Below, piece after piece: positions 1 through 62,426 of a stretch of DNA of 62,426 nucleotides. The position numbers were made by a program, and so were the translations under genes. Below the pieces are notes generated by a model that saw only the letters and a list, made by a program, of their open reading frames with translations, was not told the origin of the DNA and did no database searches. Origin of the DNA: Bacteroidales bacterium (GTDB lineage: Bacteria; Bacteroidota; Bacteroidia; Bacteroidales; Paludibacteraceae). The number at the start of each line of letters is the position of its first letter. Within the stretch, counting starts at the first letter, position 1. The stretch lies in contig DUQS01000047.1 in NCBI GenBank assembly GCA_012837685.1, positions 1 through 62,426 on the forward strand, written 5' to 3'.

Positions 1-68
1 AAAAGCTTTAAAATCAATCGAAATTTCTCGTCTGAAATCCTGCCTCTAAAAAAATACTTGTTACTCAT
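1..68 (-). mobile_element. 5' end of probable IS1595-type transposase gene, cut by window edge
   Basis: Reading the minus strand from an ATG at 68-66 gives an open frame to the window edge that starts MSNKYFFRGRISDEKFRLIL. This opening resembles the start of IS1595/IS1016-type transposases, where a Phe/Arg-Ile-Ser...Lys-Phe segment leads into a helix-turn-helix. A Bacteroidota -7 element (TATCTTTG on the minus strand, 88-95) lies about 20 bases upstream of the ATG. The bases between 69 and 121 would be the element's end, so it would abut the manA stop codon at 122-124. Only 22 residues are visible, so the family call is a recognition from a short stretch. Whether the element is complete cannot be seen. 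Confidence 0.5.
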
Positions 69-121
69 TGGTCTTCAATTAATTATGCAAAGATAATCTT
101 TACTTAACTAATCTTGAACCT

Positions 122-1102
122 TTATTTAATATAGGTTTCTAATAAGACGCTTTCTACCGAAGGAATTAGTTGCAGCGAATTCATTTCGGCGGGTATAAGT
201 ACCGTTTCGCCATCAACAATGGTAATATAGTCGTCTTCAAAATCGCACCTTACGTGACCCTGTATGCACGAGATGAGTACAAAGGAGTCGATAGTGGCTA
301 AATTGTACTCCTGCGGCTTGGTAAGGCGCATTATATTGGTGGTAAAACAGTTGTGGTCAACTATATTGCTAATGTCATTTGGGGCGCATTGTGGCGTTAT
401 TTTCTCCGCTTCCCAACGTTCATAGTCGATGGCATCTAACGCCCAATCGGTGTGTAATTCGCGCGGTTTTCCGTTGATATCCAATCGGTTGTAATCGTAA
501 AGGCGATAGGTGTGGTCGGAGGCTTGCTGAATTTCAAGAATTAAACAGCCTTTGCCTATGGAGTGCACCATTCCGGCCGGAATAAAGAAAATATCGCCGG
601 GTTTTACAGCTATGCGATTGAGGCAGCTTTCTATGGTGTTGTCAGCCAATTTTTTAGCTAATGTTTCTTTGCTGATAGGTTCTTTAAATCCCAGAGTAAT
701 GGAGGCATCGGGCGTGGCGGCTAAAATGTACCACATTTCTGTTTTTCCGCAATCTTGGTGCCGTTCGGCGGCAATTTGGTCATTCGGGTGAACTTGTATC
801 GATAAATCTTCTTGTGCATCAATAAGTTTGACTAAAAGCGGAAATTTTTCGCCAAAACGTTGAAACACTTTTTCACCCACCAAATCGCCCATATAGACTT
901 CTACAAGTTCGGCTAAGTTGTTTTCTGCCAAAAATCCGTTGATAACTTCCGATTCGTTATCTTTCATAGCCGAAATATCCCATGTTTCACCGATTTTTTC
1001 CATAGCAAAATCGTGGCGATAAAATTGCCGCAAATGGTTGCCTCCCCAAATTTTTTGCTTTGCTATGGGGGTGAATTTCAGTGGATAAAGTGTTTTTTTC
1101 AT
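122..1102 (-). CDS. manA: Mannose-6-phosphate isomerase, class I
   Basis: The cytosolic zinc enzyme interconverts mannose 6-phosphate and fructose 6-phosphate, feeding mannose into glycolysis or supplying GDP-mannose for surface sugars. The 326-residue protein has the short bacterial type I layout of a cupin core. Expected zinc ligands are visible as Gln103 and His105 in QVHP, Glu122 in GKTEMWY and His180 in GMVHSIG, and the family stretch QQASDHTYRLYDYNR follows. The length matches the Bacillus-type enzymes (about 315 residues). It lies 19 bases downstream of the pseudouridine synthase gene on the same strand and is probably cotranscribed with it. The 3' end directly abuts the suspected insertion sequence, but the C-terminus looks intact. 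Confidence 0.93.
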   Translation of the reverse strand: MKKTLYPLKFTPIAKQKIWGGNHLRQFYRHDFAMEKIGETWDISAMKDNESEVINGFLAENNLAELVEVYMGDLVGEKVFQRFGEKFPLLVKLIDAQEDLSIQVHPNDQIAAERHQDCGKTEMWYILAATPDASITLGFKEPISKETLAKKLADNTIESCLNRIAVKPGDIFFIPAGMVHSIGKGCLILEIQQASDHTYRLYDYNRLDINGKPRELHTDWALDAIDYERWEAEKITPQCAPNDISNIVDHNCFTTNIMRLTKPQEYNLATIDSFVLISCIQGHVRCDFEDDYITIVDGETVLIPAEMNSLQLIPSVESVLLETYIK

Positions 1103-1121
1103 TGTATTGTTCCCTCGAAGA

Positions 1122-2216
1122 TTAATCCATTTTTAAAAAGTTAACTTCTTCCTCCGAAAGGTAACGCCATTTTCCGCGAGGTAGATTCTTTTTGGTCAAT
1201 CCGGCTAAATAAACGCGGTCTAAACGAATGACTTTATAGCCGAGATGTTCAAAAATACGGCGCACGATACGGTTTCTACCGGAGTGAATTTCGATGCCGA
1301 CTTGATTGAATACGCCTTCTTTGGTAAATTCCACTTCATCGGCATGAATTTCGCCATCTGCAAGCATTAAACCGCTTTTTATTTTTTTTAAATCTTCTTG
1401 TTCTAAATCTTTGTCCAACACCACTTCGTATATTTTTTTACGATTGTATTTCGGGTGCATCATTTTCGATGCTAAATCGCCGTCGTTGGTAATAAGGAGC
1501 ACGCCGGTAGTGTTTCTATCCAAACGTCCGACGGGATAAACCCTTTCGGTGCAGGCATTTTTTACCAAATCCATTACGGTAAGACGTTCTTGCGGGTCGC
1601 TGGAAGTGGTTACGCAGTTTTTAGGTTTGTTGAGCAGTATGTAAACTTTCTTTTCGGAACGCACCAATTGGTCGTGAAAAAGTACGCGGTCGGTGTTGGG
1701 GATAATTTTTATGCCCAATTCCGTTACTACTTTTCCGTTGACGCTTATCACGCCGGCAGCAATGTATTCGTCAGCTTCGCGGCGCGAGCAAAGTCCTGAA
1801 TTGGCAATGAATTTGTTAAGTCGCATCGGTTTACTATAGTCGATGTACTGCTTTTTGTATTCAAACTGTTTTTTCTTACTGTAAACTTTGTTCGGGTCGT
1901 AGTTGTTGTTTCTTTCTCTATCGGTTTGATAAGAACGTTTGTAGGGACGTTCATCATTATTTTCGTGGCGGTTGTAGTTGCCGTAAGGCTTGTGTTGGTA
2001 GCCACTTTGGCGCCGTTCACCGTCATTGTTCCGATTGTATGATTGGTTGTTTCTGTCTTTATTGAAATGGTTGAAACGTGGAGTTTCATCGTCCCCATGT
2101 CTTCTAAATCTGTTGTTTGCGTTCTCATTTCTGTTGCCGTCACGGCGCCCGCCCGATATGTTTTCTCTTTTATCGGCGAAATTGAAGCGTGGCTTTTTTT
2201 CGTTGTTTGTTTTCAT
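1122..2216 (-). CDS. rluB: RluB/RsuA-family pseudouridine synthase with Arg/Asn-rich N-terminal tail
   Basis: The protein isomerises a specific uridine to pseudouridine in ribosomal RNA, most likely 23S. Residues about 131-178 form an S4 RNA-binding domain (MRLNKFIANSGLCSRREADE). The catalytic motif GRLDRNTTGVLLITNDGD carries Asp233, and the C-terminal GRNRIVRRIFEHLGY segment is typical of the RluB/RluE/RsuA branch. The first 128 or so residues are unlike the enzyme: a low-complexity tail rich in Arg, Asn, Tyr and Asp, probably disordered and able to bind RNA. Such tails occur in Bacteroidota members of this family. A -7 element (TATCTTTG, minus strand, 2239-2246) lies upstream. The exact target base, and so RluB against a sister enzyme, is not certain. 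Confidence 0.88.
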   Translation of the reverse strand: MKTNNEKKPRFNFADKRENISGGRRDGNRNENANNRFRRHGDDETPRFNHFNKDRNNQSYNRNNDGERRQSGYQHKPYGNYNRHENNDERPYKRSYQTDRERNNNYDPNKVYSKKKQFEYKKQYIDYSKPMRLNKFIANSGLCSRREADEYIAAGVISVNGKVVTELGIKIIPNTDRVLFHDQLVRSEKKVYILLNKPKNCVTTSSDPQERLTVMDLVKNACTERVYPVGRLDRNTTGVLLITNDGDLASKMMHPKYNRKKIYEVVLDKDLEQEDLKKIKSGLMLADGEIHADEVEFTKEGVFNQVGIEIHSGRNRIVRRIFEHLGYKVIRLDRVYLAGLTKKNLPRGKWRYLSEEEVNFLKMD

Positions 2217-2380
2217 TGTTGTAAATTAAAATATTCTACAAAGATACGAAAAAAAACGTTTGAACCTTATTTGCTGTAGTATTTTTTCGTAAAATTGGCT
2301 TGTGCTTTTTGTTTCTCTTTTGTTTTTATCAAAGAGTATACCAAAGTTAGATAAAAAAATAACTGCCAATTATTAAAAAC

Positions 2381-2412
2381 ATTGTCTATTTTGCGAAAAA
2401 GTTGTAAATTTG
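2381..2412 (+). promoter_or_regulatory. Bacteroidota-type promoter for the M49 peptidase gene
   Basis: ATTG at 2381-2384, a gap of exactly 20 bases, then TAAATTTG at 2405-2412, matching the TTTG-N19-21-TAnnTTTG pattern used by the Bacteroidota primary sigma factor. The ATG at 2454 lies about 40 bases downstream. Confidence 0.65.
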
Positions 2413-2453
2413 TAATTCTTATCATATTTATAAATGTATCAATACAAACAACA

Positions 2454-4514
2454 ATGAAAAAAATTATTTTTACAGCTATGGCAGCATTACTTTTGGTCGG
2501 TTGCGGCGGCAAAAAAAACGCTCTTACTACGCCGGCGATAGATACTTTTGATTATACGGTCGAACAATTTGCGGATATGCAAATTTTACGCTATCGCGTA
2601 CCCGATGTTGAAAAATTGTCGTTGCGTCAGCAGGAAATGCTTTATTATTTGAATGAGGCTGCGTTGCAAGGTCGTGATATTATGTTCGACCAAAATTGCA
2701 AATATAATTTACCGATTCGTCAGGTGCTCGAAGCTATCTATACCGATGAAAATCAGGATAAAACGAGTGCCGATTTCATGGCGTTAGAAATTTATTTGAA
2801 ACGTGTTTGGGTGTCGAACGGTATTCATCATCACTATGCCGGTGATAAATTTACACCCGAATTTTCGCAAGTTTTTTTCGAAAATGCCGTGCGTAAATTG
2901 CCTAACGAAAAATTGCCTAACGAAAAATTGCCGCTGAACGGCGGTACTGTGGACGATTTGTTGGCAACGCTTGTTCCGGTAATTTTTGACCCGAACATTT
3001 TGCCAAAGCGCACCAATCAGGCAGCCGGAGTAGATTTACTTCAAACATCGGCTTGCAACTATTACGATGGTGTAACACAACTTGAAGCCGAAAATTTTTA
3101 TGCTAAAATGAAAAATCCGAACGATGCCGAACCTATTTCGTACGGATTGAATAGTAAATTGGTGAAACGCAATGGCGTGGTTCAGGAGGATGTTTACAAA
3201 ATTGGCGGACTCTATTCCGAAGCACTCGAAAAAGTGGTTTATTGGCTCGAAAAAGCTAAAAATGTAGCTGAAAACGACCAACAGCGCGCCGTTATTGAAA
3301 AATTGATTGAATTTAATCGCACGGGAAATTTGCGCACATTTGACGAATACGCTATTCTTTGGGTGGCTGACACGACTTCGACCATCGATTTTATAAACGG
3401 ATTTACCGAAACTTATGGCGACCCGCTTGGAATGAAAGCCAGTTGGGAATCTCTGGTTAATTTCAAAAACGAAGAGGCAACCAAACGCACCACAATCATT
3501 AGTAATAATGCGCAATGGTTCGAAGATAATTCGCCTGTGGATAAGGAGTTTAAGAAAGAAGAAGTGAAAGGCGTAACAGCAAAAGTTATTACGGCAGCTA
3601 TTCTTGCGGGCGATTGTTATCCGACTACGCCTATCGGCATTAATCTGCCGAACGCCAACTGGATTCGCGTTGCGCATGGTTCTAAATCGGTAACGATTGA
3701 AAATATTACCGAAGCCTACGACCAAGCGGCTATCGGCAATGGATTTCTCGAAGAATTTGCGTGGAGTCAGAACGAAATTGCTTTGATGGATGCCTACAAA
3801 AGTCAAACCGACAATTTGCACACCGATTTGCACGAATGTCTTGGACACGGTTCGGGAAAATTGTTGCCGGGAGTTGACCCCGATGCGCTCAAAGCTTACA
3901 GAGCAGTTATTGAAGAGACGCGTGCCGATTTGTTTGGACTTTATTTTGTAGCCGACCCAAAAATGGTTGAACTTGGCTTATTGCCCAACGATTCTGCCTA
4001 TAAAGCACAATATTACAGTTACTTTATGAATGGTTTAATGACGCAATTGACGCGTGTTGAACTTGGAAAAAACATTGAACAGTCGCACATGCGAAACCGT
4101 CAACTCATTACTAAATGGGTCTATCACAAATCGCAAACCGATGGCGACCGTGCTGTGGAAATACGTGAACGCGATGGCAAACAGTTTGTGGTAATCAACG
4201 ATTATAAATTGCTGCAAAAGCATTTGGGCGAACTTTTGGCTGAAATTCAACGCATTAAATCGACAGGCGACTACAAAGCAGCACAAAACATAGTAGAAAC
4301 TTATGCCGTGAAAGTAGATTTAGATTTACACAAAGAGATTTTGGAACGTTATGCAAAACTAAACATTGCTCCTTACAAAGGTTTTGTAAATCCGGTTTAT
4401 ACGGCACAATTTGATAAAAAAGGCAATTTCAGCGGGTTGCAAATCGACTATACCGAAGGCTACGCCGAACAGCACTTGCGTTATTCGCGCGACTATAGCC
4501 CGTTGACGAAATAA
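2454..4514 (+). CDS. M49 family (dipeptidyl peptidase III-like) zinc peptidase lipoprotein
   Basis: This is a probable zinc exopeptidase anchored in the envelope as a lipoprotein. The ATG at 2454 is chosen because it opens a classic lipoprotein signal (MKKIIFTAMAALLLVGC, acylated Cys17) and lies downstream of a promoter; an earlier in-frame start at 2382 would overlap that promoter. The 686-residue protein has the M49 zinc motif HECLGH (His460, Glu461, His465) and the second motif EETRAD (Glu487-Asp492), which supplies the third ligand. Dipeptidyl peptidase III releases dipeptides from short peptides, which suits a peptide-using anaerobe. A small tandem duplication (KLPNE twice, then KLP) lies at 2895-2932. 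Substrate is not known from sequence. Confidence 0.88.
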   Translation: MKKIIFTAMAALLLVGCGGKKNALTTPAIDTFDYTVEQFADMQILRYRVPDVEKLSLRQQEMLYYLNEAALQGRDIMFDQNCKYNLPIRQVLEAIYTDENQDKTSADFMALEIYLKRVWVSNGIHHHYAGDKFTPEFSQVFFENAVRKLPNEKLPNEKLPLNGGTVDDLLATLVPVIFDPNILPKRTNQAAGVDLLQTSACNYYDGVTQLEAENFYAKMKNPNDAEPISYGLNSKLVKRNGVVQEDVYKIGGLYSEALEKVVYWLEKAKNVAENDQQRAVIEKLIEFNRTGNLRTFDEYAILWVADTTSTIDFINGFTETYGDPLGMKASWESLVNFKNEEATKRTTIISNNAQWFEDNSPVDKEFKKEEVKGVTAKVITAAILAGDCYPTTPIGINLPNANWIRVAHGSKSVTIENITEAYDQAAIGNGFLEEFAWSQNEIALMDAYKSQTDNLHTDLHECLGHGSGKLLPGVDPDALKAYRAVIEETRADLFGLYFVADPKMVELGLLPNDSAYKAQYYSYFMNGLMTQLTRVELGKNIEQSHMRNRQLITKWVYHKSQTDGDRAVEIRERDGKQFVVINDYKLLQKHLGELLAEIQRIKSTGDYKAAQNIVETYAVKVDLDLHKEILERYAKLNIAPYKGFVNPVYTAQFDKKGNFSGLQIDYTEGYAEQHLRYSRDYSPLTK
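2895..2932 (+). repeat. Short in-frame tandem repeat inside the M49 peptidase gene
   Basis: A 15-base unit (AAATTGCCTAACGAA) occurs twice in direct succession at 2895-2909 and 2910-2924, with a partial third copy of 8 bases. It encodes KLPNE-KLPNE-KLP and keeps the frame. It looks like a recent slippage duplication. Confidence 0.85.
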
Positions 4515-4603
4515 TAGAAAAGGCGAATTATTGTTCCGTATCATATCGGAATATATGATTAACTTTGCAGATTAATTAAATAATTTTATAACTCAAAAAT
4601 AAT

Positions 4604-5206
4604 ATGTTTTCAGGAATTGTAGAAGAAATGGCGCGTGTTGTTGGCATAGAGCGCGACCGTGAAAATGTGCATTTTACGCTAACTTGTAGTTTTGTCGATG
4701 AACTTAAAATAGACCAAAGTGTGTCGCATAACGGAGTTTGCTTAACAGTAGTGAAAATTGACGGCTCAACCTATACCGTTACAGCTATGAAAGAGACGCT
4801 CGATTGCTCTAATCTCGGACTGCTTCAAGTGGGCGACAATGTGAATGTGGAGCGTTCGATGCTGATGAATGGGCGCTTGGACGGACATATCGTGCAAGGA
4901 CACGTTGACCAAACTGCGCGTTGTACCGAAGTGCGTAGTGCTGACGGCAGTTATTATTTTCATTTTGAATATGAAAGCACGCCGGAAATGCGTCGTCGCG
5001 GCTATCTCACGGTCGATAAAGGTTCTGTAACGGTAAACGGCGTTTCGCTTACGGTTTGCACGCCTACTAACAACAGTTTTGAAGTGGCGATTATTCCCTA
5101 TACGTTTGAAAACACCAATTTCCAAGATATCAAAGTAGGTTCTGTGGTGAATTTGGAATTTGATATTATTGGAAAATATATTGCACGAATAATTCGGGAA
5201 GATTAA
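4604..5206 (+). CDS. ribE: Riboflavin synthase, alpha subunit
   Basis: The enzyme dismutates two molecules of 6,7-dimethyl-8-ribityllumazine into riboflavin and a pyrimidinedione, the last step of riboflavin synthesis. The 200-residue length fits. The two lumazine-binding beta-barrel repeats are visible: MFSGIVEE with NGVCLTV in the first half, and GHVDQTARC with KGSVTVNGVSLTV in the second. A -7 element (TAACTTTG, 4560-4567) lies 37 bases upstream, and the leader is too short to hold an FMN riboswitch. No other riboflavin genes are adjacent. It could share transcripts with the Wzi-like gene 45 bases downstream. Confidence 0.96.
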   Translation: MFSGIVEEMARVVGIERDRENVHFTLTCSFVDELKIDQSVSHNGVCLTVVKIDGSTYTVTAMKETLDCSNLGLLQVGDNVNVERSMLMNGRLDGHIVQGHVDQTARCTEVRSADGSYYFHFEYESTPEMRRRGYLTVDKGSVTVNGVSLTVCTPTNNSFEVAIIPYTFENTNFQDIKVGSVVNLEFDIIGKYIARIIRED

Positions 5207-5251
5207 AGGTGTAGATAGGGAAAACGTCATGGCTCGTAATGCTAATTTTTA

Positions 5252-7039
5252 ATGCATAAATTCATGAAAAGAATTTTTACTGTTATCGGAACGCTGCTTG
5301 GGACGATGATTTTATTTGCGCAGGATATTCCTAAAAATACGTCGTACACGCAAATTTACGATTTTATCGACGAATTGGCTATCGATCGTGTAATTGGCAT
5401 TAATTCGGTGGTAAAACCGTACAGCCGCGACTATATTGCACAAAAATTGCGTGAAGCACAAGCCGCCGATTCGTTGCTGACCAAACGTCAGCGTAAAGAT
5501 TTGGCGTTTTTCCTGAATGACTATGCGCTCGAATGCGATACTGTACCGAAAAACATTGTCAGTTGGACTGATAAAAAAACGTTCGCTTTGTCTCTTTTAC
5601 AACCGTCATTCCATTATTACAATAAAAATTTCAAGGCGCGCATCACACCCATTTTGGGCATGGATTTAATTGGCAATCGAAAAGGTCTCATAATGAAACG
5701 CTGGTGGGGTGCTGAATTGCAAATGGACATTGTAAACCACGTGTCGGTGTGGGGTAGTTATCGCGACCAATCGTACAATGGTCATTGGCTGAGAGATGAT
5801 TATTTTCCGACGATTTACGATAAAATATCGGGTGCGAAAATTGCCCAACCAACCTATTTGAACCAAATTCCGGGTTGCGAATACAAAGAAGCCAATTATG
5901 GCGGCGACTACAGCGATTTGCGAGGCGGTATTAAAGCGTATGCGTGGTGGGGAAGTGTCGGATTGGTAAAGGATGTTATTACGTGGGGCGACAATTACAA
6001 CGGTTCAAATATTATTTCCGGTCATGCACCAAGTTTCCCGATGATAACGTTAAATTTGAAACCGTGTAAGTGGTTTGAATTGAACTATATACATGGTTGG
6101 TTGGTAAGCAACGTGTTGGATAGCACGCATTATTATGTCGAAGAAAATTATACGGACAGCACTTCAAAAATTCACTACCGTCCCGCAAATAAATTTATTG
6201 CTGCCAATATGATAACATTCACACCGATACGAGGTTTGAACATATCAATGGGTAATTCCATAATTTATTCGGAAAACAATGTGCAGGCAGGCTATTTCAT
6301 TCCCATAGCTTTCTACAAATCCATTGACCATTTGCTGACAAAGGGTTTGAAGGTTGAAAATCAAAATTCGCAAGTTTTTTTCAACATCAGTTCACGCAAT
6401 GTTAAACATTTGCATCTTTACGGTTCTCTCTATATTGACGAAGTGAGTTGGAAGCGCTTAAAGAAGAACAATCCGCAGCAAAATCCTATTTCGTACAAAT
6501 TGGGGTTCAATGTGAGTAACTGGCCTTTAAAAAATCTGTCGCTTCAAGGTGAGTTTACGCGCACCAACATTATTAACTACAAACATTCCATACAAAGACT
6601 TACATGGGCATCGAACAGTTACAATTTAGGTCATTATTTAGGCGATAATTCGCAGGATATCTATGTTGCTCTTAACTACAAGCCTGTGCGTGGTCTCAAT
6701 TTGAATCTTTCGTACACCAATGCTACGAAATTCAATGATTATGAGTATATTAGAAGAGATGTTATCAACGCGATTTCGCAAAAACCGTTTAATGAAAAAA
6801 CGTGGCAAAACGATATTGTGGAATTAGATGCTATTTACGAAGTTGTCAACAATGCTTACGCTCGCATAAATGTGCGCTGGAACAATGCGCGAGGTTTTGA
6901 TTTAGCATTGAAACCGTTGGAAACGCCTGTTCCGAGCGAAAACAGACTCACGGCGCAACAGTATCTCGATAAATTTTCTTCAAAGTTCGAACAAGGTTCA
7001 AATTGGACATTTACATTTGGTTTTTCTTTCGGTTTTTGA
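5252..7039 (+). CDS. Wzi-like capsule assembly / outer membrane beta-barrel protein
   Basis: This is a probable outer membrane beta-barrel related to the Wzi capsule-assembly family found widely in Bacteroidota. The N-terminus has a cleavable signal (MKRIFTVIGTLLGTMILFAQ); the ATG at 5264 is an equally good start. The first 100 residues are a helical periplasmic segment (YDFIDELAIDRVIGINSVVKPYSR). The remainder alternates aromatic and polar residues in the manner of beta-strands and ends in Phe (FTFGFSFGF), as barrel proteins usually do. In Wzi, the barrel binds capsular polysaccharide at the cell surface. Whether this protein does so is inferred from overall resemblance only, and there is no capsule cluster nearby. 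Confidence 0.65.
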   Translation: MHKFMKRIFTVIGTLLGTMILFAQDIPKNTSYTQIYDFIDELAIDRVIGINSVVKPYSRDYIAQKLREAQAADSLLTKRQRKDLAFFLNDYALECDTVPKNIVSWTDKKTFALSLLQPSFHYYNKNFKARITPILGMDLIGNRKGLIMKRWWGAELQMDIVNHVSVWGSYRDQSYNGHWLRDDYFPTIYDKISGAKIAQPTYLNQIPGCEYKEANYGGDYSDLRGGIKAYAWWGSVGLVKDVITWGDNYNGSNIISGHAPSFPMITLNLKPCKWFELNYIHGWLVSNVLDSTHYYVEENYTDSTSKIHYRPANKFIAANMITFTPIRGLNISMGNSIIYSENNVQAGYFIPIAFYKSIDHLLTKGLKVENQNSQVFFNISSRNVKHLHLYGSLYIDEVSWKRLKKNNPQQNPISYKLGFNVSNWPLKNLSLQGEFTRTNIINYKHSIQRLTWASNSYNLGHYLGDNSQDIYVALNYKPVRGLNLNLSYTNATKFNDYEYIRRDVINAISQKPFNEKTWQNDIVELDAIYEVVNNAYARINVRWNNARGFDLALKPLETPVPSENRLTAQQYLDKFSSKFEQGSNWTFTFGFSFGF

Positions 7040-7069
7040 TTTCTGTTTAAATAATCGAAAATTTATCTG

Positions 7070-7110
7070 TTTTGCCAAAGTTCTATTGCTGAATTTTGGC
7101 AAAATAAGTT
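7070..7110 (+). terminator. Probable terminator hairpin after the Wzi-like gene
   Basis: An inverted repeat TTTTGCCAAA ... TTTGGCAAAA spans about 7070-7105 with a loop of about 15 bases and is followed shortly by a run of T. It is 30 bases past the stop codon. The long loop makes it a moderate candidate. Confidence 0.45.
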
Positions 7111-7262
7111 TTTAGCCTAAAAAGTAATTTCAAATCTCGTTTAGGTGCGTGTCGCTAATTTTTGTCTGTTTTTGCAAAAACATTAATGATTGAGCTTTTA
7201 AATGACAAATCAATTATTAAATCACTCTTTTAGTTTTATTTTATAAAATTGTAATGTTGTTA

Positions 7263-7294
7263 TTTGTTTCTGTCGTAAAAAAAGAGTAATTTTG
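7263..7294 (+). promoter_or_regulatory. Bacteroidota-type promoter for the oxoacid oxidoreductase operon
   Basis: TTTG at 7263-7266, a 20-base gap, then TAATTTTG at 7287-7294. Both boxes match the consensus, and the ATG of the first operon gene is 22 bases downstream. Confidence 0.75.
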
Positions 7295-7316
7295 CATCTT
7301 CAAAAAAGGAAAAAAT

Positions 7317-7541
7317 ATGGCAAAGTTTAAAGGAACTGTTGTGGTGAACACCGACTGTTGTAAAGGCTGCGAATTGTGCATAGAGGCTTGCCCGTTGAAA
7401 ATTTTGGGAATGTCGCACCATTGCAATTCAAAAGGTTATCATTATGTGGAATTGAAGGACGAAGATGCTTGCATAGGTTGTGCTTCGTGCGGTTATGTTT
7501 GCCCGGATGCTTGTTTAACGATTTACAAAGTAAAATTGTAA
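7317..7541 (+). CDS. 2-oxoacid:ferredoxin oxidoreductase, delta (ferredoxin) subunit
   Basis: This is a 74-residue ferredoxin-like subunit with two [4Fe-4S] cluster motifs, CKGCELCIEACP and CIGCASCGYVCPDAC, giving eight cluster cysteines. It passes electrons from the thiamine-containing subunits to external ferredoxin. It is the first gene of a four-gene operon (delta, alpha, beta, gamma), with the alpha gene starting 6 bases after its stop. This order is standard for 2-oxoglutarate or branched-chain 2-oxoacid oxidoreductases in Bacteroidota. The small size distinguishes it from fused pyruvate:ferredoxin oxidoreductases. Confidence 0.9.
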   Translation: MAKFKGTVVVNTDCCKGCELCIEACPLKILGMSHHCNSKGYHYVELKDEDACIGCASCGYVCPDACLTIYKVKL

Positions 7542-7547
7542 CGATTT

Positions 7548-8633
7548 ATGAAAGTTATGGAAGAAATAAAACTGATGAAAGGCAACGAAGCTATCGCTCA
7601 TGCTGCAATTCGATGCGGTTGCGACGGCTATTTTGGCTATCCCATCACACCGCAATCGGAAGTGATGGAGACGCTGATGCAAGAAAAGCCTTGGGAAACG
7701 ACAGGAATGGTAGTGTTGCAAGCCGAAAGTGAAGTGGCTGCTATTAATATGGTATATGGCGGTGCGGGATGCGGTAAAAAAGTATTAACGTCATCGTCAA
7801 GCCCCGGTGTGAGTTTGAAACAAGAGGGTATCTCTTACATTGCTTGTGCCGAATTACCGTGTCTTATTGTGAACGTAATGCGTGGCGGTCCGGGTTTGGG
7901 TACCATACAACCGTCTCAAGCCGATTATTTTCAAGCTGTTAAGGGAGGAGGACACGGCGACTATAAGTTGATAGTTCTTGCGCCTTCAAGTGTTCAAGAA
8001 ATGGCTGATTTCACAGTGCTGGCACTCGATTTGGCTTTCAAATATAATACGCCTTCTATGCTTTTGGCTGACGGTATTGTTGGACAGATGATGGAAAAAG
8101 TGGTGCTGCCGCCATTTGTGCCGCGCCGTACGGAAGAAGAGATTCGCCAACAATGTCCTTGGGCGACTACGGGCAAAGTAAACCGTAAAAGCAATGTTAT
8201 TACATCACTGGCTTTGCAGGCTGAAGAGATGGAAGAAACCAATCTTCGTTTGCAGCGAAAATATGCGCAAATAGTTGAAAATGAAGTACGTTTCGAAGAA
8301 GTTCAGTGCGATGATGCCGATTATATTTTAGTGGCATTTGGTTCTTGTGCGCGTGTCGGTGAAAAAGTGGTCGAATTGGCACGCAATGAAGGCATCAAAC
8401 TCGGATTGTTGCGTCCCATTACGTTATGGCCGTTCCCCACAAAAGAAATTCAGCGTTTGGCTAAACAAGTGAAAGGCTTTATGAGTTTGGAATTGAGTGC
8501 AGGACAAATGGTGGAGGACGTTCGTTTAGCAGTAAACGGCACTGTTCCCGTGGAGTTCTATGGTCGTCAGGGCGGCGTAGTGCCGTTGGCTGAAGAGACA
8601 TTGGCAGCACTGAAAGAAAAATTGGTAAAATAG
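7548..8633 (+). CDS. vorB: 2-oxoacid:ferredoxin oxidoreductase, alpha subunit (VorB/KorA type)
   Basis: The alpha subunit (361 residues) carries the pyrimidine-binding part of the thiamine pyrophosphate site. The motif GYPITPQSEVMETL near the N-terminus and the central segments SSSSPGVSLKQEG and MRGGPGLGTIQPSQADYFQ are characteristic of the family. The complex oxidatively decarboxylates a 2-oxoacid to its acyl-CoA and reduces ferredoxin. This subunit type is usually named for 3-methyl-2-oxobutanoate (VorB) in database annotation, but 2-oxoglutarate is also possible and the substrate cannot be fixed by eye. It is tightly spaced with its neighbours (6 and 7 bases). Confidence 0.9.
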   Translation: MKVMEEIKLMKGNEAIAHAAIRCGCDGYFGYPITPQSEVMETLMQEKPWETTGMVVLQAESEVAAINMVYGGAGCGKKVLTSSSSPGVSLKQEGISYIACAELPCLIVNVMRGGPGLGTIQPSQADYFQAVKGGGHGDYKLIVLAPSSVQEMADFTVLALDLAFKYNTPSMLLADGIVGQMMEKVVLPPFVPRRTEEEIRQQCPWATTGKVNRKSNVITSLALQAEEMEETNLRLQRKYAQIVENEVRFEEVQCDDADYILVAFGSCARVGEKVVELARNEGIKLGLLRPITLWPFPTKEIQRLAKQVKGFMSLELSAGQMVEDVRLAVNGTVPVEFYGRQGGVVPLAEETLAALKEKLVK

Positions 8634-8640
8634 GAAAATT

Positions 8641-9423
8641 ATGACAGCAAAAGAGATAATTAAACCTGAAAATTTGGTTTATACCAAAACGAAAGTAATG
8701 ACTGATGTACCAATGCACTATTGCCCGGGATGCAGTCATGGTGTTATCCATAAGTTAATAGCTGAAGCGATAGAAGAAATGGGTATTCAAGAGAAAACGA
8801 TAGGCGTTGCACCTGTCGGATGTTCTGTATTTGCTTACAATTATCTTGATGTTGATTTTCAGGAAGCGGCGCATGGGCGTGCTCCCGCAGTAGCGACTGC
8901 TATTAAACGTTTGCAGCCTGACAAATGCGTGTTTACCTATCAAGGTGATGGTGATTTGGCGGCTATCGGAACTGCCGAAACTATTCACACTTGCAACCGT
9001 GGAGAAAACATTGTTATATTTTTTATCAACAACGCTATCTACGGCATGACGGGCGGACAGATGGCTCCGACAACACTCGAAGGCATGAAAACTTCTACCT
9101 GTCCCTATGGACGTAATACCGATATTTATGGTTTTCCTTTGAAAATCAGTGATTTGCTTGCCGAGTTGGACGGTACTTGCTATGTTACGCGCCAAAGTGT
9201 ACACAAAGTGGGAAATATCGTTAAAGCTAAAAAAGCGATAAAAAAAGCGTTGCAAAATTCAATGGACGGCAAAGGCACTTCGGTAGTAGAGTTTGTTTCT
9301 TCATGTAATTCGGGTTGGAAAATGTCGCCGCACAAAGCCAATTTGTGGATGGAGGAAAATATGTTTGCAAAATATCCTTTGGGCGATTTGAAAGATACGG
9401 AAAAGAAACATTACGGACAATAA
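8641..9423 (+). CDS. 2-oxoacid:ferredoxin oxidoreductase, beta (thiamine pyrophosphate) subunit
   Basis: This 260-residue beta subunit binds thiamine diphosphate and magnesium. The binding motif GDGDLAAIGTAETIHT ... NNAIYGMTGGQMAPTT is clear (GDG followed by NN). The N-terminal YCPGCSHG segment is the usual CPGCGHG-like motif of this subunit, and GVAPVGCSVFAYNY follows it. It works with the alpha subunit preceding it and the gamma subunit 17 bases downstream. The protein length is normal, with no sign of damage. Confidence 0.92.
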   Translation: MTAKEIIKPENLVYTKTKVMTDVPMHYCPGCSHGVIHKLIAEAIEEMGIQEKTIGVAPVGCSVFAYNYLDVDFQEAAHGRAPAVATAIKRLQPDKCVFTYQGDGDLAAIGTAETIHTCNRGENIVIFFINNAIYGMTGGQMAPTTLEGMKTSTCPYGRNTDIYGFPLKISDLLAELDGTCYVTRQSVHKVGNIVKAKKAIKKALQNSMDGKGTSVVEFVSSCNSGWKMSPHKANLWMEENMFAKYPLGDLKDTEKKHYGQ

Positions 9424-9440
9424 TTAGGAAAGTAGAAAAA

Positions 9441-9986
9441 ATGAAGACAGAAATTATTATAGCCGGATTTGGCGGACAAGGCGTTTTGTCGATGGGAAGA
9501 ATTTTAGCTTATGCAGGAATGCTCCAAGGTAAAGAAATAACGTGGATGCCTGCTTATGGTCCCGAACAGCGTGGCGGAACCGCTAATGTTACGGTCATTT
9601 TGAGCGATGAACGCATCAGTTCGCCCGTTTTGCAACAATTCGATATTGCTGTGGTGCTTAATCAACCATCGATGGACAAATTTGAACCGCGCCTAAAGAG
9701 CGGCGGTATATTGCTTTACGACAGTAATGGCATGACACGTAAACCCAAACGTAAAGATATTTCCATTTATCGCATCGATGCTACGGACATGGCAACTGAG
9801 ATGAATGCTCCTAAAACGTTTAATATGATTGTGTTGGGAGGTTTGCTTCAAGTTGTTCCCGTTGTGGAGATAGATAAGGTGATGTTGGGCTTACAGAATA
9901 CTTTACCCGAACGTCATCATCATTTGTTGCCGGCAAATGAGGCGGCGCTTCGTAAGGGCATGGAAATTGTAGAAAAGGAAGAATAA
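9441..9986 (+). CDS. 2-oxoacid:ferredoxin oxidoreductase, gamma subunit
   Basis: The gamma subunit (181 residues) opens with the family signature GFGGQGVLSMGRILAYAGM and continues with MPAYGPEQRGGTANVTVILS, typical of the domain that binds and activates CoA. The ATG at 9441 is chosen because the signature begins within the first ten residues; an in-frame extension back to 9315 would lie inside the beta gene. It completes the four-subunit enzyme. A terminator hairpin follows at 9997-10027. Confidence 0.92.
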   Translation: MKTEIIIAGFGGQGVLSMGRILAYAGMLQGKEITWMPAYGPEQRGGTANVTVILSDERISSPVLQQFDIAVVLNQPSMDKFEPRLKSGGILLYDSNGMTRKPKRKDISIYRIDATDMATEMNAPKTFNMIVLGGLLQVVPVVEIDKVMLGLQNTLPERHHHLLPANEAALRKGMEIVEKEE

Positions 9987-9996
9987 TTCATTTTGC

Positions 9997-10027
9997 AAGC
10001 AGTTTATTTTTCGTAAACTGCTTTTTG
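9997..10027 (+). terminator. Intrinsic terminator of the oxoacid oxidoreductase operon
   Basis: The stem AGCAGTTTA / TAAACTGCT, with a loop of about seven bases, is followed by TTTTTG. It lies 10 bases past the gamma gene and 29 bases ahead of folD. Confidence 0.85.
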
Positions 10028-10055
10028 TTTTATATCGGTAATTTTTGAAAATAGT

Positions 10056-10919
10056 ATGGAAATCATTAGTGGTAAAGAACTTGCAGCTTCGCTGAAACAG
10101 AAAATGATGGCAGAAGTAGCCACATTTCCACAGCGTTATGGTCGCGTACCTCAATTGACGGTTATTTTGATTGGAAACGATCCCGGAAGCGTTTCGTATG
10201 TTGCAGGTAAAGCCAAAGCATCGGAAGAGGTCGGCATTGACAATAAGACTATCCGTTTGTCTGATAAAACTACTGAAGATGAGCTTCTTGCGCTTATTTA
10301 TCAACTCAATAACGATGATTCTGTCGATGGTATATTGGTGCAGTTACCGCTACCGAAAGCCATTAATAGCGATAAAATTATTGCAGCCATCAGTCGCGAA
10401 AAGGATGTGGACGGTTTTCATCCGCTCAATGTGGCGGCTTTGTGGCAAAAACAGCCTTGCATACTGCCTTGTACGCCGAAAGGAATCATTAAAATGCTGA
10501 AAAGCAAAAATATAGAGATTGCCGGAAAAAATGCTGTAGTAGTAGGACGCAGTAACATTGTCGGTTTGCCGGTAAGTAAACTTTTGTTGAATGAAAATGC
10601 CACGGTAACCGTTTGTCATAGTCGCACGCCGAATTTGAAAGAAGTTTGTCTTAGGGCTGATATTCTGGTGGTTGCCATCGGTCGTCCGCGCCAAATAACG
10701 GGCGATATGGTAAAAGAAGGCGCTGTGGTGATTGATGTCGGTGTCAATCGTGATCCGGAAACGGGCAAATTGTGCGGCGATTGCGATTTTGCAAGTTGTG
10801 CCGAAAAGGCTGCATTCATAACTCCCGTGCCGGGTGGAGTGGGACCAATGACTATTTGTTGTTTGATGGAAAACACTATCGAATGTTTTCTGAACAAAAT
10901 GTGCGATTTAAGTTGTTAA
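10056..10919 (+). CDS. folD: Methylenetetrahydrofolate dehydrogenase / methenyltetrahydrofolate cyclohydrolase
   Basis: This bifunctional cytosolic enzyme interconverts 5,10-methylene-, 5,10-methenyl- and 10-formyl-tetrahydrofolate and supplies one-carbon units for purines and formyl-methionine. The 287-residue length fits. Signatures seen are SYVAGKAKASEEVGI (containing the catalytic Lys and Tyr region), DGILVQLPLP, VVVGRSNIVGLPVSKLL for the dinucleotide fold, and PVPGGVGPMT near the C-terminus. No regulator or partner gene is adjacent. Confidence 0.96.
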   Translation: MEIISGKELAASLKQKMMAEVATFPQRYGRVPQLTVILIGNDPGSVSYVAGKAKASEEVGIDNKTIRLSDKTTEDELLALIYQLNNDDSVDGILVQLPLPKAINSDKIIAAISREKDVDGFHPLNVAALWQKQPCILPCTPKGIIKMLKSKNIEIAGKNAVVVGRSNIVGLPVSKLLLNENATVTVCHSRTPNLKEVCLRADILVVAIGRPRQITGDMVKEGAVVIDVGVNRDPETGKLCGDCDFASCAEKAAFITPVPGGVGPMTICCLMENTIECFLNKMCDLSC

Positions 10920-11004
10920 ATTGCAAATATTTTTGTATCTTGTAATCGTGTTCTTCACTTGCTAAAATTAAAAATAATTTAAATTAGCATTGAGTATAAA
11001 AAAA

Positions 11005-12096
<1,092 letters not shown>

Positions 12097-12119
12097 ATTT
12101 GAATTTGATTTATAACTTT

Positions 12120-12154
12120 AAAGCGGTTAGCAATTTTTGCTGACCGCTTTTTGT
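12120..12154 (+). terminator. Intrinsic terminator of gapA
   Basis: The stem AAGCGGTTAGCA / TGCTGACCGCTT, with one G-T wobble and a short T-rich loop, is followed by TTTTTGTTTTT. It lies about 25 bases past the gapA stop. Confidence 0.9.
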
Positions 12155-12336
12155 TTTTCAGGCAAAAATACTTTACATTAGGCTTTTTTACATACTTTTG
12201 AAAAAGCTAAATTATTCTTAATGTCTGTTTGTTTTGTGCAATAAACATTTTAGCATTACGTTATTAAAATTCAGGGTAGTTGTTTGTTTTGCTCCGCAAA
12301 AATGACTATTTTTGTAACTTTATTGTTTACGGCAAT

Positions 12337-12924
12337 ATGATTGAATATATAAAAGGAGAAATTGTAGATTTATCGCCTGCTGCGGTGGTCATCGACAATG
12401 GCGGAATGGGCTATAGTATCAATATTTCGTTGATAACCTATTCGAATTTGACCGGCAAAAAAGAGTGTAAACTCTATATTTATGAGGCTATTCGTGATGA
12501 TGCGTTCATTTTGTACGGTTTTTTGACAAAGGAGGAGCGCGAATTATTTCTTCAACTTATCTCCGTTTCCGGTATTGGAGCCGGTACGGCACGTATAATT
12601 CTTTCGTCACTGTCACCGGTGGAATTGCGCGATGCTATTCTTACCGAAAATGTGGCATTGATAAAAAGTGTGAAAGGTATCGGTTTGAAAACGGCACAGC
12701 GCATTATTGTTGATTTGAAAGACAAAATAGGAAAAAGTGTTGTCGATTCGTCTCTCTCTTCTGTTATTTCGGTGGATAAATCTGAAAAAACGGAAGCGGT
12801 GTCGGCTTTAGTGATGCTTGGTTTCCAACAAAATGCTGCTTTGAAAGTGGTCGAAAAAATTGTGCGAGAGCAACCTTCGTTAACTCTTGAACAGATAATT
12901 AAATTGGCGTTGAAAATGTTGTAA
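12337..12924 (+). CDS. ruvA: Holliday junction branch migration protein RuvA
   Basis: RuvA binds four-way junctions and loads the RuvB motor in recombination repair. The ATG at 12337 starts the canonical MIEYIKGEI, whereas an in-frame extension back to 12280 has no family resemblance. The 195-residue protein has the N-terminal OB fold (residues 1-63), the two helix-hairpin-helix motifs ([20 protein letters not shown] and [20 protein letters not shown]) and a C-terminal helical domain ([11 protein letters not shown]) that contacts RuvB. ruvB is not in the window. sprA follows after 21 bases, an arrangement common in Bacteroidota. Confidence 0.95.
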
Positions 12925-12945
12925 TGTTGCACGCAACTTTTTTAA

Positions 12946-15900
12946 ATGAAATTTTCCCATAAAATAATAATTTCCGTAGCTGTTTGCGCTTTGCTGGGCA
13001 TCGTTTTTACGTTGTTTGGTGTGTCGGCTGCTCCACAGGACAATGCAAATTATGAAGTTCCTGCCGATTCGGTTCCTGCTCCTGTATTTGGAGTGGAAAA
13101 ATTGGAAAAAACCGATTATACCGACTTGCAAACAATTTCGCCGATGGACTTGCGTACGCCCGAAAATGTGAAAAGTACCGTGGAATATGATGTGAGTACG
13201 GGCAATTACATTATGCGTACCAAAGTGGGCGATATGGAGATTGCTACGCCTTTTGTATTGTCGTCCGATGAATACAAAAAATATTCGTTAGAGAAAGAGA
13301 TGCGGAACTATTGGCGTACAAAAAATGCCGAAACGCAGTCGAATTTCGAGGATAAATTCAATATCACCGATATGAAATTCAGCCTTGGTCCGGCTGACAA
13401 GTTGTTTGGACCTGGCGGTGTGCAGATAAAAACACAGGGTTCGGCTGAAATTATATTTGGTCTAAAATCGAACCGAATTGATAATCCTGCACTGACGGAA
13501 CGCCTGCATCGCACGACAAATTTCGATTTCGATACAAAAATACAACTCAACGTGAATGGTAAAGTTGGCGACAAAATCAATTTTACCATGAACTATAACA
13601 CGGAAGCAACTTTTGACTTTGACCAAAAACTTCTAAAACTCAGTTACGAAGGCAAAGAGGACGAAATTATACGCAAAATAGAAGCCGGTAACGTAAGTTT
13701 GCCATTAAATAGCTCTCTAATAAAGGGAAGTTCTTCGTTATTCGGTTTCAAAACCGAACTTCAATTCGGTAAACTGAATATTGCCGCTGTGGCTTCGCAA
13801 CAAGAATCGCAAAGCCAGACAGTAAGTACAAAAGGCGGTGCACAATTGACACCGTTTGAAGTTGCCATTGACCAATATGATGAAAATCGCCACTTCTTTT
13901 TGTCGCATTATTTTCGTGATACCTACGACAAAAACATGTCTAAATTACCTTATGTAACTTCGGGCGTAACGATTAATCGTGTAGAAGTGTGGGTTACCAA
14001 CAAACGCGGTCATTTCGACCAAGCGCGCAACATCATCGGATTTATGGACTTAGCGGAGCCGACACGCATCGACAATGCACATTGGTTACCGAAAGGTTTG
14101 TCGTACACCGACAACCAAGCCAACACACTTTACGATGAAATAAAAGCCATTCCAAATATTCGTAATATTCAGTTAATCAATGAAATAATGGAATCGCAAT
14201 ACCGTGTGTACGGTATTGTAGGTGGCGAAGATTACGAAAAAATCGAGAGCGCAAGGCGTTTGGAGCCTTCGGAATATACGCTTAATAGCCAATTGGGATT
14301 TATCTCTCTGAAAACGCCGCTTTATGCCGATGAAGTGTTGGCGGTTGCTTACGAATATACGCTTGGTGGTAAAGTTTATCAAGTCGGTGAATTTTCGACT
14401 GACGGTGTAGATGCTCCCAATTCGCTGATAGTTAAGCTCTTGAAAGGAACTGCCGTTTCGCCTCATTTGGCTTTGTGGGATTTGATGATGAAAAACGTCT
14501 ATTATCTTGGCGGTATGCAACTGCAAAAAGATAAGTTCAAATTGGACGTGCAGTACAAAAATGATTCTACAGGCGTGTATGTCAATTACTTAACGGAAGG
14601 AAAGGTTAAAAATAAGATATTGCTGAAGGTGATGAATTTAGACCGTTTGGACAGTCGTAACGAACCGAACCCTGACGGCAAATTCGACTATGTGGAAGGA
14701 TTTACCGTCAATTCAAGCACCGGACGCATCTATTTTCCCGTAGTGGAACCTTTTGGTGAACATTTGCGTAAAGCTATCGGCAATGATGCTATTGCTGACA
14801 AATATGTATTTCAAGAGTTGTACGATTCTACACTGGTTGTAGCGCGCGAATTGTCGGAGAAAAATAAATTCCGTTTGGCTGGTGAGTATCAAGCGAGTTC
14901 CGGTTCCGAAATTCGATTAAATGCCATGAATGTGCCGCGCGGTTCGGTAAAAGTTACCGCCGGTGGTCGTCAATTGGTTGAAAATGTTGATTATACAGTC
15001 GATTACACCATGGGAACGGTAACTATTCTCAATCAATCCGTTTTAGCCGCAGGTACACCTATTGATGTGTCGCTCGAAAACCAATCAACTTTCAATTTAC
15101 AGCGTAAAACTTTGTTGGGCACACATCTTGAGTATCAATTCAACAAGAATTTTTCGGTAGGCGGTACCATTATGCACTTGTCTGAAATGCCTTTGGTTAC
15201 TAAAACAGAAATGGGCAGCGAACCTATTGCCAATACCATTTGGGGCTTGAATGCATCGTACAGAGGTGAATCGCAATGGCTGACTAATGTGATAGACAAA
15301 ATCCCCGGCATTAACGCAACGGCTCCATCTACAATTGTGTTCAATGGTGAGTTTGCTCACTTAATTCCGGGACATCGCAAAATAAAACATAATTCGGGTT
15401 ATGCCTATTTAGATGATTTTGAATCGACTAAAACCGGCATTGACTTGCGCTATCCGTACTATTGGCATTTGGCAAGTACGCCTTACGACCCTGCTCCCGA
15501 TGCTTTATTTTCCGAAGCTGCCAAATCGAACGATGTGAATTATGGAAAGAATAGGGCTTTGATGTCGTGGTATTCTATTGATAATAGCGTGTTTAATCGT
15601 AATAATTCTACTACACCCGAGCATATTCGAAGAGATAAAGATTTGCAGTCCAATCATTTGACTCGCGAAGTATTGGAACAAGAAATTTTCCCGAACCGTG
15701 AAGGTATTGCAGGACAATCGTCTTATCTTTCCGTCCTGAACTTAAGTTACTATCCTTTGGAGCGTGGTCCTTACAATTTAGATGTGGACGGCATGAACCC
15801 TGATGGAACGCTCAGCAATCCTGAAAAACGTTGGGGCGGTATGATGCGCAAGATTGAAACCAGCGATTTTGAAACGTCGAACATTGAGTACATAGAATTT

Positions 15901-18900
15901 TGGATGATGGATCCTTTCGTAAACGATAAGGACGGCGTGGCGAAAGGCGGCGATTTATATTTTAACTTGGGCGATATTTCGGAAGATATTTTGAAGGACG
16001 GCAAAAAGTTTTTTGAAAACGGAATGTCTATTACCGGCGACACATTGGAGTCGGAGCGTACCATTTGGGGACGCGTGCCGCGCAGCCAATCAATGGTGCT
16101 TGCTTTCGATAATGACGCTAAGGCTCGTATTTATCAAGACGTTGGTTTCGATGGTTTGCGTACCGAAGAAGAACATACATTTTCCACGTATAAAAATTAT
16201 GTAGAGGGATTGCGTGGAGTGCTTTCGCCGGCTGCTATTGCCGCCATGGAACTTGACCCTTATTCGCCTTTGAATGACCCTGCAGGTGATAATTTCCATC
16301 ATTATCGCGGTTCGGATTATGACGAAAAAGAGGTGTCCATACTTAAGCGTTATAAACGCTATTGTGGTGTAGAAGGCAACTCGCAAGCCACCGGAAGTGA
16401 GGTATATACAACATCATCAACTACTGTTCCCGATGTTGAGGATATAAATCAAGATAATACGTTGAACGAGTACGAAAAGTATTTCCAATACAAAGTGTCG
16501 TTGCGTCGTTCCGATTTGGAAATAGGTAAAAACTACATAACCGACAAAATTGTTGCTAACGTGGAGCTTGCCAACGGTACTAAGGAAAATGTAACATGGT
16601 ATCAATTTAAAATTCCTATCCGCGAATACACAAAAAAGATTGGTTCTATTCGTGATTTCAAATCCATTCGTTTCATGCGTATGTTTTTGCACGATTTTAA
16701 AGAAGAAACGCATTTGAGATTTGGAACGCTTGAGCTGGTACGTGGCGAATGGCGCACTTACACTAAAGATTTGTTTGATATTAAAACACCGCCTACGTCA
16801 GTAGGACAAATTGATGTATCGGCTGTCAATATCGAAGAAAATATCAATAAAGAACCGGTCAATTATGTTTTGCCCCCCGGTGTAACACGCGAAACCGACC
16901 CAAGTCAACCGCAATTACGTCAGGAAAATGAGCAATCTATGTTGATAAAAATTAAAAATTTGTCGCCCGACGATGCTCGCGCAGTTTACAAAAATATCAA
17001 CTATGATATGCGTCAATATCGTCGTATTCAGATGTTTACGCACGCTGAAAAGTTGGTGGACGATGCCACTGATTTGAAGGACTACGAAATGACTTTGTTC
17101 TTGCGCATGGGAAGTGATAATCAAAGCAACTACTACGAATACGAAATTCCTTTGAAACTAACACCTGCCGGACACTACAGTTCCAATGATGCTGATGTTG
17201 TGTGGCCGAAAGAGAACATGATTGATTTTCCGTTAGCAATTTTGACTAAAATAAAACAAAATCGCAACCAAACGAAACGCGGTCTGACAATTCCTTATTC
17301 GGAATACGACCCTGAAAAACCAAAAAACAAGATAACCGTAGTCGGAAATCCCAATTTGGGTGAAATTCGTACTATGATGATTGGTGTGCGTAACCGTTCA
17401 AATGCTATTAAAGCCACTGAAGTTTGGGTCAATGAGTTGCGTTTGACCGATTACAACGAAGACGGCGGTTGGGGTGCGATGGGAAATTTAGCCATCGGAC
17501 TTTCCGATGTGGGAACGGTCAATATGTCGGGACGCTATGAGTCTGCCGGATTTGGTAGCATAGAGCAAAATATTGCCCAACGCCGTTTAGATGATTACAC
17601 GCAATTCAATGTTTCTACAGCTTTTGAGTTCGGGCGCTTTTTCCCTGCAAAAGCCAATGTTAGAATACCGTTGTATTATTCCTATTCAATTGATAATCAT
17701 CGACCTAAATACAATCCGTTAGACCAAGATATAGAGTTAAATGATGCTTTGGAGTTTCTTGAAACCAAACAAGAAAAAGATTCGTTGTTGAAAATGTCGC
17801 AGACGCAAACAATCAATCATAGTGTAAACTTGACCAATGTGCGTGTAGATATTCGCAGCAAGAAACCGAAAGTTTATGATCCTGCCAACTTCTCGGTGTC
17901 GTATGCCTATAACCAAATGCATGAACTTAATCCCGAAACGGATAGAAATGTAAACAAAGAACATAAAGGTGCTTTCAATTACAACTATTCAACATCACCG
18001 ACACCGTGGGAGCCATTTAAAAATTCTTCAAAACTGAAAAATTGGCGCATTATAAAAGAATTTGGATTGAACTATATGCCTAATTTATTGGCGTATTCAA
18101 TAAATTTGAACCGGCGTTATTCCGAAACTCAATTGCGCGACTTGAATGGTTCGATGGAAATGAGTGTTCTTGACCCTACAAATCCATTGTTGTCGTTCAG
18201 TAAAGATTTTGTGTGGGACAGACAGTTTGAAATAAAATACGATTTGACCAAAAACTTGAAGTTTTCATTGCGAACGGCTACCAACTCTCGTTTTGATGAA
18301 GCGCTTTCGTTGCCGGTAAACCAAAAGTTTTTCCCCGACGAATACGAATTGTGGAAAGATACCGTGTTGATGAGTATGAGCAAAGGTGGACGCCCGCTCA
18401 ATTACCAACAACTATTTACCGCTTCGTGGGCAATTCCTATCAATAAAATTCCGTATCTTGACTTTATTACGGCAAATGCTCAGTATAATGCCAATTATAA
18501 ATGGGATACGGGAGTTTTGACCGCAGATATCAATGTGGGGAATGTCATTTCGAACGTAACTAATTGGCAGTTGGACGGTCAATTGAATTTTGAAACGCTG
18601 TACAACAAATCGAAATATCTGAAGCAAGTCAATCAGAAATTTTCATCAACACCTGCTCGTGTGGCTAAGTTTACGCCAAATTCTTATTCACAAGTAGTGG
18701 CGGTGCAGAAAGGTGAGAAACAGAGCCTTAAACATACATTAAACAGCGACAAGGTAAAAGTGCAAGCGATGACATTGCAAGGCAAAGCAGTGAAAATCAC
18801 GTACAAAGTTATCGACAAAACTACGGTGGAATGGTCGAGCAAAACGACTCAAGATAGTATTAAATTATTTGTAGAAACTACTAATCCGAATATCGTTTCG

Positions 18901-20334
18901 CCGGCTCAACAAGTGGCTGATTTTTCGGTGCGTTTCTTGATGTTGGTACGTCGTGTTTCCATTATGTACAAAGAAACCAACAGTATGGTGTTGCCCGGAT
19001 TTATGAATGACGTTACGTTCTTCGGACAGTCGAATATTGACAAAATGTTAGTACCCGGATTTGATTTTGCATTTGGTATGCCTGACAAAAAGTATCTGCA
19101 GAAAGCTATGGAGCGCAATTGGATTACTTCCAACGATTCTATTATCGATCCGGCAATGCTCAACCATTCAAAAGATTTGGATATAAAGGCGACAATAGAG
19201 CCGATTGCGGGTTTAAAGATAGATTTGACTGCAAAATATGTTTCGACCGACCAAAACTCCATTCAATATATGTTTGAAGGAATGCCGAATTCGTTCACGG
19301 GAACGCTGCGTGTAACCAAAGTGGCTTTCGGTACGGCGTTTTGGAGGACCGGCAAATTAGATAACAACTACAACAGTCGCGCATTCAACCAATTTAAAGA
19401 AAATCGCCAATATGTCATGGAGCAACTTCAAGGCAAATATACCGGTTCGCGCTATCCGTCATACGGTTTTATGAAAGATAATCCGTTGAGTGGTCAAACT
19501 TACGATCCGATTAACGGAGCTTACACCCTAAATTCGCCGGACGTGCTAATTCCTTCATTCCTTGCGGCTTATACGAATAAACCGATAGAAAAGGCGGGAA
19601 CGTCATTATTCCCTGCCATGTGGAGTTTGTTGCCCAACTGGCGTCTTTCCTATACGGGATTGTCGCGTATTCCGTGGATAAATAAAAACTTTACGTCACT
19701 GACATTGAGCCACGCCTATCAATGTACCTATAATATCGGTTCGTACACGTCATTTATGAATTATGCGGAAACCGAAGATGGTTTGGGCTTTGTGCGCGAC
19801 GTAACCAGCGGCAATCCTGTGCCGTCATCGCCCTACGATATTGCAAGTGTCGCTTTGAACGAAAGTTTTAGCCCGTTGTTCAGCATTGATGCAGCGATGA
19901 AAAACAGCCTTACAGCCAAGCTGGAATACCGTCAGCAGCGCAATTTGACATTGAATTTGACGAGCATGCAGTTGCTGGAATCGTACAATAAGGAGTGGGT
20001 GGTAGGTATCGGCTATGTGATAAAAGATTTCGACGTTATTTTAAAATTAAAGCAAAACAAACAGAAAAAGGTGAAGAACGATTTAACGACCCGTTTGGAT
20101 TTCTCGTTTAAAGACATTGCTACGATTATAAGAAAATTGGATTCGGAAACGGTACAGCCAACCAGCGGCAATAAGACGCTGACGCTGAAACTAACTGTGG
20201 ATTACGTATTCAGTTCTAAATTGAACTTGCGTCTTTTCTGCGATTACCAAATGAACAATCCGCTTATTTCAACTTCGTATCCGATGTCGAACACCAATTT
20301 CGGATTGAGTGTTAAGTTTATGCTGACACGATAA
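12946..20334 (+). CDS. sprA: Type IX secretion translocon protein SprA (Sov)
   Basis: SprA is the giant outer membrane translocon of the type IX secretion system: a very large beta-barrel through which folded cargo leaves the cell, also required for gliding in motile species. The 2462-residue length lies between Flavobacterium SprA (about 2400) and Porphyromonas Sov (about 2500). A signal sequence (KIIISVAVCALLGIVFTLFGVSAAP) opens the protein, and long stretches alternate aromatic and polar residues in the manner of barrel strands. Recognisable family segments include FGFKTELQFG, YLDDFESTK, the PNLGEIRTMMIGVRN region and PGFMNDVTFFGQ. The frame is unbroken. A weak GTTGC/GCAAC hairpin followed by T residues separates it from ruvA. 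Confidence 0.95.
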   Translation: MKFSHKIIISVAVCALLGIVFTLFGVSAAPQDNANYEVPADSVPAPVFGVEKLEKTDYTDLQTISPMDLRTPENVKSTVEYDVSTGNYIMRTKVGDMEIATPFVLSSDEYKKYSLEKEMRNYWRTKNAETQSNFEDKFNITDMKFSLGPADKLFGPGGVQIKTQGSAEIIFGLKSNRIDNPALTERLHRTTNFDFDTKIQLNVNGKVGDKINFTMNYNTEATFDFDQKLLKLSYEGKEDEIIRKIEAGNVSLPLNSSLIKGSSSLFGFKTELQFGKLNIAAVASQQESQSQTVSTKGGAQLTPFEVAIDQYDENRHFFLSHYFRDTYDKNMSKLPYVTSGVTINRVEVWVTNKRGHFDQARNIIGFMDLAEPTRIDNAHWLPKGLSYTDNQANTLYDEIKAIPNIRNIQLINEIMESQYRVYGIVGGEDYEKIESARRLEPSEYTLNSQLGFISLKTPLYADEVLAVAYEYTLGGKVYQVGEFSTDGVDAPNSLIVKLLKGTAVSPHLALWDLMMKNVYYLGGMQLQKDKFKLDVQYKNDSTGVYVNYLTEGKVKNKILLKVMNLDRLDSRNEPNPDGKFDYVEGFTVNSSTGRIYFPVVEPFGEHLRKAIGNDAIADKYVFQELYDSTLVVARELSEKNKFRLAGEYQASSGSEIRLNAMNVPRGSVKVTAGGRQLVENVDYTVDYTMGTVTILNQSVLAAGTPIDVSLENQSTFNLQRKTLLGTHLEYQFNKNFSVGGTIMHLSEMPLVTKTEMGSEPIANTIWGLNASYRGESQWLTNVIDKIPGINATAPSTIVFNGEFAHLIPGHRKIKHNSGYAYLDDFESTKTGIDLRYPYYWHLASTPYDPAPDALFSEAAKSNDVNYGKNRALMSWYSIDNSVFNRNNSTTPEHIRRDKDLQSNHLTREVLEQEIFPNREGIAGQSSYLSVLNLSYYPLERGPYNLDVDGMNPDGTLSNPEKRWGGMMRKIETSDFETSNIEYIEFWMMDPFVNDKDGVAKGGDLYFNLGDISEDILKDGKKFFENGMSITGDTLESERTIWGRVPRSQSMVLAFDNDAKARIYQDVGFDGLRTEEEHTFSTYKNYVEGLRGVLSPAAIAAMELDPYSPLNDPAGDNFHHYRGSDYDEKEVSILKRYKRYCGVEGNSQATGSEVYTTSSTTVPDVEDINQDNTLNEYEKYFQYKVSLRRSDLEIGKNYITDKIVANVELANGTKENVTWYQFKIPIREYTKKIGSIRDFKSIRFMRMFLHDFKEETHLRFGTLELVRGEWRTYTKDLFDIKTPPTSVGQIDVSAVNIEENINKEPVNYVLPPGVTRETDPSQPQLRQENEQSMLIKIKNLSPDDARAVYKNINYDMRQYRRIQMFTHAEKLVDDATDLKDYEMTLFLRMGSDNQSNYYEYEIPLKLTPAGHYSSNDADVVWPKENMIDFPLAILTKIKQNRNQTKRGLTIPYSEYDPEKPKNKITVVGNPNLGEIRTMMIGVRNRSNAIKATEVWVNELRLTDYNEDGGWGAMGNLAIGLSDVGTVNMSGRYESAGFGSIEQNIAQRRLDDYTQFNVSTAFEFGRFFPAKANVRIPLYYSYSIDNHRPKYNPLDQDIELNDALEFLETKQEKDSLLKMSQTQTINHSVNLTNVRVDIRSKKPKVYDPANFSVSYAYNQMHELNPETDRNVNKEHKGAFNYNYSTSPTPWEPFKNSSKLKNWRIIKEFGLNYMPNLLAYSINLNRRYSETQLRDLNGSMEMSVLDPTNPLLSFSKDFVWDRQFEIKYDLTKNLKFSLRTATNSRFDEALSLPVNQKFFPDEYELWKDTVLMSMSKGGRPLNYQQLFTASWAIPINKIPYLDFITANAQYNANYKWDTGVLTADINVGNVISNVTNWQLDGQLNFETLYNKSKYLKQVNQKFSSTPARVAKFTPNSYSQVVAVQKGEKQSLKHTLNSDKVKVQAMTLQGKAVKITYKVIDKTTVEWSSKTTQDSIKLFVETTNPNIVSPAQQVADFSVRFLMLVRRVSIMYKETNSMVLPGFMNDVTFFGQSNIDKMLVPGFDFAFGMPDKKYLQKAMERNWITSNDSIIDPAMLNHSKDLDIKATIEPIAGLKIDLTAKYVSTDQNSIQYMFEGMPNSFTGTLRVTKVAFGTAFWRTGKLDNNYNSRAFNQFKENRQYVMEQLQGKYTGSRYPSYGFMKDNPLSGQTYDPINGAYTLNSPDVLIPSFLAAYTNKPIEKAGTSLFPAMWSLLPNWRLSYTGLSRIPWINKNFTSLTLSHAYQCTYNIGSYTSFMNYAETEDGLGFVRDVTSGNPVPSSPYDIASVALNESFSPLFSIDAAMKNSLTAKLEYRQQRNLTLNLTSMQLLESYNKEWVVGIGYVIKDFDVILKLKQNKQKKVKNDLTTRLDFSFKDIATIIRKLDSETVQPTSGNKTLTLKLTVDYVFSSKLNLRLFCDYQMNNPLISTSYPMSNTNFGLSVKFMLTR

Positions 20335-20365
20335 CTCTAAAAAAACAATTCTAAAAAATAGGACT

Positions 20366-21058
20366 ATGGAACACAATGAATTTCGCAAGTATGCTACTAA
20401 GCATTTGAATATGAATGGTTTGTCTTTGGACAACTACATGTCTCAAGTAAATATGCGTGGTGATGGTTATATTTCGCCTTCCATTTTGGAAGAACGCCAA
20501 TTGAATGTTACCCAAATGGATGTTTTTTCCCGTTTAATGATGGACCGTATTATCTTTTTGGGTTCGGAAATCAATGATTATGTGGCGAATGTCATACAAG
20601 CGCAATTGCTATTTTTGGATACCAGCGACCCCGGTAAAGATATTTCCATTTATCTGAACAGCCCCGGCGGGTCGGTTTATGCCGGACTTGGCATTTACGA
20701 CACTATGCAATACATTGGCAGTAAAGTAGGTACCATTTGTACAGGCATGGCAGCTTCGATGGCGGCTGTGCTGTTGGTAGCAGGTGCCAAAGGTCAACGT
20801 TCGGCACTGAAACATTCGCGTGTGATGATTCATCAACCTATGGGCGGTATGCAAGGACAGGCTTCGGATATGGAGATTACGGTGCGCGAAATACAAAAAT
20901 TGAAAAATGAACTTTATCAAATTATAGCCGACCACTCGGGAAATACATTTGAAAAAATAGCTGCCGATTCCGACCGCGATTATTGGATGACTTCAAAGGA
21001 AGCATTGGAATACGGTATGATTGACACGATATTAGTTCGTGAAAATAAGGAAAAATAA
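20366..21058 (+). CDS. clpP: ATP-dependent Clp protease proteolytic subunit
   Basis: ClpP is the serine peptidase barrel that degrades proteins fed by ClpX or ClpA. The 230-residue protein carries the catalytic Ser131 in GMAASMAAV, His156 in VMIHQPMGG and an Asp near residue 205 ([15 protein letters not shown]). The N-terminal extension of about 30 residues before the core ([16 protein letters not shown]) is typical of Bacteroidota ClpP. clpX follows after a single base, so the two are surely cotranscribed; sprA lies 31 bases upstream. Confidence 0.97.
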
Positions 21059-21059
21059 G

Positions 21060-22292
21060 ATGGCAAAAAAAGTTCATACAGAACAGAGTTGCAGTTTTTG
21101 TGGCAGAAAAGATTCCGAAGTACAGATGATGCTTACCGGAATAGACGGTTGCATTTGCGATAGTTGTGTAGAAATGGCCAACAATGTAATTCTTACGGAA
21201 TTGGCTAAAAAGAGCAAATTTAAAGTTGATGAAACTTCCATTCCTAAGCCAAAAGAGATAAAGGAGTTTTTAGACCAATATGTTATTGGGCAGGACGAAG
21301 CAAAGAAATATTTGTCGGTGGCGGTGTATAACCACTACAAACGTATTACCCAAAAAAAGACGGCTGAAAGCGTTGAGATTGAAAAATCGAACATTATTTT
21401 GGTAGGGCGCACGGGTACGGGAAAAACACTTTTGGCACGCTCTATTGCTAAAAAACTGAATGTACCGTTTACGATTGTCGATGCTACCGTTTTGACAGAA
21501 GCCGGATATGTGGGCGAGGATATCGAAAGCATTTTGACGCGTTTATTGCAAGTGGCTGACTATGATGTGAAAGCTGCCGAACGAGGCATTGTTTTTATTG
21601 ATGAAATTGACAAAATAGCGCGTAAGGGCGACAATCCCAGCATTACACGCGATGTGAGCGGCGAAGGTGTTCAACAAGGTTTGCTGAAATTGCTCGAAGG
21701 TTCTGTAGTGAACGTGCCGCCTCAAGGTGGTCGCAAGCATCCCGATCAAAAAATGATAGAGGTGAACACACAGAACATTTTGTTCATTTGTGGCGGCGCA
21801 TTCGATGAAATTGAGAAAAAAATTGCCCAACGGCTGAACACAAATGTGGTAGGTTTTGGTGTTACGCACGAAAGGAACAAGATTGACCGCGACAATATGT
21901 TGCAGTACATTGCGCCGCAAGATTTGAAAGCGTTTGGTTTAATTCCTGAAATTGTCGGACGTTTGCCCATTTTGACTTATCTCAATCCGCTGGATAGGGA
22001 GGCTTTAAGACGCATTCTTACGGAACCTAAAAACTCAATTTTGAAACAATATACTAAATTGTTCGAAATGGACGGTGTGGAATTGAATGTTACCGAAGAA
22101 GTTTTGGATTTTATTGTTGATAAAGCAATTGAATTTAAATTGGGAGCGCGTGGTTTAAGGTCTATTACAGAGACAATTATGATGGATGCGATGTTTGAAA
22201 TACCTTCTTCAAAAACGACACAACTGGAAATAACGCTGCCGTATGCGGAAGAAAAAATAAATAAATTTACATTACAGGCGCAAAATTTATAA
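21060..22292 (+). CDS. clpX: ATP-dependent Clp protease ATP-binding subunit ClpX
   Basis: This AAA+ unfoldase recognises tagged proteins and threads them into ClpP. The ATG at 21060 lies one base after the clpP stop and begins [17 protein letters not shown]. An N-terminal zinc-binding domain (CSFC and CDSC pairs) is followed by Walker [12 protein letters not shown], Walker [14 protein letters not shown], the [18 protein letters not shown] segment and sensor 2 (GARGLRSI). The 410-residue length is normal. In Walker A the first loop residue after Gly is Arg instead of the common Pro. Confidence 0.97.
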
Positions 22293-22311
22293 ATTGTACC
22301 GAAATTTGTTT

Positions 22312-22319
22312 TAACTTTG
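22312..22319 (+). promoter_or_regulatory. -7 promoter element ahead of the 171-residue lipoprotein gene
   Basis: TAACTTTG matches the Bacteroidota -7 box, but no TTTG lies at the right distance upstream, so the promoter is only partly supported. It would leave a leader of about 110 bases before the ATG at 22434. Confidence 0.45.
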
Positions 22320-22433
22320 TAAATAAATAAGTAAAAAAACTATATTTTAAAAAATGGAGACCAGAAACCATTACTAAAAACGGGGCATAATCCGAAAAGC
22401 CTTACGAGTAGGAAATTTTAAAAAAATAAAAAT

Positions 22434-22949
22434 ATGAAAAAATTAAGTTCTATTATGGCTGTAATAGCCACAGCAATTATGTTAAGTAGTTGTGCTTTTA
22501 CTCGCGTTGGAGACTTAACTATGATGTCTTCTAGAAATTTTGACAGCAAATCAAACTACAAGTTAATACAAAAATATGTAGTTGGTTCTGCTAAATCAAA
22601 TCGTGGCGATGCTTTGCAATCTGCCATTAACGATGCTGTTAAAAAAATACCTGATGGAGAATTTTTAAAGAATGTTCGTGTTTATGTAAAAAACAATGGT
22701 AAAGAAATTAGAGTAGAAGGTGATGTTTGGGGAACTCCTTCATTTGAAAGAAAACTCACCAAATATGTGGATGAAAATACTGAATTCGGGTTTGGAGATA
22801 AAGTAGTCTTTAAACAGAAAAACGGGAAAATAATAGAAGCAACAATAATCGGACTCAATCAAAACACAGCTATTATTGAATATAAAGGTGCTTTTGGAAA
22901 ATACATTAAAAAAGAACTTGAATATAATAGTTTGGTTAAAGTTCAATAA
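22434..22949 (+). CDS. Uncharacterised lipoprotein
   Basis: This 171-residue protein has a lipoprotein signal (MKKLSSIMAVIATAIMLSSC, acylated Cys20), so it is probably attached to the inner or outer membrane. The segment VGDLTMMSSRNFD just after the lipid anchor resembles a motif seen in many small Bacteroidota lipoproteins of unknown role. The middle (DALQSAINDAVKKIPDGEFLKNVRV) looks like a compact alpha/beta domain, and the end (GDKVVFKQKNGKIIEATIIGLNQNTAIIEYKG) resembles a small SH3-like barrel. It has its own leader and no functional partner nearby. No function is assigned. Confidence 0.8.
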   Translation: MKKLSSIMAVIATAIMLSSCAFTRVGDLTMMSSRNFDSKSNYKLIQKYVVGSAKSNRGDALQSAINDAVKKIPDGEFLKNVRVYVKNNGKEIRVEGDVWGTPSFERKLTKYVDENTEFGFGDKVVFKQKNGKIIEATIIGLNQNTAIIEYKGAFGKYIKKELEYNSLVKVQ

Positions 22950-22989
22950 AACTTATTCGTACATAGCAAGTTAACATCTAATTCATTTT

Positions 22990-23952
22990 ATGTGGCTTAA
23001 CATTGCACTTCTTATTGTAGGCTTTTGTGCCTTAATTTACGGTGCTAACATTTTGGTGGACGGTGCTTCGTCCATCGCTAAACGTTTGCGCGTTTCTGAT
23101 ATGATGATTGGATTGACCGTTGTGGCTTTTGGAACTTCTGCTCCGGAGTTGGTTGTCAATGTGTTTTCGTCCATCAAAGGCAGTTCGGATATTGCGCTGG
23201 GAAATATTGTAGGAAGTAACATTTTCAACATTCTGGGCATTTTGGGTCTTTCTGCGCTTATCGTACCGTTGTCTGTAGATAAGGCTACCACATGGATACA
23301 AATTCCGCTGACGGTATTGTCGGCATTGGCTCTTTTCCTTATGGCTTCCGACCATTTAATCGATGGTCCTATGGAAGATGCCGTTATCTCGCGTTCCGAG
23401 GGTCTTGTTTTATTGCTGTTTTTTGCCATTTTTATGGGTTATGTTGTGCAAACTTCATTGAGCAACCGCACATCTGATGAGGAAGATAGCTATAAAAAGA
23501 TGTCTTTGGGGAAATCGCTTATGTTTGTAGTGGGCGGCTTGGGATTGTTAGTGGTAGGTGCAAAGGTAATTGTCGATTCGGCAGTCGATTTGGCTAAAAT
23601 GTGGGGCATGTCCGAAAGGGTTATCGGTTTAACTATTATTGCTATCGGAACATCGTTGCCTGAGTTGGCGACATCGGTAGTTGCAGCCATGAAAAAGAAA
23701 GTGGATATTGCTATCGCTAATATTGTCGGTTCAAATATTTTTAACGCTTTCTTTATTCTTGGCATATCGGCAGTTATCCGTCCGATACACGCAGCTGCCT
23801 CTTCGGTAGTCGATTTGATGTTTAATATTTTTGTCAGTTTGCTGCTGTTCGTTTGTCTTTTTACAGGTAAAGGTCGCCGTTTGGATAGATGGGAAGGCGC
23901 ATTGTTTCTAATCCTTTATGTAATCTATACTGCATGGTTGATAATTGCTTAA
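22990..23952 (+). CDS. Calcium/sodium antiporter, YrbG family
   Basis: This inner membrane cation exchanger has the duplicated CaCA layout: about ten membrane segments in two homologous halves. The two alpha-repeat signatures are clear, GTSAPELVVNVFSS in the first half with GNIVGSNIFNILG, and GTSLPELATSVVAAM in the second with ANIVGSNIFNAFF. It probably swaps Na+ or H+ against Ca2+. The 320-residue length fits YrbG. A 48-residue reading frame follows after 9 bases, perhaps cotranscribed. The ion specificity is inferred from the family only. Confidence 0.93.
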   Translation: MWLNIALLIVGFCALIYGANILVDGASSIAKRLRVSDMMIGLTVVAFGTSAPELVVNVFSSIKGSSDIALGNIVGSNIFNILGILGLSALIVPLSVDKATTWIQIPLTVLSALALFLMASDHLIDGPMEDAVISRSEGLVLLLFFAIFMGYVVQTSLSNRTSDEEDSYKKMSLGKSLMFVVGGLGLLVVGAKVIVDSAVDLAKMWGMSERVIGLTIIAIGTSLPELATSVVAAMKKKVDIAIANIVGSNIFNAFFILGISAVIRPIHAAASSVVDLMFNIFVSLLLFVCLFTGKGRRLDRWEGALFLILYVIYTAWLIIA

Positions 23953-23961
23953 ATAATTTTT

Positions 23962-24108
23962 ATGAAAGAACAGAAAAAAACATGCAAAATTACATCACAA
24001 CCGAAAGCAAATAAATTTAAAGGTGTGGAAGTGCCGGATTTGAGCAATTACAATTTTCCGGACGACTATGCTGCTTTTGAAGATGAAAATTTGGATATGT
24101 TGCCGTGA
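23962..24108 (+). CDS. Small acidic-tailed protein, 48 residues, unknown function
   Basis: A short frame starts with ATG at 23962, 9 bases after the antiporter stop, and ends TGA at 24106-24108, directly ahead of a strong terminator. The product has a basic first half (MKEQKKTCKITSQPKANKFK) and an acidic, aromatic second half (VPDLSNYNFPDDYAAFEDEN), with no membrane segment. Its position between an antiporter and a terminator makes it likely to be transcribed, and its residue composition looks coding. I do not recognise it. It could be a small regulator of the antiporter or simply a passenger gene. Confidence 0.55.
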   Translation: MKEQKKTCKITSQPKANKFKGVEVPDLSNYNFPDDYAAFEDENLDMLP

Positions 24109-24120
24109 AATACAGTTAAA

Positions 24121-24156
24121 AAATAGCGTCTGAATTATTCAGACGCTATTTTTTTG
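24121..24156. terminator. Bidirectional terminator between converging genes
   Basis: A near-perfect palindrome AAATAGCGTCTGAAT / ATTCAGACGCTATTT at 24121-24151 is followed by TTTTT on the plus strand and flanked by A residues on the other side. It can stop the antiporter transcript and the convergent nucleoside phosphorylase transcript. Confidence 0.88.
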
Positions 24157-24172
24157 TGGTTGTATATGGTAA

Positions 24173-25039
24173 TTATATGCGTTCCAATACTTTTTCTATC
24201 AAGCCTTCAATAGAACCTTTGTAGTTGGTGTTCATGTTTTTCGATACGCGACCGGCAATAATGGCGCATACTGTCAAAGCTTTGTGTCCCAGTAATTTAC
24301 CAAGTCCTGCAACCATTGAACTTTCCATTTCAAAATTGGTAATCATTTCGCCATTGTGTCTAAAAGATATTACCTTAGAGTTCAGGTCGGGGAAAGCTAA
24401 TTTTGCACGGATATAGCGACCTTGCGGTCCGTAAAATCCAGGAGCAGCGATTGTAATACCTTTTACCATATCAAAACCGATGCGTTCAACCAATTCTTCG
24501 TCAGCTTTTACGCAGTAAGGTGCCGTAAGGCGTGGCGACCAATTGGCGTGTTTTTTGAACGCTTCTTCCATGTCCATTTCAAGGAAATTTTCGGGCACTT
24601 CGTAAAAATTCAGTACGCCGTCGAAGCCCATCGAATATTTTGAAACAACGTAAGTTCCGACAGGACAAATATCTTGAAGTCCGCCCGATGTGCCGATGCG
24701 GATAAGGGTAAGTGTCGTATGTTCCGGCTTTTCGGTGCGTGTGGCAAAATCGACATTTACCAATGCGTCCAATTCGTTCACTACAATATCAATATTGTCA
24801 GGTCCTATGCCGTGCGAAACACACGACAAACGTTTTCCTTTGTACATACCTGTTATGGTGTGAAATTCGCGGCTCGATATTTCACATTCGATGCTGTCGA
24901 AGTAGCTTGCAATCAAGGTTACTCGTGCAGGGTCGCCGCACAAAATGATAGTTGTGGCAATTTGTTCCGGTTTTACGTGAAGATGGAAAATACTGCCATC
25001 GCTGTTAATAATCAATTCTGATGCTGGAATAATTCTCAT
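24173..25039 (-). CDS. Nucleoside phosphorylase (uridine phosphorylase family)
   Basis: This cytosolic enzyme splits a nucleoside with phosphate into base and ribose 1-phosphate. The 288-residue protein has the family phosphate-binding segment ILCGDPARV, the central RIGTSGGL motif and the base-binding region NFEMESSMVAGLGKLLGH, in which the Glu-Met-Glu triad contacts ribose. This pattern is typical of the PNP/UDP family 1, and the closest habit is uridine phosphorylase. Purine nucleosides remain possible. It has its own promoter and converges on the antiporter operon at a shared terminator. Confidence 0.9.
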   Translation of the reverse strand: MRIIPASELIINSDGSIFHLHVKPEQIATTIILCGDPARVTLIASYFDSIECEISSREFHTITGMYKGKRLSCVSHGIGPDNIDIVVNELDALVNVDFATRTEKPEHTTLTLIRIGTSGGLQDICPVGTYVVSKYSMGFDGVLNFYEVPENFLEMDMEEAFKKHANWSPRLTAPYCVKADEELVERIGFDMVKGITIAAPGFYGPQGRYIRAKLAFPDLNSKVISFRHNGEMITNFEMESSMVAGLGKLLGHKALTVCAIIAGRVSKNMNTNYKGSIEGLIEKVLERI

Positions 25040-25063
25040 GGTATTTAATTTTTATAACAACTT

Positions 25064-25095
25064 CAAAGATAATTTATTTTTGCTAATAAAACAAA
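25064..25095 (-). promoter_or_regulatory. Bacteroidota-type promoter for the nucleoside phosphorylase gene
   Basis: On the minus strand TTTG (25095-25092), a 20-base gap and TATCTTTG (25071-25064) match the consensus exactly. The ATG is 24 bases downstream. Confidence 0.78.
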
Positions 25096-25115
25096 TTCTA
25101 TAGATAAAAAGCAAA

Positions 25116-25823
25116 TTAAAAATTCAGATAAAAATCTTTAGTCAGTAGGCGATAAGCTTCCGTATAGTTGTGGCGTGAAGTTTCTATGGTAAGGTGTTCT
25201 GTTGTTGTTTCGCTGAAAGTACGCGACAATAGCATAATTCGTCGTTTGGCATCCATTTCCGGCGTAGGGTGGATGAACAGTTGGCGGTTACAAAATAAAC
25301 GGTAAGTTTCGGCAACGGGCAAAAATAGTTCACTTTCGCGAACGGGTAGAATAAGTGCAAAAATTCCTTCTTCCGATAATAGTTTGTCAACACAATTAGC
25401 TAATTCGTTGTGTGTCAGTGTGTGGCAATGTCGCGCCAGCGAACGCGTTTTATTGGGCGGTGTAAGCGAATTAATGAAGTAGGGTGGGTTACAGACGATA
25501 AGGTCGTAATCACCTTTGTTTTCGTTGGCAAATTGCTGTATGGATGCATGAATGATGCGCAGGCGTGATGCCCATGGCGAAGCTGTGGCGTTTTCTTGCG
25601 CTTGTTGTGCCGATGCACGGTCTATTTCCACAGCATCAATGGCGGCTTGTGGCTGCCTTTGGGCAATCATCAAAGCCAAAAGTCCTGTTCCCGTACCGAT
25701 GTCAAGAACTTTCCGTGCTTCCTTCACAGGACACCAACTGCCCAAAATAACGCCGTCAGTTCCGACTTTCATCGCACATTGGTCTTGTTCTATGGTAAAT
25801 TGTTTGAATTGGAAGTTACTCAT
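25116..25823 (-). CDS. trmN6: tRNA1(Val) adenine-37 N6-methyltransferase (TrmN6/YfiC family)
   Basis: This S-adenosylmethionine-dependent enzyme methylates the N6 of adenine 37 in a tRNA, valine tRNA in E. coli. The start at 25823 (MSNFQFKQFTIEQDQCAMK) overlaps the tadA stop in an ATGA arrangement, so translation is probably coupled; an earlier in-frame start at 25862 lies inside tadA and is less likely. The cofactor-binding motif DIGTGTGLLALMIAQR and the catalytic NPPY (VCNPPYF) are present. The protein has 235 residues, normal for the family. Pairing with the other tRNA-modification gene tadA is sensible. Confidence 0.9.
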   Translation of the reverse strand: MSNFQFKQFTIEQDQCAMKVGTDGVILGSWCPVKEARKVLDIGTGTGLLALMIAQRQPQAAIDAVEIDRASAQQAQENATASPWASRLRIIHASIQQFANENKGDYDLIVCNPPYFINSLTPPNKTRSLARHCHTLTHNELANCVDKLLSEEGIFALILPVRESELFLPVAETYRLFCNRQLFIHPTPEMDAKRRIMLLSRTFSETTTEHLTIETSRHNYTEAYRLLTKDFYLNF

Positions 25824-26254
25824 CGGCGTTTTGCAAAAAATTGTTGCAGTAGTTGCATACATTCTGTTTCCATTAAGCCTTTTTCTACTTTTGTTTTGGG
25901 GTGGAGAGAGTTGGGGGCAAAATGGGTAAAACCGCGTTTAGAGTCCGATGCGCCGTAAACAAGACGGTCTATTTGCGACCAACCGATGGCTCCGGCGCAC
26001 ATGGTGCAAGGTTCTAACGTAACATATAAAGTGCAGTTTTTCAGATATTTGCCTCCTAAAGCATTAGCGGCGGCAGTTATAGCTTGCATTTCGGCATGTG
26101 CAGTAACGTCGGTGAGGTGTTCCGTGAGGTTGTGCGCCCGTGCGATAATGCGGTTTTGTGCCACTATTACCGCTCCGATAGGCACTTCGTCTATTTGAAA
26201 AGCTTTTTCGGCTTCAGCTAATGCTTGACGCATAAAATAGTTGTCGTCGTACAT
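25820..26254 (-). CDS. tadA: tRNA-specific adenosine deaminase / nucleoside deaminase
   Basis: This zinc enzyme deaminates adenosine 34 to inosine in tRNA-Arg(ACG), essential for wobble reading. The 144-residue protein has the zinc and catalytic motifs HAEMQAI (His53, Glu55) and PCTMCAGAI (Cys83, Cys86), and the TadA-type stretch WSQIDRLVYGASDSKRGF. A guanine deaminase of the same fold is a less likely alternative. A -7 element (TATATTTG, minus strand, 26301-26308) lies upstream. The stop codon overlaps the trmN6 start. Confidence 0.93.
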   Translation of the reverse strand: MYDDNYFMRQALAEAEKAFQIDEVPIGAVIVAQNRIIARAHNLTEHLTDVTAHAEMQAITAAANALGGKYLKNCTLYVTLEPCTMCAGAIGWSQIDRLVYGASDSKRGFTHFAPNSLHPKTKVEKGLMETECMQLLQQFFAKRR

Positions 26255-26349
26255 ATATTATTTGTTTTATTTGTTACGCACAATATGCCTTTATAACTTA
26301 CAAATATAATTCTTTTTTTCTAAAACACTATAAAGACGAGAAAGACAAT

Positions 26350-26382
26350 AAAAAAACCTTCCTGAAAATGGAAGGTTTTTGT
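26350..26382 (-). terminator. Intrinsic terminator of the yceD-rpmF operon
   Basis: The stem AAAAACCTTCC / GGAAGGTTTTT with a seven-base loop is followed, on the minus strand, by further T residues. It lies about 25 bases past the rpmF stop. Confidence 0.88.
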
Positions 26383-26405
26383 TGCTTTTTCAATTCAAAA
26401 CCGAA

Positions 26406-26591
26406 TTAAACGTTCACTACTTTTTCAATTGCCAATTTTCCGCGGTAATAGCCGCATTCGGGGCAAACTGTGTGATAAACATGCAATGCACTACAATTCG
26501 AGCAAACGGCAAGTGTAGGAGCTACAGCTTTGTCGTGTGTCCTACGTTTGGCTGTTCTCTGTTTTGATTGTTTTCGTTTAGGATGTGCCAT
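26406..26591 (-). CDS. rpmF: 50S ribosomal protein L32
   Basis: This small ribosomal protein of the large subunit has 61 residues and starts MAHPKRKQSKQRTAKRRTH, the standard L32 opening. It is the zinc-ribbon version, with CSNC and CPEC pairs that bind a structural zinc. It lies 11 bases downstream of the DUF177 (YceD) gene, the usual bacterial order, and ends at a strong terminator. Zinc-free paralogues exist in other bacteria; none is seen here. Confidence 0.97.
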   Translation of the reverse strand: MAHPKRKQSKQRTAKRRTHDKAVAPTLAVCSNCSALHVYHTVCPECGYYRGKLAIEKVVNV

Positions 26592-26602
26592 TTGTAAAAA
26601 CT

Positions 26603-27160
26603 TTAATTGTTATCATTTATATTTCTTAGAGCGTCCCAACGGGGATCGTTCTCTGTTTCTTCATTGTCATCAATCAGTTCGTCTTCGTCCATCAGTTCTT
26701 CGTCTGACACGATTTCGTACTGCTTGAGCTTTTTCGTCATTGTTTCGTTACACTCTCCGGCAGCGTGCACGTGTTTGATAGGAATTGCTAAAGCGATGGT
26801 TTCGTAGAGAAACCAAGCTACATTTAAAATTCCGCTATCTTCGGGCACTATCAAAATGTCGTCGCCTTCTTCCGAAAATTGTTTACCGAATTTTACAAAC
26901 AATTTTTCTTTCACATCTATTGCTTGCGTCATATCGTCCAAGCAGCGTGTGCAGGGAATTTGAATTGTGCCTTTTACCATAAAATCGATTTCTATCTTTT
27001 CCTTGTTTCTGGAAACGACAATTTTCGCATTTACGGTGCCTTTACGCACTTCGGGGCTATCAATTTTTTCAAAGAAATCGTCTTCTAAAAGATAGTTGAA
27101 CGTATGTTTGCCATCCGCTAACGATTTGAGAGAAATGTCGTAAGAGCTAAATTTACCCAC
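26603..27160 (-). CDS. yceD: YceD / DUF177 family protein
   Basis: DUF177 proteins are encoded just before rpmF in most bacteria and are linked to 23S rRNA maturation; that role is known from plants and E. coli, not from this sequence. The 185-residue protein shows the family pattern with CTRCLDDM and an acidic C-terminus (DEELMDEDELIDDNEETEND) ending in the characteristic DPRWDALRNI. A GTG start at 27160 is used because no in-frame ATG precedes the conserved N-terminus. A -7 element (TAACTTTG, minus strand, 27186-27193) lies 26 bases upstream. Confidence 0.88.
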   Translation of the reverse strand: MGKFSSYDISLKSLADGKHTFNYLLEDDFFEKIDSPEVRKGTVNAKIVVSRNKEKIEIDFMVKGTIQIPCTRCLDDMTQAIDVKEKLFVKFGKQFSEEGDDILIVPEDSGILNVAWFLYETIALAIPIKHVHAAGECNETMTKKLKQYEIVSDEELMDEDELIDDNEETENDPRWDALRNINDNN

Positions 27161-27286
27161 GGCGTACGAGTTTCTAAAAATCGTGCAAAGTTACATAAAA
27201 AAACGCTATTAATGAAATTTATTTTCTCTTTTATTTGCGATTACTGCTAAAATATCCGTAAATGGCGTTTTTTGTCTGTTTTTCAT

Positions 27287-28435
27287 CTATTTTTGTTTGG
27301 GTAAAATCAGCCTAAATGTTGTTCCGACATTCTTTTCAGAGGTTTTTATAAAGATTTTTCCGTGGTGATATTCGTGTATAATGCGTTTTACGAGTGACAA
27401 TCCCAATCCCCAGCCGCGTTCTTTCGTAGTAAATCCGGGTTTGAAAATATTTTTGTAGTTTGTTTTATCGATACCTTTACCTGTGTCAGTAAAGTCCATG
27501 ACAATGTTGCGGTTGTCATCTGAAAGTTTTACAAAAATATTTCCAACGCCGTCCATAGCATCAATAGCGTTTTTACAAAGATTTTCTACTACCCATTCCA
27601 TCAGCGGCACGTTAATGTTGGCAACGAGGGGTGTTTCTGGTTTTTCTATTTCGAATGTTACTTTTTTGGAAGAGCGATTTTTCATGTAGGCAATGGAATT
27701 TTCCACTACTTCGCCAAAATCAACAGCGACATATTCCGGTTTTGAACCGATTTTAGAAAACCGTTCGGCTATGGTATGAAGGCGGTCTACGTCTTTTCCC
27801 ATTTCGCTTATCACACTATCGTCTTCATGTTTCGCCTTCAGTAGTTCTACCCATGCCAACAGCGATGATATAGGCGTGCCGAGTTGGTGAGCCGTCTCTT
27901 TCGATAGCCCAACCCACACTTTGTTCTGTTCGGATTTTTTGCTGCCGGCAAATGCCAAAAAGACAACAATAAGGAATATGGTGATAATGACAAGTTGGAT
28001 GTACGGATAGTAGGCTAACTGCTTGAGTACTATAGAGTCGTCGTAATAAATATATTGGTGTTCGTTGTCGCGTATGGCAATTTCAATCGGGTCGTTTTTG
28101 TACTTCAATTCTTTTATTTTCTTTGTGTAAAAAGCTGCTGTGTCTGTTGGAATGTTCGTAAAATTGCGGGCGGAAAGAAAATTGTCTTCGTCATCGACTA
28201 TGATAACCGGAATATTTTCGTTTTGTTCGATAATTTGCCATAAAAAATCAAAATATTCTGAATTGCTGTTATCTGATACAAACAGACGGGTGGCTTCCGC
28301 CCAAACTTCCATTTTCTGACGTTCTTCTTTCGCCAATTTTCCTACCAATCGGTTAGAAAAGAAAAGAGATGCGCTGACAATGCCAATAGCGATGATGCCG
28401 AAAATAAGTTTTAAGTAGTATGCCTGTTTGGTCAT
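27287..28435 (-). CDS. Membrane-bound sensor histidine kinase without a partner regulator nearby
   Basis: The start at 28435 (MTKQAYYLKLIFGIIAIGI) is favoured because the first membrane segment follows at once; an in-frame ATG at 28489 would add 18 residues. Two membrane helices (about 10-27 and 147-163) flank an extracytoplasmic sensor domain of roughly 120 residues. The cytoplasmic part has an H-box SKETAHQLGTPISSL with His183, an N-box NLCKNAIDAM, a G1 box DTGKGI and a G2 box GWGLGLSLV, so it looks catalytically complete. No HAMP domain or response regulator is visible. It lies 6 bases after an outer membrane protein gene and is probably the last gene of the frr-rsgA operon. Confidence 0.88.
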   Translation of the reverse strand: MTKQAYYLKLIFGIIAIGIVSASLFFSNRLVGKLAKEERQKMEVWAEATRLFVSDNSNSEYFDFLWQIIEQNENIPVIIVDDEDNFLSARNFTNIPTDTAAFYTKKIKELKYKNDPIEIAIRDNEHQYIYYDDSIVLKQLAYYPYIQLVIITIFLIVVFLAFAGSKKSEQNKVWVGLSKETAHQLGTPISSLLAWVELLKAKHEDDSVISEMGKDVDRLHTIAERFSKIGSKPEYVAVDFGEVVENSIAYMKNRSSKKVTFEIEKPETPLVANINVPLMEWVVENLCKNAIDAMDGVGNIFVKLSDDNRNIVMDFTDTGKGIDKTNYKNIFKPGFTTKERGWGLGLSLVKRIIHEYHHGKIFIKTSEKNVGTTFRLILPKQK

Positions 28436-28495
28436 GATGATAAAAGCTAAAAAAAACTCTTGTAATAGGTTTATATTATTGATTTTCAATGTGTT

Positions 28496-29566
28496 TTATT
28501 TGTCGAATATACCCCTTATTTTGGAGTTTTTATTTTTAAGTCCGTCAAGGTTGAAGCGCACGACGAGTTGTTGTTGATGACTTAGTTTGTCGCCTAAAGT
28601 GTAGTGGAAGTTCCACGAAAAATAGCAACTCACAAAACTGCGACGGATAATGTAAAAGAACAAATCGGTGCGATTGTAGAGCCGAGCTTGATAAAATGGG
28701 TCGCCTTGGCTGAGCAATGTGCCGTATTTAGCATAGAGCGGCATAAGGTTTTCGCCTAAATACAAGCGGTTTTCCATGCCGATAAATTTCCAGCGCAGAA
28801 AAAAATCTATTTTGCAGCCTTGCGATATGTACGTTATTTCGTCTTTGCGGTCGCGCTGAAGTCCTACAATGTAACCTACTTGAAAAGATAACGAATCGAG
28901 TGGCGTTTTATTCGAAAAATCAATACCTATAAACGGATTGAGGTAAAGGTCGTCACAAACACCGAGGTATGGCTGGTCGTCCGATTTACCGGCTAAATGG
29001 TTGAGTTGGGCGTAGCCTCCCGTGTAAAACCATTTGTAGTTGAATCTGCCATCGATTATAAGGCGAAAGGCTTCGCGCGTATTGGAACTTTGCATGCCGC
29101 GCCAATCGCACAAAAACTCGGCAAATCCCCATTTTGAAGCATATTGAAACAGTCCGCCTTGTATGTTTGGATGGCCGTATGCCATCGAATCACTCATCAG
29201 ATAGTCGGGTAGGGCGCGGTATAGTTGCGAATAGGGAATTGCGCCCAAATTTACGGTAAATCCCTGTTGACGATATTGGTAGTAGAGCGTTGGATAGAGG
29301 CGTGCCGAACGCCATGATGCACCAAATGGCTGTATGTAGCTTACGCCACCCATTAATTTATGACTTCCGTCGAGCGAATCTTGAAATCCGACACCTATTT
29401 CGGGCGAAAGGCGTGTTCCAAAAATAGTTTTTGATTGCTGGAGGTTACTGTGATATTCGCGGTTGTCGAAATAGCTTACGAAATCAACGTTATAAAGGAA
29501 TTTTTGTGCGTTCAAATTGGCTAAAATTCCTAAGGAGAAGATGGCGAAAAGCAAAATCTTTTTCAT
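28496..29566 (-). CDS. Uncharacterised outer membrane beta-barrel protein
   Basis: This 356-residue protein has a signal peptide (MKKILLFAIFSLGILANLNAQ, probable cleavage after Ala-Gln). The rest is rich in alternating aromatic and polar residues (YPTLYYQYRQQGFTVNLGAI, QLVVRFNLDGL), as in outer membrane barrels. No Cys-rich, enzymatic or TonB-plug motif is seen. The ATG at 29566 is preferred over a TTG two codons earlier because it opens the signal peptide. It sits between rsgA (gap 18) and a histidine kinase (gap 6), possibly coupling envelope sensing with the kinase, which is inference. The family is not recognised. Confidence 0.65.
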   Translation of the reverse strand: MKKILLFAIFSLGILANLNAQKFLYNVDFVSYFDNREYHSNLQQSKTIFGTRLSPEIGVGFQDSLDGSHKLMGGVSYIQPFGASWRSARLYPTLYYQYRQQGFTVNLGAIPYSQLYRALPDYLMSDSMAYGHPNIQGGLFQYASKWGFAEFLCDWRGMQSSNTREAFRLIIDGRFNYKWFYTGGYAQLNHLAGKSDDQPYLGVCDDLYLNPFIGIDFSNKTPLDSLSFQVGYIVGLQRDRKDEITYISQGCKIDFFLRWKFIGMENRLYLGENLMPLYAKYGTLLSQGDPFYQARLYNRTDLFFYIIRRSFVSCYFSWNFHYTLGDKLSHQQQLVVRFNLDGLKNKNSKIRGIFDK

Positions 29567-29584
29567 ATTCAATTGATTGTTTTA

Positions 29585-30496
29585 TTATCTGTATTTTCCT
29601 TCGTTCACATCTTCTAAAATGGACAAGTAGCTTTCGTAGCGCGATTGTGCAATGCGATGTTCGGAAAGGGCTTTGAGAACGGCGCAATCCGGTTCGTGGC
29701 GGTGTGAGCAGTTCCCGAAGTAACATTTTTTTGAAGCTTTAAAAATTTCCGGAAAAAAATGTCCGATTTCATTTTCATCCATATCCACCATACCAAAGCC
29801 TTTAATGCCAGGCGTGTCGATGATGAAGGTGTCGGGTGCTACTTCGTACATTTCAGAAAATGTTGTGGTGTGTACACCTTTGAGGTGCGATGCCGAAATT
29901 TCGCCGATTTTTGCATCGCCGTCGGGCACCACGTGGTTGATGATGGTTGATTTACCCACACCCGAATTGCCTGATAATAAGGTAATTTTACCGTTTAACA
30001 AATTTCTTAGTTGTGCCAAACCTTTGCCTTGTTCTGCCACAATGTGAAGACATTGATAGCCAATGCTTTCATAAAGGTATGTCAATGCTTCTAAGTAGTC
30101 AAGTTCATCGTTTTCCAGCAGGTCTATTTTGTTGAAAACCAAAATGGTAGGAATTCGGTAGGCTTCGGCTGTTGCCAAAAAACGGTCGATGAAAATGGTT
30201 AAAGTAACCGGCTGTTTGAGCGTTATCACCAGCATTGCTTGGTCGATGTTGGCGGCGAGGATATGTAACTGTTTTGACAAGTTAGTGGGTTTGCGCACAA
30301 TGTAGTTTTTGCGGTCGTGCAGTTTGGTTATGTAGCCTGTTTCGTCAAAATCCACACGGTCGCCTACGACTACGGGACTGGTGCTTTTGATGCCCTTTAT
30401 ACGAAAAGAGCCTTTCATTCTGCATAAGGTTGTTGCGCCGTCCTTCGTGCGAACGAGGTAGTCGTTTCCTGTGTTTTTAATAACTAAACCTGTCAT
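29585..30496 (-). CDS. rsgA: Ribosome small subunit-dependent GTPase A
   Basis: RsgA is a circularly permuted GTPase that checks late 30S subunit assembly. The start at 30496 (MTGLVIKNTG) is chosen over a start 45 bases upstream because it opens the OB domain. The G4 motif (VFNKIDLL) precedes G1 (GNSGVGKSTIINHV) and G3 (DTPGIKGFG), which is the hallmark permuted order. A C-terminal zinc knuckle (CYFGNCSHRHEPDC) follows. The 303-residue length is normal. It lies 67 bases after frr with another translation-linked neighbourhood upstream. Confidence 0.95.
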   Translation of the reverse strand: MTGLVIKNTGNDYLVRTKDGATTLCRMKGSFRIKGIKSTSPVVVGDRVDFDETGYITKLHDRKNYIVRKPTNLSKQLHILAANIDQAMLVITLKQPVTLTIFIDRFLATAEAYRIPTILVFNKIDLLENDELDYLEALTYLYESIGYQCLHIVAEQGKGLAQLRNLLNGKITLLSGNSGVGKSTIINHVVPDGDAKIGEISASHLKGVHTTTFSEMYEVAPDTFIIDTPGIKGFGMVDMDENEIGHFFPEIFKASKKCYFGNCSHRHEPDCAVLKALSEHRIAQSRYESYLSILEDVNEGKYR

Positions 30497-30563
30497 TTTG
30501 CAATCAAAGCCATAGTGGTGTGAGAAGGCTCGTTGTTGCACTTGTTTTGTAGCGTGCGTTTTT

Positions 30564-31130
30564 TTAAACGGTCATAATCTCTTTTTCTTTATTAGCCAAA
30601 AGAGCGTCCACTTTTTTTATGTATTCGTCGTGTATTTTTTGTACTTCGCCTTCTCCGTCTTTTTGTGCATCTTCTGAAAGTCCGTTTTTCAATTCTTTTT
30701 TCAATCCGTCAATTGCTTCACGGCGTGCGTTACGGATGCTGATTTTGGCTTCTTCACCGGCTGAATTACAGGTTTTAACTAACTGTTTGCGCCGTTCTTC
30801 CGTTAAAGGAGGCATGCAAAGGCGGATGATTTCGCCGTTGTTTACCGGTGTAATGCCTACGTCGGATGCTAAAATTGCTTTTTCGATGACACCAATCATC
30901 GTTTTTTCCCATGGTTGTATGGCGATAGTTTTAGCATCGGGAGTAGAAATGGACGAAACATTGGAAAGCGGTACCACGTCGCCGTAGTATTCAACTCTTA
31001 TGCCGTCCAAAATGCGTATGTTAGCCTTTCCTGCGCGGATACGTGCCAAGACTTCGTCCAAGTGTGTGATGGTTTTTCCCATCTCTTCCGAAGCCAAATC
31101 CAAATAAATTTGTACTTGTTCGTTTGCCAT
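30564..31130 (-). CDS. frr: Ribosome recycling factor
   Basis: This factor, with EF-G, splits post-termination ribosomes. It has 188 residues, close to the usual 185. It has the three-helix-bundle pattern with the conserved [16 protein letters not shown] hinge region and the C-terminal helix with [19 protein letters not shown]. It starts an apparent minus-strand run of frr, rsgA, outer membrane protein and histidine kinase. A -7 element (TATTTTTG, minus strand, 31219-31226) lies about 90 bases upstream, but the -33 box is not evident. Confidence 0.95.
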
Positions 31131-31280
31131 AATGTGTGTTTTTTAGAATGGTTATTTAAATTATTTTTTTTACAAGATTTTCTAATGGTTTCAATACATT
31201 AATCTATTTATGTGAAAACAAAAATACAACTTTTTTTTGAAATGTGTATAATTACATTGTTTTTTATCACATTGCCGATT

Positions 31281-32033
31281 TTAGAGCACTATTTTTTCCG
31301 ATAATTTTTCGGAACGAACAATGTAAATTCCTTTCGGTAAATCGGCTACCGACAATCGGTTATTAGTTAAGTTCTTTTCCAATAGCTTATTGCCAAGTAG
31401 TGTATAGATTTCTACCATGGCGTTGTCGGCTATTCCGGTTATAATCAATGAAGCGCCTTCTTTGCGTATTTCCATTTTTTTACTTACGACGGTCTCCAAT
31501 GCTGACGGTGTCCATGTTGTGTCGCGTATTTCGAACCACTGCATACGAAGATATTGTGTAGAACCTAATTCGTTGCCATATTCAAAACGTACGCGGCGAA
31601 TGTTTCGTTGTTCATTTTTAAATACAAATACGGCAGAGTTGAAGTATTTGTTGGTGCCGGAGGTAAAGTCCGCCCCGTCCAATTCAATGTTCAAAGTCTC
31701 AACGGCTGTACTGTCGGCGTTCAAGCCTATAAGTTGGCATTGTTTTTTGCCTCCTGACGGCATGAAAATTTCCATAACAATAGCCAAAGCGTTATTTTGT
31801 GCATCGAATAGTTGCGATGTCAAAAAGTCGCCGTTCAGTTTGAAAGGCATAAAATAGACATTGTTTTTGTTGGTTTGTGGATTGCTCGACGTCCAACCGT
31901 TGATGAGCGAACGCTGGTAACCTGCTTCGGTGTAGTAGGTAGCCCAAGCGTTGGTTTTGCCGTCCTGTACGCGGAAAGCAAAAACAGAACTAATGTAAAT
32001 TGTTAAGAAACAGAAAACAGCTAATCGTTTCAT
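31281..32033 (-). CDS. Secreted protein with type IX (type A) C-terminal sorting domain
   Basis: This 250-residue protein has a signal sequence (MKRLAVFCFLTIYISSVFA) and a C-terminal domain of about 65 residues that reads as a type A sorting signal of the type IX system (MVEIYTLLGNKLLEKNLT, ending DLPKGIYIVRSEKLSEKIVL). It should therefore be exported by the SprA machinery and released or anchored at the surface. The central 150 residues resemble a discoidin- or PCMD-like carbohydrate-binding beta-sandwich (YMPFKLNGDFLTSQLFDAQNN ... VRFEYGNELGSTQYLRMQWFEIRD). The ligand is unknown. It is separated from efp by a terminator. Confidence 0.8.
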   Translation of the reverse strand: MKRLAVFCFLTIYISSVFAFRVQDGKTNAWATYYTEAGYQRSLINGWTSSNPQTNKNNVYFMPFKLNGDFLTSQLFDAQNNALAIVMEIFMPSGGKKQCQLIGLNADSTAVETLNIELDGADFTSGTNKYFNSAVFVFKNEQRNIRRVRFEYGNELGSTQYLRMQWFEIRDTTWTPSALETVVSKKMEIRKEGASLIITGIADNAMVEIYTLLGNKLLEKNLTNNRLSVADLPKGIYIVRSEKLSEKIVL

Positions 32034-32049
32034 TTTGTGTTACTATTTA

Positions 32050-32088
32050 GATAAAAAAGACGCTCCAACACCATTTGGAGCGTCTGAA
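32050..32088 (-). terminator. Intrinsic terminator of efp
   Basis: The 11-bp stem AGACGCTCCAA / TTGGAGCGTCT with a six-base loop is followed, on the minus strand, by TTTTTTA. It lies about 20 bases past the efp stop. Confidence 0.9.
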
Positions 32089-32103
32089 AAATAGTGGTAT
32101 TAT

Positions 32104-32667
32104 TTATTTTGCTCGTTCTATATACGAACCGTCTCGAGTGTCAATTCTGATGCGTTCACCGGTATCGATAAATAGCGGTACGCGTACGGTGGCACCATTT
32201 TCCATCGTGGCTGGTTTTAGAGCGTTAGTTGCCGTATCGCCTTTTAATCCCGGCTCGGTGTAGGCTACCGTCAGTTCAACTTTTGTGGGCAATTCAGCGT
32301 ATAAAACGGTTTCCGAAGAAGCATCAAATATAACATCGACTACAAAGCCTTCGCACAAAAAATCTACACCGACAATTTTTTCTTTTGCGATGGGAATTTG
32401 TTCATAGGTTTCCTGATTCATAAAAATGAAATCTTCGTTATCCTTGTACAGATATTGGTATTGGCGGCGTTCAACACGCACGTCTTCCAATTTTTCTCCG
32501 ATATTAAAACGGCGTTCGATTACCGCACCCGATACGACATCTTTCAATTTAACACGCATAATGGTATTACCCTTTCCGGGTTTAACGTGCAAAAATTCAA
32601 TTACAAAATAGAGTTTGCCATCCATGCGGATGCAAGTACCGTTCTTCACGTCTTGCGAATTAATCAT
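32104..32667 (-). CDS. efp: Translation elongation factor P
   Basis: EF-P relieves ribosomes stalled at polyproline stretches. The 187-residue protein has the three-domain beta layout. The tip loop of domain I, HVKPGKGNTIMRVKLKD, carries Lys32, the residue modified by EpmA in E. coli or occupied by Arg in other lineages. The end IDTRDGSYIERAK matches the family. It has its own promoter at 32707-32738 and a terminator downstream, so it is probably monocistronic. Confidence 0.96.
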   Translation of the reverse strand: MINSQDVKNGTCIRMDGKLYFVIEFLHVKPGKGNTIMRVKLKDVVSGAVIERRFNIGEKLEDVRVERRQYQYLYKDNEDFIFMNQETYEQIPIAKEKIVGVDFLCEGFVVDVIFDASSETVLYAELPTKVELTVAYTEPGLKGDTATNALKPATMENGATVRVPLFIDTGERIRIDTRDGSYIERAK

Positions 32668-32706
32668 ATCTTTCTAAGATTTTAATGTTATTTAATATAT
32701 GAAAAA

Positions 32707-32738
32707 CAAAAGTATTCATTTTTCTCCAAATGTGCAAA
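32707..32738 (-). promoter_or_regulatory. Bacteroidota-type promoter for efp
   Basis: On the minus strand TTTG (32738-32735), a 20-base gap and TACTTTTG (32714-32707) match the consensus. The efp ATG is about 40 bases downstream. Confidence 0.75.
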
Positions 32739-32842
32739 TGTTTTTTATAAAACACTCGATTTTTGTAAGCAAAATTTGATTGTCGTTTTATTGGTATTTT
32801 GTCGGATGCCTTTACAAACGGCACCGGCAGTTGCTTACAAAT

Positions 32843-33502
32843 TTATATTTTTTCACCGAAAGCCAAATCGCCGGCATCACCTAAACCGGGAATAATGTAT
32901 GATTGGTCGTTCAATTCAGGGTCAATGGCAACTGTCCAAACAACGGTTTTTGTGCCTTTGAAATAGTTGTATATGTAGTCGATAGCTCTTTGGCTTGCAA
33001 TAATGGAAGCGATGTGAATGCATTTGGGTTTACCTTTACTTTTCAGGGCTTCGTAGGACAATTCCATAGAACCTCCTGTGGCAAGCATTGGGTCGCAAAG
33101 TATCAGCGTTTTTCCTTCCAAGTTAGGCGAAGCAATATATTCTACATGAATGTCGAAGTTTGTGTGGCTTTCGTCGGTGTAATGGCGAAAAGCCGACACA
33201 AAGGCATTACCGGCATTGTCGAAATAGTGCAGTAAACCCGCATGAAACGGTAGTCCCGCTCTAAGAATTGAAGCTATAACTACTTCTGTATCGAGCGTAT
33301 TGACGGCAGCAGTGCCAAGCGGCGTAGTTACCACTTCTTTTTTGTACGGCAACGTTTTGCTTATTTCATAGGCTATAATTTCACCAATACGCTCAACGTT
33401 GCGACGAAACCGCATACTGTCCTTTTGGATGTTTACATCGCGAATTTCTTTTAAGAAATGGTTGAGCAGTGAATTTTCTTTGGACAAATCACGAATCTGC
33501 AT
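32843..33502 (-). CDS. upp: Uracil phosphoribosyltransferase
   Basis: This cytosolic salvage enzyme joins uracil with PRPP to form UMP. The ATG at 33502 is preferred over a TTG two codons upstream. The 219-residue protein has the PRPP-binding loop LCDPMLATGGSMELS and the uracil-binding C-terminus IPGLGDAGDLAFGEKI. It is 50 or so bases from the end of glyS on the same strand, separated by a terminator, so its own promoter may lie there. Length and motifs are normal. Confidence 0.95.
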   Translation of the reverse strand: MQIRDLSKENSLLNHFLKEIRDVNIQKDSMRFRRNVERIGEIIAYEISKTLPYKKEVVTTPLGTAAVNTLDTEVVIASILRAGLPFHAGLLHYFDNAGNAFVSAFRHYTDESHTNFDIHVEYIASPNLEGKTLILCDPMLATGGSMELSYEALKSKGKPKCIHIASIIASQRAIDYIYNYFKGTKTVVWTVAIDPELNDQSYIIPGLGDAGDLAFGEKI

Positions 33503-33529
33503 TTTCAAACTATTTTAGTATTTGGACGA

Positions 33530-33563
33530 AAAAAAACTATTGACAAAAATCAATAGTTTTTCT
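33530..33563 (-). terminator. Intrinsic terminator of glyS
   Basis: The stem AAAAACTATTGA / TCAATAGTTTTT with a loop of about six bases is followed, on the minus strand, by a run of T. It lies a few bases past the glyS stop and ahead of upp. Confidence 0.85.
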
Positions 33564-33567
33564 TTTT

Positions 33568-35115
33568 CTAAGAAACAATTTTTTTAAACAAATTTTTCAT
33601 ATTCACCGCATCGCCAATTAAATGATGGAGTGAATCAATGTTTACGCGTTCTTGCTCCATGGTATCGCGATAGCGCACAGTAACGCTGTTGTCTTCCAAT
33701 GTTTGGTGGTCAACGGTAATACAGAACGGTGTGCCAATGGCATCCTGACGGCGATAGCGCTTCCCAATAGAATCTTTTTCGTCGTAGGAGCATTTGAATT
33801 CGAATTTCAGTTCGTTCATTATTTCGCGTGCCTTTTCGGGCAAACCATCTTTTCTTACCAACGGCATAATGCACGCTTTGATAGGAGCAAGCACTTCGGG
33901 CAAGCGCAGTACCACACGCGTTTCGCCGTTGTCCAGAGTTTCTTCGCAGTAAGTTGCGCAGATAACGGACAAGAACATTCGGTCTACACCGATGGACGTT
34001 TCAACAACATAAGGTGTGTACGATTGATTGGTTTCGGGGTCGAAATATTCTATTTTTTTGCCCGAATATTTGGCATGCTGGCTCAAATCGAAGTCAGTAC
34101 GGCTGTGTATGCCTTCTACTTCCTTAAATCCAAACGGCATTTCAAATTCAATATCAGTAGCAGCGTTGGCGTAGTGTGCCAGCTTGTCGTGGTCGTGAAA
34201 ACGGTATTTTTCGTCTCCAAATCCAAGAGCTTTGTGCCATTCCATGCGGAGAGATTTCCAATGTTCGAACCATTGTAATTCTTCGCCCGGTTTTACGAAA
34301 AATTGCATTTCCATCTGTTCAAATTCGCGCATGCGGAATACAAATTGACGCGCTACAATTTCGTTACGGAACGCTTTTCCTATTTGTGCGATGCCGAACG
34401 GTATTTTCATACGACCGGTTTTTTGCACGTTAAGGTAATTGACAAAAATGCCTTGTGCTGTTTCGGGACGCAGGTACACTTTAAGCGCACCGTCGGAGGT
34501 GGAACCCATTTCGGTAGAGAACATCAGGTTGAATTGGCGTACGTCCGTCCAATTTTTAGTACCACTAATGGGACAAGCAATTTCTTCGTCGATAATGATT
34601 TGTTTTAATTCATTCAAATCGCTGTCGTTCATTGCTTTAGCGTAGCGTTCGTGTAGCGCATTGCGTTGTGCGATGTATCCCATGACACGCGGATTAGTAC
34701 TTTTGTAGAGTTCAGCATCGAAACTGTCGCCAAATCTTTTAGCGGCTTTTTCTACTTCTTTATTAATTTTGTCGTCGTATTTCGCTATTTGGTCTTCTAT
34801 CAGCACATCGGCACGGTAACGCTTTTTGCTGTCTTTATTATCAATTAGCGGGTCGTTAAAAGCGTCCACATGTCCGGATGCTTTCCACGTTGTCGGATGC
34901 ATAAAAATTGCGGCATCAATGCCTACAATGTTTTCATGCAACAATATCATACTGTCCCACCAATATTTTTTGATGTTATTTTTCAATTCAACACCGTTTT
35001 GACCATAGTCGTAAACGGCACCCAATCCGTCGTAAATTTCGCTTGACGGAAAAACAAACCCATATTCTTTACAATGGGCAACTATCTTTTTAAAAACCTC
35101 TTCTTGTGAAGCCAT
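33568..35115 (-). CDS. glyS: Glycyl-tRNA synthetase, class II alpha2 type
   Basis: The enzyme charges glycine on tRNA-Gly. At 515 residues it is the single-chain dimeric type, not the two-gene alpha/beta type. Class II motifs seen are the motif 1 region MGSTSDGALKVYLRPETAQGI, motif 2 FRNEIVARQFVFRMREFEQME, and motif 3 VVETSIGVDRMFL. The C-terminal anticodon-binding domain (APIKACIMPLVRKDGLPEKARE) ends the protein. A -7 element (TATCTTTG, minus strand, 35139-35146) lies 24 bases upstream. No T-box leader is visible, as expected for this phylum. Confidence 0.96.
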   Translation of the reverse strand: MASQEEVFKKIVAHCKEYGFVFPSSEIYDGLGAVYDYGQNGVELKNNIKKYWWDSMILLHENIVGIDAAIFMHPTTWKASGHVDAFNDPLIDNKDSKKRYRADVLIEDQIAKYDDKINKEVEKAAKRFGDSFDAELYKSTNPRVMGYIAQRNALHERYAKAMNDSDLNELKQIIIDEEIACPISGTKNWTDVRQFNLMFSTEMGSTSDGALKVYLRPETAQGIFVNYLNVQKTGRMKIPFGIAQIGKAFRNEIVARQFVFRMREFEQMEMQFFVKPGEELQWFEHWKSLRMEWHKALGFGDEKYRFHDHDKLAHYANAATDIEFEMPFGFKEVEGIHSRTDFDLSQHAKYSGKKIEYFDPETNQSYTPYVVETSIGVDRMFLSVICATYCEETLDNGETRVVLRLPEVLAPIKACIMPLVRKDGLPEKAREIMNELKFEFKCSYDEKDSIGKRYRRQDAIGTPFCITVDHQTLEDNSVTVRYRDTMEQERVNIDSLHHLIGDAVNMKNLFKKIVS

Positions 35116-35225
35116 AATTACTGATTTTATTTAGCTCGCAAAGATAATAAAAATGTTGATAAAACCGGCTTTATTGGCGGATATTTATTCTATGCCCTAA
35201 AAATTTGATTTTTATAATGAATTCT

Positions 35226-35258
35226 TTTGGCGTATTCGAGGAAAAAAGTGTATCTTTG
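35226..35258 (+). promoter_or_regulatory. Bacteroidota-type promoter for rplY-pth
   Basis: TTTG at 35226-35229, a 21-base gap, then TATCTTTG at 35251-35258. The rplY ATG is at 35346, giving a leader of about 80 bases. Confidence 0.72.
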
Positions 35259-35345
35259 CACCGCTTTTTACGAAAGTATTCGTGTGATGGGAAATTTAGC
35301 CATTACTAAAGCTTAAATTTTGAGTAACACAAAAAAATAAAAACA

Positions 35346-35963
35346 ATGAAAACATTTGAATTGTCCGGAGTTATAAGAAAAGAACTCGGGAAAAAAAGCA
35401 GCAAAGCTGCACGTGCTAAAGAGTTAGTTCCTTGTGTCATCTATGGTGGCGAAAAAGTTAGACATTTTGATACTAAGGAATTAAGTTTGAGAAAATTGGT
35501 TTATACGTCAGAAATTTTCGTCATAAACTTGACGCTTGATGACAAAAAGCCTATTAAAGCTATTTTAAAAGACATTCAATTCCATCCGGTATCGGATAAA
35601 ATTTTACATATCGACTTTTTAGAAGTATTCGAAGATAAACCCATCGTTATGGAAGTGCCTGTTAAATTGCAAGGTTTGGCAATCGGTGTTCGTTCCGGTG
35701 GTAAGTTAAGTCTCGAAATGCGTAAACTGAAAGTGAAAGGTTTGTATAAGGATATTCCTGAATTGATTACCATAAATGTTGAAAAATTGGATTTGGGTAA
35801 AACTATTCAAGTTAAATCGATGAAGATGGATAATCTTGAGTTCTTGAACGCACCCAACAGTGTTATCTGTTCTGTTAAAATGACACGTGTAGCACGTGGC
35901 ATGGATGTAGATGGTAATGCAACCGCAGCTACAACAACTACAACAGAAAAGGCGGACGAATAA
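35346..35963 (+). CDS. rplY: 50S ribosomal protein L25 / general stress protein Ctc
   Basis: This 5S rRNA-binding protein is the long (Ctc/TL5) form: an N-terminal L25 domain (residues 1-90, with [13 protein letters not shown]) and a C-terminal beta domain ([29 protein letters not shown]). The last 20 residues are a low-complexity Thr/Ala tail. The 205-residue length is normal for Bacteroidota. Pth follows after 10 bases, the classic rplY-pth pair. Confidence 0.95.
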
Positions 35964-35973
35964 TTTTATTAAA

Positions 35974-36537
35974 ATGAAATATCTGATTGTCGGATTGGGC
36001 AACATCGGTGACGAATACGCTCATACCCGTCATAATATGGGATTTGAAACATTGGACGCTTTTGCAAAAGCGTCCAATGTTGCTTTTAGCGACAAACGTT
36101 ACGGCGCCGTTGCTTTATGCCGATTAAAGGGGCACGAACTGATACTTTTGAAACCTTCTACCTATGTGAATTTGAGTGGTAATGCAGTGCGTTACTGGAT
36201 GCAAAAAGAAAAAGTACCGTTGGAACAGGTGCTGGTGGTAGTGGACGATTTGGCGTTGCCGTTTGGCATGCTTCGTTTGAAACCTAATGGCAGTGCGGCA
36301 GGGCATAATGGATTAAAGCACATTGAAGAAACGCTCGGAACGCAAAATTATGCCCGCTTACGGTTTGGAATTGACAACAATTATGCACGCGGCGGACAAA
36401 TTGACTATGTGTTGGGACACTTGACTGATGAAGAGAAAGAAGTCCTTCCGCAAAGGCTCGAAATGGCTGTAGAGATGATAAAATGTTTCTGTTTGTCGGG
36501 CATACAAACCGCTATGAATTTGTACAATAATAAGTAA
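35974..36537 (+). CDS. pth: Peptidyl-tRNA hydrolase
   Basis: This enzyme recycles peptidyl-tRNAs dropped from ribosomes. The ATG at 35974 ([12 protein letters not shown]) is used; an in-frame extension upstream lies inside rplY. The catalytic His is in [13 protein letters not shown], and [27 protein letters not shown] is the family signature. The 187-residue length is normal. It is translated after rplY and followed by a bidirectional terminator. Confidence 0.96.
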
Positions 36538-36555
36538 ATGAGGATATTAACGCAA

Positions 36556-36588
36556 TAAAAAACACGGACGAAAGTCCGTGTTTTTTTG
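36556..36588. terminator. Bidirectional terminator between pth and tig
   Basis: The stem AAAAACACGGAC / GTCCGTGTTTTT with a GAAA tetraloop is flanked by A residues on one side and T residues on the other. It lies between two converging genes and serves both. Confidence 0.9.
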
Positions 36589-36608
36589 TTATTGTGTGTC
36601 GTGAAAAA

Positions 36609-37964
36609 TTACTTTTCTTCGAACATTTTGTTGAAATCTTGGTAAGATATTTCTTTGGTTTCCAACTTAATGGATTCTTTTACTTTGTCCAATACTTTTT
36701 CTTCTATAATTCTCTCAATCATATTTTTTACAGCATCCTCTTTTTTGAGTGATTCTTGTGCGTAGTTTTCCAAAATGTCGTCGGGAACGTTGTTCATGCC
36801 GTATTGCGCAAATTGCATTTTAGCGATTTTCTTCGCATAGGCGTTGATGTCGTCTTTTTCTATTTTACATTCGTATTGTTTCGACAGTTTGTTTTTTACC
36901 AAATACCATTTTAAGTCGTCCAGCATTATGGGGAACTCTTTATCCAAGGTTTCTGGAGTCAGGTTGTCGTTGGTGCTCAGCACCCAACGTTTCAAAAATG
37001 CTTCGGGGAACTCCACATCTTTCATTTTCTTCAAGATAACTTCTTTGGCATCCAAGGCAAATTTATACTCGCTGTCCGAAACATACGATTCTTTAATGCC
37101 TTCAGCTACTTTTGCGCGGAATTCAGCTTTGGTAGTTACTTTGCCTTCGCCCAACACTTTATCGAATAGCGATTGGTCAATAGCCGATTCAACGTAGCGC
37201 GTAATGTTTTGTATGGTAAATGAAAAATTCGATTTCAGTTCTTTGGCTTCTTCTTTGGAAATTTTCATTAATGACGATATTTCCACTTCGTTATTGAAAG
37301 CTTTTTGAGGATTGAAGATGATGGTGTCGCCTTTTTTTGCATTGACAAACAGCTCTTTCTGTGCTTTAGTCATGCGGTCGGCAGCCATTACAGCGTCTTC
37401 TACGCGTATACCGTCGGTTTTGGGTGTTTTGTTGGTATTGAGCTCTATCAGCTCGCCTTTCAACATATCTTTTTCTTCAACGGTGTCCACTGTTTCGTAT
37501 TTGCCGAAACGGCTGGTGTACGATTTTATTTGGTTGTCCACCATTTCGTCATTAACGATGATGTCGTAGTATTTTATTTTGTCTTTTTTGTTCAAGTTTA
37601 TCTCAAATTCGGGTGCCAGAGCGAGGTCGAACAAAAATTCAAACTCTTCGTCAGTATCGAAGTTTATCGGTTTTTGGTCGGTTTCGTTGGGTAGCGGTTC
37701 GCCCAGTATATTCAAATCATTTTCTTTGATGTAGTTCATCAACGAATCGGAGATGATTTTGTTAATTTCTTCAGCAAAAATGGCTTTGCCGTACATCTTT
37801 TTGATTAAGCCAAGCGGCACCATGCCCGGACGGAATCCCGGAATATTGGCTTTTTTACGGTACTCTTTCAGTTGTTTTTCTACTTTTTCGGCATAGTCTG
37901 ATTTGGAAACTTGAATGCCAATAGTGGTGTTTATGGCATCTACATCTTTTCGTACAATGTTCAT
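36609..37964 (-). CDS. tig: Trigger factor
   Basis: Trigger factor is a ribosome-bound chaperone with peptidyl-prolyl isomerase fold. The ATG at 37964 (MNIVRKDVD) is preferred over a TTG two codons upstream. The 451-residue protein has the ribosome-docking region with KKANIPGFRPGMVPLGLIKKMYG, a degenerate-looking isomerase domain (about residues 150-240) and a long helical C-terminal domain. The ribosome-binding loop resembles the G-F-R-x-G-x-x-P signature. A -7 element (TAACTTTG, minus strand, 38019-38026) lies 55 bases upstream. Confidence 0.93.
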   Translation of the reverse strand: MNIVRKDVDAINTTIGIQVSKSDYAEKVEKQLKEYRKKANIPGFRPGMVPLGLIKKMYGKAIFAEEINKIISDSLMNYIKENDLNILGEPLPNETDQKPINFDTDEEFEFLFDLALAPEFEINLNKKDKIKYYDIIVNDEMVDNQIKSYTSRFGKYETVDTVEEKDMLKGELIELNTNKTPKTDGIRVEDAVMAADRMTKAQKELFVNAKKGDTIIFNPQKAFNNEVEISSLMKISKEEAKELKSNFSFTIQNITRYVESAIDQSLFDKVLGEGKVTTKAEFRAKVAEGIKESYVSDSEYKFALDAKEVILKKMKDVEFPEAFLKRWVLSTNDNLTPETLDKEFPIMLDDLKWYLVKNKLSKQYECKIEKDDINAYAKKIAKMQFAQYGMNNVPDDILENYAQESLKKEDAVKNMIERIIEEKVLDKVKESIKLETKEISYQDFNKMFEEK

Positions 37965-38091
37965 AATCAAATTGTTATAATTATTTTACAGATTCATTAT
38001 TCCGAAACGGAATGAGCCTGCAAAGTTACACTATTTTCTTGATAAAAAGTTGTTTTTGTCGTCTTTATTTCTGTTCTTCTCATTTTTCTTG

Positions 38092-39495
38092 TCAGAAATA
38101 GCTGCTGCCGTCGAAACAGTGGGTACAAATTTGCTCTTTTGGCAGTCCAATAGCTTTCACTAAACCATTTGTAGTATTGAATTTTAGTGAAGTGAGATTA
38201 AATTTCTTGCGCATACATTCCACCATGTTGCAGTGTTCGGCTGTACAAGGATTGCTGTAGAGTTCCAAATTTTTGTTATGGCAACCTTCAATTTCTTTTA
38301 TAATGCGGCGGGTAATCAAATCTAAATCAGTGTTTTGTGCCGAAAATCCGATGAATTTGCACGGATAGAGGATAGGTGGTGCCGATATGCGCATATGTAC
38401 TTCTCTGGCACCATAGCCGTACAGAAATTTTACATTATCTTTTAATTGTGTACCGCGTACAATGGAGTCGTCGCTAAAAATAACGCGTTTGTCACGTAGC
38501 AGCGTTTTGTTGGGAATAAGCTTCATTCTGGACACCAAACTGCGCATGGATTGGTTAGCAGGAGTGAAGCTGCGAGGCCATGTCGGCGTGTATTTTATCA
38601 TAGCGCGTTTGTAGGGAATGCCTTTGCTGGCAGCATAGCCAAGGGCGTAGCCAATTCCGGAGTCGGGAATGGCGGAAATAAAATCGGCTTCGGTATCATC
38701 GTGCAAACCGTTTTCGTATCCGGCTCTGTAGCGTACTTCATCGACGTTGATGTTTTCGTAGTCGGAGACGGGATAGCCGTAATAGACATACAGAAACGAG
38801 CAAATCTGCATCTTTTTGTTGGGGCGGTAGAGTTGCGTCCACTTGTCGGCGGTGATGTGAATAATTTCGCCGGGACCGAGAAAATATTCCGTTTCAAAGC
38901 CGAGGTTGGGAAATCCGCACGGTTCGCTTGAAATGGCGTAGGCGTTCTCTTTTTTGGCAAGAATTAAGGGAGTGCGTCCCAGTTTGTCGCGGGCAGCTAT
39001 CAGTCCGAACTCCGTAAGTATGAGCAGCGAACATGAACCTTGTATTTTGCTGAACATCAGATTGATACCTTCTTCAAACGTGTTGCCTTCGTCCACCAGC
39101 ATCGAAACAAGTTCGGTGGGGTTGATGCCACCGGAACTAAATTCGGTAAAATGCTTGCCTTGCTGTATCATTTCTTGCGCAAGCTCTTCTAAATTGTGTA
39201 TGTAGGCTACGGTGGCGAGGGCAAACCATCCGTGATGCGATTTTAGCACTATCGGTTGTGAGTCGTTATCGCTGATAACGCCGATACCCGATTTGCCTTT
39301 GAATTTGGGCAAGTCGTTCTCAAATTTTGTGCGAAAATACGAGTTTTCCAAATTGTGGATAGCTCGTCGGAATGTGGTGCCGTCGTAAGTTACCACACCA
39401 CCGCGGCGTGTTCCGAGATGTGAATTATAGTCGGTGCCGTAGAACAAATCGTGTGCGCATTCGCTTTTGGAAATAGTGCCGAAAAATCCTCCCAT
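38092..39495 (-). CDS. Amidophosphoribosyltransferase-like protein lacking the N-terminal Cys nucleophile
   Basis: This is a PurF-family protein: an N-terminal Ntn glutaminase fold followed by a phosphoribosyltransferase domain. Canonical PurF exposes Cys1 in CGVFG or CGIVG after Met or propeptide removal, but here the start reads MGGFFGTISKSEC, so the nucleophile position is Gly. The PRPP loop VIFSDDSIVRGTQ is intact, and Cys residues near the C-terminus (PCTAEHCNMVEC, and CTHCFDG like the Bacillus cluster ligands) suggest an iron-sulfur cluster. The 467-residue length is normal. It may use ammonia directly, partner with another glutaminase, or regulate; that is inference. Such GGFFG versions recur in Bacteroidota. 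Confidence 0.85.
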   Translation of the reverse strand: MGGFFGTISKSECAHDLFYGTDYNSHLGTRRGGVVTYDGTTFRRAIHNLENSYFRTKFENDLPKFKGKSGIGVISDNDSQPIVLKSHHGWFALATVAYIHNLEELAQEMIQQGKHFTEFSSGGINPTELVSMLVDEGNTFEEGINLMFSKIQGSCSLLILTEFGLIAARDKLGRTPLILAKKENAYAISSEPCGFPNLGFETEYFLGPGEIIHITADKWTQLYRPNKKMQICSFLYVYYGYPVSDYENINVDEVRYRAGYENGLHDDTEADFISAIPDSGIGYALGYAASKGIPYKRAMIKYTPTWPRSFTPANQSMRSLVSRMKLIPNKTLLRDKRVIFSDDSIVRGTQLKDNVKFLYGYGAREVHMRISAPPILYPCKFIGFSAQNTDLDLITRRIIKEIEGCHNKNLELYSNPCTAEHCNMVECMRKKFNLTSLKFNTTNGLVKAIGLPKEQICTHCFDGSSYF

Positions 39496-39546
39496 AAATG
39501 TTGTATATTATTAATAATCAGTGTTTAATATGTTTAATTTAGGTCG

Positions 39547-39582
39547 TAAAAAAGGGAATTGTATTTTACACAATTCCCTTAT
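39547..39582 (-). terminator. Terminator-like hairpin inside the leader of the PurF-like gene
   Basis: On the minus strand AAGGGAATTGT / ACAATTCCCTT, with a loop of about seven bases, is followed by TTTTTT. It lies between the promoter at 39680-39711 and the start at 39495, so it would stop transcripts before the gene unless read through. It may instead end transcripts coming from comM. Confidence 0.75.
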
Positions 39583-39586
39583 ATAG

Positions 39587-39649
39587 TTATCCTTTCGTTG
39601 CTTCTTGGTATATCCAAGTGATGAAATAATTTATTTTTGGTTTTATCAT
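39587..39649 (-). CDS. Possible 20-residue leader peptide ahead of the PurF-like gene
   Basis: An ATG at 39649, about 25 bases after the predicted transcript start, opens a frame of 20 codons (MIKPKINYFITWIYQEATKG) that stops at 39589-39587, 8 bases before the terminator-like hairpin. The layout resembles a leader peptide of an attenuator. There is no ribosome binding site to support it and chance is a real possibility. Confidence 0.3.
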   Translation of the reverse strand: MIKPKINYFITWIYQEATKG

Positions 39650-39679
39650 AAAAATAGCGGCGTTCATAATTTTGATATG

Positions 39680-39711
39680 CAAAGGTACATTTTTTTTGTG
39701 AGGCGGTCAAA
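39680..39711 (-). promoter_or_regulatory. Bacteroidota-type promoter for the PurF-like gene
   Basis: On the minus strand TTTG (39711-39708), a 20-base gap and TACCTTTG (39687-39680) match the consensus exactly. The resulting leader of about 180 bases contains the hairpin described separately. Confidence 0.78.
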
Positions 39712-39776
39712 CTATAATGGACATTATTTTAAAAATTTATTTATCAAATGTTGCGGTGTGTTTGTCTATCAATTTT

Positions 39777-41315
39777 TTAACCAGCCCAACCTTCTTTGTC
39801 CAAATTGCGGTAGTTGATGGCTTCTGCCAAATGCTGCGTTTGTATGTTTTCCGAACCGTCGAGGTCGGCAATGGTGCGTGCCACTTTTAAAATTCTGTCG
39901 TAGGCGCGGGCAGAGAGATTCATGCGTGCCATTGCTAATTTTAGCAATGCTTGACCGTCGCTGTCAATGGCGGCGTACTTGTGCAACATTTTCGACTTCA
40001 TTTGTGCGTTACAGTGTATGCCTACTGAATTTTTGAAACGTTCGGCTTGTATGTTTCGGGCTTTTATCACGCGAGCGCGTATGGTAGCACTGCTTTCGGC
40101 GGTATCGTATTCCGAAAGTTTTTCAAAAGGTACGGGCACTATTTCTATGTGTATGTCAATGCGGTCGAGTAGTGGTCCCGAAATTCGGCTCAAGTATTTT
40201 TGTACGGCTCCTGGAGCGCACATACATTCGCGCGTAGGATGATTGTAGTAGCCGCACGGACAAGGGTTCATAGCGGCTACCAGCATAAAACTTGCCGGAT
40301 ATTGAGTAGAAAATTTAGCTCTTGAAATAGTAATTTTTCGGTCTTCGAGCGGTTGGCGCATCACTTCGAGGACGGTGCGTTTAAATTCCGGCAGTTCGTC
40401 GAGAAAAAGCACGCCGTTGTGGGCGAGTGAAATTTCACCCGGTTGCGGAAATGCGCCACCGCCTACTAAGGCAACATCGGATATGGTGTGGTGCGGGCTG
40501 CGGAACGGTCGTTGTGCCATCAGCGACGTGTTGCAGTCCATTTTTCCTGCAACGGAATGTATTTTGGTGGTTTCGAGAGCTTCGTGCAAAGTTAGCGGCG
40601 GTAAAATGGTCGGCAAGCGTTTTGCCATCATCGATTTGCCCGACCCGGGTGCGCCTATCATAATGATGTTGTGTCCGCCTGCGGCGGCTATTTCAAGAGC
40701 GCGTTTCACGTTTTCTTGTCCTTTTACGTCGGCGAAATCCAAATCAAACGTCTCAATGTGTTCAAGAAATTCGGTGCGAGTATCCACTTCCGTTTTTTCC
40801 AACTCTATTTCGTGGTTGAGGAATTTTACCACTTCCGTAATATTGTCCACACCGTAAACTTCCAAATTGTTTACCACCGCAGCTTCGCGACTGTTTGCTT
40901 TGGGCAGAATAAAACCTTTGAATCCGGCTTCGCGCGCTTTAATGGCTATGGGCAGTGCGCCTTTTATGGGATTTAGCGTACCGTCGAGTGACAATTCGCC
41001 CATAATGACGTATTTATCAATGTCTTGACTGTCCACTACTTCGGTGGCTGCCAACATACCTATTGCCAAAGGCAGGTCGTAAGCGGAACCTTCCTTACGG
41101 ATATCAGCCGGCGCCATATTAATGACTACCTGCTTGCGCGGAATGGGAATTTTGTTGTATTGCAGTGCCGACATAATGCGCTCGTGGCTCTCTTTTACCG
41201 CATTGTCGGGCAATCCTACCAAAAAGAACTTTATACCTTGCGAAACATTTACTTCTATGGTGATAAGCGTGGCGTCAATGCCTTGTACTGCTGCTCCGTA
41301 CGTTTTTACTAACAT
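39777..41315 (-). CDS. comM: ComM/YifB family Mg chelatase-like AAA+ ATPase
   Basis: This AAA+ protein of 512 residues has an N-terminal Lon-like fold (LVKTYGAAVQGIDATLITIEV) and an ATPase core with Walker A GAPGSGKSMMAKRLP, followed by RPFRSPHHTISDVALVGGG and a Cys-rich insert (CPCGYYNHPTRECMCAPG). ComM drives branch migration during natural transformation in some Gram-negatives. In this phylum the role is untested. The gene is on the same strand as, and 79 bases downstream of, the HNH endonuclease gene, and its own promoter is not obvious. Confidence 0.92.
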   Translation of the reverse strand: MLVKTYGAAVQGIDATLITIEVNVSQGIKFFLVGLPDNAVKESHERIMSALQYNKIPIPRKQVVINMAPADIRKEGSAYDLPLAIGMLAATEVVDSQDIDKYVIMGELSLDGTLNPIKGALPIAIKAREAGFKGFILPKANSREAAVVNNLEVYGVDNITEVVKFLNHEIELEKTEVDTRTEFLEHIETFDLDFADVKGQENVKRALEIAAAGGHNIIMIGAPGSGKSMMAKRLPTILPPLTLHEALETTKIHSVAGKMDCNTSLMAQRPFRSPHHTISDVALVGGGAFPQPGEISLAHNGVLFLDELPEFKRTVLEVMRQPLEDRKITISRAKFSTQYPASFMLVAAMNPCPCGYYNHPTRECMCAPGAVQKYLSRISGPLLDRIDIHIEIVPVPFEKLSEYDTAESSATIRARVIKARNIQAERFKNSVGIHCNAQMKSKMLHKYAAIDSDGQALLKLAMARMNLSARAYDRILKVARTIADLDGSENIQTQHLAEAINYRNLDKEGWAG

Positions 41316-41394
41316 GTGGAAACTGATATGTAGTTATATTGTGTTTTTATTGTTTGATGTAAAATCTGTTATTTAGTTTTTGTTCAATTTGTTA

Positions 41395-42174
41395 TTATTT
41401 CGTGTTTAGTCTGTTAAATATCCCATTTGCTTTTATATTGTCAACAAGAACCTGTATCTCTAATGGTTTACTCCATTTTCTATGAATCATTCTGTGACAG
41501 TTTGAACAAACTGGAGTTAAATTTTGTAATGCATTTTTTAACGTGTTTTCAAGGTCTTCATCTTCATATTTAAAAATGGGCTTGGTATGATGTATTTCAA
41601 TAAATCCTTTCCCAAGTAGTTCTCCATAAAAATCATGAAAGTTAAAATTACAACATTTACAGTAAATTTTCTCATTCTTAGTATAATATGCGATAGCATA
41701 ATTTCTCAAAGTAGCTGAACGCTCATATACAGCTACTTCTGTCAATTTTTTTGTTCCTTCTTGTATAATTATATTTTCATCAAATGTTTCAATCTTTTTT
41801 TTGTTTTGATTTTTTTCGACTTTTCTAAGACTTTCTGTTAAATCTGTATATGAAAAATCATTGATTAATAAATATTTCAAAATATCTTGATTGTTTTCTA
41901 AATGTGCTTTACCTTCTTTTGTGATTCCTATTTGTCCGGCATCATATTCAGCGTAGCCAAATCGCTCAAAAGTTCTATGTGCAATTAAATTTCTAACTTT
42001 TTGAGAAAATTTATCATCACTTCTTCCGGCTAAAATTTTTAAATCTTCCCCTGTTGGTTTCATTATATCTCTAAGTTTTTGAATTAATTCACTTGTTGAA
42101 ATTACCCCGTTGTTTAAACTCATCAAATATAAAGAAGGAAGAATCAACTCGGTTTCTGTAATTCTCTTTTCCAT
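41395..42174 (-). CDS. HNH endonuclease with Mrr-like winged-helix N-terminus (probable restriction enzyme)
   Basis: This 259-residue protein has a winged-helix N-terminus (ELILPSLYLMSLNNGVISTS ... GYAEYDAGQIGITKEGKAHL) similar to the Mrr N-terminal domain, and a C-terminal HNH nuclease with two Cys pairs: CKCC (172-175), IHH (His195, His196), Asn218, and CSNCH (Cys223, Cys226, His227). Such proteins are restriction enzymes paired with a methylase. It starts 3 bases after the stop of the Dam-like methylase on the same strand, so translation is probably coupled. The region is strikingly A/T-rich. The recognition site cannot be read from the sequence. Confidence 0.88.
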   Translation of the reverse strand: MEKRITETELILPSLYLMSLNNGVISTSELIQKLRDIMKPTGEDLKILAGRSDDKFSQKVRNLIAHRTFERFGYAEYDAGQIGITKEGKAHLENNQDILKYLLINDFSYTDLTESLRKVEKNQNKKKIETFDENIIIQEGTKKLTEVAVYERSATLRNYAIAYYTKNEKIYCKCCNFNFHDFYGELLGKGFIEIHHTKPIFKYEDEDLENTLKNALQNLTPVCSNCHRMIHRKWSKPLEIQVLVDNIKANGIFNRLNTK

Positions 42175-42177
42175 ATT

Positions 42178-43377
42178 TTAATAATTAGTGATTAATAAAT
42201 GCTCTACATTTTTGTCATTCCTATTCATAAAACTAACAAGATATTTTTTGTCAAAAGATTGAATATTTAGTCCTTTATTTTTATAAAGCTCAAAAATGAA
42301 ATCTGTGTTTTTTATTATCATCATCCATTTTCCCTTACATTTTTTTATTAAATAATTTGCAAGTCTGATTTGGTCTTTTTTTGTAAATTCATTTTTAGCA
42401 TAGGTGCTAAATTCACTATCATAAGGAGGGTCTAAAAAAACAAAGTCATTGTTTTCAGGTGTGTGTTGCTTAAAAAAATCTTCAAAGTCTAAATTTTCTA
42501 TCACAGTATTGTCAAGCAATGATTTTAATTCTTTAGTTTTTAAATATTCAACTTTTTTAGAAAAGTTTTTATTGTTGTATGCAATGCCACCGTAAGGAAC
42601 ATTAAAATCTCCTTTTGAATTATAACGAAACATACCACTGTATGCAAAATTCCTTATAAATAAAAAAATGGCAGATTTAAAAGCACTATTAATTTTGTAT
42701 TTTTCAGTATTGTTGTAAATATGGCGAAAATGCATATAAAATGCACTTTTAAGAGCTGTTTCTATATTGTCTAAAATATCATTATCAGGTAAAAGATATT
42801 TTTCTTTTTCCAATTGTTTCATTCTCTTAATCTTTCGAATAAGATTGATTTTTATTTCTTTAATGAAGTTTTCAATATTAAAATTAAACATTGATGAGAA
42901 CATTCCATTGAATTGGTCTGCATGTTTTAATATAAACTCAAATAAAATGTCCTTAAGTTTCGTTTCTTCAATTTTGTTACTTGAATATTTTTTGTAAGTT
43001 TCAACAAAAAAAACATCATTTTTCTTTACAACCAAAGTTAATAAATCCCAATTGTGTATTATTTCATCTAATGCTTTAAAAAATAAAGTTCTATCACTAT
43101 TTATTATGCTACGATATAAAGAAATAAGTTCTTCGGATTTATCATTAACAAAATATTTATCAGCTTGTAGTGCTGTATAAACAGCACCACCACCGACAAA
43201 TGGCTCATAATAATTTTTGAATTTTTCAGGCAGATTGGGTACTATGTATTTTAATTCTTGTTCTTTACCACCAGCCCATTTTAAAATAGGGTATAATTTT
43301 CTAGATTCAACATAATTACCAAAATCAAGTCCAATTTGGTTATATGTTGCAATAGGTTCTTTTACTGAATTTTTCAT
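42178..43377 (-). CDS. Dam-family (D12 class) DNA adenine N6-methyltransferase
   Basis: This methylase modifies adenine in a specific site and would protect host DNA from the neighbouring HNH nuclease. The N-terminus shows WAGGKEQEL and the cofactor motif FVGGG (60-64). The catalytic motif DPPY is at 316-319 (FLDPPYDSEF). At 399 residues it is longer than Dam (about 280), with an insert of over 100 residues in the target-recognition region rich in Lys, Ile and Phe. A -7 element (TAAATTTG, minus strand, 43382-43389) almost touches the ATG, so the transcript would have almost no leader. The high A/T content suggests import. Confidence 0.92.
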   Translation of the reverse strand: MKNSVKEPIATYNQIGLDFGNYVESRKLYPILKWAGGKEQELKYIVPNLPEKFKNYYEPFVGGGAVYTALQADKYFVNDKSEELISLYRSIINSDRTLFFKALDEIIHNWDLLTLVVKKNDVFFVETYKKYSSNKIEETKLKDILFEFILKHADQFNGMFSSMFNFNIENFIKEIKINLIRKIKRMKQLEKEKYLLPDNDILDNIETALKSAFYMHFRHIYNNTEKYKINSAFKSAIFLFIRNFAYSGMFRYNSKGDFNVPYGGIAYNNKNFSKKVEYLKTKELKSLLDNTVIENLDFEDFFKQHTPENNDFVFLDPPYDSEFSTYAKNEFTKKDQIRLANYLIKKCKGKWMMIIKNTDFIFELYKNKGLNIQSFDKKYLVSFMNRNDKNVEHLLITNY

Positions 43378-43485
43378 ACTACAAATTTAATCAAATTTTC
43401 GATAATAATAAATTTTAGCATGAATGGTAACGAATTTGACTTAATTAGTTTTGGTGTTTTCGCTGGCGTGGTTTTCCCGTTTTTA

Positions 43486-43938
43486 TTAATTCGCAATTAA
43501 TAAGATTATCGGTAATCCAATAACCAAAAGTAGAGCATAAATTGATAAAATTACTATTGTTAAAATTCCTGTAAACTTAAACAGCGATTTTAAGTTTTCA
43601 AATCCTAAAGTAATGTCTTGGTTATTATCCGATTCTAAGCCTTTTTTAATTTGAATTGAGAATTTGTACAGAAATTTTACCGGAAAATAGTATAAAATTG
43701 CGAGGGCAAAGTAGATTACGCCAAATGTTCCCAAAGACAAGCCTACATCTAATTTAATACTGGTAATGAAAGATATAACTATTAAAGCAATGGCGACAAT
43801 AGCCAAAACTGCAATTCCTATATATCCGACAATAGCCAAGAATTTTCCCCATTTGGAGATTTCTAAAAGATACGTTTTAATTTTACTGTCATCGGTTAGG
43901 GTTTGATTTACCGATTGGATGTTTTCAAAGTTTTCCAT
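43486..43938 (-). CDS. DUF5362-like small membrane protein
   Basis: This 150-residue integral membrane protein has four likely membrane helices (about 35-60, 65-92, 110-128, 130-149). Between helices two and three lies a soluble stretch (KFSIQIKKGLESDNNQDITLGFENLKSLFK). The layout resembles DUF5362 proteins, which are widespread in Bacteroidota and of unknown function. It lies 108 bases upstream of the methylase gene and 30 bases downstream of a small coiled-coil frame, all on the minus strand. It is less A/T-rich than the methylase region. Confidence 0.7.
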   Translation of the reverse strand: MENFENIQSVNQTLTDDSKIKTYLLEISKWGKFLAIVGYIGIAVLAIVAIALIVISFITSIKLDVGLSLGTFGVIYFALAILYYFPVKFLYKFSIQIKKGLESDNNQDITLGFENLKSLFKFTGILTIVILSIYALLLVIGLPIILLIAN

Positions 43939-43968
43939 GTGGTTTGTTTTTAGTGGTTAATATTTAAT

Positions 43969-44130
43969 TTAATCAATTTTGGCGTTGTTTTCGGTTTCAG
44001 CTTTTGCCTCTGCCTCTTGCTGTGCCAGTTCGTAGGTTTTCTGTTTCAGCTTTTGCATTAATTCAATAAGTTTTTGCCTTTCTGCTAATAGATTTGCTAT
44101 TTGCAACTCTCTGTTTAATCGTTTGTTCAT
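43969..44130 (-). CDS. Small Lys/Gln/Glu-rich protein, 53 residues, unknown
   Basis: A short frame starts at 44130 and ends at 43969, giving MNKRLNRELQIANLLAERQK, then LIELMQKLKQKTYELAQQ and an Ala/Glu-rich tail. It looks like a single amphipathic helix or coiled coil. It lies 30 bases upstream of the DUF5362-like gene and is in the same direction, so the two may be cotranscribed. No known family is recognised. The gap from 43939 to 44303 otherwise shows no gene. Confidence 0.5.
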   Translation of the reverse strand: MNKRLNRELQIANLLAERQKLIELMQKLKQKTYELAQQEAEAKAETENNAKID

Positions 44131-44303
44131 GGTAATTAATGTTTAAAAATTAAGTAGAATAAAGAACTTTGGACAAAGGTACAAATTATTTACACAATTG
44201 TTACAAAATATTGGTTACATTTTTGCCCGAAAATGCAAAAAAACAGAATTGCAAGAAGTGCAAAGTGCAGGAGTAAATTTGTGTGCGTCGTAGAAGCTTA
44301 ATT

Positions 44304-45278
44304 CTAAAAAGTATTGACGGTTTCGTTGATAATTTTCCACGTACGGTCGTCCATTTTTGCACCCACGCAGCGAATAACGTGTCCGGCGCAGATGGTGCCT
44401 ATTTTACCGCATTGGTCAAGCGGTAGTTCGTGCGAGAGGCCATAGAGAAATCCGGCAGCGTAAAGGTCGCCTGCGCCGGTAGTGTCGATGCTGTTTACTT
44501 TCACAGACGGAATGTGTGTGCAATGCCCTTTTGAATAGATGTACGACCCGCGCCGTCCTACTTTTACTATGGCAATTTCGCAAAAATTGCCAATTTTTTC
44601 AGCGGCTTTTTCGTTGCGTTGTTTGGTGAAGACGAACGCTTCTTTTTCGTTGGCAAAAACAATATCAACGTATTGTTTTACAAAATCGGTGAGAAACGAC
44701 AGATTGTCTTCTACCACATTATAGCTGGCAAGGTCGATAGATATTTTCATTTTCGCCCGTTTTGCTAATCTTGCTGCGGCAAGCAGTAGGTTTTGGTCAT
44801 TGACAAGGTAGCCTTCGATGTGTAAAATATCAAAACCTTTAAACATGTTAATTTTAAGGTCGTTAGCTTGCAAATTGGCAGCCGCTCCGAGATAAGTACA
44901 CATAGTGCGTTCCGAGTCCGGCGAAATGAGCACGTGGCAGCGTCCCGAAGGTAACATCGAGTAGGAGAGAAAGGTGAGTACACCATTTTCAAATAAATCG
45001 CCATTGAAAAACTCGCCCACGGAATCGTTGCCTATTTTGCCTATGAAGCCGACGTTTACGCCCAAACGTGCCAAACTGATAATGGTGTTGGCTGCCGAAC
45101 CGCCAGTAGCAATGTGTTTGTTGAGAAGTAGGGTTTCGTCTTGAATTTTTTCCAGAGTAGTTTCATCTATTAACTGCATACTTCCTTTGGGAAGTTGGAG
45201 TTTGTCCAATGCTCTATCGGATCGGAGAATCATTAAAATATCGACGAGAGCGTTGCCTATGCCTAATATTTTTTTCAT
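44304..45278 (-). CDS. PfkB-family carbohydrate kinase (adenosine kinase-like)
   Basis: This cytosolic kinase phosphorylates a sugar or nucleoside with ATP. The 324-residue protein has the ribokinase fold signatures: GGSAANTIISLARLGVNVGFIGKIG near the N-terminus, and DTTGAGDLYAAGFLYGL near the C-terminus with the catalytic Asp. The large lid and the N-terminal IGNALVDIL suggest the adenosine kinase/sugar kinase branch. The substrate cannot be decided by eye. A tRNA-Asn gene lies 65 bases upstream on the same strand, with a terminator-like hairpin between them. Confidence 0.88.
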   Translation of the reverse strand: MKKILGIGNALVDILMILRSDRALDKLQLPKGSMQLIDETTLEKIQDETLLLNKHIATGGSAANTIISLARLGVNVGFIGKIGNDSVGEFFNGDLFENGVLTFLSYSMLPSGRCHVLISPDSERTMCTYLGAAANLQANDLKINMFKGFDILHIEGYLVNDQNLLLAAARLAKRAKMKISIDLASYNVVEDNLSFLTDFVKQYVDIVFANEKEAFVFTKQRNEKAAEKIGNFCEIAIVKVGRRGSYIYSKGHCTHIPSVKVNSIDTTGAGDLYAAGFLYGLSHELPLDQCGKIGTICAGHVIRCVGAKMDDRTWKIINETVNTF

Positions 45279-45295
45279 ACCGTTGGCGATAAAAA

Positions 45296-45336
45296 GAAAA
45301 AAAGAAGCCGCTTCTCAATACATAAGTTGCGGCTGT
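45296..45336 (-). terminator. Probable terminator after tRNA-Asn
   Basis: On the minus strand AGCCGC and GCGGCT enclose a loop of about 17 bases, followed by TCTTTTTTTC. The loop is long, but the following T run supports a terminator. Confidence 0.6.
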
Positions 45337-45342
45337 TTTTTG

Positions 45343-45416
45343 CTCTCCCTCTTGGACTTGAACCAAGGACCCTCTGATTAACAGTCAGATGCTCTAACCA
45401 ACTGAGCTAAGGAAGA
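45343..45416 (-). tRNA. tRNA-Asn (anticodon GTT)
   Basis: The minus strand folds as a 74-base cloverleaf: acceptor TCTTCCT pairing with AGGGAGA (one G-T pair), D arm GCTC-AGTTGGTTA-GAGC, anticodon arm TCTGA-CTGTTAA-TCAGA with anticodon GTT, variable GGGTC, and T arm CTTGG-TTCAAGT-CCAAG. No CCA is encoded at the 3' end. It is the only tRNA seen in the window. Confidence 0.95.
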
Positions 45417-45535
45417 ATAATAAAGCCGACTTAGGTGCGACGGCTCAAAATTGCTCGGCAAAAGTAGTGTTTTTTATTGAAATATCCAACAATTTTTGAA
45501 AAAAAATTATCGGTGGACAATTTTTCCCTGTTTTG

Positions 45536-45901
45536 TTAATTGACAGGTGCTAAAAAAGCATCTTCAATATGCTCTATTTCAAATGTTCCGTTCTTGGGCA
45601 GTGCGCTAATGACGTCGAACCGTACATCTTTTTCAATGTCGTATTTTAATATGTAATCGTGCGCAGCTTCCACAATGTGCCTTATTTTTGTGTTGGTAAT
45701 GGCATCTTTCGGGTGCTCAAAATGTTCCGTAGAGCGCGATTTTACTTCCACAATTACCAAATATTGGTCGGTTTCTGCCACAATATCCAGCTCTTTTTTA
45801 CCCGAAATCCAATTATAATCGCGTATGGTATAGCCTTTTCGGCGCAAAAATTGTCTTGCCGCCTTTTCGCCAGCTTTGCCTAAATCGTTGTGTTTTGCCA
45901 T
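45536..45901 (-). CDS. yraN: YraN (UPF0102) family endonuclease-like protein
   Basis: The 121-residue protein has a restriction-endonuclease-like fold, with the signatures HNDLGKAGEKAARQFLRRKGY, the acidic pair DYNWISGKKELDIVAE and VIVEVKSRS (the D...ExK pattern). The family is usually linked to Holliday junction or DNA repair genes, but its biochemical role is not settled. It ends on the minus strand 119 bases from the tRNA gene. A -7 element (TACCTTTG, minus strand, 45923-45930) lies 22 bases upstream. Confidence 0.9.
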   Translation of the reverse strand: MAKHNDLGKAGEKAARQFLRRKGYTIRDYNWISGKKELDIVAETDQYLVIVEVKSRSTEHFEHPKDAITNTKIRHIVEAAHDYILKYDIEKDVRFDVISALPKNGTFEIEHIEDAFLAPVN

Positions 45902-46001
45902 ATCGTTTGTTCACAATTTTGGCAAAGGTACATAATTATTAAATCTTTTTTTATACATTTGTAGATTAATTTTTTCAATTCTTTTTTAGTCTAAAAATTG
46001 T

Positions 46002-46190
46002 ATGGAAAACGACAAACCGCTAAAGCGGAGGCATAGGGTTACATTGTTGCTGAATGATGAAGAAAAAAAATTGATAGAGAGATATATAAGTAAATATAAG
46101 GTAAAAAATTCGTCCCGATTTATGCGCGAAGCCATTGTGCGCACTGCGTTGAAACGTTTGGACGAAGACCGTCCGACTTTATTTGATTGA
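46002..46190 (+). CDS. Small ribbon-helix-helix type protein, 62 residues
   Basis: The 62-residue protein reads as a ribbon-helix-helix DNA-binding fold: a beta-strand (RRHRVTLLLNDEEKKLIERY) followed by two helices (SSRFMREAIVRTALKRL). A -7 element (TACATTTG, 45954-45961) lies 40 bases upstream. It is the first gene of a long plus-strand run, with rmuC starting 6 bases after its stop. It may be an autoregulator of the run or a mobilisation-protein-like remnant (MobC-type proteins share this fold). No target site is obvious. Confidence 0.7.
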   Translation: MENDKPLKRRHRVTLLLNDEEKKLIERYISKYKVKNSSRFMREAIVRTALKRLDEDRPTLFD

Positions 46191-46196
46191 TTGATT

Positions 46197-47510
46197 ATGG
46201 TAAATGTGTGGATATGTGTGTTAGGATTGGTGGTTGCGGCGCTTTTGGGCGGTGTCGTGGCTTATTTTGTAGAGCGACACAAAGCCGAAGCTCGCGCTGC
46301 CGAGTTAAATGAGGCGAAAAATGCGCTTACAGTGGCGCAAAGCCGTTTGGATGAAAAAAACGCCGAACAGGAACGCTCAATAGCTGAAGTGGAAAACTTG
46401 CGTAACGAACAGACGCGTTTAGTGGCTGAAAATGCAGCACTTACAGAGCGCAATCAGAATTTGGTTGAAGCGATAGAGAACGACAGAAAAGAGATAGAAA
46501 ATCTGCAAAAACGCCTTACCACAGAATTTGAAAACATTGCTAATCGAATAATGAAAGAACGCGCCGCCGAATTTTCTGTTTTCAACGAAAAACAGTTGGG
46601 CGAAGTGCTCAATCCGCTAAAAGACAAAATAACATCGTTCGAAAAGCAGGTGAAAGAGGCTTACGACAAAGAATTGCGTGACAAAATCAGTTTGAAGGAA
46701 GAGGTGAAAAAACTGACGGAACTGAATACGCGTGTAAGCGAAGAGGCTAATAATTTGGCAAAAGCTTTGAAAGGCGATGTGAAAAAACAAGGTAATTGGG
46801 GCGAAGTAATTTTGGAACGTTTGCTGGAAACTTCGGGACTGAAAAAGGGCATAGAATACGAGCGCGAAGTGGTGGTAGAAGGCAGCGAAGACGAAACACT
46901 TCGACCTGACGTGATTGTTTACCTGCCTGACAATAAACATGTTATAATCGACTCAAAAGTTTCATTGGTGGCTTATGAACGTTTGTCGAACGCCAAAAAC
47001 GATGAGGAATACCAACAATTTTTGAAAGCGCATATCGAATCGATAAAAAGCCATGTGAAACAGTTGAGCGAAAAGAATTACCAGTTGGCAATGGGGCTGA
47101 ATACGCCTGATTTTGTGTTGCTCTTTTTGCCAATCGAAGCCTCTTTTGCCGCAGCAGTGCAGGCTGAACAAAATTTGTTTTCGTATGCGTGGGACAGAAA
47201 AATTGTTATTGTAAGTCCTACTACTCTGTTAGTTACGCTGCGCACCATAGCGAGTATTTGGAAACAGGAAAACCAAACACGCAATGCACAAGAAATTGCC
47301 CGATTGAGTGGCGCTTTGTACGATAAACTTGTCGGCATAATGGCTGATTTTACAAAAGTGAAAGAAAATATTGACAGAGCGGGCAGTTCGTACGACGATG
47401 CGATGAAAAAAATGAAAGAAGGTAGTGGAAATCTGTTCTCAACAGCCAATAAAATTAAAAAATTGGGAGCAAAAACCGCTAAAGAATTACCGGAAAATTT
47501 GATTGAATGA
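46197..47510 (+). CDS. rmuC: DNA recombination protein RmuC
   Basis: RmuC limits inversions and rearrangements at short repeats. The ATG at 46197 is used; an in-frame TTG two codons upstream is less likely. The 437-residue protein has an N-terminal membrane helix (VWICVLGLVVAALLGGVVAYFV), a long coiled coil (residues about 30-190) and the conserved nuclease-like core with WGEVILERLLETSGLKKGIEYE, RPDVIVYLPDNKHVIIDSKVSL and NYQLAMGLNTPDFVLLFLPIE. It is followed by an overlapping ATGA start of the orphan prodomain gene. Confidence 0.94.
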   Translation: MVNVWICVLGLVVAALLGGVVAYFVERHKAEARAAELNEAKNALTVAQSRLDEKNAEQERSIAEVENLRNEQTRLVAENAALTERNQNLVEAIENDRKEIENLQKRLTTEFENIANRIMKERAAEFSVFNEKQLGEVLNPLKDKITSFEKQVKEAYDKELRDKISLKEEVKKLTELNTRVSEEANNLAKALKGDVKKQGNWGEVILERLLETSGLKKGIEYEREVVVEGSEDETLRPDVIVYLPDNKHVIIDSKVSLVAYERLSNAKNDEEYQQFLKAHIESIKSHVKQLSEKNYQLAMGLNTPDFVLLFLPIEASFAAAVQAEQNLFSYAWDRKIVIVSPTTLLVTLRTIASIWKQENQTRNAQEIARLSGALYDKLVGIMADFTKVKENIDRAGSSYDDAMKKMKEGSGNLFSTANKIKKLGAKTAKELPENLIE

Positions 47511-47905
47511 ACACAAAACAACTTTTTTGGAAAACTTGGGTACTCGTCTGTTTTTTAATCATAGGAAAGCCTTGTCTGTTTGCTCAAGAGGTACAGCCAA
47601 ATCGTGTGCCGGCTTTTCCCGAATTGCTGGAAGTGGTGCAGCCTGACGGCTACAAATTGCGCATCTGGCTTCGCGGTGATGAACGTCGCAGTTGGCGTAT
47701 GACTGCCGACGGCTATTTGCTGCTGACCAACAAACAAGGATTTTATTGCTATGCTCGCGAAACCTGTTCGGGACAAGTAAAACCGAGTAAATACAAAGCA
47801 AAAAATAAAGAAGACAGAACGGCTGTTGAGCAACGTTTTTTGAAAAAGCAGGCGCAAAACAGGAAACTGAAATTCAACATCAATGAAAATGAAGTTGAAA
47901 ATTAA
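47507..47905 (+). CDS. Stand-alone prodomain-like secreted protein, paralogous to the adjacent M6 protease prodomain
   Basis: A signal peptide (VLVCFLIIGKPCLFAQ) precedes a domain of about 90 residues that matches the prodomain of the next gene. The pairs are VPAFPELLEVVQPDG against APAYPKPMVVTLPDG, and TADGYLLLTNKQGFYCYA against TDDGYLIDGGTDGFYYFV. No catalytic domain follows, as the frame ends with a normal stop. The start overlaps the rmuC stop by four bases, so translation is probably coupled. It may fold or inhibit the protease in trans, or be the left-over of a lost protease gene. Both are inference; the intact frame favours function. Confidence 0.8.
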   Translation: MNTKQLFWKTWVLVCFLIIGKPCLFAQEVQPNRVPAFPELLEVVQPDGYKLRIWLRGDERRSWRMTADGYLLLTNKQGFYCYARETCSGQVKPSKYKAKNKEDRTAVEQRFLKKQAQNRKLKFNINENEVEN

Positions 47906-47938
47906 AAACAGATTATCATTACTGTAAAACCGAATTTT

Positions 47939-50179
47939 ATGAAAAACTATTTGATTTTACTTTTGTTTATCGTGTTTGCAGGTGGTGTTTATGGTGCTCC
48001 TGCATATCCCAAACCAATGGTAGTAACCTTGCCCGACGGCTCGAATTTGACTATTTGTCAGCATGGCGATGAGGCTTATCACTACACCACAACGGACGAT
48101 GGCTATTTAATTGACGGCGGTACGGACGGCTTTTATTATTTTGTGGAAAAAGCAGAACAAAAATCGCTGAAGTTGAGTGCCGTAAAAGCTTGCGATGCCA
48201 AAAAACGCTCTCAAGAAGTAACTGCATTTTTAAAAAATATCGACAAAAACCTGAGACCGTCCAAAGAAAATATTGAGCGTAAAATTGTTACTAAACCGGC
48301 TTTTCAAGTTGCACCAAAAACGGGAACGCAAAAAAGTTTTGTAAACCATGGGCGGAGAAAGGCGTTGGTAATTTTGGGACAGTTTACCGATTGCGAATTT
48401 ATGTCGCCGGAAACAGTACAACAAGTCTATAACAACCGTCAAAATCAAGTCGGTTACAACGGCGATGGTCATATCGGTTCGGTACACGACTATTTTTACC
48501 ATAGCTCACGCGGTAAATTGGATTTGGAATTTGTAGTAGTCGGTCCTTATACGGCTAGTCAAAATGTTGCTTATTATGGAGCCAACACGGAATCGGGTGC
48601 GGATATTCGTCCTCGCGAATTTATAACAGAACTTTGTCTGGTAGCAGTAGCCGACGGTGTTGATTTTACGCCTTTTGATACTGATAATGACGGTTATGTG
48701 GACAATGTGTATGTGATTTATGCAGGAAAAGGCGAAGCTGCAGGAGGCGCTCCTCACACCATTTGGCCGCATGCTTGGAGATTACGTACACCGCTTTTTG
48801 TAGGAAATAATAAATATGTTTACACTTACGGTTGCAATGCTGAACTGAATTGGTCGGGAACGATGGACGGCATCGGCACGTTTGTTCACGAATTTGGGCA
48901 CGTCATCGGACTGCCGGATTTGTATGATACCAATTATGCCGAAAACGGTTTGGCATGGCACCCTTCCATTTGGAGTGTGATGGCTCAAGGAAACTACAAT
49001 AACAATTCACGTACTCCGCCGCAATTAAGTTCTCTTGAACGTGCCGAAATAGGTTGGGAATATCCGGTAATCCTCGATACCTCCACTACGGTAACGCTAT
49101 CGCCTTTGGACGGACAAAGTAATGGAGATGTAGTGCAATCTTATCGCATCAATACATTGATGGAAGACGAATACTATTTACTTGAAAATCGCAAGCTGAG
49201 TGGCTGGGATGCTTATCTGGCAGAACCGGGTTTGTTGATTTATCATATCGATAAAAGTTTGTATGCTATAACTAAATGGAGAATCAATCGGATAAACGCC
49301 GACTCTGCGCATCAATGTGCGGAAATTGTAAAAGCTTATCCGACAGAAAATTTGACAAAAAATTCCGTCTATACGCCATTTCCGGGGCAAGGTAATGTAA
49401 CGACTTTCACCGATGATACTAATCCAAGTATGTTCAGTTGGTATGGCGATAGAATAGATAAGCCGATTACGGACATTGCACTAAAAAACGACACGATTAC
49501 GTTTAAATTTATGGGTGGATTTTCGGCGACTTTGCACTGTACTGCAAATTTGGATACGTTCGCCGCTAAATTAAATCAACCATCGGCAGTGCAATCAGTA
49601 ACGGTCAGCGGAGCGTATTTGACTGATAATGTGGTTGTAACTGTGGGCGGCAATCAATTTGAAATAAAAAAGACAGACGGCTCAGAATGGACTGATAGTG
49701 TTGTTTTTGTTCCTGTTTCGGGAACTTTGGAGCCGACTTCGGTTGAAATTCGTTACAAACCGACTTTGGAAGGTGAGCAGCATACCGATAGTTTGAAAAT
49801 AACTTCGACAGGGGCGACAGATTTATCGGTGGCGATGGTCGGAACGGTAGTTGTGGGCGAATTGTCCGCAACACGTCAGCTCCAAAATCAAACCCTTGAT
49901 TTTGGAAGTGGAGTATTAAATGTTCAAAAACGTAAAACGCTCGAAATAAGTGCTGTAGGATTGACTTCAAATGTAGATATTACCATTTCAGGCGCACAAG
50001 CCGAAAGTTTTTCATCGTCGGTAGATGTGATAACCAAAGAGGCTGCCGAAGAAGGTTTGGGTGCGCAAGTGTCGGTGATTTTCCAACCTAAAACAGTCGG
50101 TAATCACGAAGCTGTACTTACACTTTCGGAAAATAGTGTTACGCTGGCAGAAGTAATTCTCACCGGTTATTGCGATTGA
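47939..50179 (+). CDS. Secreted M6 family metalloprotease (746 residues)
   Basis: This secreted zinc protease of the M6 (immune inhibitor A-like) family opens with a signal peptide (MKNYLILLLFIVFAGGVYG) and a prodomain of about 110 residues. The zinc motif is HEFGHVIGLPD (His317, Glu318, His321), with the Met-turn region SVMAQGNY. Two C-terminal beta-sandwich domains of about 100 residues each (one starting SATLHCTANLDTFAA, the other GELSATRQLQNQTLDFG) resemble Hydin-like anchor modules. The end (EVILTGYCD) lacks a type IX sorting domain, so the secretion route is not clear. It follows the orphan prodomain after 33 bases. Confidence 0.9.
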   Translation: MKNYLILLLFIVFAGGVYGAPAYPKPMVVTLPDGSNLTICQHGDEAYHYTTTDDGYLIDGGTDGFYYFVEKAEQKSLKLSAVKACDAKKRSQEVTAFLKNIDKNLRPSKENIERKIVTKPAFQVAPKTGTQKSFVNHGRRKALVILGQFTDCEFMSPETVQQVYNNRQNQVGYNGDGHIGSVHDYFYHSSRGKLDLEFVVVGPYTASQNVAYYGANTESGADIRPREFITELCLVAVADGVDFTPFDTDNDGYVDNVYVIYAGKGEAAGGAPHTIWPHAWRLRTPLFVGNNKYVYTYGCNAELNWSGTMDGIGTFVHEFGHVIGLPDLYDTNYAENGLAWHPSIWSVMAQGNYNNNSRTPPQLSSLERAEIGWEYPVILDTSTTVTLSPLDGQSNGDVVQSYRINTLMEDEYYLLENRKLSGWDAYLAEPGLLIYHIDKSLYAITKWRINRINADSAHQCAEIVKAYPTENLTKNSVYTPFPGQGNVTTFTDDTNPSMFSWYGDRIDKPITDIALKNDTITFKFMGGFSATLHCTANLDTFAAKLNQPSAVQSVTVSGAYLTDNVVVTVGGNQFEIKKTDGSEWTDSVVFVPVSGTLEPTSVEIRYKPTLEGEQHTDSLKITSTGATDLSVAMVGTVVVGELSATRQLQNQTLDFGSGVLNVQKRKTLEISAVGLTSNVDITISGAQAESFSSSVDVITKEAAEEGLGAQVSVIFQPKTVGNHEAVLTLSENSVTLAEVILTGYCD

Positions 50180-50198
50180 CAATTAAGGAGTATTGCAG

Positions 50199-52373
50199 GT
50201 GAAAAAAGGAATTGTTGGAAAAAACATCAAGCAACTTTACCGTGAATTATTGATTAATGCAGGGCATCTTTTTCCGCTGTCGGAGCGGAAAGAGATAAAA
50301 CACCTTTTGTTGATTACTTTCCGTGAAAAAGACTTTTCGCAGGCTCAAATTGAAAAGCTGTTGCGCGTAGCCATTATGATTGTTGAGCACTTAGGACTTG
50401 GTCGTATAGAAGTGTTGAGTGTTTTGCTCTACGAAGCGGTACAATACGGTTCCGTGTCAATTGAGGAAGTTGAAAAACGGTTCGGAAAATCGTCTGCCGT
50501 GGTTATTTCGGGTTTGATAAAGGTACACCAACTTTACGAGAAAAAAGTAGCTTTCGATGACGAAAATTTCCGTAAGTTGCTGATGTCCTTTGCCGAAGAT
50601 ATCCGAGTAATTATGATAGTGCTGGTTGACCGCTTGGATACGATGTACATTTTGCCAACTTTTTCAAAAGAGGAGCAGCAAACTATCGCCCGCGAAACGT
50701 CTTATCTCTATGCGCCGATGGCACATCGCTTGGGCTTGTACCAAATAAAAACGGAGTTGGAAGATTTGTCTCTCAAGTTCACTTCCAATGAAATCTACAA
50801 AGACATTGCTCAAAAATTGAACGCTACTAAGGCTGTGCGCGACAAGTACATTGCCGATTTTATTGCACCCCTCGAAAAAGAACTGAAAAAAACTACAGAT
50901 ATAGATTTTGAGATAAAAGGTCGCACAAAATCCATTTTTTCCATCTGGAACAAAATTCGCAAGAAACAGGTGCCGTTTGAGAAAATCTACGATTTATTTG
51001 CCATCCGCATTATTTTAGATGTACCGTTGGAAAAAGAAAAATCTGCTTGTTGGCAAATTTATTCGGTAGTTACGGATATGTATGCGCCCAATCCGAGCCG
51101 CTTGCGCGACTGGCTCTCAATGCCGAAATCAAACGGCTACGAATCGTTGCACATCACAGTGCTTGACCCCGAAGCGAAGTGGGTGGAAGTGCAAATACGC
51201 ACGCGACGGATGGACGAAATTGCCGAAAAAGGCATGGCGGCGCATTGGAAATATAAAGGCGGCACATCGGAAGGGGCTGCCGATAATTGGCTGGCGCATA
51301 TACGCGAACTGCTTGCCAATCCCGATTTGGAGGCGGTGGACATTTTGGACGAATTCAGGGTCAATGTGTACGATGAAGAAGTGTTTGTGTTCACGCCGAA
51401 GGGCGATGTGAAAAAGTTTAGAAAAGGCTCTACGGTACTCGATTTTGCTTTTTCTATCCATTCCAATATCGGTTCGCATTGTGTAGGTGCGTTGGTAAAC
51501 GGCAAACGAGTTCCAATTCGTTACAAGTTGCAAAATGGTGACCAAATCACTGTTTTTACGGCACCAAATCAAACACCTAAACCCGATTGGTTGCAGTGGG
51601 TAAATTCGTCGAAAGCAAAATCGAAAATAAGGCTGGCACTCAAGGAAATCCAATTTAAAGATGCGGAAATGGGCAAAGAGTTGCTTATGAGGCGTTTGAA
51701 GAATTGGAAAATAGAAGTAGATGATTCGTTAATAACGCAGTTGGCACGTAAGTTTGGCTACAAAACCATTTCCGACTTTTATCAAGCCGTAAACAGCGAA
51801 AAAGTGAGCATGGCGGCGGTGCGTGAAGCATTGCAAGAAGATAAAAAAGAGATTTCAGAAGTGTCGTTGCGTTCAGCCGACCAATATACCACCGAAACGG
51901 ATTTACAGAAAATCACTTCAAACGAAGATGTGCTGGTAATAGACCAAGGTTTGAAAGATATTCAGTACACTTTGGCAAAATGTTGCAATCCTATCTACGG
52001 TGACGATATTTTCGGCTTCGTGTCCGCCAAAGGCGGCATAAAAATTCACCGTTGCAATTGCCCGAATGCTCCGCAAATGATGGCGCGTTTCGGCTATCGG
52101 ATGCTGAATGCGCGTTGGGCGGGGAAAAACAATTCACAATATCCTATCCGTTTACGCGTAGTTGGACATGACGATATCGGTATTGTTTCCAACATTACGT
52201 CAATTATCAGTAAATCGGACAAGGTAAAAATGCGTTCTATCTCGGTCAATTCGAACGATGCCGGCTTGTTTGAAGGTAATATTATTGTTTTGGTGGACGA
52301 TTTGGGGCAATTGGAACAATTGAAAAAAACAATTTTAACGATAAAAGGTGTGAAGAGCGTTTCTCGAATTTAA
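50199..52373 (+). CDS. relA: RelA/SpoT-family (p)ppGpp synthetase with degenerate hydrolase domain
   Basis: This alarmone synthetase has 724 residues from GTG. The GTG at 50199 is favoured because AAGGAG lies 8 bases upstream, whereas an earlier in-frame TTG at 50193 is only 2 bases from it. The layout is HD-type domain (about 20-200), synthetase with IKGRTKSIFSIWNKI and PKSNGYESLHITVLDPEAKW, TGS (about 380-440), zinc/conserved Cys (KCCNPIYGDDIFGF) and ACT (VVGHDDIGIVSNITSII). The hydrolase motif is broken: where SpoT has HDxxED the protein has YEAVQY (residues 78-83), and DRTHNM becomes DRLDTM. It is therefore probably synthesis-only. Confidence 0.92.
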   Translation: MKKGIVGKNIKQLYRELLINAGHLFPLSERKEIKHLLLITFREKDFSQAQIEKLLRVAIMIVEHLGLGRIEVLSVLLYEAVQYGSVSIEEVEKRFGKSSAVVISGLIKVHQLYEKKVAFDDENFRKLLMSFAEDIRVIMIVLVDRLDTMYILPTFSKEEQQTIARETSYLYAPMAHRLGLYQIKTELEDLSLKFTSNEIYKDIAQKLNATKAVRDKYIADFIAPLEKELKKTTDIDFEIKGRTKSIFSIWNKIRKKQVPFEKIYDLFAIRIILDVPLEKEKSACWQIYSVVTDMYAPNPSRLRDWLSMPKSNGYESLHITVLDPEAKWVEVQIRTRRMDEIAEKGMAAHWKYKGGTSEGAADNWLAHIRELLANPDLEAVDILDEFRVNVYDEEVFVFTPKGDVKKFRKGSTVLDFAFSIHSNIGSHCVGALVNGKRVPIRYKLQNGDQITVFTAPNQTPKPDWLQWVNSSKAKSKIRLALKEIQFKDAEMGKELLMRRLKNWKIEVDDSLITQLARKFGYKTISDFYQAVNSEKVSMAAVREALQEDKKEISEVSLRSADQYTTETDLQKITSNEDVLVIDQGLKDIQYTLAKCCNPIYGDDIFGFVSAKGGIKIHRCNCPNAPQMMARFGYRMLNARWAGKNNSQYPIRLRVVGHDDIGIVSNITSIISKSDKVKMRSISVNSNDAGLFEGNIIVLVDDLGQLEQLKKTILTIKGVKSVSRI

Positions 52374-52377
52374 AACT

Positions 52378-53634
52378 ATGAAAGCTACATTAATTAATAT
52401 CGGCGATGAACTGTTGATAGGGCAGGTGGTGAACACTAACGCATCGTGGATGGCTGAAAAACTGAATGACGTGAATGTGGAAGTGGAACGCATTGTAACT
52501 GTAGCCGACAATCCGCGCGAAATAATCGATGCGTTGGAAAATGAACTGCATTTTGCTGATGTGGTGATACTTACAGGCGGTCTTGGTCCTACCAAAGACG
52601 ATATGACGAAACAGGTACTTTGCCGTTTTTTTGATGCAAAAATGGTGGTACATCAACCGACTCTCAAACACGTGAAACATTATTTTGAAATGCGTGGTTT
52701 GCCTTTCAGTGAACTAAATCATCATCAAGCGGATGTTCCCGATTGTTGTACCGTGTTGTTTAACGAAGTGGGAACCGCTCCCGGAATGTGGTTCGAAAAA
52801 TCGGGAAAAATTATTGTTTCGCTTCCGGGCGTACCATCGGAAATGATGTTTTTGATGACAAAATATGTGTTGCCGCAGTTGGAGGCGCGCCATGCCGATG
52901 TGGTAATTTTACATCACACTATTTTGACACAAGGCATTGGTGAGTCGTTTTTGGCTGACCTCATAGCCGATTGGGAAAATCATTTGCCCGACGGTTTTAA
53001 ATTGGCTTATTTACCGCAAGCAGGTTTGGTGCGCTTGCGCCTTACAGCGCGTGGTACGGAAAAGATGAACCTTCACAAAAAGATGGCTGACGAATTGGAA
53101 AAATTGTCCGATTTGATACAACCATATTTTGTTGGCGAGTCGAATGATACACTTGAACTTATTGTAAATAAGCTGTTTACGAAAAACCGCTTAACTTTAG
53201 CTGTTGCCGAAAGTTGTTCGGGTGGTGCATTGGCTGCAAAAATCGTTTCTGTGGCAGGTTCTTCGGCTTATTTCAAAGGCGGCTTGGTGGCTTACAGTAA
53301 TGAAATAAAAGAGAGTATGTTAGGCGTTAGTAAGGAAATATTGGCGCAGTTTGGTGCAGTCAGCCAACAGACAGTCGAAGCGATGGCAAAAGGCTGCCGA
53401 GAGCGGTTTGGCGTTGATTATGCGGTTGCTACCACAGGTATAGCCGGTCCTACAGGTGGCTCTGACGAAAAACCCGTAGGCACGGTATGGATAGGCGTGG
53501 CAAGCCCCAGCGGTGTTACTGCTCAAAAATACCAATTGGGCAACGACCGCCCGAAAGTAATAGAACGTACAGTAAATCAATTACTTGGAGATTTAATTAA
53601 AATTTTAAACAGAGATGGCAAAAATAACGTATAA
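52378..53634 (+). CDS. cinA: CinA family competence/damage-inducible protein
   Basis: The 418-residue protein has the N-terminal molybdopterin-binding-like domain (TLINIGDELLIGQVVNTNAS, ILTGGLGPTKDDMTKQVLC) and the C-terminal nicotinamide-nucleotide amidohydrolase domain (VAESCSGGALAAKIVSVAGSSAYFKGGLVAYSN, TGIAGPTGGSDEKPVGTVWIG). It probably recycles NMN by removing its amide and cleans ADP-ribose-type molecules. It starts 4 bases after the relA stop. Its last 20 bases overlap the start of the HD protein gene in another frame. Confidence 0.95.
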   Translation: MKATLINIGDELLIGQVVNTNASWMAEKLNDVNVEVERIVTVADNPREIIDALENELHFADVVILTGGLGPTKDDMTKQVLCRFFDAKMVVHQPTLKHVKHYFEMRGLPFSELNHHQADVPDCCTVLFNEVGTAPGMWFEKSGKIIVSLPGVPSEMMFLMTKYVLPQLEARHADVVILHHTILTQGIGESFLADLIADWENHLPDGFKLAYLPQAGLVRLRLTARGTEKMNLHKKMADELEKLSDLIQPYFVGESNDTLELIVNKLFTKNRLTLAVAESCSGGALAAKIVSVAGSSAYFKGGLVAYSNEIKESMLGVSKEILAQFGAVSQQTVEAMAKGCRERFGVDYAVATTGIAGPTGGSDEKPVGTVWIGVASPSGVTAQKYQLGNDRPKVIERTVNQLLGDLIKILNRDGKNNV

Positions 53635-54280
53635 AGATATTGTTAATTCACAGGAAATTAGAACTTACATTCAGCAAGCTGACGCATCGTTGTTGGCTTT
53701 GGGTTACACAGAACACAGTTTTGCACACGTAACTAATTGCGCTAAAGTAGCGGGCGAAATTTTAACGGCGTTAAACTACAGCGAAAATGATGTGGAATTG
53801 GTGAAAATCGCTGCCTATATGCACGACATCGGTAATGTGATTAACCGTGTTAATCATGCACAAACGGGAGCCGTTATGGCGTTTCGTATTTTAGACAAAA
53901 TGGGAATGCCGTCGGCTGATGTGGCGGCAATTATTACTGCTATCGGCTATCACGACGATGATACGGCTTTTCCTGTAAACGCCATTGCGGCAGCGGTGAT
54001 TTTGGCGGACAAAATTGATGTACGGCGTAGTCGTGTGCGCAATAGCGACACTATTGCGTTCGATATCCACGACCGTGTAAACTATGCCGTTGAGTCGTCG
54101 AAAGTGGTGCTGGATATGGTCGCAAAAACCGTTACATTGCGTTTAACCATTAATACCGATATTTGCTCGGTAATAGATTATTTCGAAATTTTTCTAAACC
54201 GTATGTTGTTGTGCCGCAAGTCTGCCGATGTGTTGGGATTGCATTTCAAACTCAATGTCAATGGGCAGGATTTGATATAG
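53615..54280 (+). CDS. HD-domain metal-dependent phosphohydrolase
   Basis: The 221-residue protein has a full HD signature: HSFAHVTNCAKVA, the MHDIG motif with His-Asp, NHAQTGAVMAF, YHDDD and VILADKIDVRR. It probably cleaves a phosphate ester, such as a nucleotide. The ATG at 53615 overlaps the cinA end by 20 bases, which suggests translational coupling. It lies two genes downstream of a RelA protein whose own HD domain is degenerate. Whether it acts on (p)ppGpp is unproven; other substrates are equally possible. C-terminal residues 150-221 add an extra alpha/beta part (TVTLRLTINTDICSVIDYFE). Confidence 0.85.
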   Translation: MAKITYKDIVNSQEIRTYIQQADASLLALGYTEHSFAHVTNCAKVAGEILTALNYSENDVELVKIAAYMHDIGNVINRVNHAQTGAVMAFRILDKMGMPSADVAAIITAIGYHDDDTAFPVNAIAAAVILADKIDVRRSRVRNSDTIAFDIHDRVNYAVESSKVVLDMVAKTVTLRLTINTDICSVIDYFEIFLNRMLLCRKSADVLGLHFKLNVNGQDLI

Positions 54281-54401
54281 AAAATAGGATGTTTCCATTT
54301 TTTGTTTTATGTTTTTCTGTTTTCTTTTTATTGACAAATGAAAGCAAAAGGTCGTGTTTCTGAATGGTTTACTAAAATCATCCATTTCGTGTCGTTTTGC
54401 T

Positions 54402-54433
54402 ATTGATAAATTGAAAATAAAATTGTAAATTTG
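54402..54433 (+). promoter_or_regulatory. Bacteroidota-type promoter for ppdK
   Basis: ATTG at 54402-54405, a 20-base gap, then TAAATTTG at 54426-54433. The ppdK ATG is 49 bases downstream. Confidence 0.68.
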
Positions 54434-54481
54434 CAACCTATAAAAACAGAATCATTATTAATTTAATAAATAATTTTATTT

Positions 54482-57211
54482 ATGGACAACAAGAAAAGAG
54501 TTTATACCTTCGGTAACGGAAAAGCTGAAGGTAAAGCAGAGATGAAAAACCTTCTCGGTGGTAAAGGTGCGAACCTTGCTGAAATGAATTTGATTGGAGT
54601 TCCGGTTCCTCCCGGGTTCACTATTACAACTGAAGTTTGTACTGAATACTACGAACTTGGTAAAGATAAAGTTGTAGAACTGTTGAAGCCCGAAGTGGAA
54701 AAAGCAATTGCTTCGCTGGAAAAATTGATGAATTCTAAATTTGGTGATGTTGAAAATCCGCTGTTGGTTTCCGTGCGTTCGGGAGCTCGTGCTTCCATGC
54801 CCGGTATGATGGATACTATTCTAAACCTTGGATTGAACGATGAAGTAGTAGAAGGTATGTCTCGCAAAACAGGTAATCCTCGTTTTGTATGGGACTCTTA
54901 TCGTCGTTTTATACAAATGTATGGCGATGTTGTTCTTGGCATGAAACCTACCAACAAAAACGACCACGACCCGTTTGAATTGATTATCGACCAAATTAAA
55001 GAAGAAAGAGGCGTTGAATTAGATACGGATTTGACTGTTGACGACCTGAAAGATATGGTGGCTCGTTTTAAAGCTGCTGTAAAAAAACAGACAGGAGGCG
55101 ACTTCCCCGATTCTGCTTACGAACAACTTTGGGGTGCTATCTGCTCTGTGTTTGACTCTTGGATGAACGAGCGTGCTATCCTATATCGCAAAATGGAAGG
55201 AATTCCTGCTGAATGGGGAACAGCTGTTAACGTTCAAGCTATGGTGTTTGGTAATATGGGCGACACTTCAGCTACAGGTGTTTGTTTCTCACGCGATGCC
55301 GCTACAGGCGAAGACCAATTTATTGGTGAATACTTAATAAATGCTCAAGGTGAAGACGTGGTTGCCGGTATTCGCACACCTCAACAAATTACCAAAATCG
55401 GTTCACAACGCTGGGCTGAATTAGCCGGAGTTTCAGAAGCAGACCGTGTATCTAACTATCCTTCAATGGAAGAAGCTATGCCGGAAATCTACAAAGAACT
55501 GGATGCTCTTCAAACAAAATTGGAAAACCATTACAGAGATATGCAAGATATGGAATTTACCGTACAAGAAGGTAAATTGTGGTTCTTGCAAACTCGTAGT
55601 GGAAAACGTACTGGTGCCGCTATGGTGAAAATTGCTATGGATATGTTACGTCAAGGTATGATTTCCGAAAAGGAAGCTATATTACGCATCGATCCTAATA
55701 AATTGGATGAATTGCTTCACCCTGTTTTTGATAAAAAAGCTTTAAAAGAAGCACGCGTTATTGCAAAAGGTTTAGCGGCTTCTCCAGGTGCTGCTTCAGG
55801 TAAATTGGTATTTAATGCTGACGATGCTTCCGTATGGAATGCTAAAGGCGAACGTGTTATCATGGCACGTATTGAAACTTCACCGGAAGACTTAGCCGGT
55901 ATGGCTGCCGCTGATGGTATTTTAACAGCTCGTGGCGGTATGACTTCTCACGCTGCCGTAGTTGCTCGCGGTATGGGTAAATGCTGCGTATCAGGTGCAG
56001 GTGCATTAGTTATCGACTATGCCAATAAAACCTTATCGGTTGACGATTTAGTGCTTAAAGAAGGTGATTTTATTTCGCTAAACGGTTCTACCGGTGATAT
56101 CTATTTAGGTAAAGTTGCAACTAAAGAAGCTGAACTCGACCAAGATTTTCAAGATTTAATGGCTTTGGCTGACAAATACACACGTTTGGTAGTTCGTACA
56201 AATGCCGATACGCCACACGATGCACTAACAGCTCGTAATTTTGGTGCTGTGGGTATTGGTCTTTGCCGTACGGAACACATGTTCTTCGAAGGCGAAAAAA
56301 TACGTGCTATGCGTGAAATGATTTTGGCAGAAAACACAGAAGGTCGTCGTAAAGCATTAGCTAAAATTTTACCTTACCAACAAGCTGACTTTAAAGGTAT
56401 TTTCAAAGCAATGGAAGGTTGTCCCGTTACGGTTCGTTTGCTTGACCCGCCTTTGCACGAGTTTGTTCCCCACGAAGAGAAAGAACAACGCGAATTGGCT
56501 GAAATTATGGGTGTGAAATTTGAAACCGTACGTCAACGCGTAGAAGCCTTACACGAAGCTAACCCGATGCTTGGTCACCGTGGTTGCCGTTTGGGTAACA
56601 CTTATCCCGAAATTACCGAAATGCAAACACGCGCTATTCTTGGTGCCGCATTGGAATTGAAAAAGGAAGGTGTAAAAACATATCCCGAAATTATGGTACC
56701 GCTCACCGGTATTTTGTACGAATTTGCTGCTCAGGAAAAAGTAATCCGCGAAACTGCTGCTAAACTTTTCGAAGAAAAGGGTGACAGCATCGATTTCAAA
56801 GTTGGTACGATGATTGAAATTCCGCGCGCTGCATTAACAGCTAATCGTATTGCTACAAAAGCAGAATTCTTCTCGTTTGGTACTAACGACTTGACTCAAA
56901 TGACATTCGGTTATTCGCGCGATGATATTGCTTCGTTCTTGCCGGCTTATTTGGATATGAAGATTTTGAAAAATGACCCGTTCCAAGTACTCGACCAAAA
57001 CGGTGTAGGACAATTGGTGCAAATGGCTACTGAAAGAGGTCGTGCTATACGTCCTGACCTGAAATGCGGTATTTGCGGTGAACATGGCGGCGAACCGTCG
57101 TCGGTTGAATTCTGCCACCGCGTTGGTTTGAACTATGTCAGCTGCTCGCCATTCCGTGTGCCTATTGCACGTTTGGCTGCTGCACAAGCTGCTTTGAAAG
57201 AGTTAAAATAA
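54482..57211 (+). CDS. ppdK: Pyruvate, phosphate dikinase
   Basis: This enzyme interconverts pyruvate, ATP and phosphate with phosphoenolpyruvate, AMP and pyrophosphate, a key glycolytic or gluconeogenic step in anaerobes. The 909-residue protein has an N-terminal ATP-grasp domain (LLGGKGANLAEM, VSVRSGARASMPGMMDTILN), the phosphohistidine domain TARGGMTSHAAVVARGMG with His490, and a C-terminal TIM-barrel (EHMFFEGEKIRAMREMILAE, GTNDLTQMTFGYSRDD, GICGEHGGEP) carrying the catalytic Cys. It has its own promoter and a strong terminator. Codon use suggests high expression. Confidence 0.97.
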   Translation: MDNKKRVYTFGNGKAEGKAEMKNLLGGKGANLAEMNLIGVPVPPGFTITTEVCTEYYELGKDKVVELLKPEVEKAIASLEKLMNSKFGDVENPLLVSVRSGARASMPGMMDTILNLGLNDEVVEGMSRKTGNPRFVWDSYRRFIQMYGDVVLGMKPTNKNDHDPFELIIDQIKEERGVELDTDLTVDDLKDMVARFKAAVKKQTGGDFPDSAYEQLWGAICSVFDSWMNERAILYRKMEGIPAEWGTAVNVQAMVFGNMGDTSATGVCFSRDAATGEDQFIGEYLINAQGEDVVAGIRTPQQITKIGSQRWAELAGVSEADRVSNYPSMEEAMPEIYKELDALQTKLENHYRDMQDMEFTVQEGKLWFLQTRSGKRTGAAMVKIAMDMLRQGMISEKEAILRIDPNKLDELLHPVFDKKALKEARVIAKGLAASPGAASGKLVFNADDASVWNAKGERVIMARIETSPEDLAGMAAADGILTARGGMTSHAAVVARGMGKCCVSGAGALVIDYANKTLSVDDLVLKEGDFISLNGSTGDIYLGKVATKEAELDQDFQDLMALADKYTRLVVRTNADTPHDALTARNFGAVGIGLCRTEHMFFEGEKIRAMREMILAENTEGRRKALAKILPYQQADFKGIFKAMEGCPVTVRLLDPPLHEFVPHEEKEQRELAEIMGVKFETVRQRVEALHEANPMLGHRGCRLGNTYPEITEMQTRAILGAALELKKEGVKTYPEIMVPLTGILYEFAAQEKVIRETAAKLFEEKGDSIDFKVGTMIEIPRAALTANRIATKAEFFSFGTNDLTQMTFGYSRDDIASFLPAYLDMKILKNDPFQVLDQNGVGQLVQMATERGRAIRPDLKCGICGEHGGEPSSVEFCHRVGLNYVSCSPFRVPIARLAAAQAALKELK

Positions 57212-57228
57212 ACGCTCTATTCTTCATA

Positions 57229-57264
57229 AAAAAACGGAGGACAAAATTGTCCTCCGTTTTTTGT
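57229..57264. terminator. Bidirectional terminator between ppdK and rho
   Basis: The stem AAAACGGAGGACAA / TTGTCCTCCGTTTT (14 bp, almost no loop) is flanked by A and T runs at 57231-57260. It lies between the two converging genes and works in both directions. Confidence 0.93.
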
Positions 57265-57286
57265 TTAAATATCATTTTTATTTCTC

Positions 57287-58975
57287 TTAGTCATTCATTG
57301 AGGCTAAAAACTCTTCGTTGTTTTCGGTGCGTTCCATGCGTTCTTTCAAGAACTCCATAGCTTCTACCGAAGTCATGTCTGCAATGTAACCTCGTAAAAT
57401 CCACATTCTGTTCAACACTTCTTTGGGTAACAACAAATCGTCGCGGCGAGTGCTTGAAGCAGTCAAATCTACGGAAGGGAAAACACGTTTGTTTGCCAAC
57501 TTACGGTCAAGTTGCAGCTCCATGTTGCCCGTTCCTTTAAATTCTTCGAAAATTACATCGTCCATTTTAGAACCTGTGTCGGTGAGAGCTGTGGCAATGA
57601 TGGTAAGCGAACCGCCGTTTTCGATGTTACGTGCTGCTCCAAAAAAGCGTTTGGGCTTGTGCAACGCATTAGCGTCCACACCGCCGGTAAGCACCTTTCC
57701 CGATGCCGGTTGGAATGTGTTGTAGGCACGTGCCAATCGGGTAATGGAATCTAACAGAATTATCACGTCGTGTCCACATTCCACCAAGCGTTTAGCTTTT
57801 TCGTGTACCATGGTCGCCACTTTTACGTGGTGCTCAGCCGATTCGTCGAAAGTGGACGAAATGACTTCAGCTTTTACGCTGCGTGCCATATCAGTAACTT
57901 CTTCGGGGCGTTCGTCAATGAGCAGTATAATCATGTACACTTCGGGATGATTGGCTAATATAGCGTTGGCAATCTCTTTGAGTAATACGGTTTTACCTGT
58001 TTTCGGCTGTGCAACAATCAAGCCGCGTTGTCCTTTGCCTATAGGTGCAAATAAATCAAGTACGCGTACCGATAACGGGTCATTTTTGCCCGTACAAAGT
58101 GTGAATTTTTCATCGGGGAAGAGCGGTGTCAAATGCTCGAAAGGAATGCGGTCGCGCACCAAATCGGGGGTGTAACCGTTTATTTTTGTAATTCGCACGA
58201 GCGGGAAATATTTTTCGCCATCTTTCGGCGGACGAATATAACCTTCAACCGTGTCGCCCGTTTTGAGTCCGAATAGTTTTATTTGCGATTGTGAAACATA
58301 GATATCGTCGGGTGAGGAGAGGTAATCGTAGTCGCATGAACGCAAAAATCCGTAGCCGTCTTGCATCATTTCGAGCGTTCCCATACCGATAAGAATATTA
58401 TCGAAATCGTAAGGCTTTTCGTTTGGACTCAAAGCGCTGTTTTTACCGTTTCCGTTTTGCCTTTGTTGCTGTTGTTTGTTGTTTTGTTGAGCGGAATTGG
58501 TGTTTTTGGGAGCTTCTGCTTCATTGCTTGGCGGCAAATCGGCTGTCACGGTTTCAGAAACTTTTTCGGTTTCTGTAGTCTGTATAGCTGTGTCCGCTTT
58601 TTTTGCGGGTTCAGTTTTCGATTGTTGTTCAGGTGTTGCAGCTTGTTTGTCTGTCGATGTTTTTTTTCTCTGCCTTTTAGGTGCTTTTGGTGCTTCAGAT
58701 TGCTCTTCAGTCTTTTTCGGCTTTTCTTTTTCAGTCGGAGTTTCGTCTTTCTGTGGAGTAGGTTGCGATGATGAAGAACTTGCTACCGGCGTACGCGGAA
58801 TACGTGTCCGTTTTTGTTTTTTCTGTGGTGTAACAGGCACAATAGCTTGTTGGTCTAAAATTTCGTAAATCAATGCTTCTTGCGATAGAGCGTTTGGTTT
58901 GACCACACCAAGACCGTTTGCGATTTCAATCAGTTCGGGTAATGATTTCGCTTTTAATTGTTGAATGGTGAACAT
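57287..58975 (-). CDS. rho: Transcription termination factor Rho with disordered insertion
   Basis: The hexameric helicase ends transcription and is usually essential or important. The 562-residue protein is longer than E. coli Rho (419). The N-terminal helical domain (residues 1-46) is followed by about 140 residues rich in Lys, Pro, Thr, Gln and Glu (48-187), an insert that is probably disordered. The RNA-binding domain (about 197-265, with YGFLRS) and the ATPase core with Walker A PKTGKT (324-329) follow. In Bacteroides thetaiotaomicron a comparable disordered region of Rho is reported to drive condensate formation. A promoter lies at 59124-59154. Confidence 0.94.
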
Positions 58976-59313
58976 TTAAGAATGTAATAGATAATGATAA
59001 TAGGGTTTGTAATTATTCTCCATGAAGAATGCGGAGAGTTTTAGTATTTTGGAATATAAAAAACTACTATAGATGTGAAAAAAATGTGATGGGAAAATCC
59101 GCATCCTTGATAGGATTGCTGTGCAAAGGTAGTGCTTTTTGTTGAATTTGCCAACTTTTGTTGAAAATATTTTTCACAGTAGCATTTTTCTTTAGTATAT
59201 CTGTTAATTTTTTTGTACTTTTGTCGTTTGTAAGCGTTCGGAATGTTCATAGTGAATTTGAATGCTTGTAGTTCTGCATAATCCCGTTTTAATAAAACTA
59301 AATTGTTGGAAGA
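58976..59313. other. Divergent intergenic region between rho and lysC
   Basis: This 338-base gap holds no gene. It contains the leader of rho (minus strand, about 145 bases) with two small hairpins (ATCC-TATCAA-GGAT near 59107-59121, and TCTCC...GGAGA near 59020-59040), the rho promoter, and the -7 element TACTTTTG at 59216-59223 that probably serves lysC. No lysine riboswitch is evident, because the lysC leader has only about 90 bases. Confidence 0.7.
59124..59154 (-). promoter_or_regulatory. Bacteroidota-type promoter for rho
   Basis: On the minus strand TTG (59154-59152), a 20-base gap and TACCTTTG (59131-59124). The -33 box is TTG without the leading T. It would give a leader of about 145 bases before the rho ATG. 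Confidence 0.62.
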
Positions 59314-60624
59314 ATGAAAGTTATGAAATTTGGCGGCACTTCGGTGGGTTCCGCACAACGTATGAAAGAAGTTGCCCGTTTGGTGTGCAATGGAGAGAAA
59401 AACTTGGTTGTTTTGTCTGCCATGTCGGGTACAACTAATCAATTGGTCGAAATTTCCGATTATCTATACAAGAAAAATGCCATTGGAGCATTGGAAATTG
59501 TCAATAAAATGGAAGCCAATTATTATAAAGTCATTGATGAACTTTATACCAAGGAAGAATTTAAACAATTAGGGCGGGAAACTGTAAAGAAACATTTCGA
59601 TTATATACGCACTTTTGCCAACGAAATATTTACTGTTTTTGAAGAAAAAATCATTTTGGCACAAGGCGAACTGATGTCCACAGCGATGTTTAACTACTAT
59701 TTGCAGGAACAAGGCGTGAAATCGGTGCTAATACCCGCTCTTGAGATATTAAAAACCGACAAGAATGGCGAACCGGACACATTTTTTATACAAAATGAAC
59801 TTGAAAAATGGCTGACTGACACCGCCGATGCCGAATTATGGATAACTCAGGGCTACATTTGTCGTAATTTCTACGGCGAAATAGACAATTTGCAGCGTGG
59901 CGGCAGCGATTATACTGCTTCATTGCTTGGTGCAGCCGGAAAAATGGAGGAGATACAAATTTGGACGGACATCGACGGCATTCACAATAACGACCCGCGT
60001 TTTGTAGAAAACACAAAACCTATTCCGAGTTTGCACTTCGATGAGGCGGCTGAGTTAGCTTATTTTGGCGCAAAAATATTGCATCCGACTTGCATTTTAC
60101 CTGCAAAATTAGCCAATATTCCCGTGCGTTTGCTCGACACAATGATACCCGATGCGCCCGGAACAATTATACTTAACGAATGTCGCCCACACAAAATAGA
60201 GGCAGTGGCGGCAAAAGATAATATTACTGCCATTAAAATTAAGTCGGGACGTATGTTGCTCGCTTACGGTTTTTTACGTAAAGTGTTTGAAATATTTGAA
60301 TCGTACCAAACTTCCATTGATATGATTACGACTTCGGAGGTGGGCGTTTCTGTGACTATTGATAATGCCAAACATTTGGACGAAATTGTGAACGATTTGA
60401 AAAAATTTGGCACGGTTACTGTCGATGGCGATATGTCGATTATTTGTGTAGTGGGCGATATGAATTACGAAAATATCGGATTTCAGGATAAAGTTGTTTC
60501 TGCCCTCAAAGATATCTCAATTCGAATGATTTCCTACGGCGGAAGCAATTATAATATTTCATTTTTAATAAAAAGCGACGACAAACAGAAAGCTCTGGTA
60601 GCTCTCAGCAAAAGCTTATTTTAA
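59314..60624 (+). CDS. lysC: Aspartate kinase (monofunctional)
   Basis: The first step of the aspartate pathway phosphorylates aspartate with ATP. The 436-residue protein has the kinase start KVMKFGGTSVGSAQRM, the LAQGELMSTAMFN and RGGSDYTASLLG segments, and a C-terminal regulatory part with two ACT-like repeats (about 300-436, NITAIKIKSG and MSIICVVGDM) that normally senses lysine or threonine. It is not fused to homoserine dehydrogenase. lysA follows after 6 bases, so the pair is an operon devoted to diaminopimelate and lysine. Confidence 0.96.
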   Translation: MKVMKFGGTSVGSAQRMKEVARLVCNGEKNLVVLSAMSGTTNQLVEISDYLYKKNAIGALEIVNKMEANYYKVIDELYTKEEFKQLGRETVKKHFDYIRTFANEIFTVFEEKIILAQGELMSTAMFNYYLQEQGVKSVLIPALEILKTDKNGEPDTFFIQNELEKWLTDTADAELWITQGYICRNFYGEIDNLQRGGSDYTASLLGAAGKMEEIQIWTDIDGIHNNDPRFVENTKPIPSLHFDEAAELAYFGAKILHPTCILPAKLANIPVRLLDTMIPDAPGTIILNECRPHKIEAVAAKDNITAIKIKSGRMLLAYGFLRKVFEIFESYQTSIDMITTSEVGVSVTIDNAKHLDEIVNDLKKFGTVTVDGDMSIICVVGDMNYENIGFQDKVVSALKDISIRMISYGGSNYNISFLIKSDDKQKALVALSKSLF

Positions 60625-60630
60625 TACGCT

Positions 60631-61788
60631 ATGATAAAAGGAACATTTCCGATAGATAAGTTTGACGGCTTGCGAACTCCATTTTACTACTACGATTGCG
60701 ATGTAATTCGCAAAACGGTGGAAGAGTTGAGACGTTGGTCGCAACAGCCTATTTATCATATACATTATGCGGTAAAAGCAAATGCCAATAATCGTATTTT
60801 GAAGTTTTTGTCGAGTAAAGGCTTGGGCGCCGATTGTGTGAGTGGTGGCGAAATAGAAGCAGCCATTAATGCAGGATTCAAACCTTCCGAAATTGTGTTT
60901 GCCGGCGTTGGAAAAGCCGATTGGGAGATAGAATTGGCTTTGGAAAAAGGTATATTCTGCTTTAATGTGGAATCATTACCCGAATTAGAAGTTATCAATA
61001 CTTTGGCAGCCAAACACAACAAAAAAGCTCCTGTCGCTATTCGTGTCAATCCCGATGTTGATGCACATACGCATAGTTATATTACTACCGGACTGAAAGA
61101 AAACAAGTTCGGATTTAATCTGTCGCAAATTGATGAAGCCATTGCATTTATTCAGCAGTCGGAAAATTTGCAGTTGATAGGATTGCACTTCCATATCGGG
61201 TCGCAAATTACTGATATGACGGTGTTCCAACATTTGTGTATCTCTATCAACGAAATTCAGGAGAGTTTGGCACAAAAAGGTGTTACGGTGGAACATATCA
61301 ATGTGGGTGGCGGACTTGGCATTAATTACCACCATCCCAATCATATTCCAATAGCCGATTTTGAAGGTTATTTCAAAGTTTTTGGTCTCTATCTCAAGCT
61401 GCGCCCCGAACAACAGGTACATTTTGAATTGGGACGTGCGGTGGTGGCTCAATGCGGTTCGCTCATAACCGAGGTACTTTACGTTAAACAAGGTGAAACA
61501 AAGCGTTTTGTAATAACCGATGCAGGCATGACCGAATTGATAAGACCGGCATTGTACGATGCTTATCACCATATCGAAAACATCTCTTCGGAGGCTGAAA
61601 TAGAACTTTACGATGTGGCAGGTCCCATTTGTGAGTCGAGCGATGTTTTTGGCAAAGATGTGCTTCTCAATCGCACCAATAGGGGAGATAAATTAGCCAT
61701 TCGCTCGGCAGGCGCCTATGGCGAAGTGATGGCATCTCGGTACAATTTGAGGCAGTTGCCGTATGCCGTTTTTTCAGACGATTTATAG
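60631..61788 (+). CDS. lysA: Diaminopimelate decarboxylase
   Basis: This PLP enzyme decarboxylates meso-diaminopimelate to lysine, the last step of lysine synthesis. The 385-residue protein has the PLP lysine Lys49 in HYAVKANAN, the SGGEIEAAINAGF segment, HFHIGSQI and GGGLGINY, and the CESSDVFG motif that supplies an active-site Cys across the dimer. It is translated directly after lysC, and a glycosyltransferase gene starts 4 bases later. Length and motifs are normal. Confidence 0.96.
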   Translation: MIKGTFPIDKFDGLRTPFYYYDCDVIRKTVEELRRWSQQPIYHIHYAVKANANNRILKFLSSKGLGADCVSGGEIEAAINAGFKPSEIVFAGVGKADWEIELALEKGIFCFNVESLPELEVINTLAAKHNKKAPVAIRVNPDVDAHTHSYITTGLKENKFGFNLSQIDEAIAFIQQSENLQLIGLHFHIGSQITDMTVFQHLCISINEIQESLAQKGVTVEHINVGGGLGINYHHPNHIPIADFEGYFKVFGLYLKLRPEQQVHFELGRAVVAQCGSLITEVLYVKQGETKRFVITDAGMTELIRPALYDAYHHIENISSEAEIELYDVAGPICESSDVFGKDVLLNRTNRGDKLAIRSAGAYGEVMASRYNLRQLPYAVFSDDL

Positions 61789-61792
61789 TGTT

Positions 61793-62426
61793 ATGATAAA
61801 TAATTTTTCTTTGGAGTGGTATGAATGGCTGTTGATAAGCCTTTTTGTGGTAGCTTTTGGAATACAGCTTTTTTTCTACATCTATTTCTATACGGCAGTA
61901 TGGGTGCGCAATCGACGAGAAAAGAAAGGACAAATTGTTTTTTCTGACGAACAACCGCCTGTTTCCGTTATCGTTTGTGCCAAAAACGAAGCGGATAATC
62001 TTAACGAATTTTTGCCGTTGATTTTAGAACAGGATTATCCTGAATATGAGGTAATTATAATCAACGATGGTTCTACTGATGATAGCGAGGAAGTGTTGAG
62101 TAATTTCCAGCGTTTATATCCGCATCTCTATGTTACTCATTTGCCTGAAGCCACCAAAATTATCAGTCGCAAAAAGTTGGGTATCACATTGGGCGTCAAG
62201 GCGTCACACTACAATTTATTGCTGTTTACCGATGCCGATTGTCGTCCGCTGACTAAACACTGGATAAGTAAAATGGTGCGCAATTTTACGCCCGAAACAG
62301 AATTTGTGTTGGGCTATGGTGCTTATTTTAAAGAAAAAACGTTCATCAGTAAACTCATTTCGTACGACACATTTTTCATCGCATTGCAATATTTCGGTTT
62401 TGCTTACAGAGGAAAACCATATATGG
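61793..62426 (+). CDS. Family 2 glycosyltransferase, N-terminal part, cut by window edge
   Basis: The frame starts with ATG at 61793, 4 bases after the lysA stop, and runs past the window edge, so only 211 codons are visible. An N-terminal membrane helix (WLLISLFVVAFGIQLFFYIYFY) is followed by a family 2 nucleotide-sugar domain with SVIVCAKNEADNLNEFLPLI, EVIIINDGSTDDS and the metal-binding FTDADCRPLT. It probably transfers a sugar at the inner face of the membrane during envelope polysaccharide assembly. The acceptor is unknown. The remaining C-terminal domain is outside the window. Confidence 0.88.
   Translation, partial: MINNFSLEWYEWLLISLFVVAFGIQLFFYIYFYTAVWVRNRREKKGQIVFSDEQPPVSVIVCAKNEADNLNEFLPLILEQDYPEYEVIIINDGSTDDSEEVLSNFQRLYPHLYVTHLPEATKIISRKKLGITLGVKASHYNLLLFTDADCRPLTKHWISKMVRNFTPETEFVLGYGAYFKEKTFISKLISYDTFFIALQYFGFAYRGKPYM

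Follow-up and report, generated by a model that had tools for sequence, protein, structure and literature searches.

Enzymes in which a winged helix (wH) is joined to an HNH domain, SruGXI and HpaD253I among them, are reported to depend on N6-methyladenine; enzymes of 224 to 283 amino acids are described, several of them toxic in Dam+ cells, and the tables list no in vitro activity for members shorter than 300 amino acids (PMC11037411). Of more than 1,000 wH fusions of every type in that survey, 87% lack a methylase within three genes to the left or right (PMC11037411). The sections considered here describe no wH-HNH enzyme with a Dam/D12 partner, and the term "D12" occurs 0 times in the main text (PMC11037411). 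For the Dam class itself, structural work on the Escherichia coli enzyme describes contacts of K9 with the first base pair of the site, of L122 and P134 with the third, and of R124 with the fourth, together with intercalation by Y119 (PMC10073500).

The locus characterized here lies in a stretch of 62,426 nucleotides from a Bacteroidales bacterium (hereafter the window), in which a first-pass annotation had described a tightly spaced and A/T-rich pair of genes for a Dam-type methylase and an HNH nuclease. Both genes are on the minus strand and are read from 43377 to 41395, with the methylase (42178–43377, 399 amino acids) as the upstream gene and the nuclease (41395–42174, 259 amino acids) 3 bp behind it; both ORFs are intact and start with ATG. 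The base composition was also as described, with a GC content of 0.251 for the methylase gene and 0.283 for the nuclease gene against 0.404 for the window, 0.480 for comM, and 0.443 for pfkB, and with exactly 10 G or C in the 60 bases from 42841. As is characteristic of Type II restriction-modification systems, the two genes are linked and the catalytic motifs are intact in both proteins (DPPY and EPFVGGGAV in the methylase; HH/N/H and two CxxC pairs in the nuclease). We consider it very likely that the two proteins constitute a restriction-modification pair. The features of the locus are as follows.

41395–42174, minus strand: winged-helix and HNH nuclease, 259 amino acids, probable restriction endonuclease (domain searches, alignment, model)
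41887–42174, minus strand: N-terminal winged-helix domain, residues 1–96 (alignment, AlphaFold2 model, fold matches)
41479–41661, minus strand: HNH catalytic domain, residues 172–232 (PF01844, E = 7.9e-6, above the cut-off)
42178–43377, minus strand: Dam/D12-class N6-adenine DNA methyltransferase, 399 amino acids (family models, PADLOC, Foldseek)
42421–42432, minus strand: catalytic motif DPPY, residues 316–319 (D316, P317, P318, and Y319 invariant in 21 aligned sequences including the window)
42577–42642, minus strand: DNA-contact segment YSGMFRYNSKGDFNVPYGGIAY, residues 246–267, equivalent of the Dam segment starting at Y119 (aligned with E. coli Dam and DpnM)
42763–43080, minus strand: helical insert absent from Dam, residues approximately 100–205, edges approximate (alignment and predicted helices)
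41405–43399, minus strand: stretch common to the window and locus L004, 90.9% DNA identity (blastn)
43382–43389, minus strand: TAAATTTG, candidate -7 promoter box, 4 bp before the methylase ATG (sequence; kept in L004 and L005)
43415–43431, minus strand: 17-bp element GTTACC(A/G)TTCATGCTAA, near the cassette edge upstream of the methylase (common to the window, L004, and L005)

The methylase scored well above the cut-offs of its family models, with E-values of 2.6e-52 for TIGR00571 dam (178.1 bits; curated cut-off, 114.85) and 2.6e-36 for PF02086 (126.1 bits; cut-off, 22), and it matched the PADLOC model MTase_II at 6.1e-61. A Foldseek search with its structural model returned E. coli Dam as the top match (E = 2.5e-12) and also DpnM (5.1e-12). 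The curated models and the fold thus agree that this protein is a member of the Dam/D12 N6-adenine class. It is 121 residues longer than the 278-residue E. coli Dam, in keeping with the first-pass estimate of about 120 residues, and the extra length is mainly accounted for by a predicted all-helical segment at approximately residues 100–205 (predicted helices of this region, 96–119, 121–132, 138–151, 153–160, 168–192, and 198–222).

The nuclease had been annotated as an Mrr-like winged helix joined to an HNH domain. Both domains were recovered, whereas the label "Mrr-like" held up poorly: HNH alone passed the cut-off in the Pfam search, and Mrr_N fell below it (E = 0.012). Residues 1–96 form a winged helix in the AlphaFold2 model (whole-model mean pLDDT, 79.6), which matched PadR/MarR/RosR-type chains with Z values of approximately 8–9 and includes the motif R-x-DDKFSQKVRNL (R51, D53–L63), invariant in 22 aligned sequences. 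The HNH domain comprises the pairs C172–C175 and C223–C226 together with H195/H196, N218, H227, and H231; these residues are kept across the alignment, apart from a D or H in place of N218 in three relatives (L023, L024, and L028) and from the L025 protein, in which the HNH part is missing. A Foldseek search of the model against the PDB gave no match at E-values up to 0.001, and a second fold search tests mainly residues 1–157, so that the HNH assignment rests on sequence. A profile of the nuclease family matched the HNH part of EcoKMcrA (E = 1.7e-4), and no DpnI chain was listed at E-values up to 5. The protein falls outside the DpnII family, as HNH is the only model that it passes and its own genome contains no PF04556 match.

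Scanning genome contigs with a pattern seed yielded 46 loci. In 21 of them the match extends over almost the full nuclease, and in 13 of these 21 (L004–L012, L014–L016, and L019) the long methylase lies directly upstream. Two other near-full-length nucleases have a different partner, namely, a Dam-type methylase without the insert (L021) and an Eco57I/MmeI-type protein (L017), a type of partner reported in 47 cases (PMC11037411); for a third (L013), the contig ends 141 bp upstream, and the upstream neighbor lies outside it. In L023, L024, and L028 the neighbor is a small ORF in convergent orientation that contains [DN]PPY; when the first two of these ORFs were searched against methylase families, that of L023 scored below the Pfam cut-off and that of L024 gave no match. 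The last two of the 21, L020 and L027, have the broken nucleases described below. The pair also occurs on a viral contig (L050) and in the family relative G014 (50% identity for the nuclease and 51% for the adjoining methylase), and a Monoglobales phage encodes a nuclease and a methylase with 43% and 39% identity, respectively, the methylase being convergent and one ORF lying between the two. Searches with the nuclease by tblastn matched 190 plasmid records, none covering 80% of the protein, and seven phage records, one of them covering 80%. The gap between the two genes was -1 to +3 bp in 13 of the 15 pairs measured, the distance matrices of the two proteins were correlated (Mantel r = 0.829, p = 0.0001, n = 15 pairs), and dN/dS values against L004, L005, and L006 were 0.04–0.07 for methylase and nuclease alike. 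Conserved linkage, co-divergence, and purifying selection thus indicate, at the level of sequence, that the two genes form one unit.

The first-pass annotation had also proposed that the pair was acquired horizontally, and comparison of relatives bore this out. Among 61 genomes (the window's own and 60 relatives), the nuclease was matched in three, namely, its own, G014, and G030, the last being a weak match to the HNH part only. The congener G001 (87% complete) keeps the order rmuC-yraN-pfkB-comM-purF-like, and its pfkB and comM are 1.17 kb apart, with a lipoprotein-like ORF but neither the methylase nor the nuclease between them, where the window has 3 kb with the pair; no nuclease match was found elsewhere in this genome. 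The L004 locus, from a MAG labelled Flavobacteriales, shares the cassette at the DNA identity given above (90.9%), in a match that ends near the gene ends, whereas the comM products of these genomes share only 70% protein identity. These results support movement of the pair by horizontal transfer. The A/T-richness that had been taken as a sign of acquisition is real, but the GC content of the pair is 0.25–0.35 in 14 relatives with flanks of 0.26–0.57; because low GC is a family trait of the pair, it does not on its own demonstrate a recent acquisition. Between the pair and pfkB lies an AT-rich (0.30) DUF5362-like gene (43486–43938) that has no match in the congener stretch, and this intergenic region therefore looks variable.

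Upstream of the methylase, TAAATTTG fits TAnnTTTG, the Bacteroidota -7 promoter box, and it may serve as the -7 box of the methylase promoter. The 17-bp element was considered as an attachment site and rejected: two exact matches in viral contigs fall inside unrelated ORFs, the flanking DNA shows no stronger folding than shuffled sequences do, and the sole other match in the window to its first 14 bases has two mismatches (at least two such 14-base matches were present in 13 of 100 shuffles).

Our main reading, to which we assign a probability of roughly 0.78, is that the locus encodes a mobile two-gene Type II restriction-modification system. The pair is real and intact, appears to be mobile, and is probably functional. 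The Dam-type methylase would mark the adenine in GATC, and the nuclease would recognize GATC that lacks methylation on phage or plasmid DNA entering the cell, with the winged helix as the putative reader of the site and HNH as the putative metal-dependent cutter; methylation of the host DNA would block the nuclease. Cutting of unmethylated DNA is proposed because a GmATC cutter would destroy a host that carries a GATC methylase. In this scheme the recognition site, the position of the cut, and the methylation state that is cut are all inferred.

Alignment suggests that the methylase keeps most of the GATC-contacting residues of Dam. K33, P261, R251, and Y246, the equivalents of Dam K9, P134, R124, and Y119, are identical and invariant in 21 aligned sequences, and N253 and N259 are also invariant there; Dam L122 is replaced by M249, which is itself invariant, whereas R137 (a phosphate contact) and N120 correspond to G264 and S247, respectively. 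Site counts point the same way. GATC was found 82 times in a 355-kb sample (20%) of the window genome against 859 expected (observed/expected ratio [O/E], 0.10), and 360 times against 923 expected in the congener sample (O/E, 0.39). Its O/E was below 0.5 in 13 of 15 carriers of the pair, two Treponema carriers showing no depletion (0.99 and 0.98), and also in 9 of 13 family non-carriers. The medians were 0.19 for carriers (n = 15) and 0.49 for non-carriers (n = 38), with a one-sided p of 0.0066, uncorrected, which was the smallest among 16 palindromes and became approximately 0.11 after Bonferroni correction. In the same test AGCT, CCGG, GGCC, and TCGA gave p values of 0.04–0.05, and carriers may therefore simply be rich in restriction systems. 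The carriers comprised the window genome, G014, and 13 named genomes, leaving out the Bacilli carrier L009, the viral contig L050, and G073, whose nuclease is truncated; the non-carriers were 40 genomes minus two with few expected sites, leaving out G087, which has another Dam-type match. The pair was removed from the window genome sample only, a few kb were counted twice in at least the samples of L014, L015, L016, and L019, and non-carriers were not matched to every carrier.

The first-pass annotation had suggested that the recognition site may be new. Open scans put GATC first and revealed no novel motif: it was the best of 885 patterns at separating 14 carriers from 13 non-carriers, and it ranked first of 951 patterns in a matched-relatives test, being below the pooled relatives in six of six groups, with 2 of 20,000 permutations as extreme (48 of 20,000 for GGCC). 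In two groups of the matched test the carrier was only third of six and second of seven, and the five added carriers were picked after all five had been seen to be low, nine carriers being omitted, including the two from Treponema; because the choice of carriers biases this test, the claim of avoidance rests on the comparison of 15 with 38 genomes. The pair itself contains no GATC (approximately 3.5 expected), and inside the genes of 15 pairs the O/E was 0.38 for GATC; lower values for CTAG (0.17) and GGCC (0.27) and an equal one for CATG (0.39) count against a special position of GATC there. DpnII-family (PF04556) matches were present in 3 of 16 genomes (G014, G064, and G072) and absent from the other 13, including the window's own; without these three carriers the GATC contrast had n = 12, a median of 0.18, and p = 0.019. 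The MutH family, which includes Sau3AI, was matched in none of the 16; GATC enzymes of other kinds may nevertheless be present. With the Dam contacts mostly kept, we judge GATC likelier than a new site and give somewhat better than even odds that the site is GATC or contains it as a core.

Site avoidance is reported for about half of orthodox Type II cases and becomes stronger the longer a system has resided, and GATC is likewise avoided where the enzymes are methyl-dependent and DpnI-like (PMC4687349). Avoidance can therefore speak for a site, but not for one direction of methyl sensitivity over the other. A GATC loss of 90% implies long exposure and fits poorly with a recent arrival. The empty site of the congener would imply less time under GATC cutting than this strong loss suggests, and the lineage may have carried an earlier GATC system. 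GGCC (O/E, 0.06) and CTAG (0.08) are depleted in the window genome sample as strongly as GATC, and the GGCC depletion suggests another past or present system.

The reading closest to the main one retains a restriction-modification pair and gives it another site, such as a longer motif or GGWCC; other past or present systems would then account for the loss of GATC. We consider this reading possible but less likely. A Psychrobacter plasmid (NZ_MN657089; L224, 2675–4661) encodes a long-insert methylase with 39–40% identity next to a TdeIII-family nuclease. The TdeIII-family site is GGNCC, and this partner would point to GGWCC. GGACC fell more than two-fold short of expectation in 8 of 14 carriers, compared with 2 of 13 non-carriers, and the undepleted Treponema carriers, as well as the low GATC counts of the 9 family non-carriers, also fit a site other than GATC. 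However, GGACC was undepleted in two carriers with depleted GATC, G062 (1.25, with GATC at 0.36) and G069 (0.91, with GATC at 0.10), and showed no depletion in the two Treponema carriers; the kept Dam contacts and the first rank of GATC in both scans, the second with its biased choice of groups, likewise speak for GATC. A GGWCC-type site, proposed from the TdeIII-family partner and the partial GGACC depletion, is the main alternative to GATC.

It is improbable that the nuclease acts as a type IV enzyme that requires methylation, as the published wH-HNH enzymes are reported to do, and is not the partner of the methylase. It shares the architecture of those 6mA-dependent enzymes and lies within their size range, in which toxicity in Dam+ cells was reported for several; its HNH domain resembles that of EcoKMcrA, and its single PADLOC match is a type IV model (E = 3.3e-4). 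A type IV enzyme of this kind would be expected to stand alone without a protecting methylase, whereas a Dam-type methylase is directly linked to the window nuclease and co-diverges with it in 13 of 21 near-full-length relatives, and a GmATC cutter would be lethal beside a GATC methylase. The absence of a methylase near most wH fusions was taken as a sign of type IV function (PMC11037411); the window nuclease would fall in the methylase-linked minority, and being tied to a Dam-type methylase, it should cut unmethylated DNA. A degraded remnant or inactive selfish element is very improbable, as both ORFs and the catalytic residues are intact and dN/dS is low, although some relatives are broken, with a nuclease that is frameshifted (L020, where the second downstream ORF encodes an N6_N4-type methylase), split (L027, with a D12 fragment 1.7 kb upstream), or truncated (L022).

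The window genome holds a second restriction pair (G000:C45; L080, 4366–6949), composed of a 303-residue Dam-type methylase and a 559-residue nuclease, with a best E-value of 3.3e-52 against PADLOC nicking/Type II models. We take this pair to be AlwI-like, as a Leuconostoc plasmid combines a similar methylase with a nuclease of the AlwI family. If the pair has the AlwI site GGATC, this 5-mer should be depleted beyond GATC; it stood at 1.71 of its Markov expectation and was not, and on that condition the second pair was rejected as the cause of the GATC loss.

The winged helix itself recurs in other contexts. A Gracilibacteria locus (L025, 927–3648) encodes a methylase with 62% identity, followed by a winged helix (44%) joined to a non-HNH domain, HEPN-like by eye with an RHDLVH motif, and then an N6_N4-type methylase. 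Three Firmicutes loci (L045, L047, and L049, near 5000) have a free 84-residue winged helix beside a convergent long methylase with 35–39% identity and, on the other side, an N6_N4-type methylase (L047) or a similar-sized ORF with [DN]PPY (L045 and L049). The same kind of winged helix is found near the start of proteins of approximately 570–870 residues in nine loci, mostly from Pelagibacteraceae (L026, L029, L030, L032, L033, L035, L036, L039, and L048); the L029 protein has matches to the RNA-polymerase alpha-CTD, and an ORF of 539–541 residues, a GHKL-type ATPase in L032, lies upstream in L026, L032, L036, and L048. The occurrence of related winged-helix modules (DDKFSQKVRNL) as free proteins of 84–86 residues, or joined to different effectors next to related methylases, would make the module a swappable site reader.

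Compared with described systems, the locus resembles the DpnII/MboI-type GATC systems in its Dam/DpnM-type methylase with most site-contact residues, and possibly in the same GATC site; it differs from them in that its nuclease is a winged helix plus HNH and not of the DpnII family, and in the helical insert of approximately 100 residues in the methylase. AlwI-family pairs (Leuconostoc plasmid CP042405 and, by likeness, G000:C45) also have a Dam-type methylase with YSGM(I/V)RYN...FNVPYG, but their nuclease is of the AlwI family and their methylase lacks the helical insert. EcoKMcrA is alike in its HNH domain, whereas its N-terminal domain reads 5-methylcytosine (PMC11037411). The wH-HNH enzymes, likened here by architecture and size, mostly stand alone, unlike the window nuclease with its tied methylase (PMC11037411). 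We tentatively propose, as a possibility that falls short of even odds, a class of GATC systems in which a winged-helix HNH enzyme cleaves unmethylated GATC and is stopped by methylation from its own Dam-type partner, in the opposite sense to the methylated-GATC enzymes. If so, winged-helix HNH enzymes would comprise methyl-dependent and methyl-blocked forms, like DpnI and DpnII but with one nuclease architecture; comparing both forms would show how the reader switches its methylation preference, and the family, compact and widely transferred, would contribute a GATC cutter of a new type. As a restriction-modification system the locus is otherwise ordinary biology: its recognition site is probably an ordinary one, and in the way its parts are combined it is a variant of known systems.
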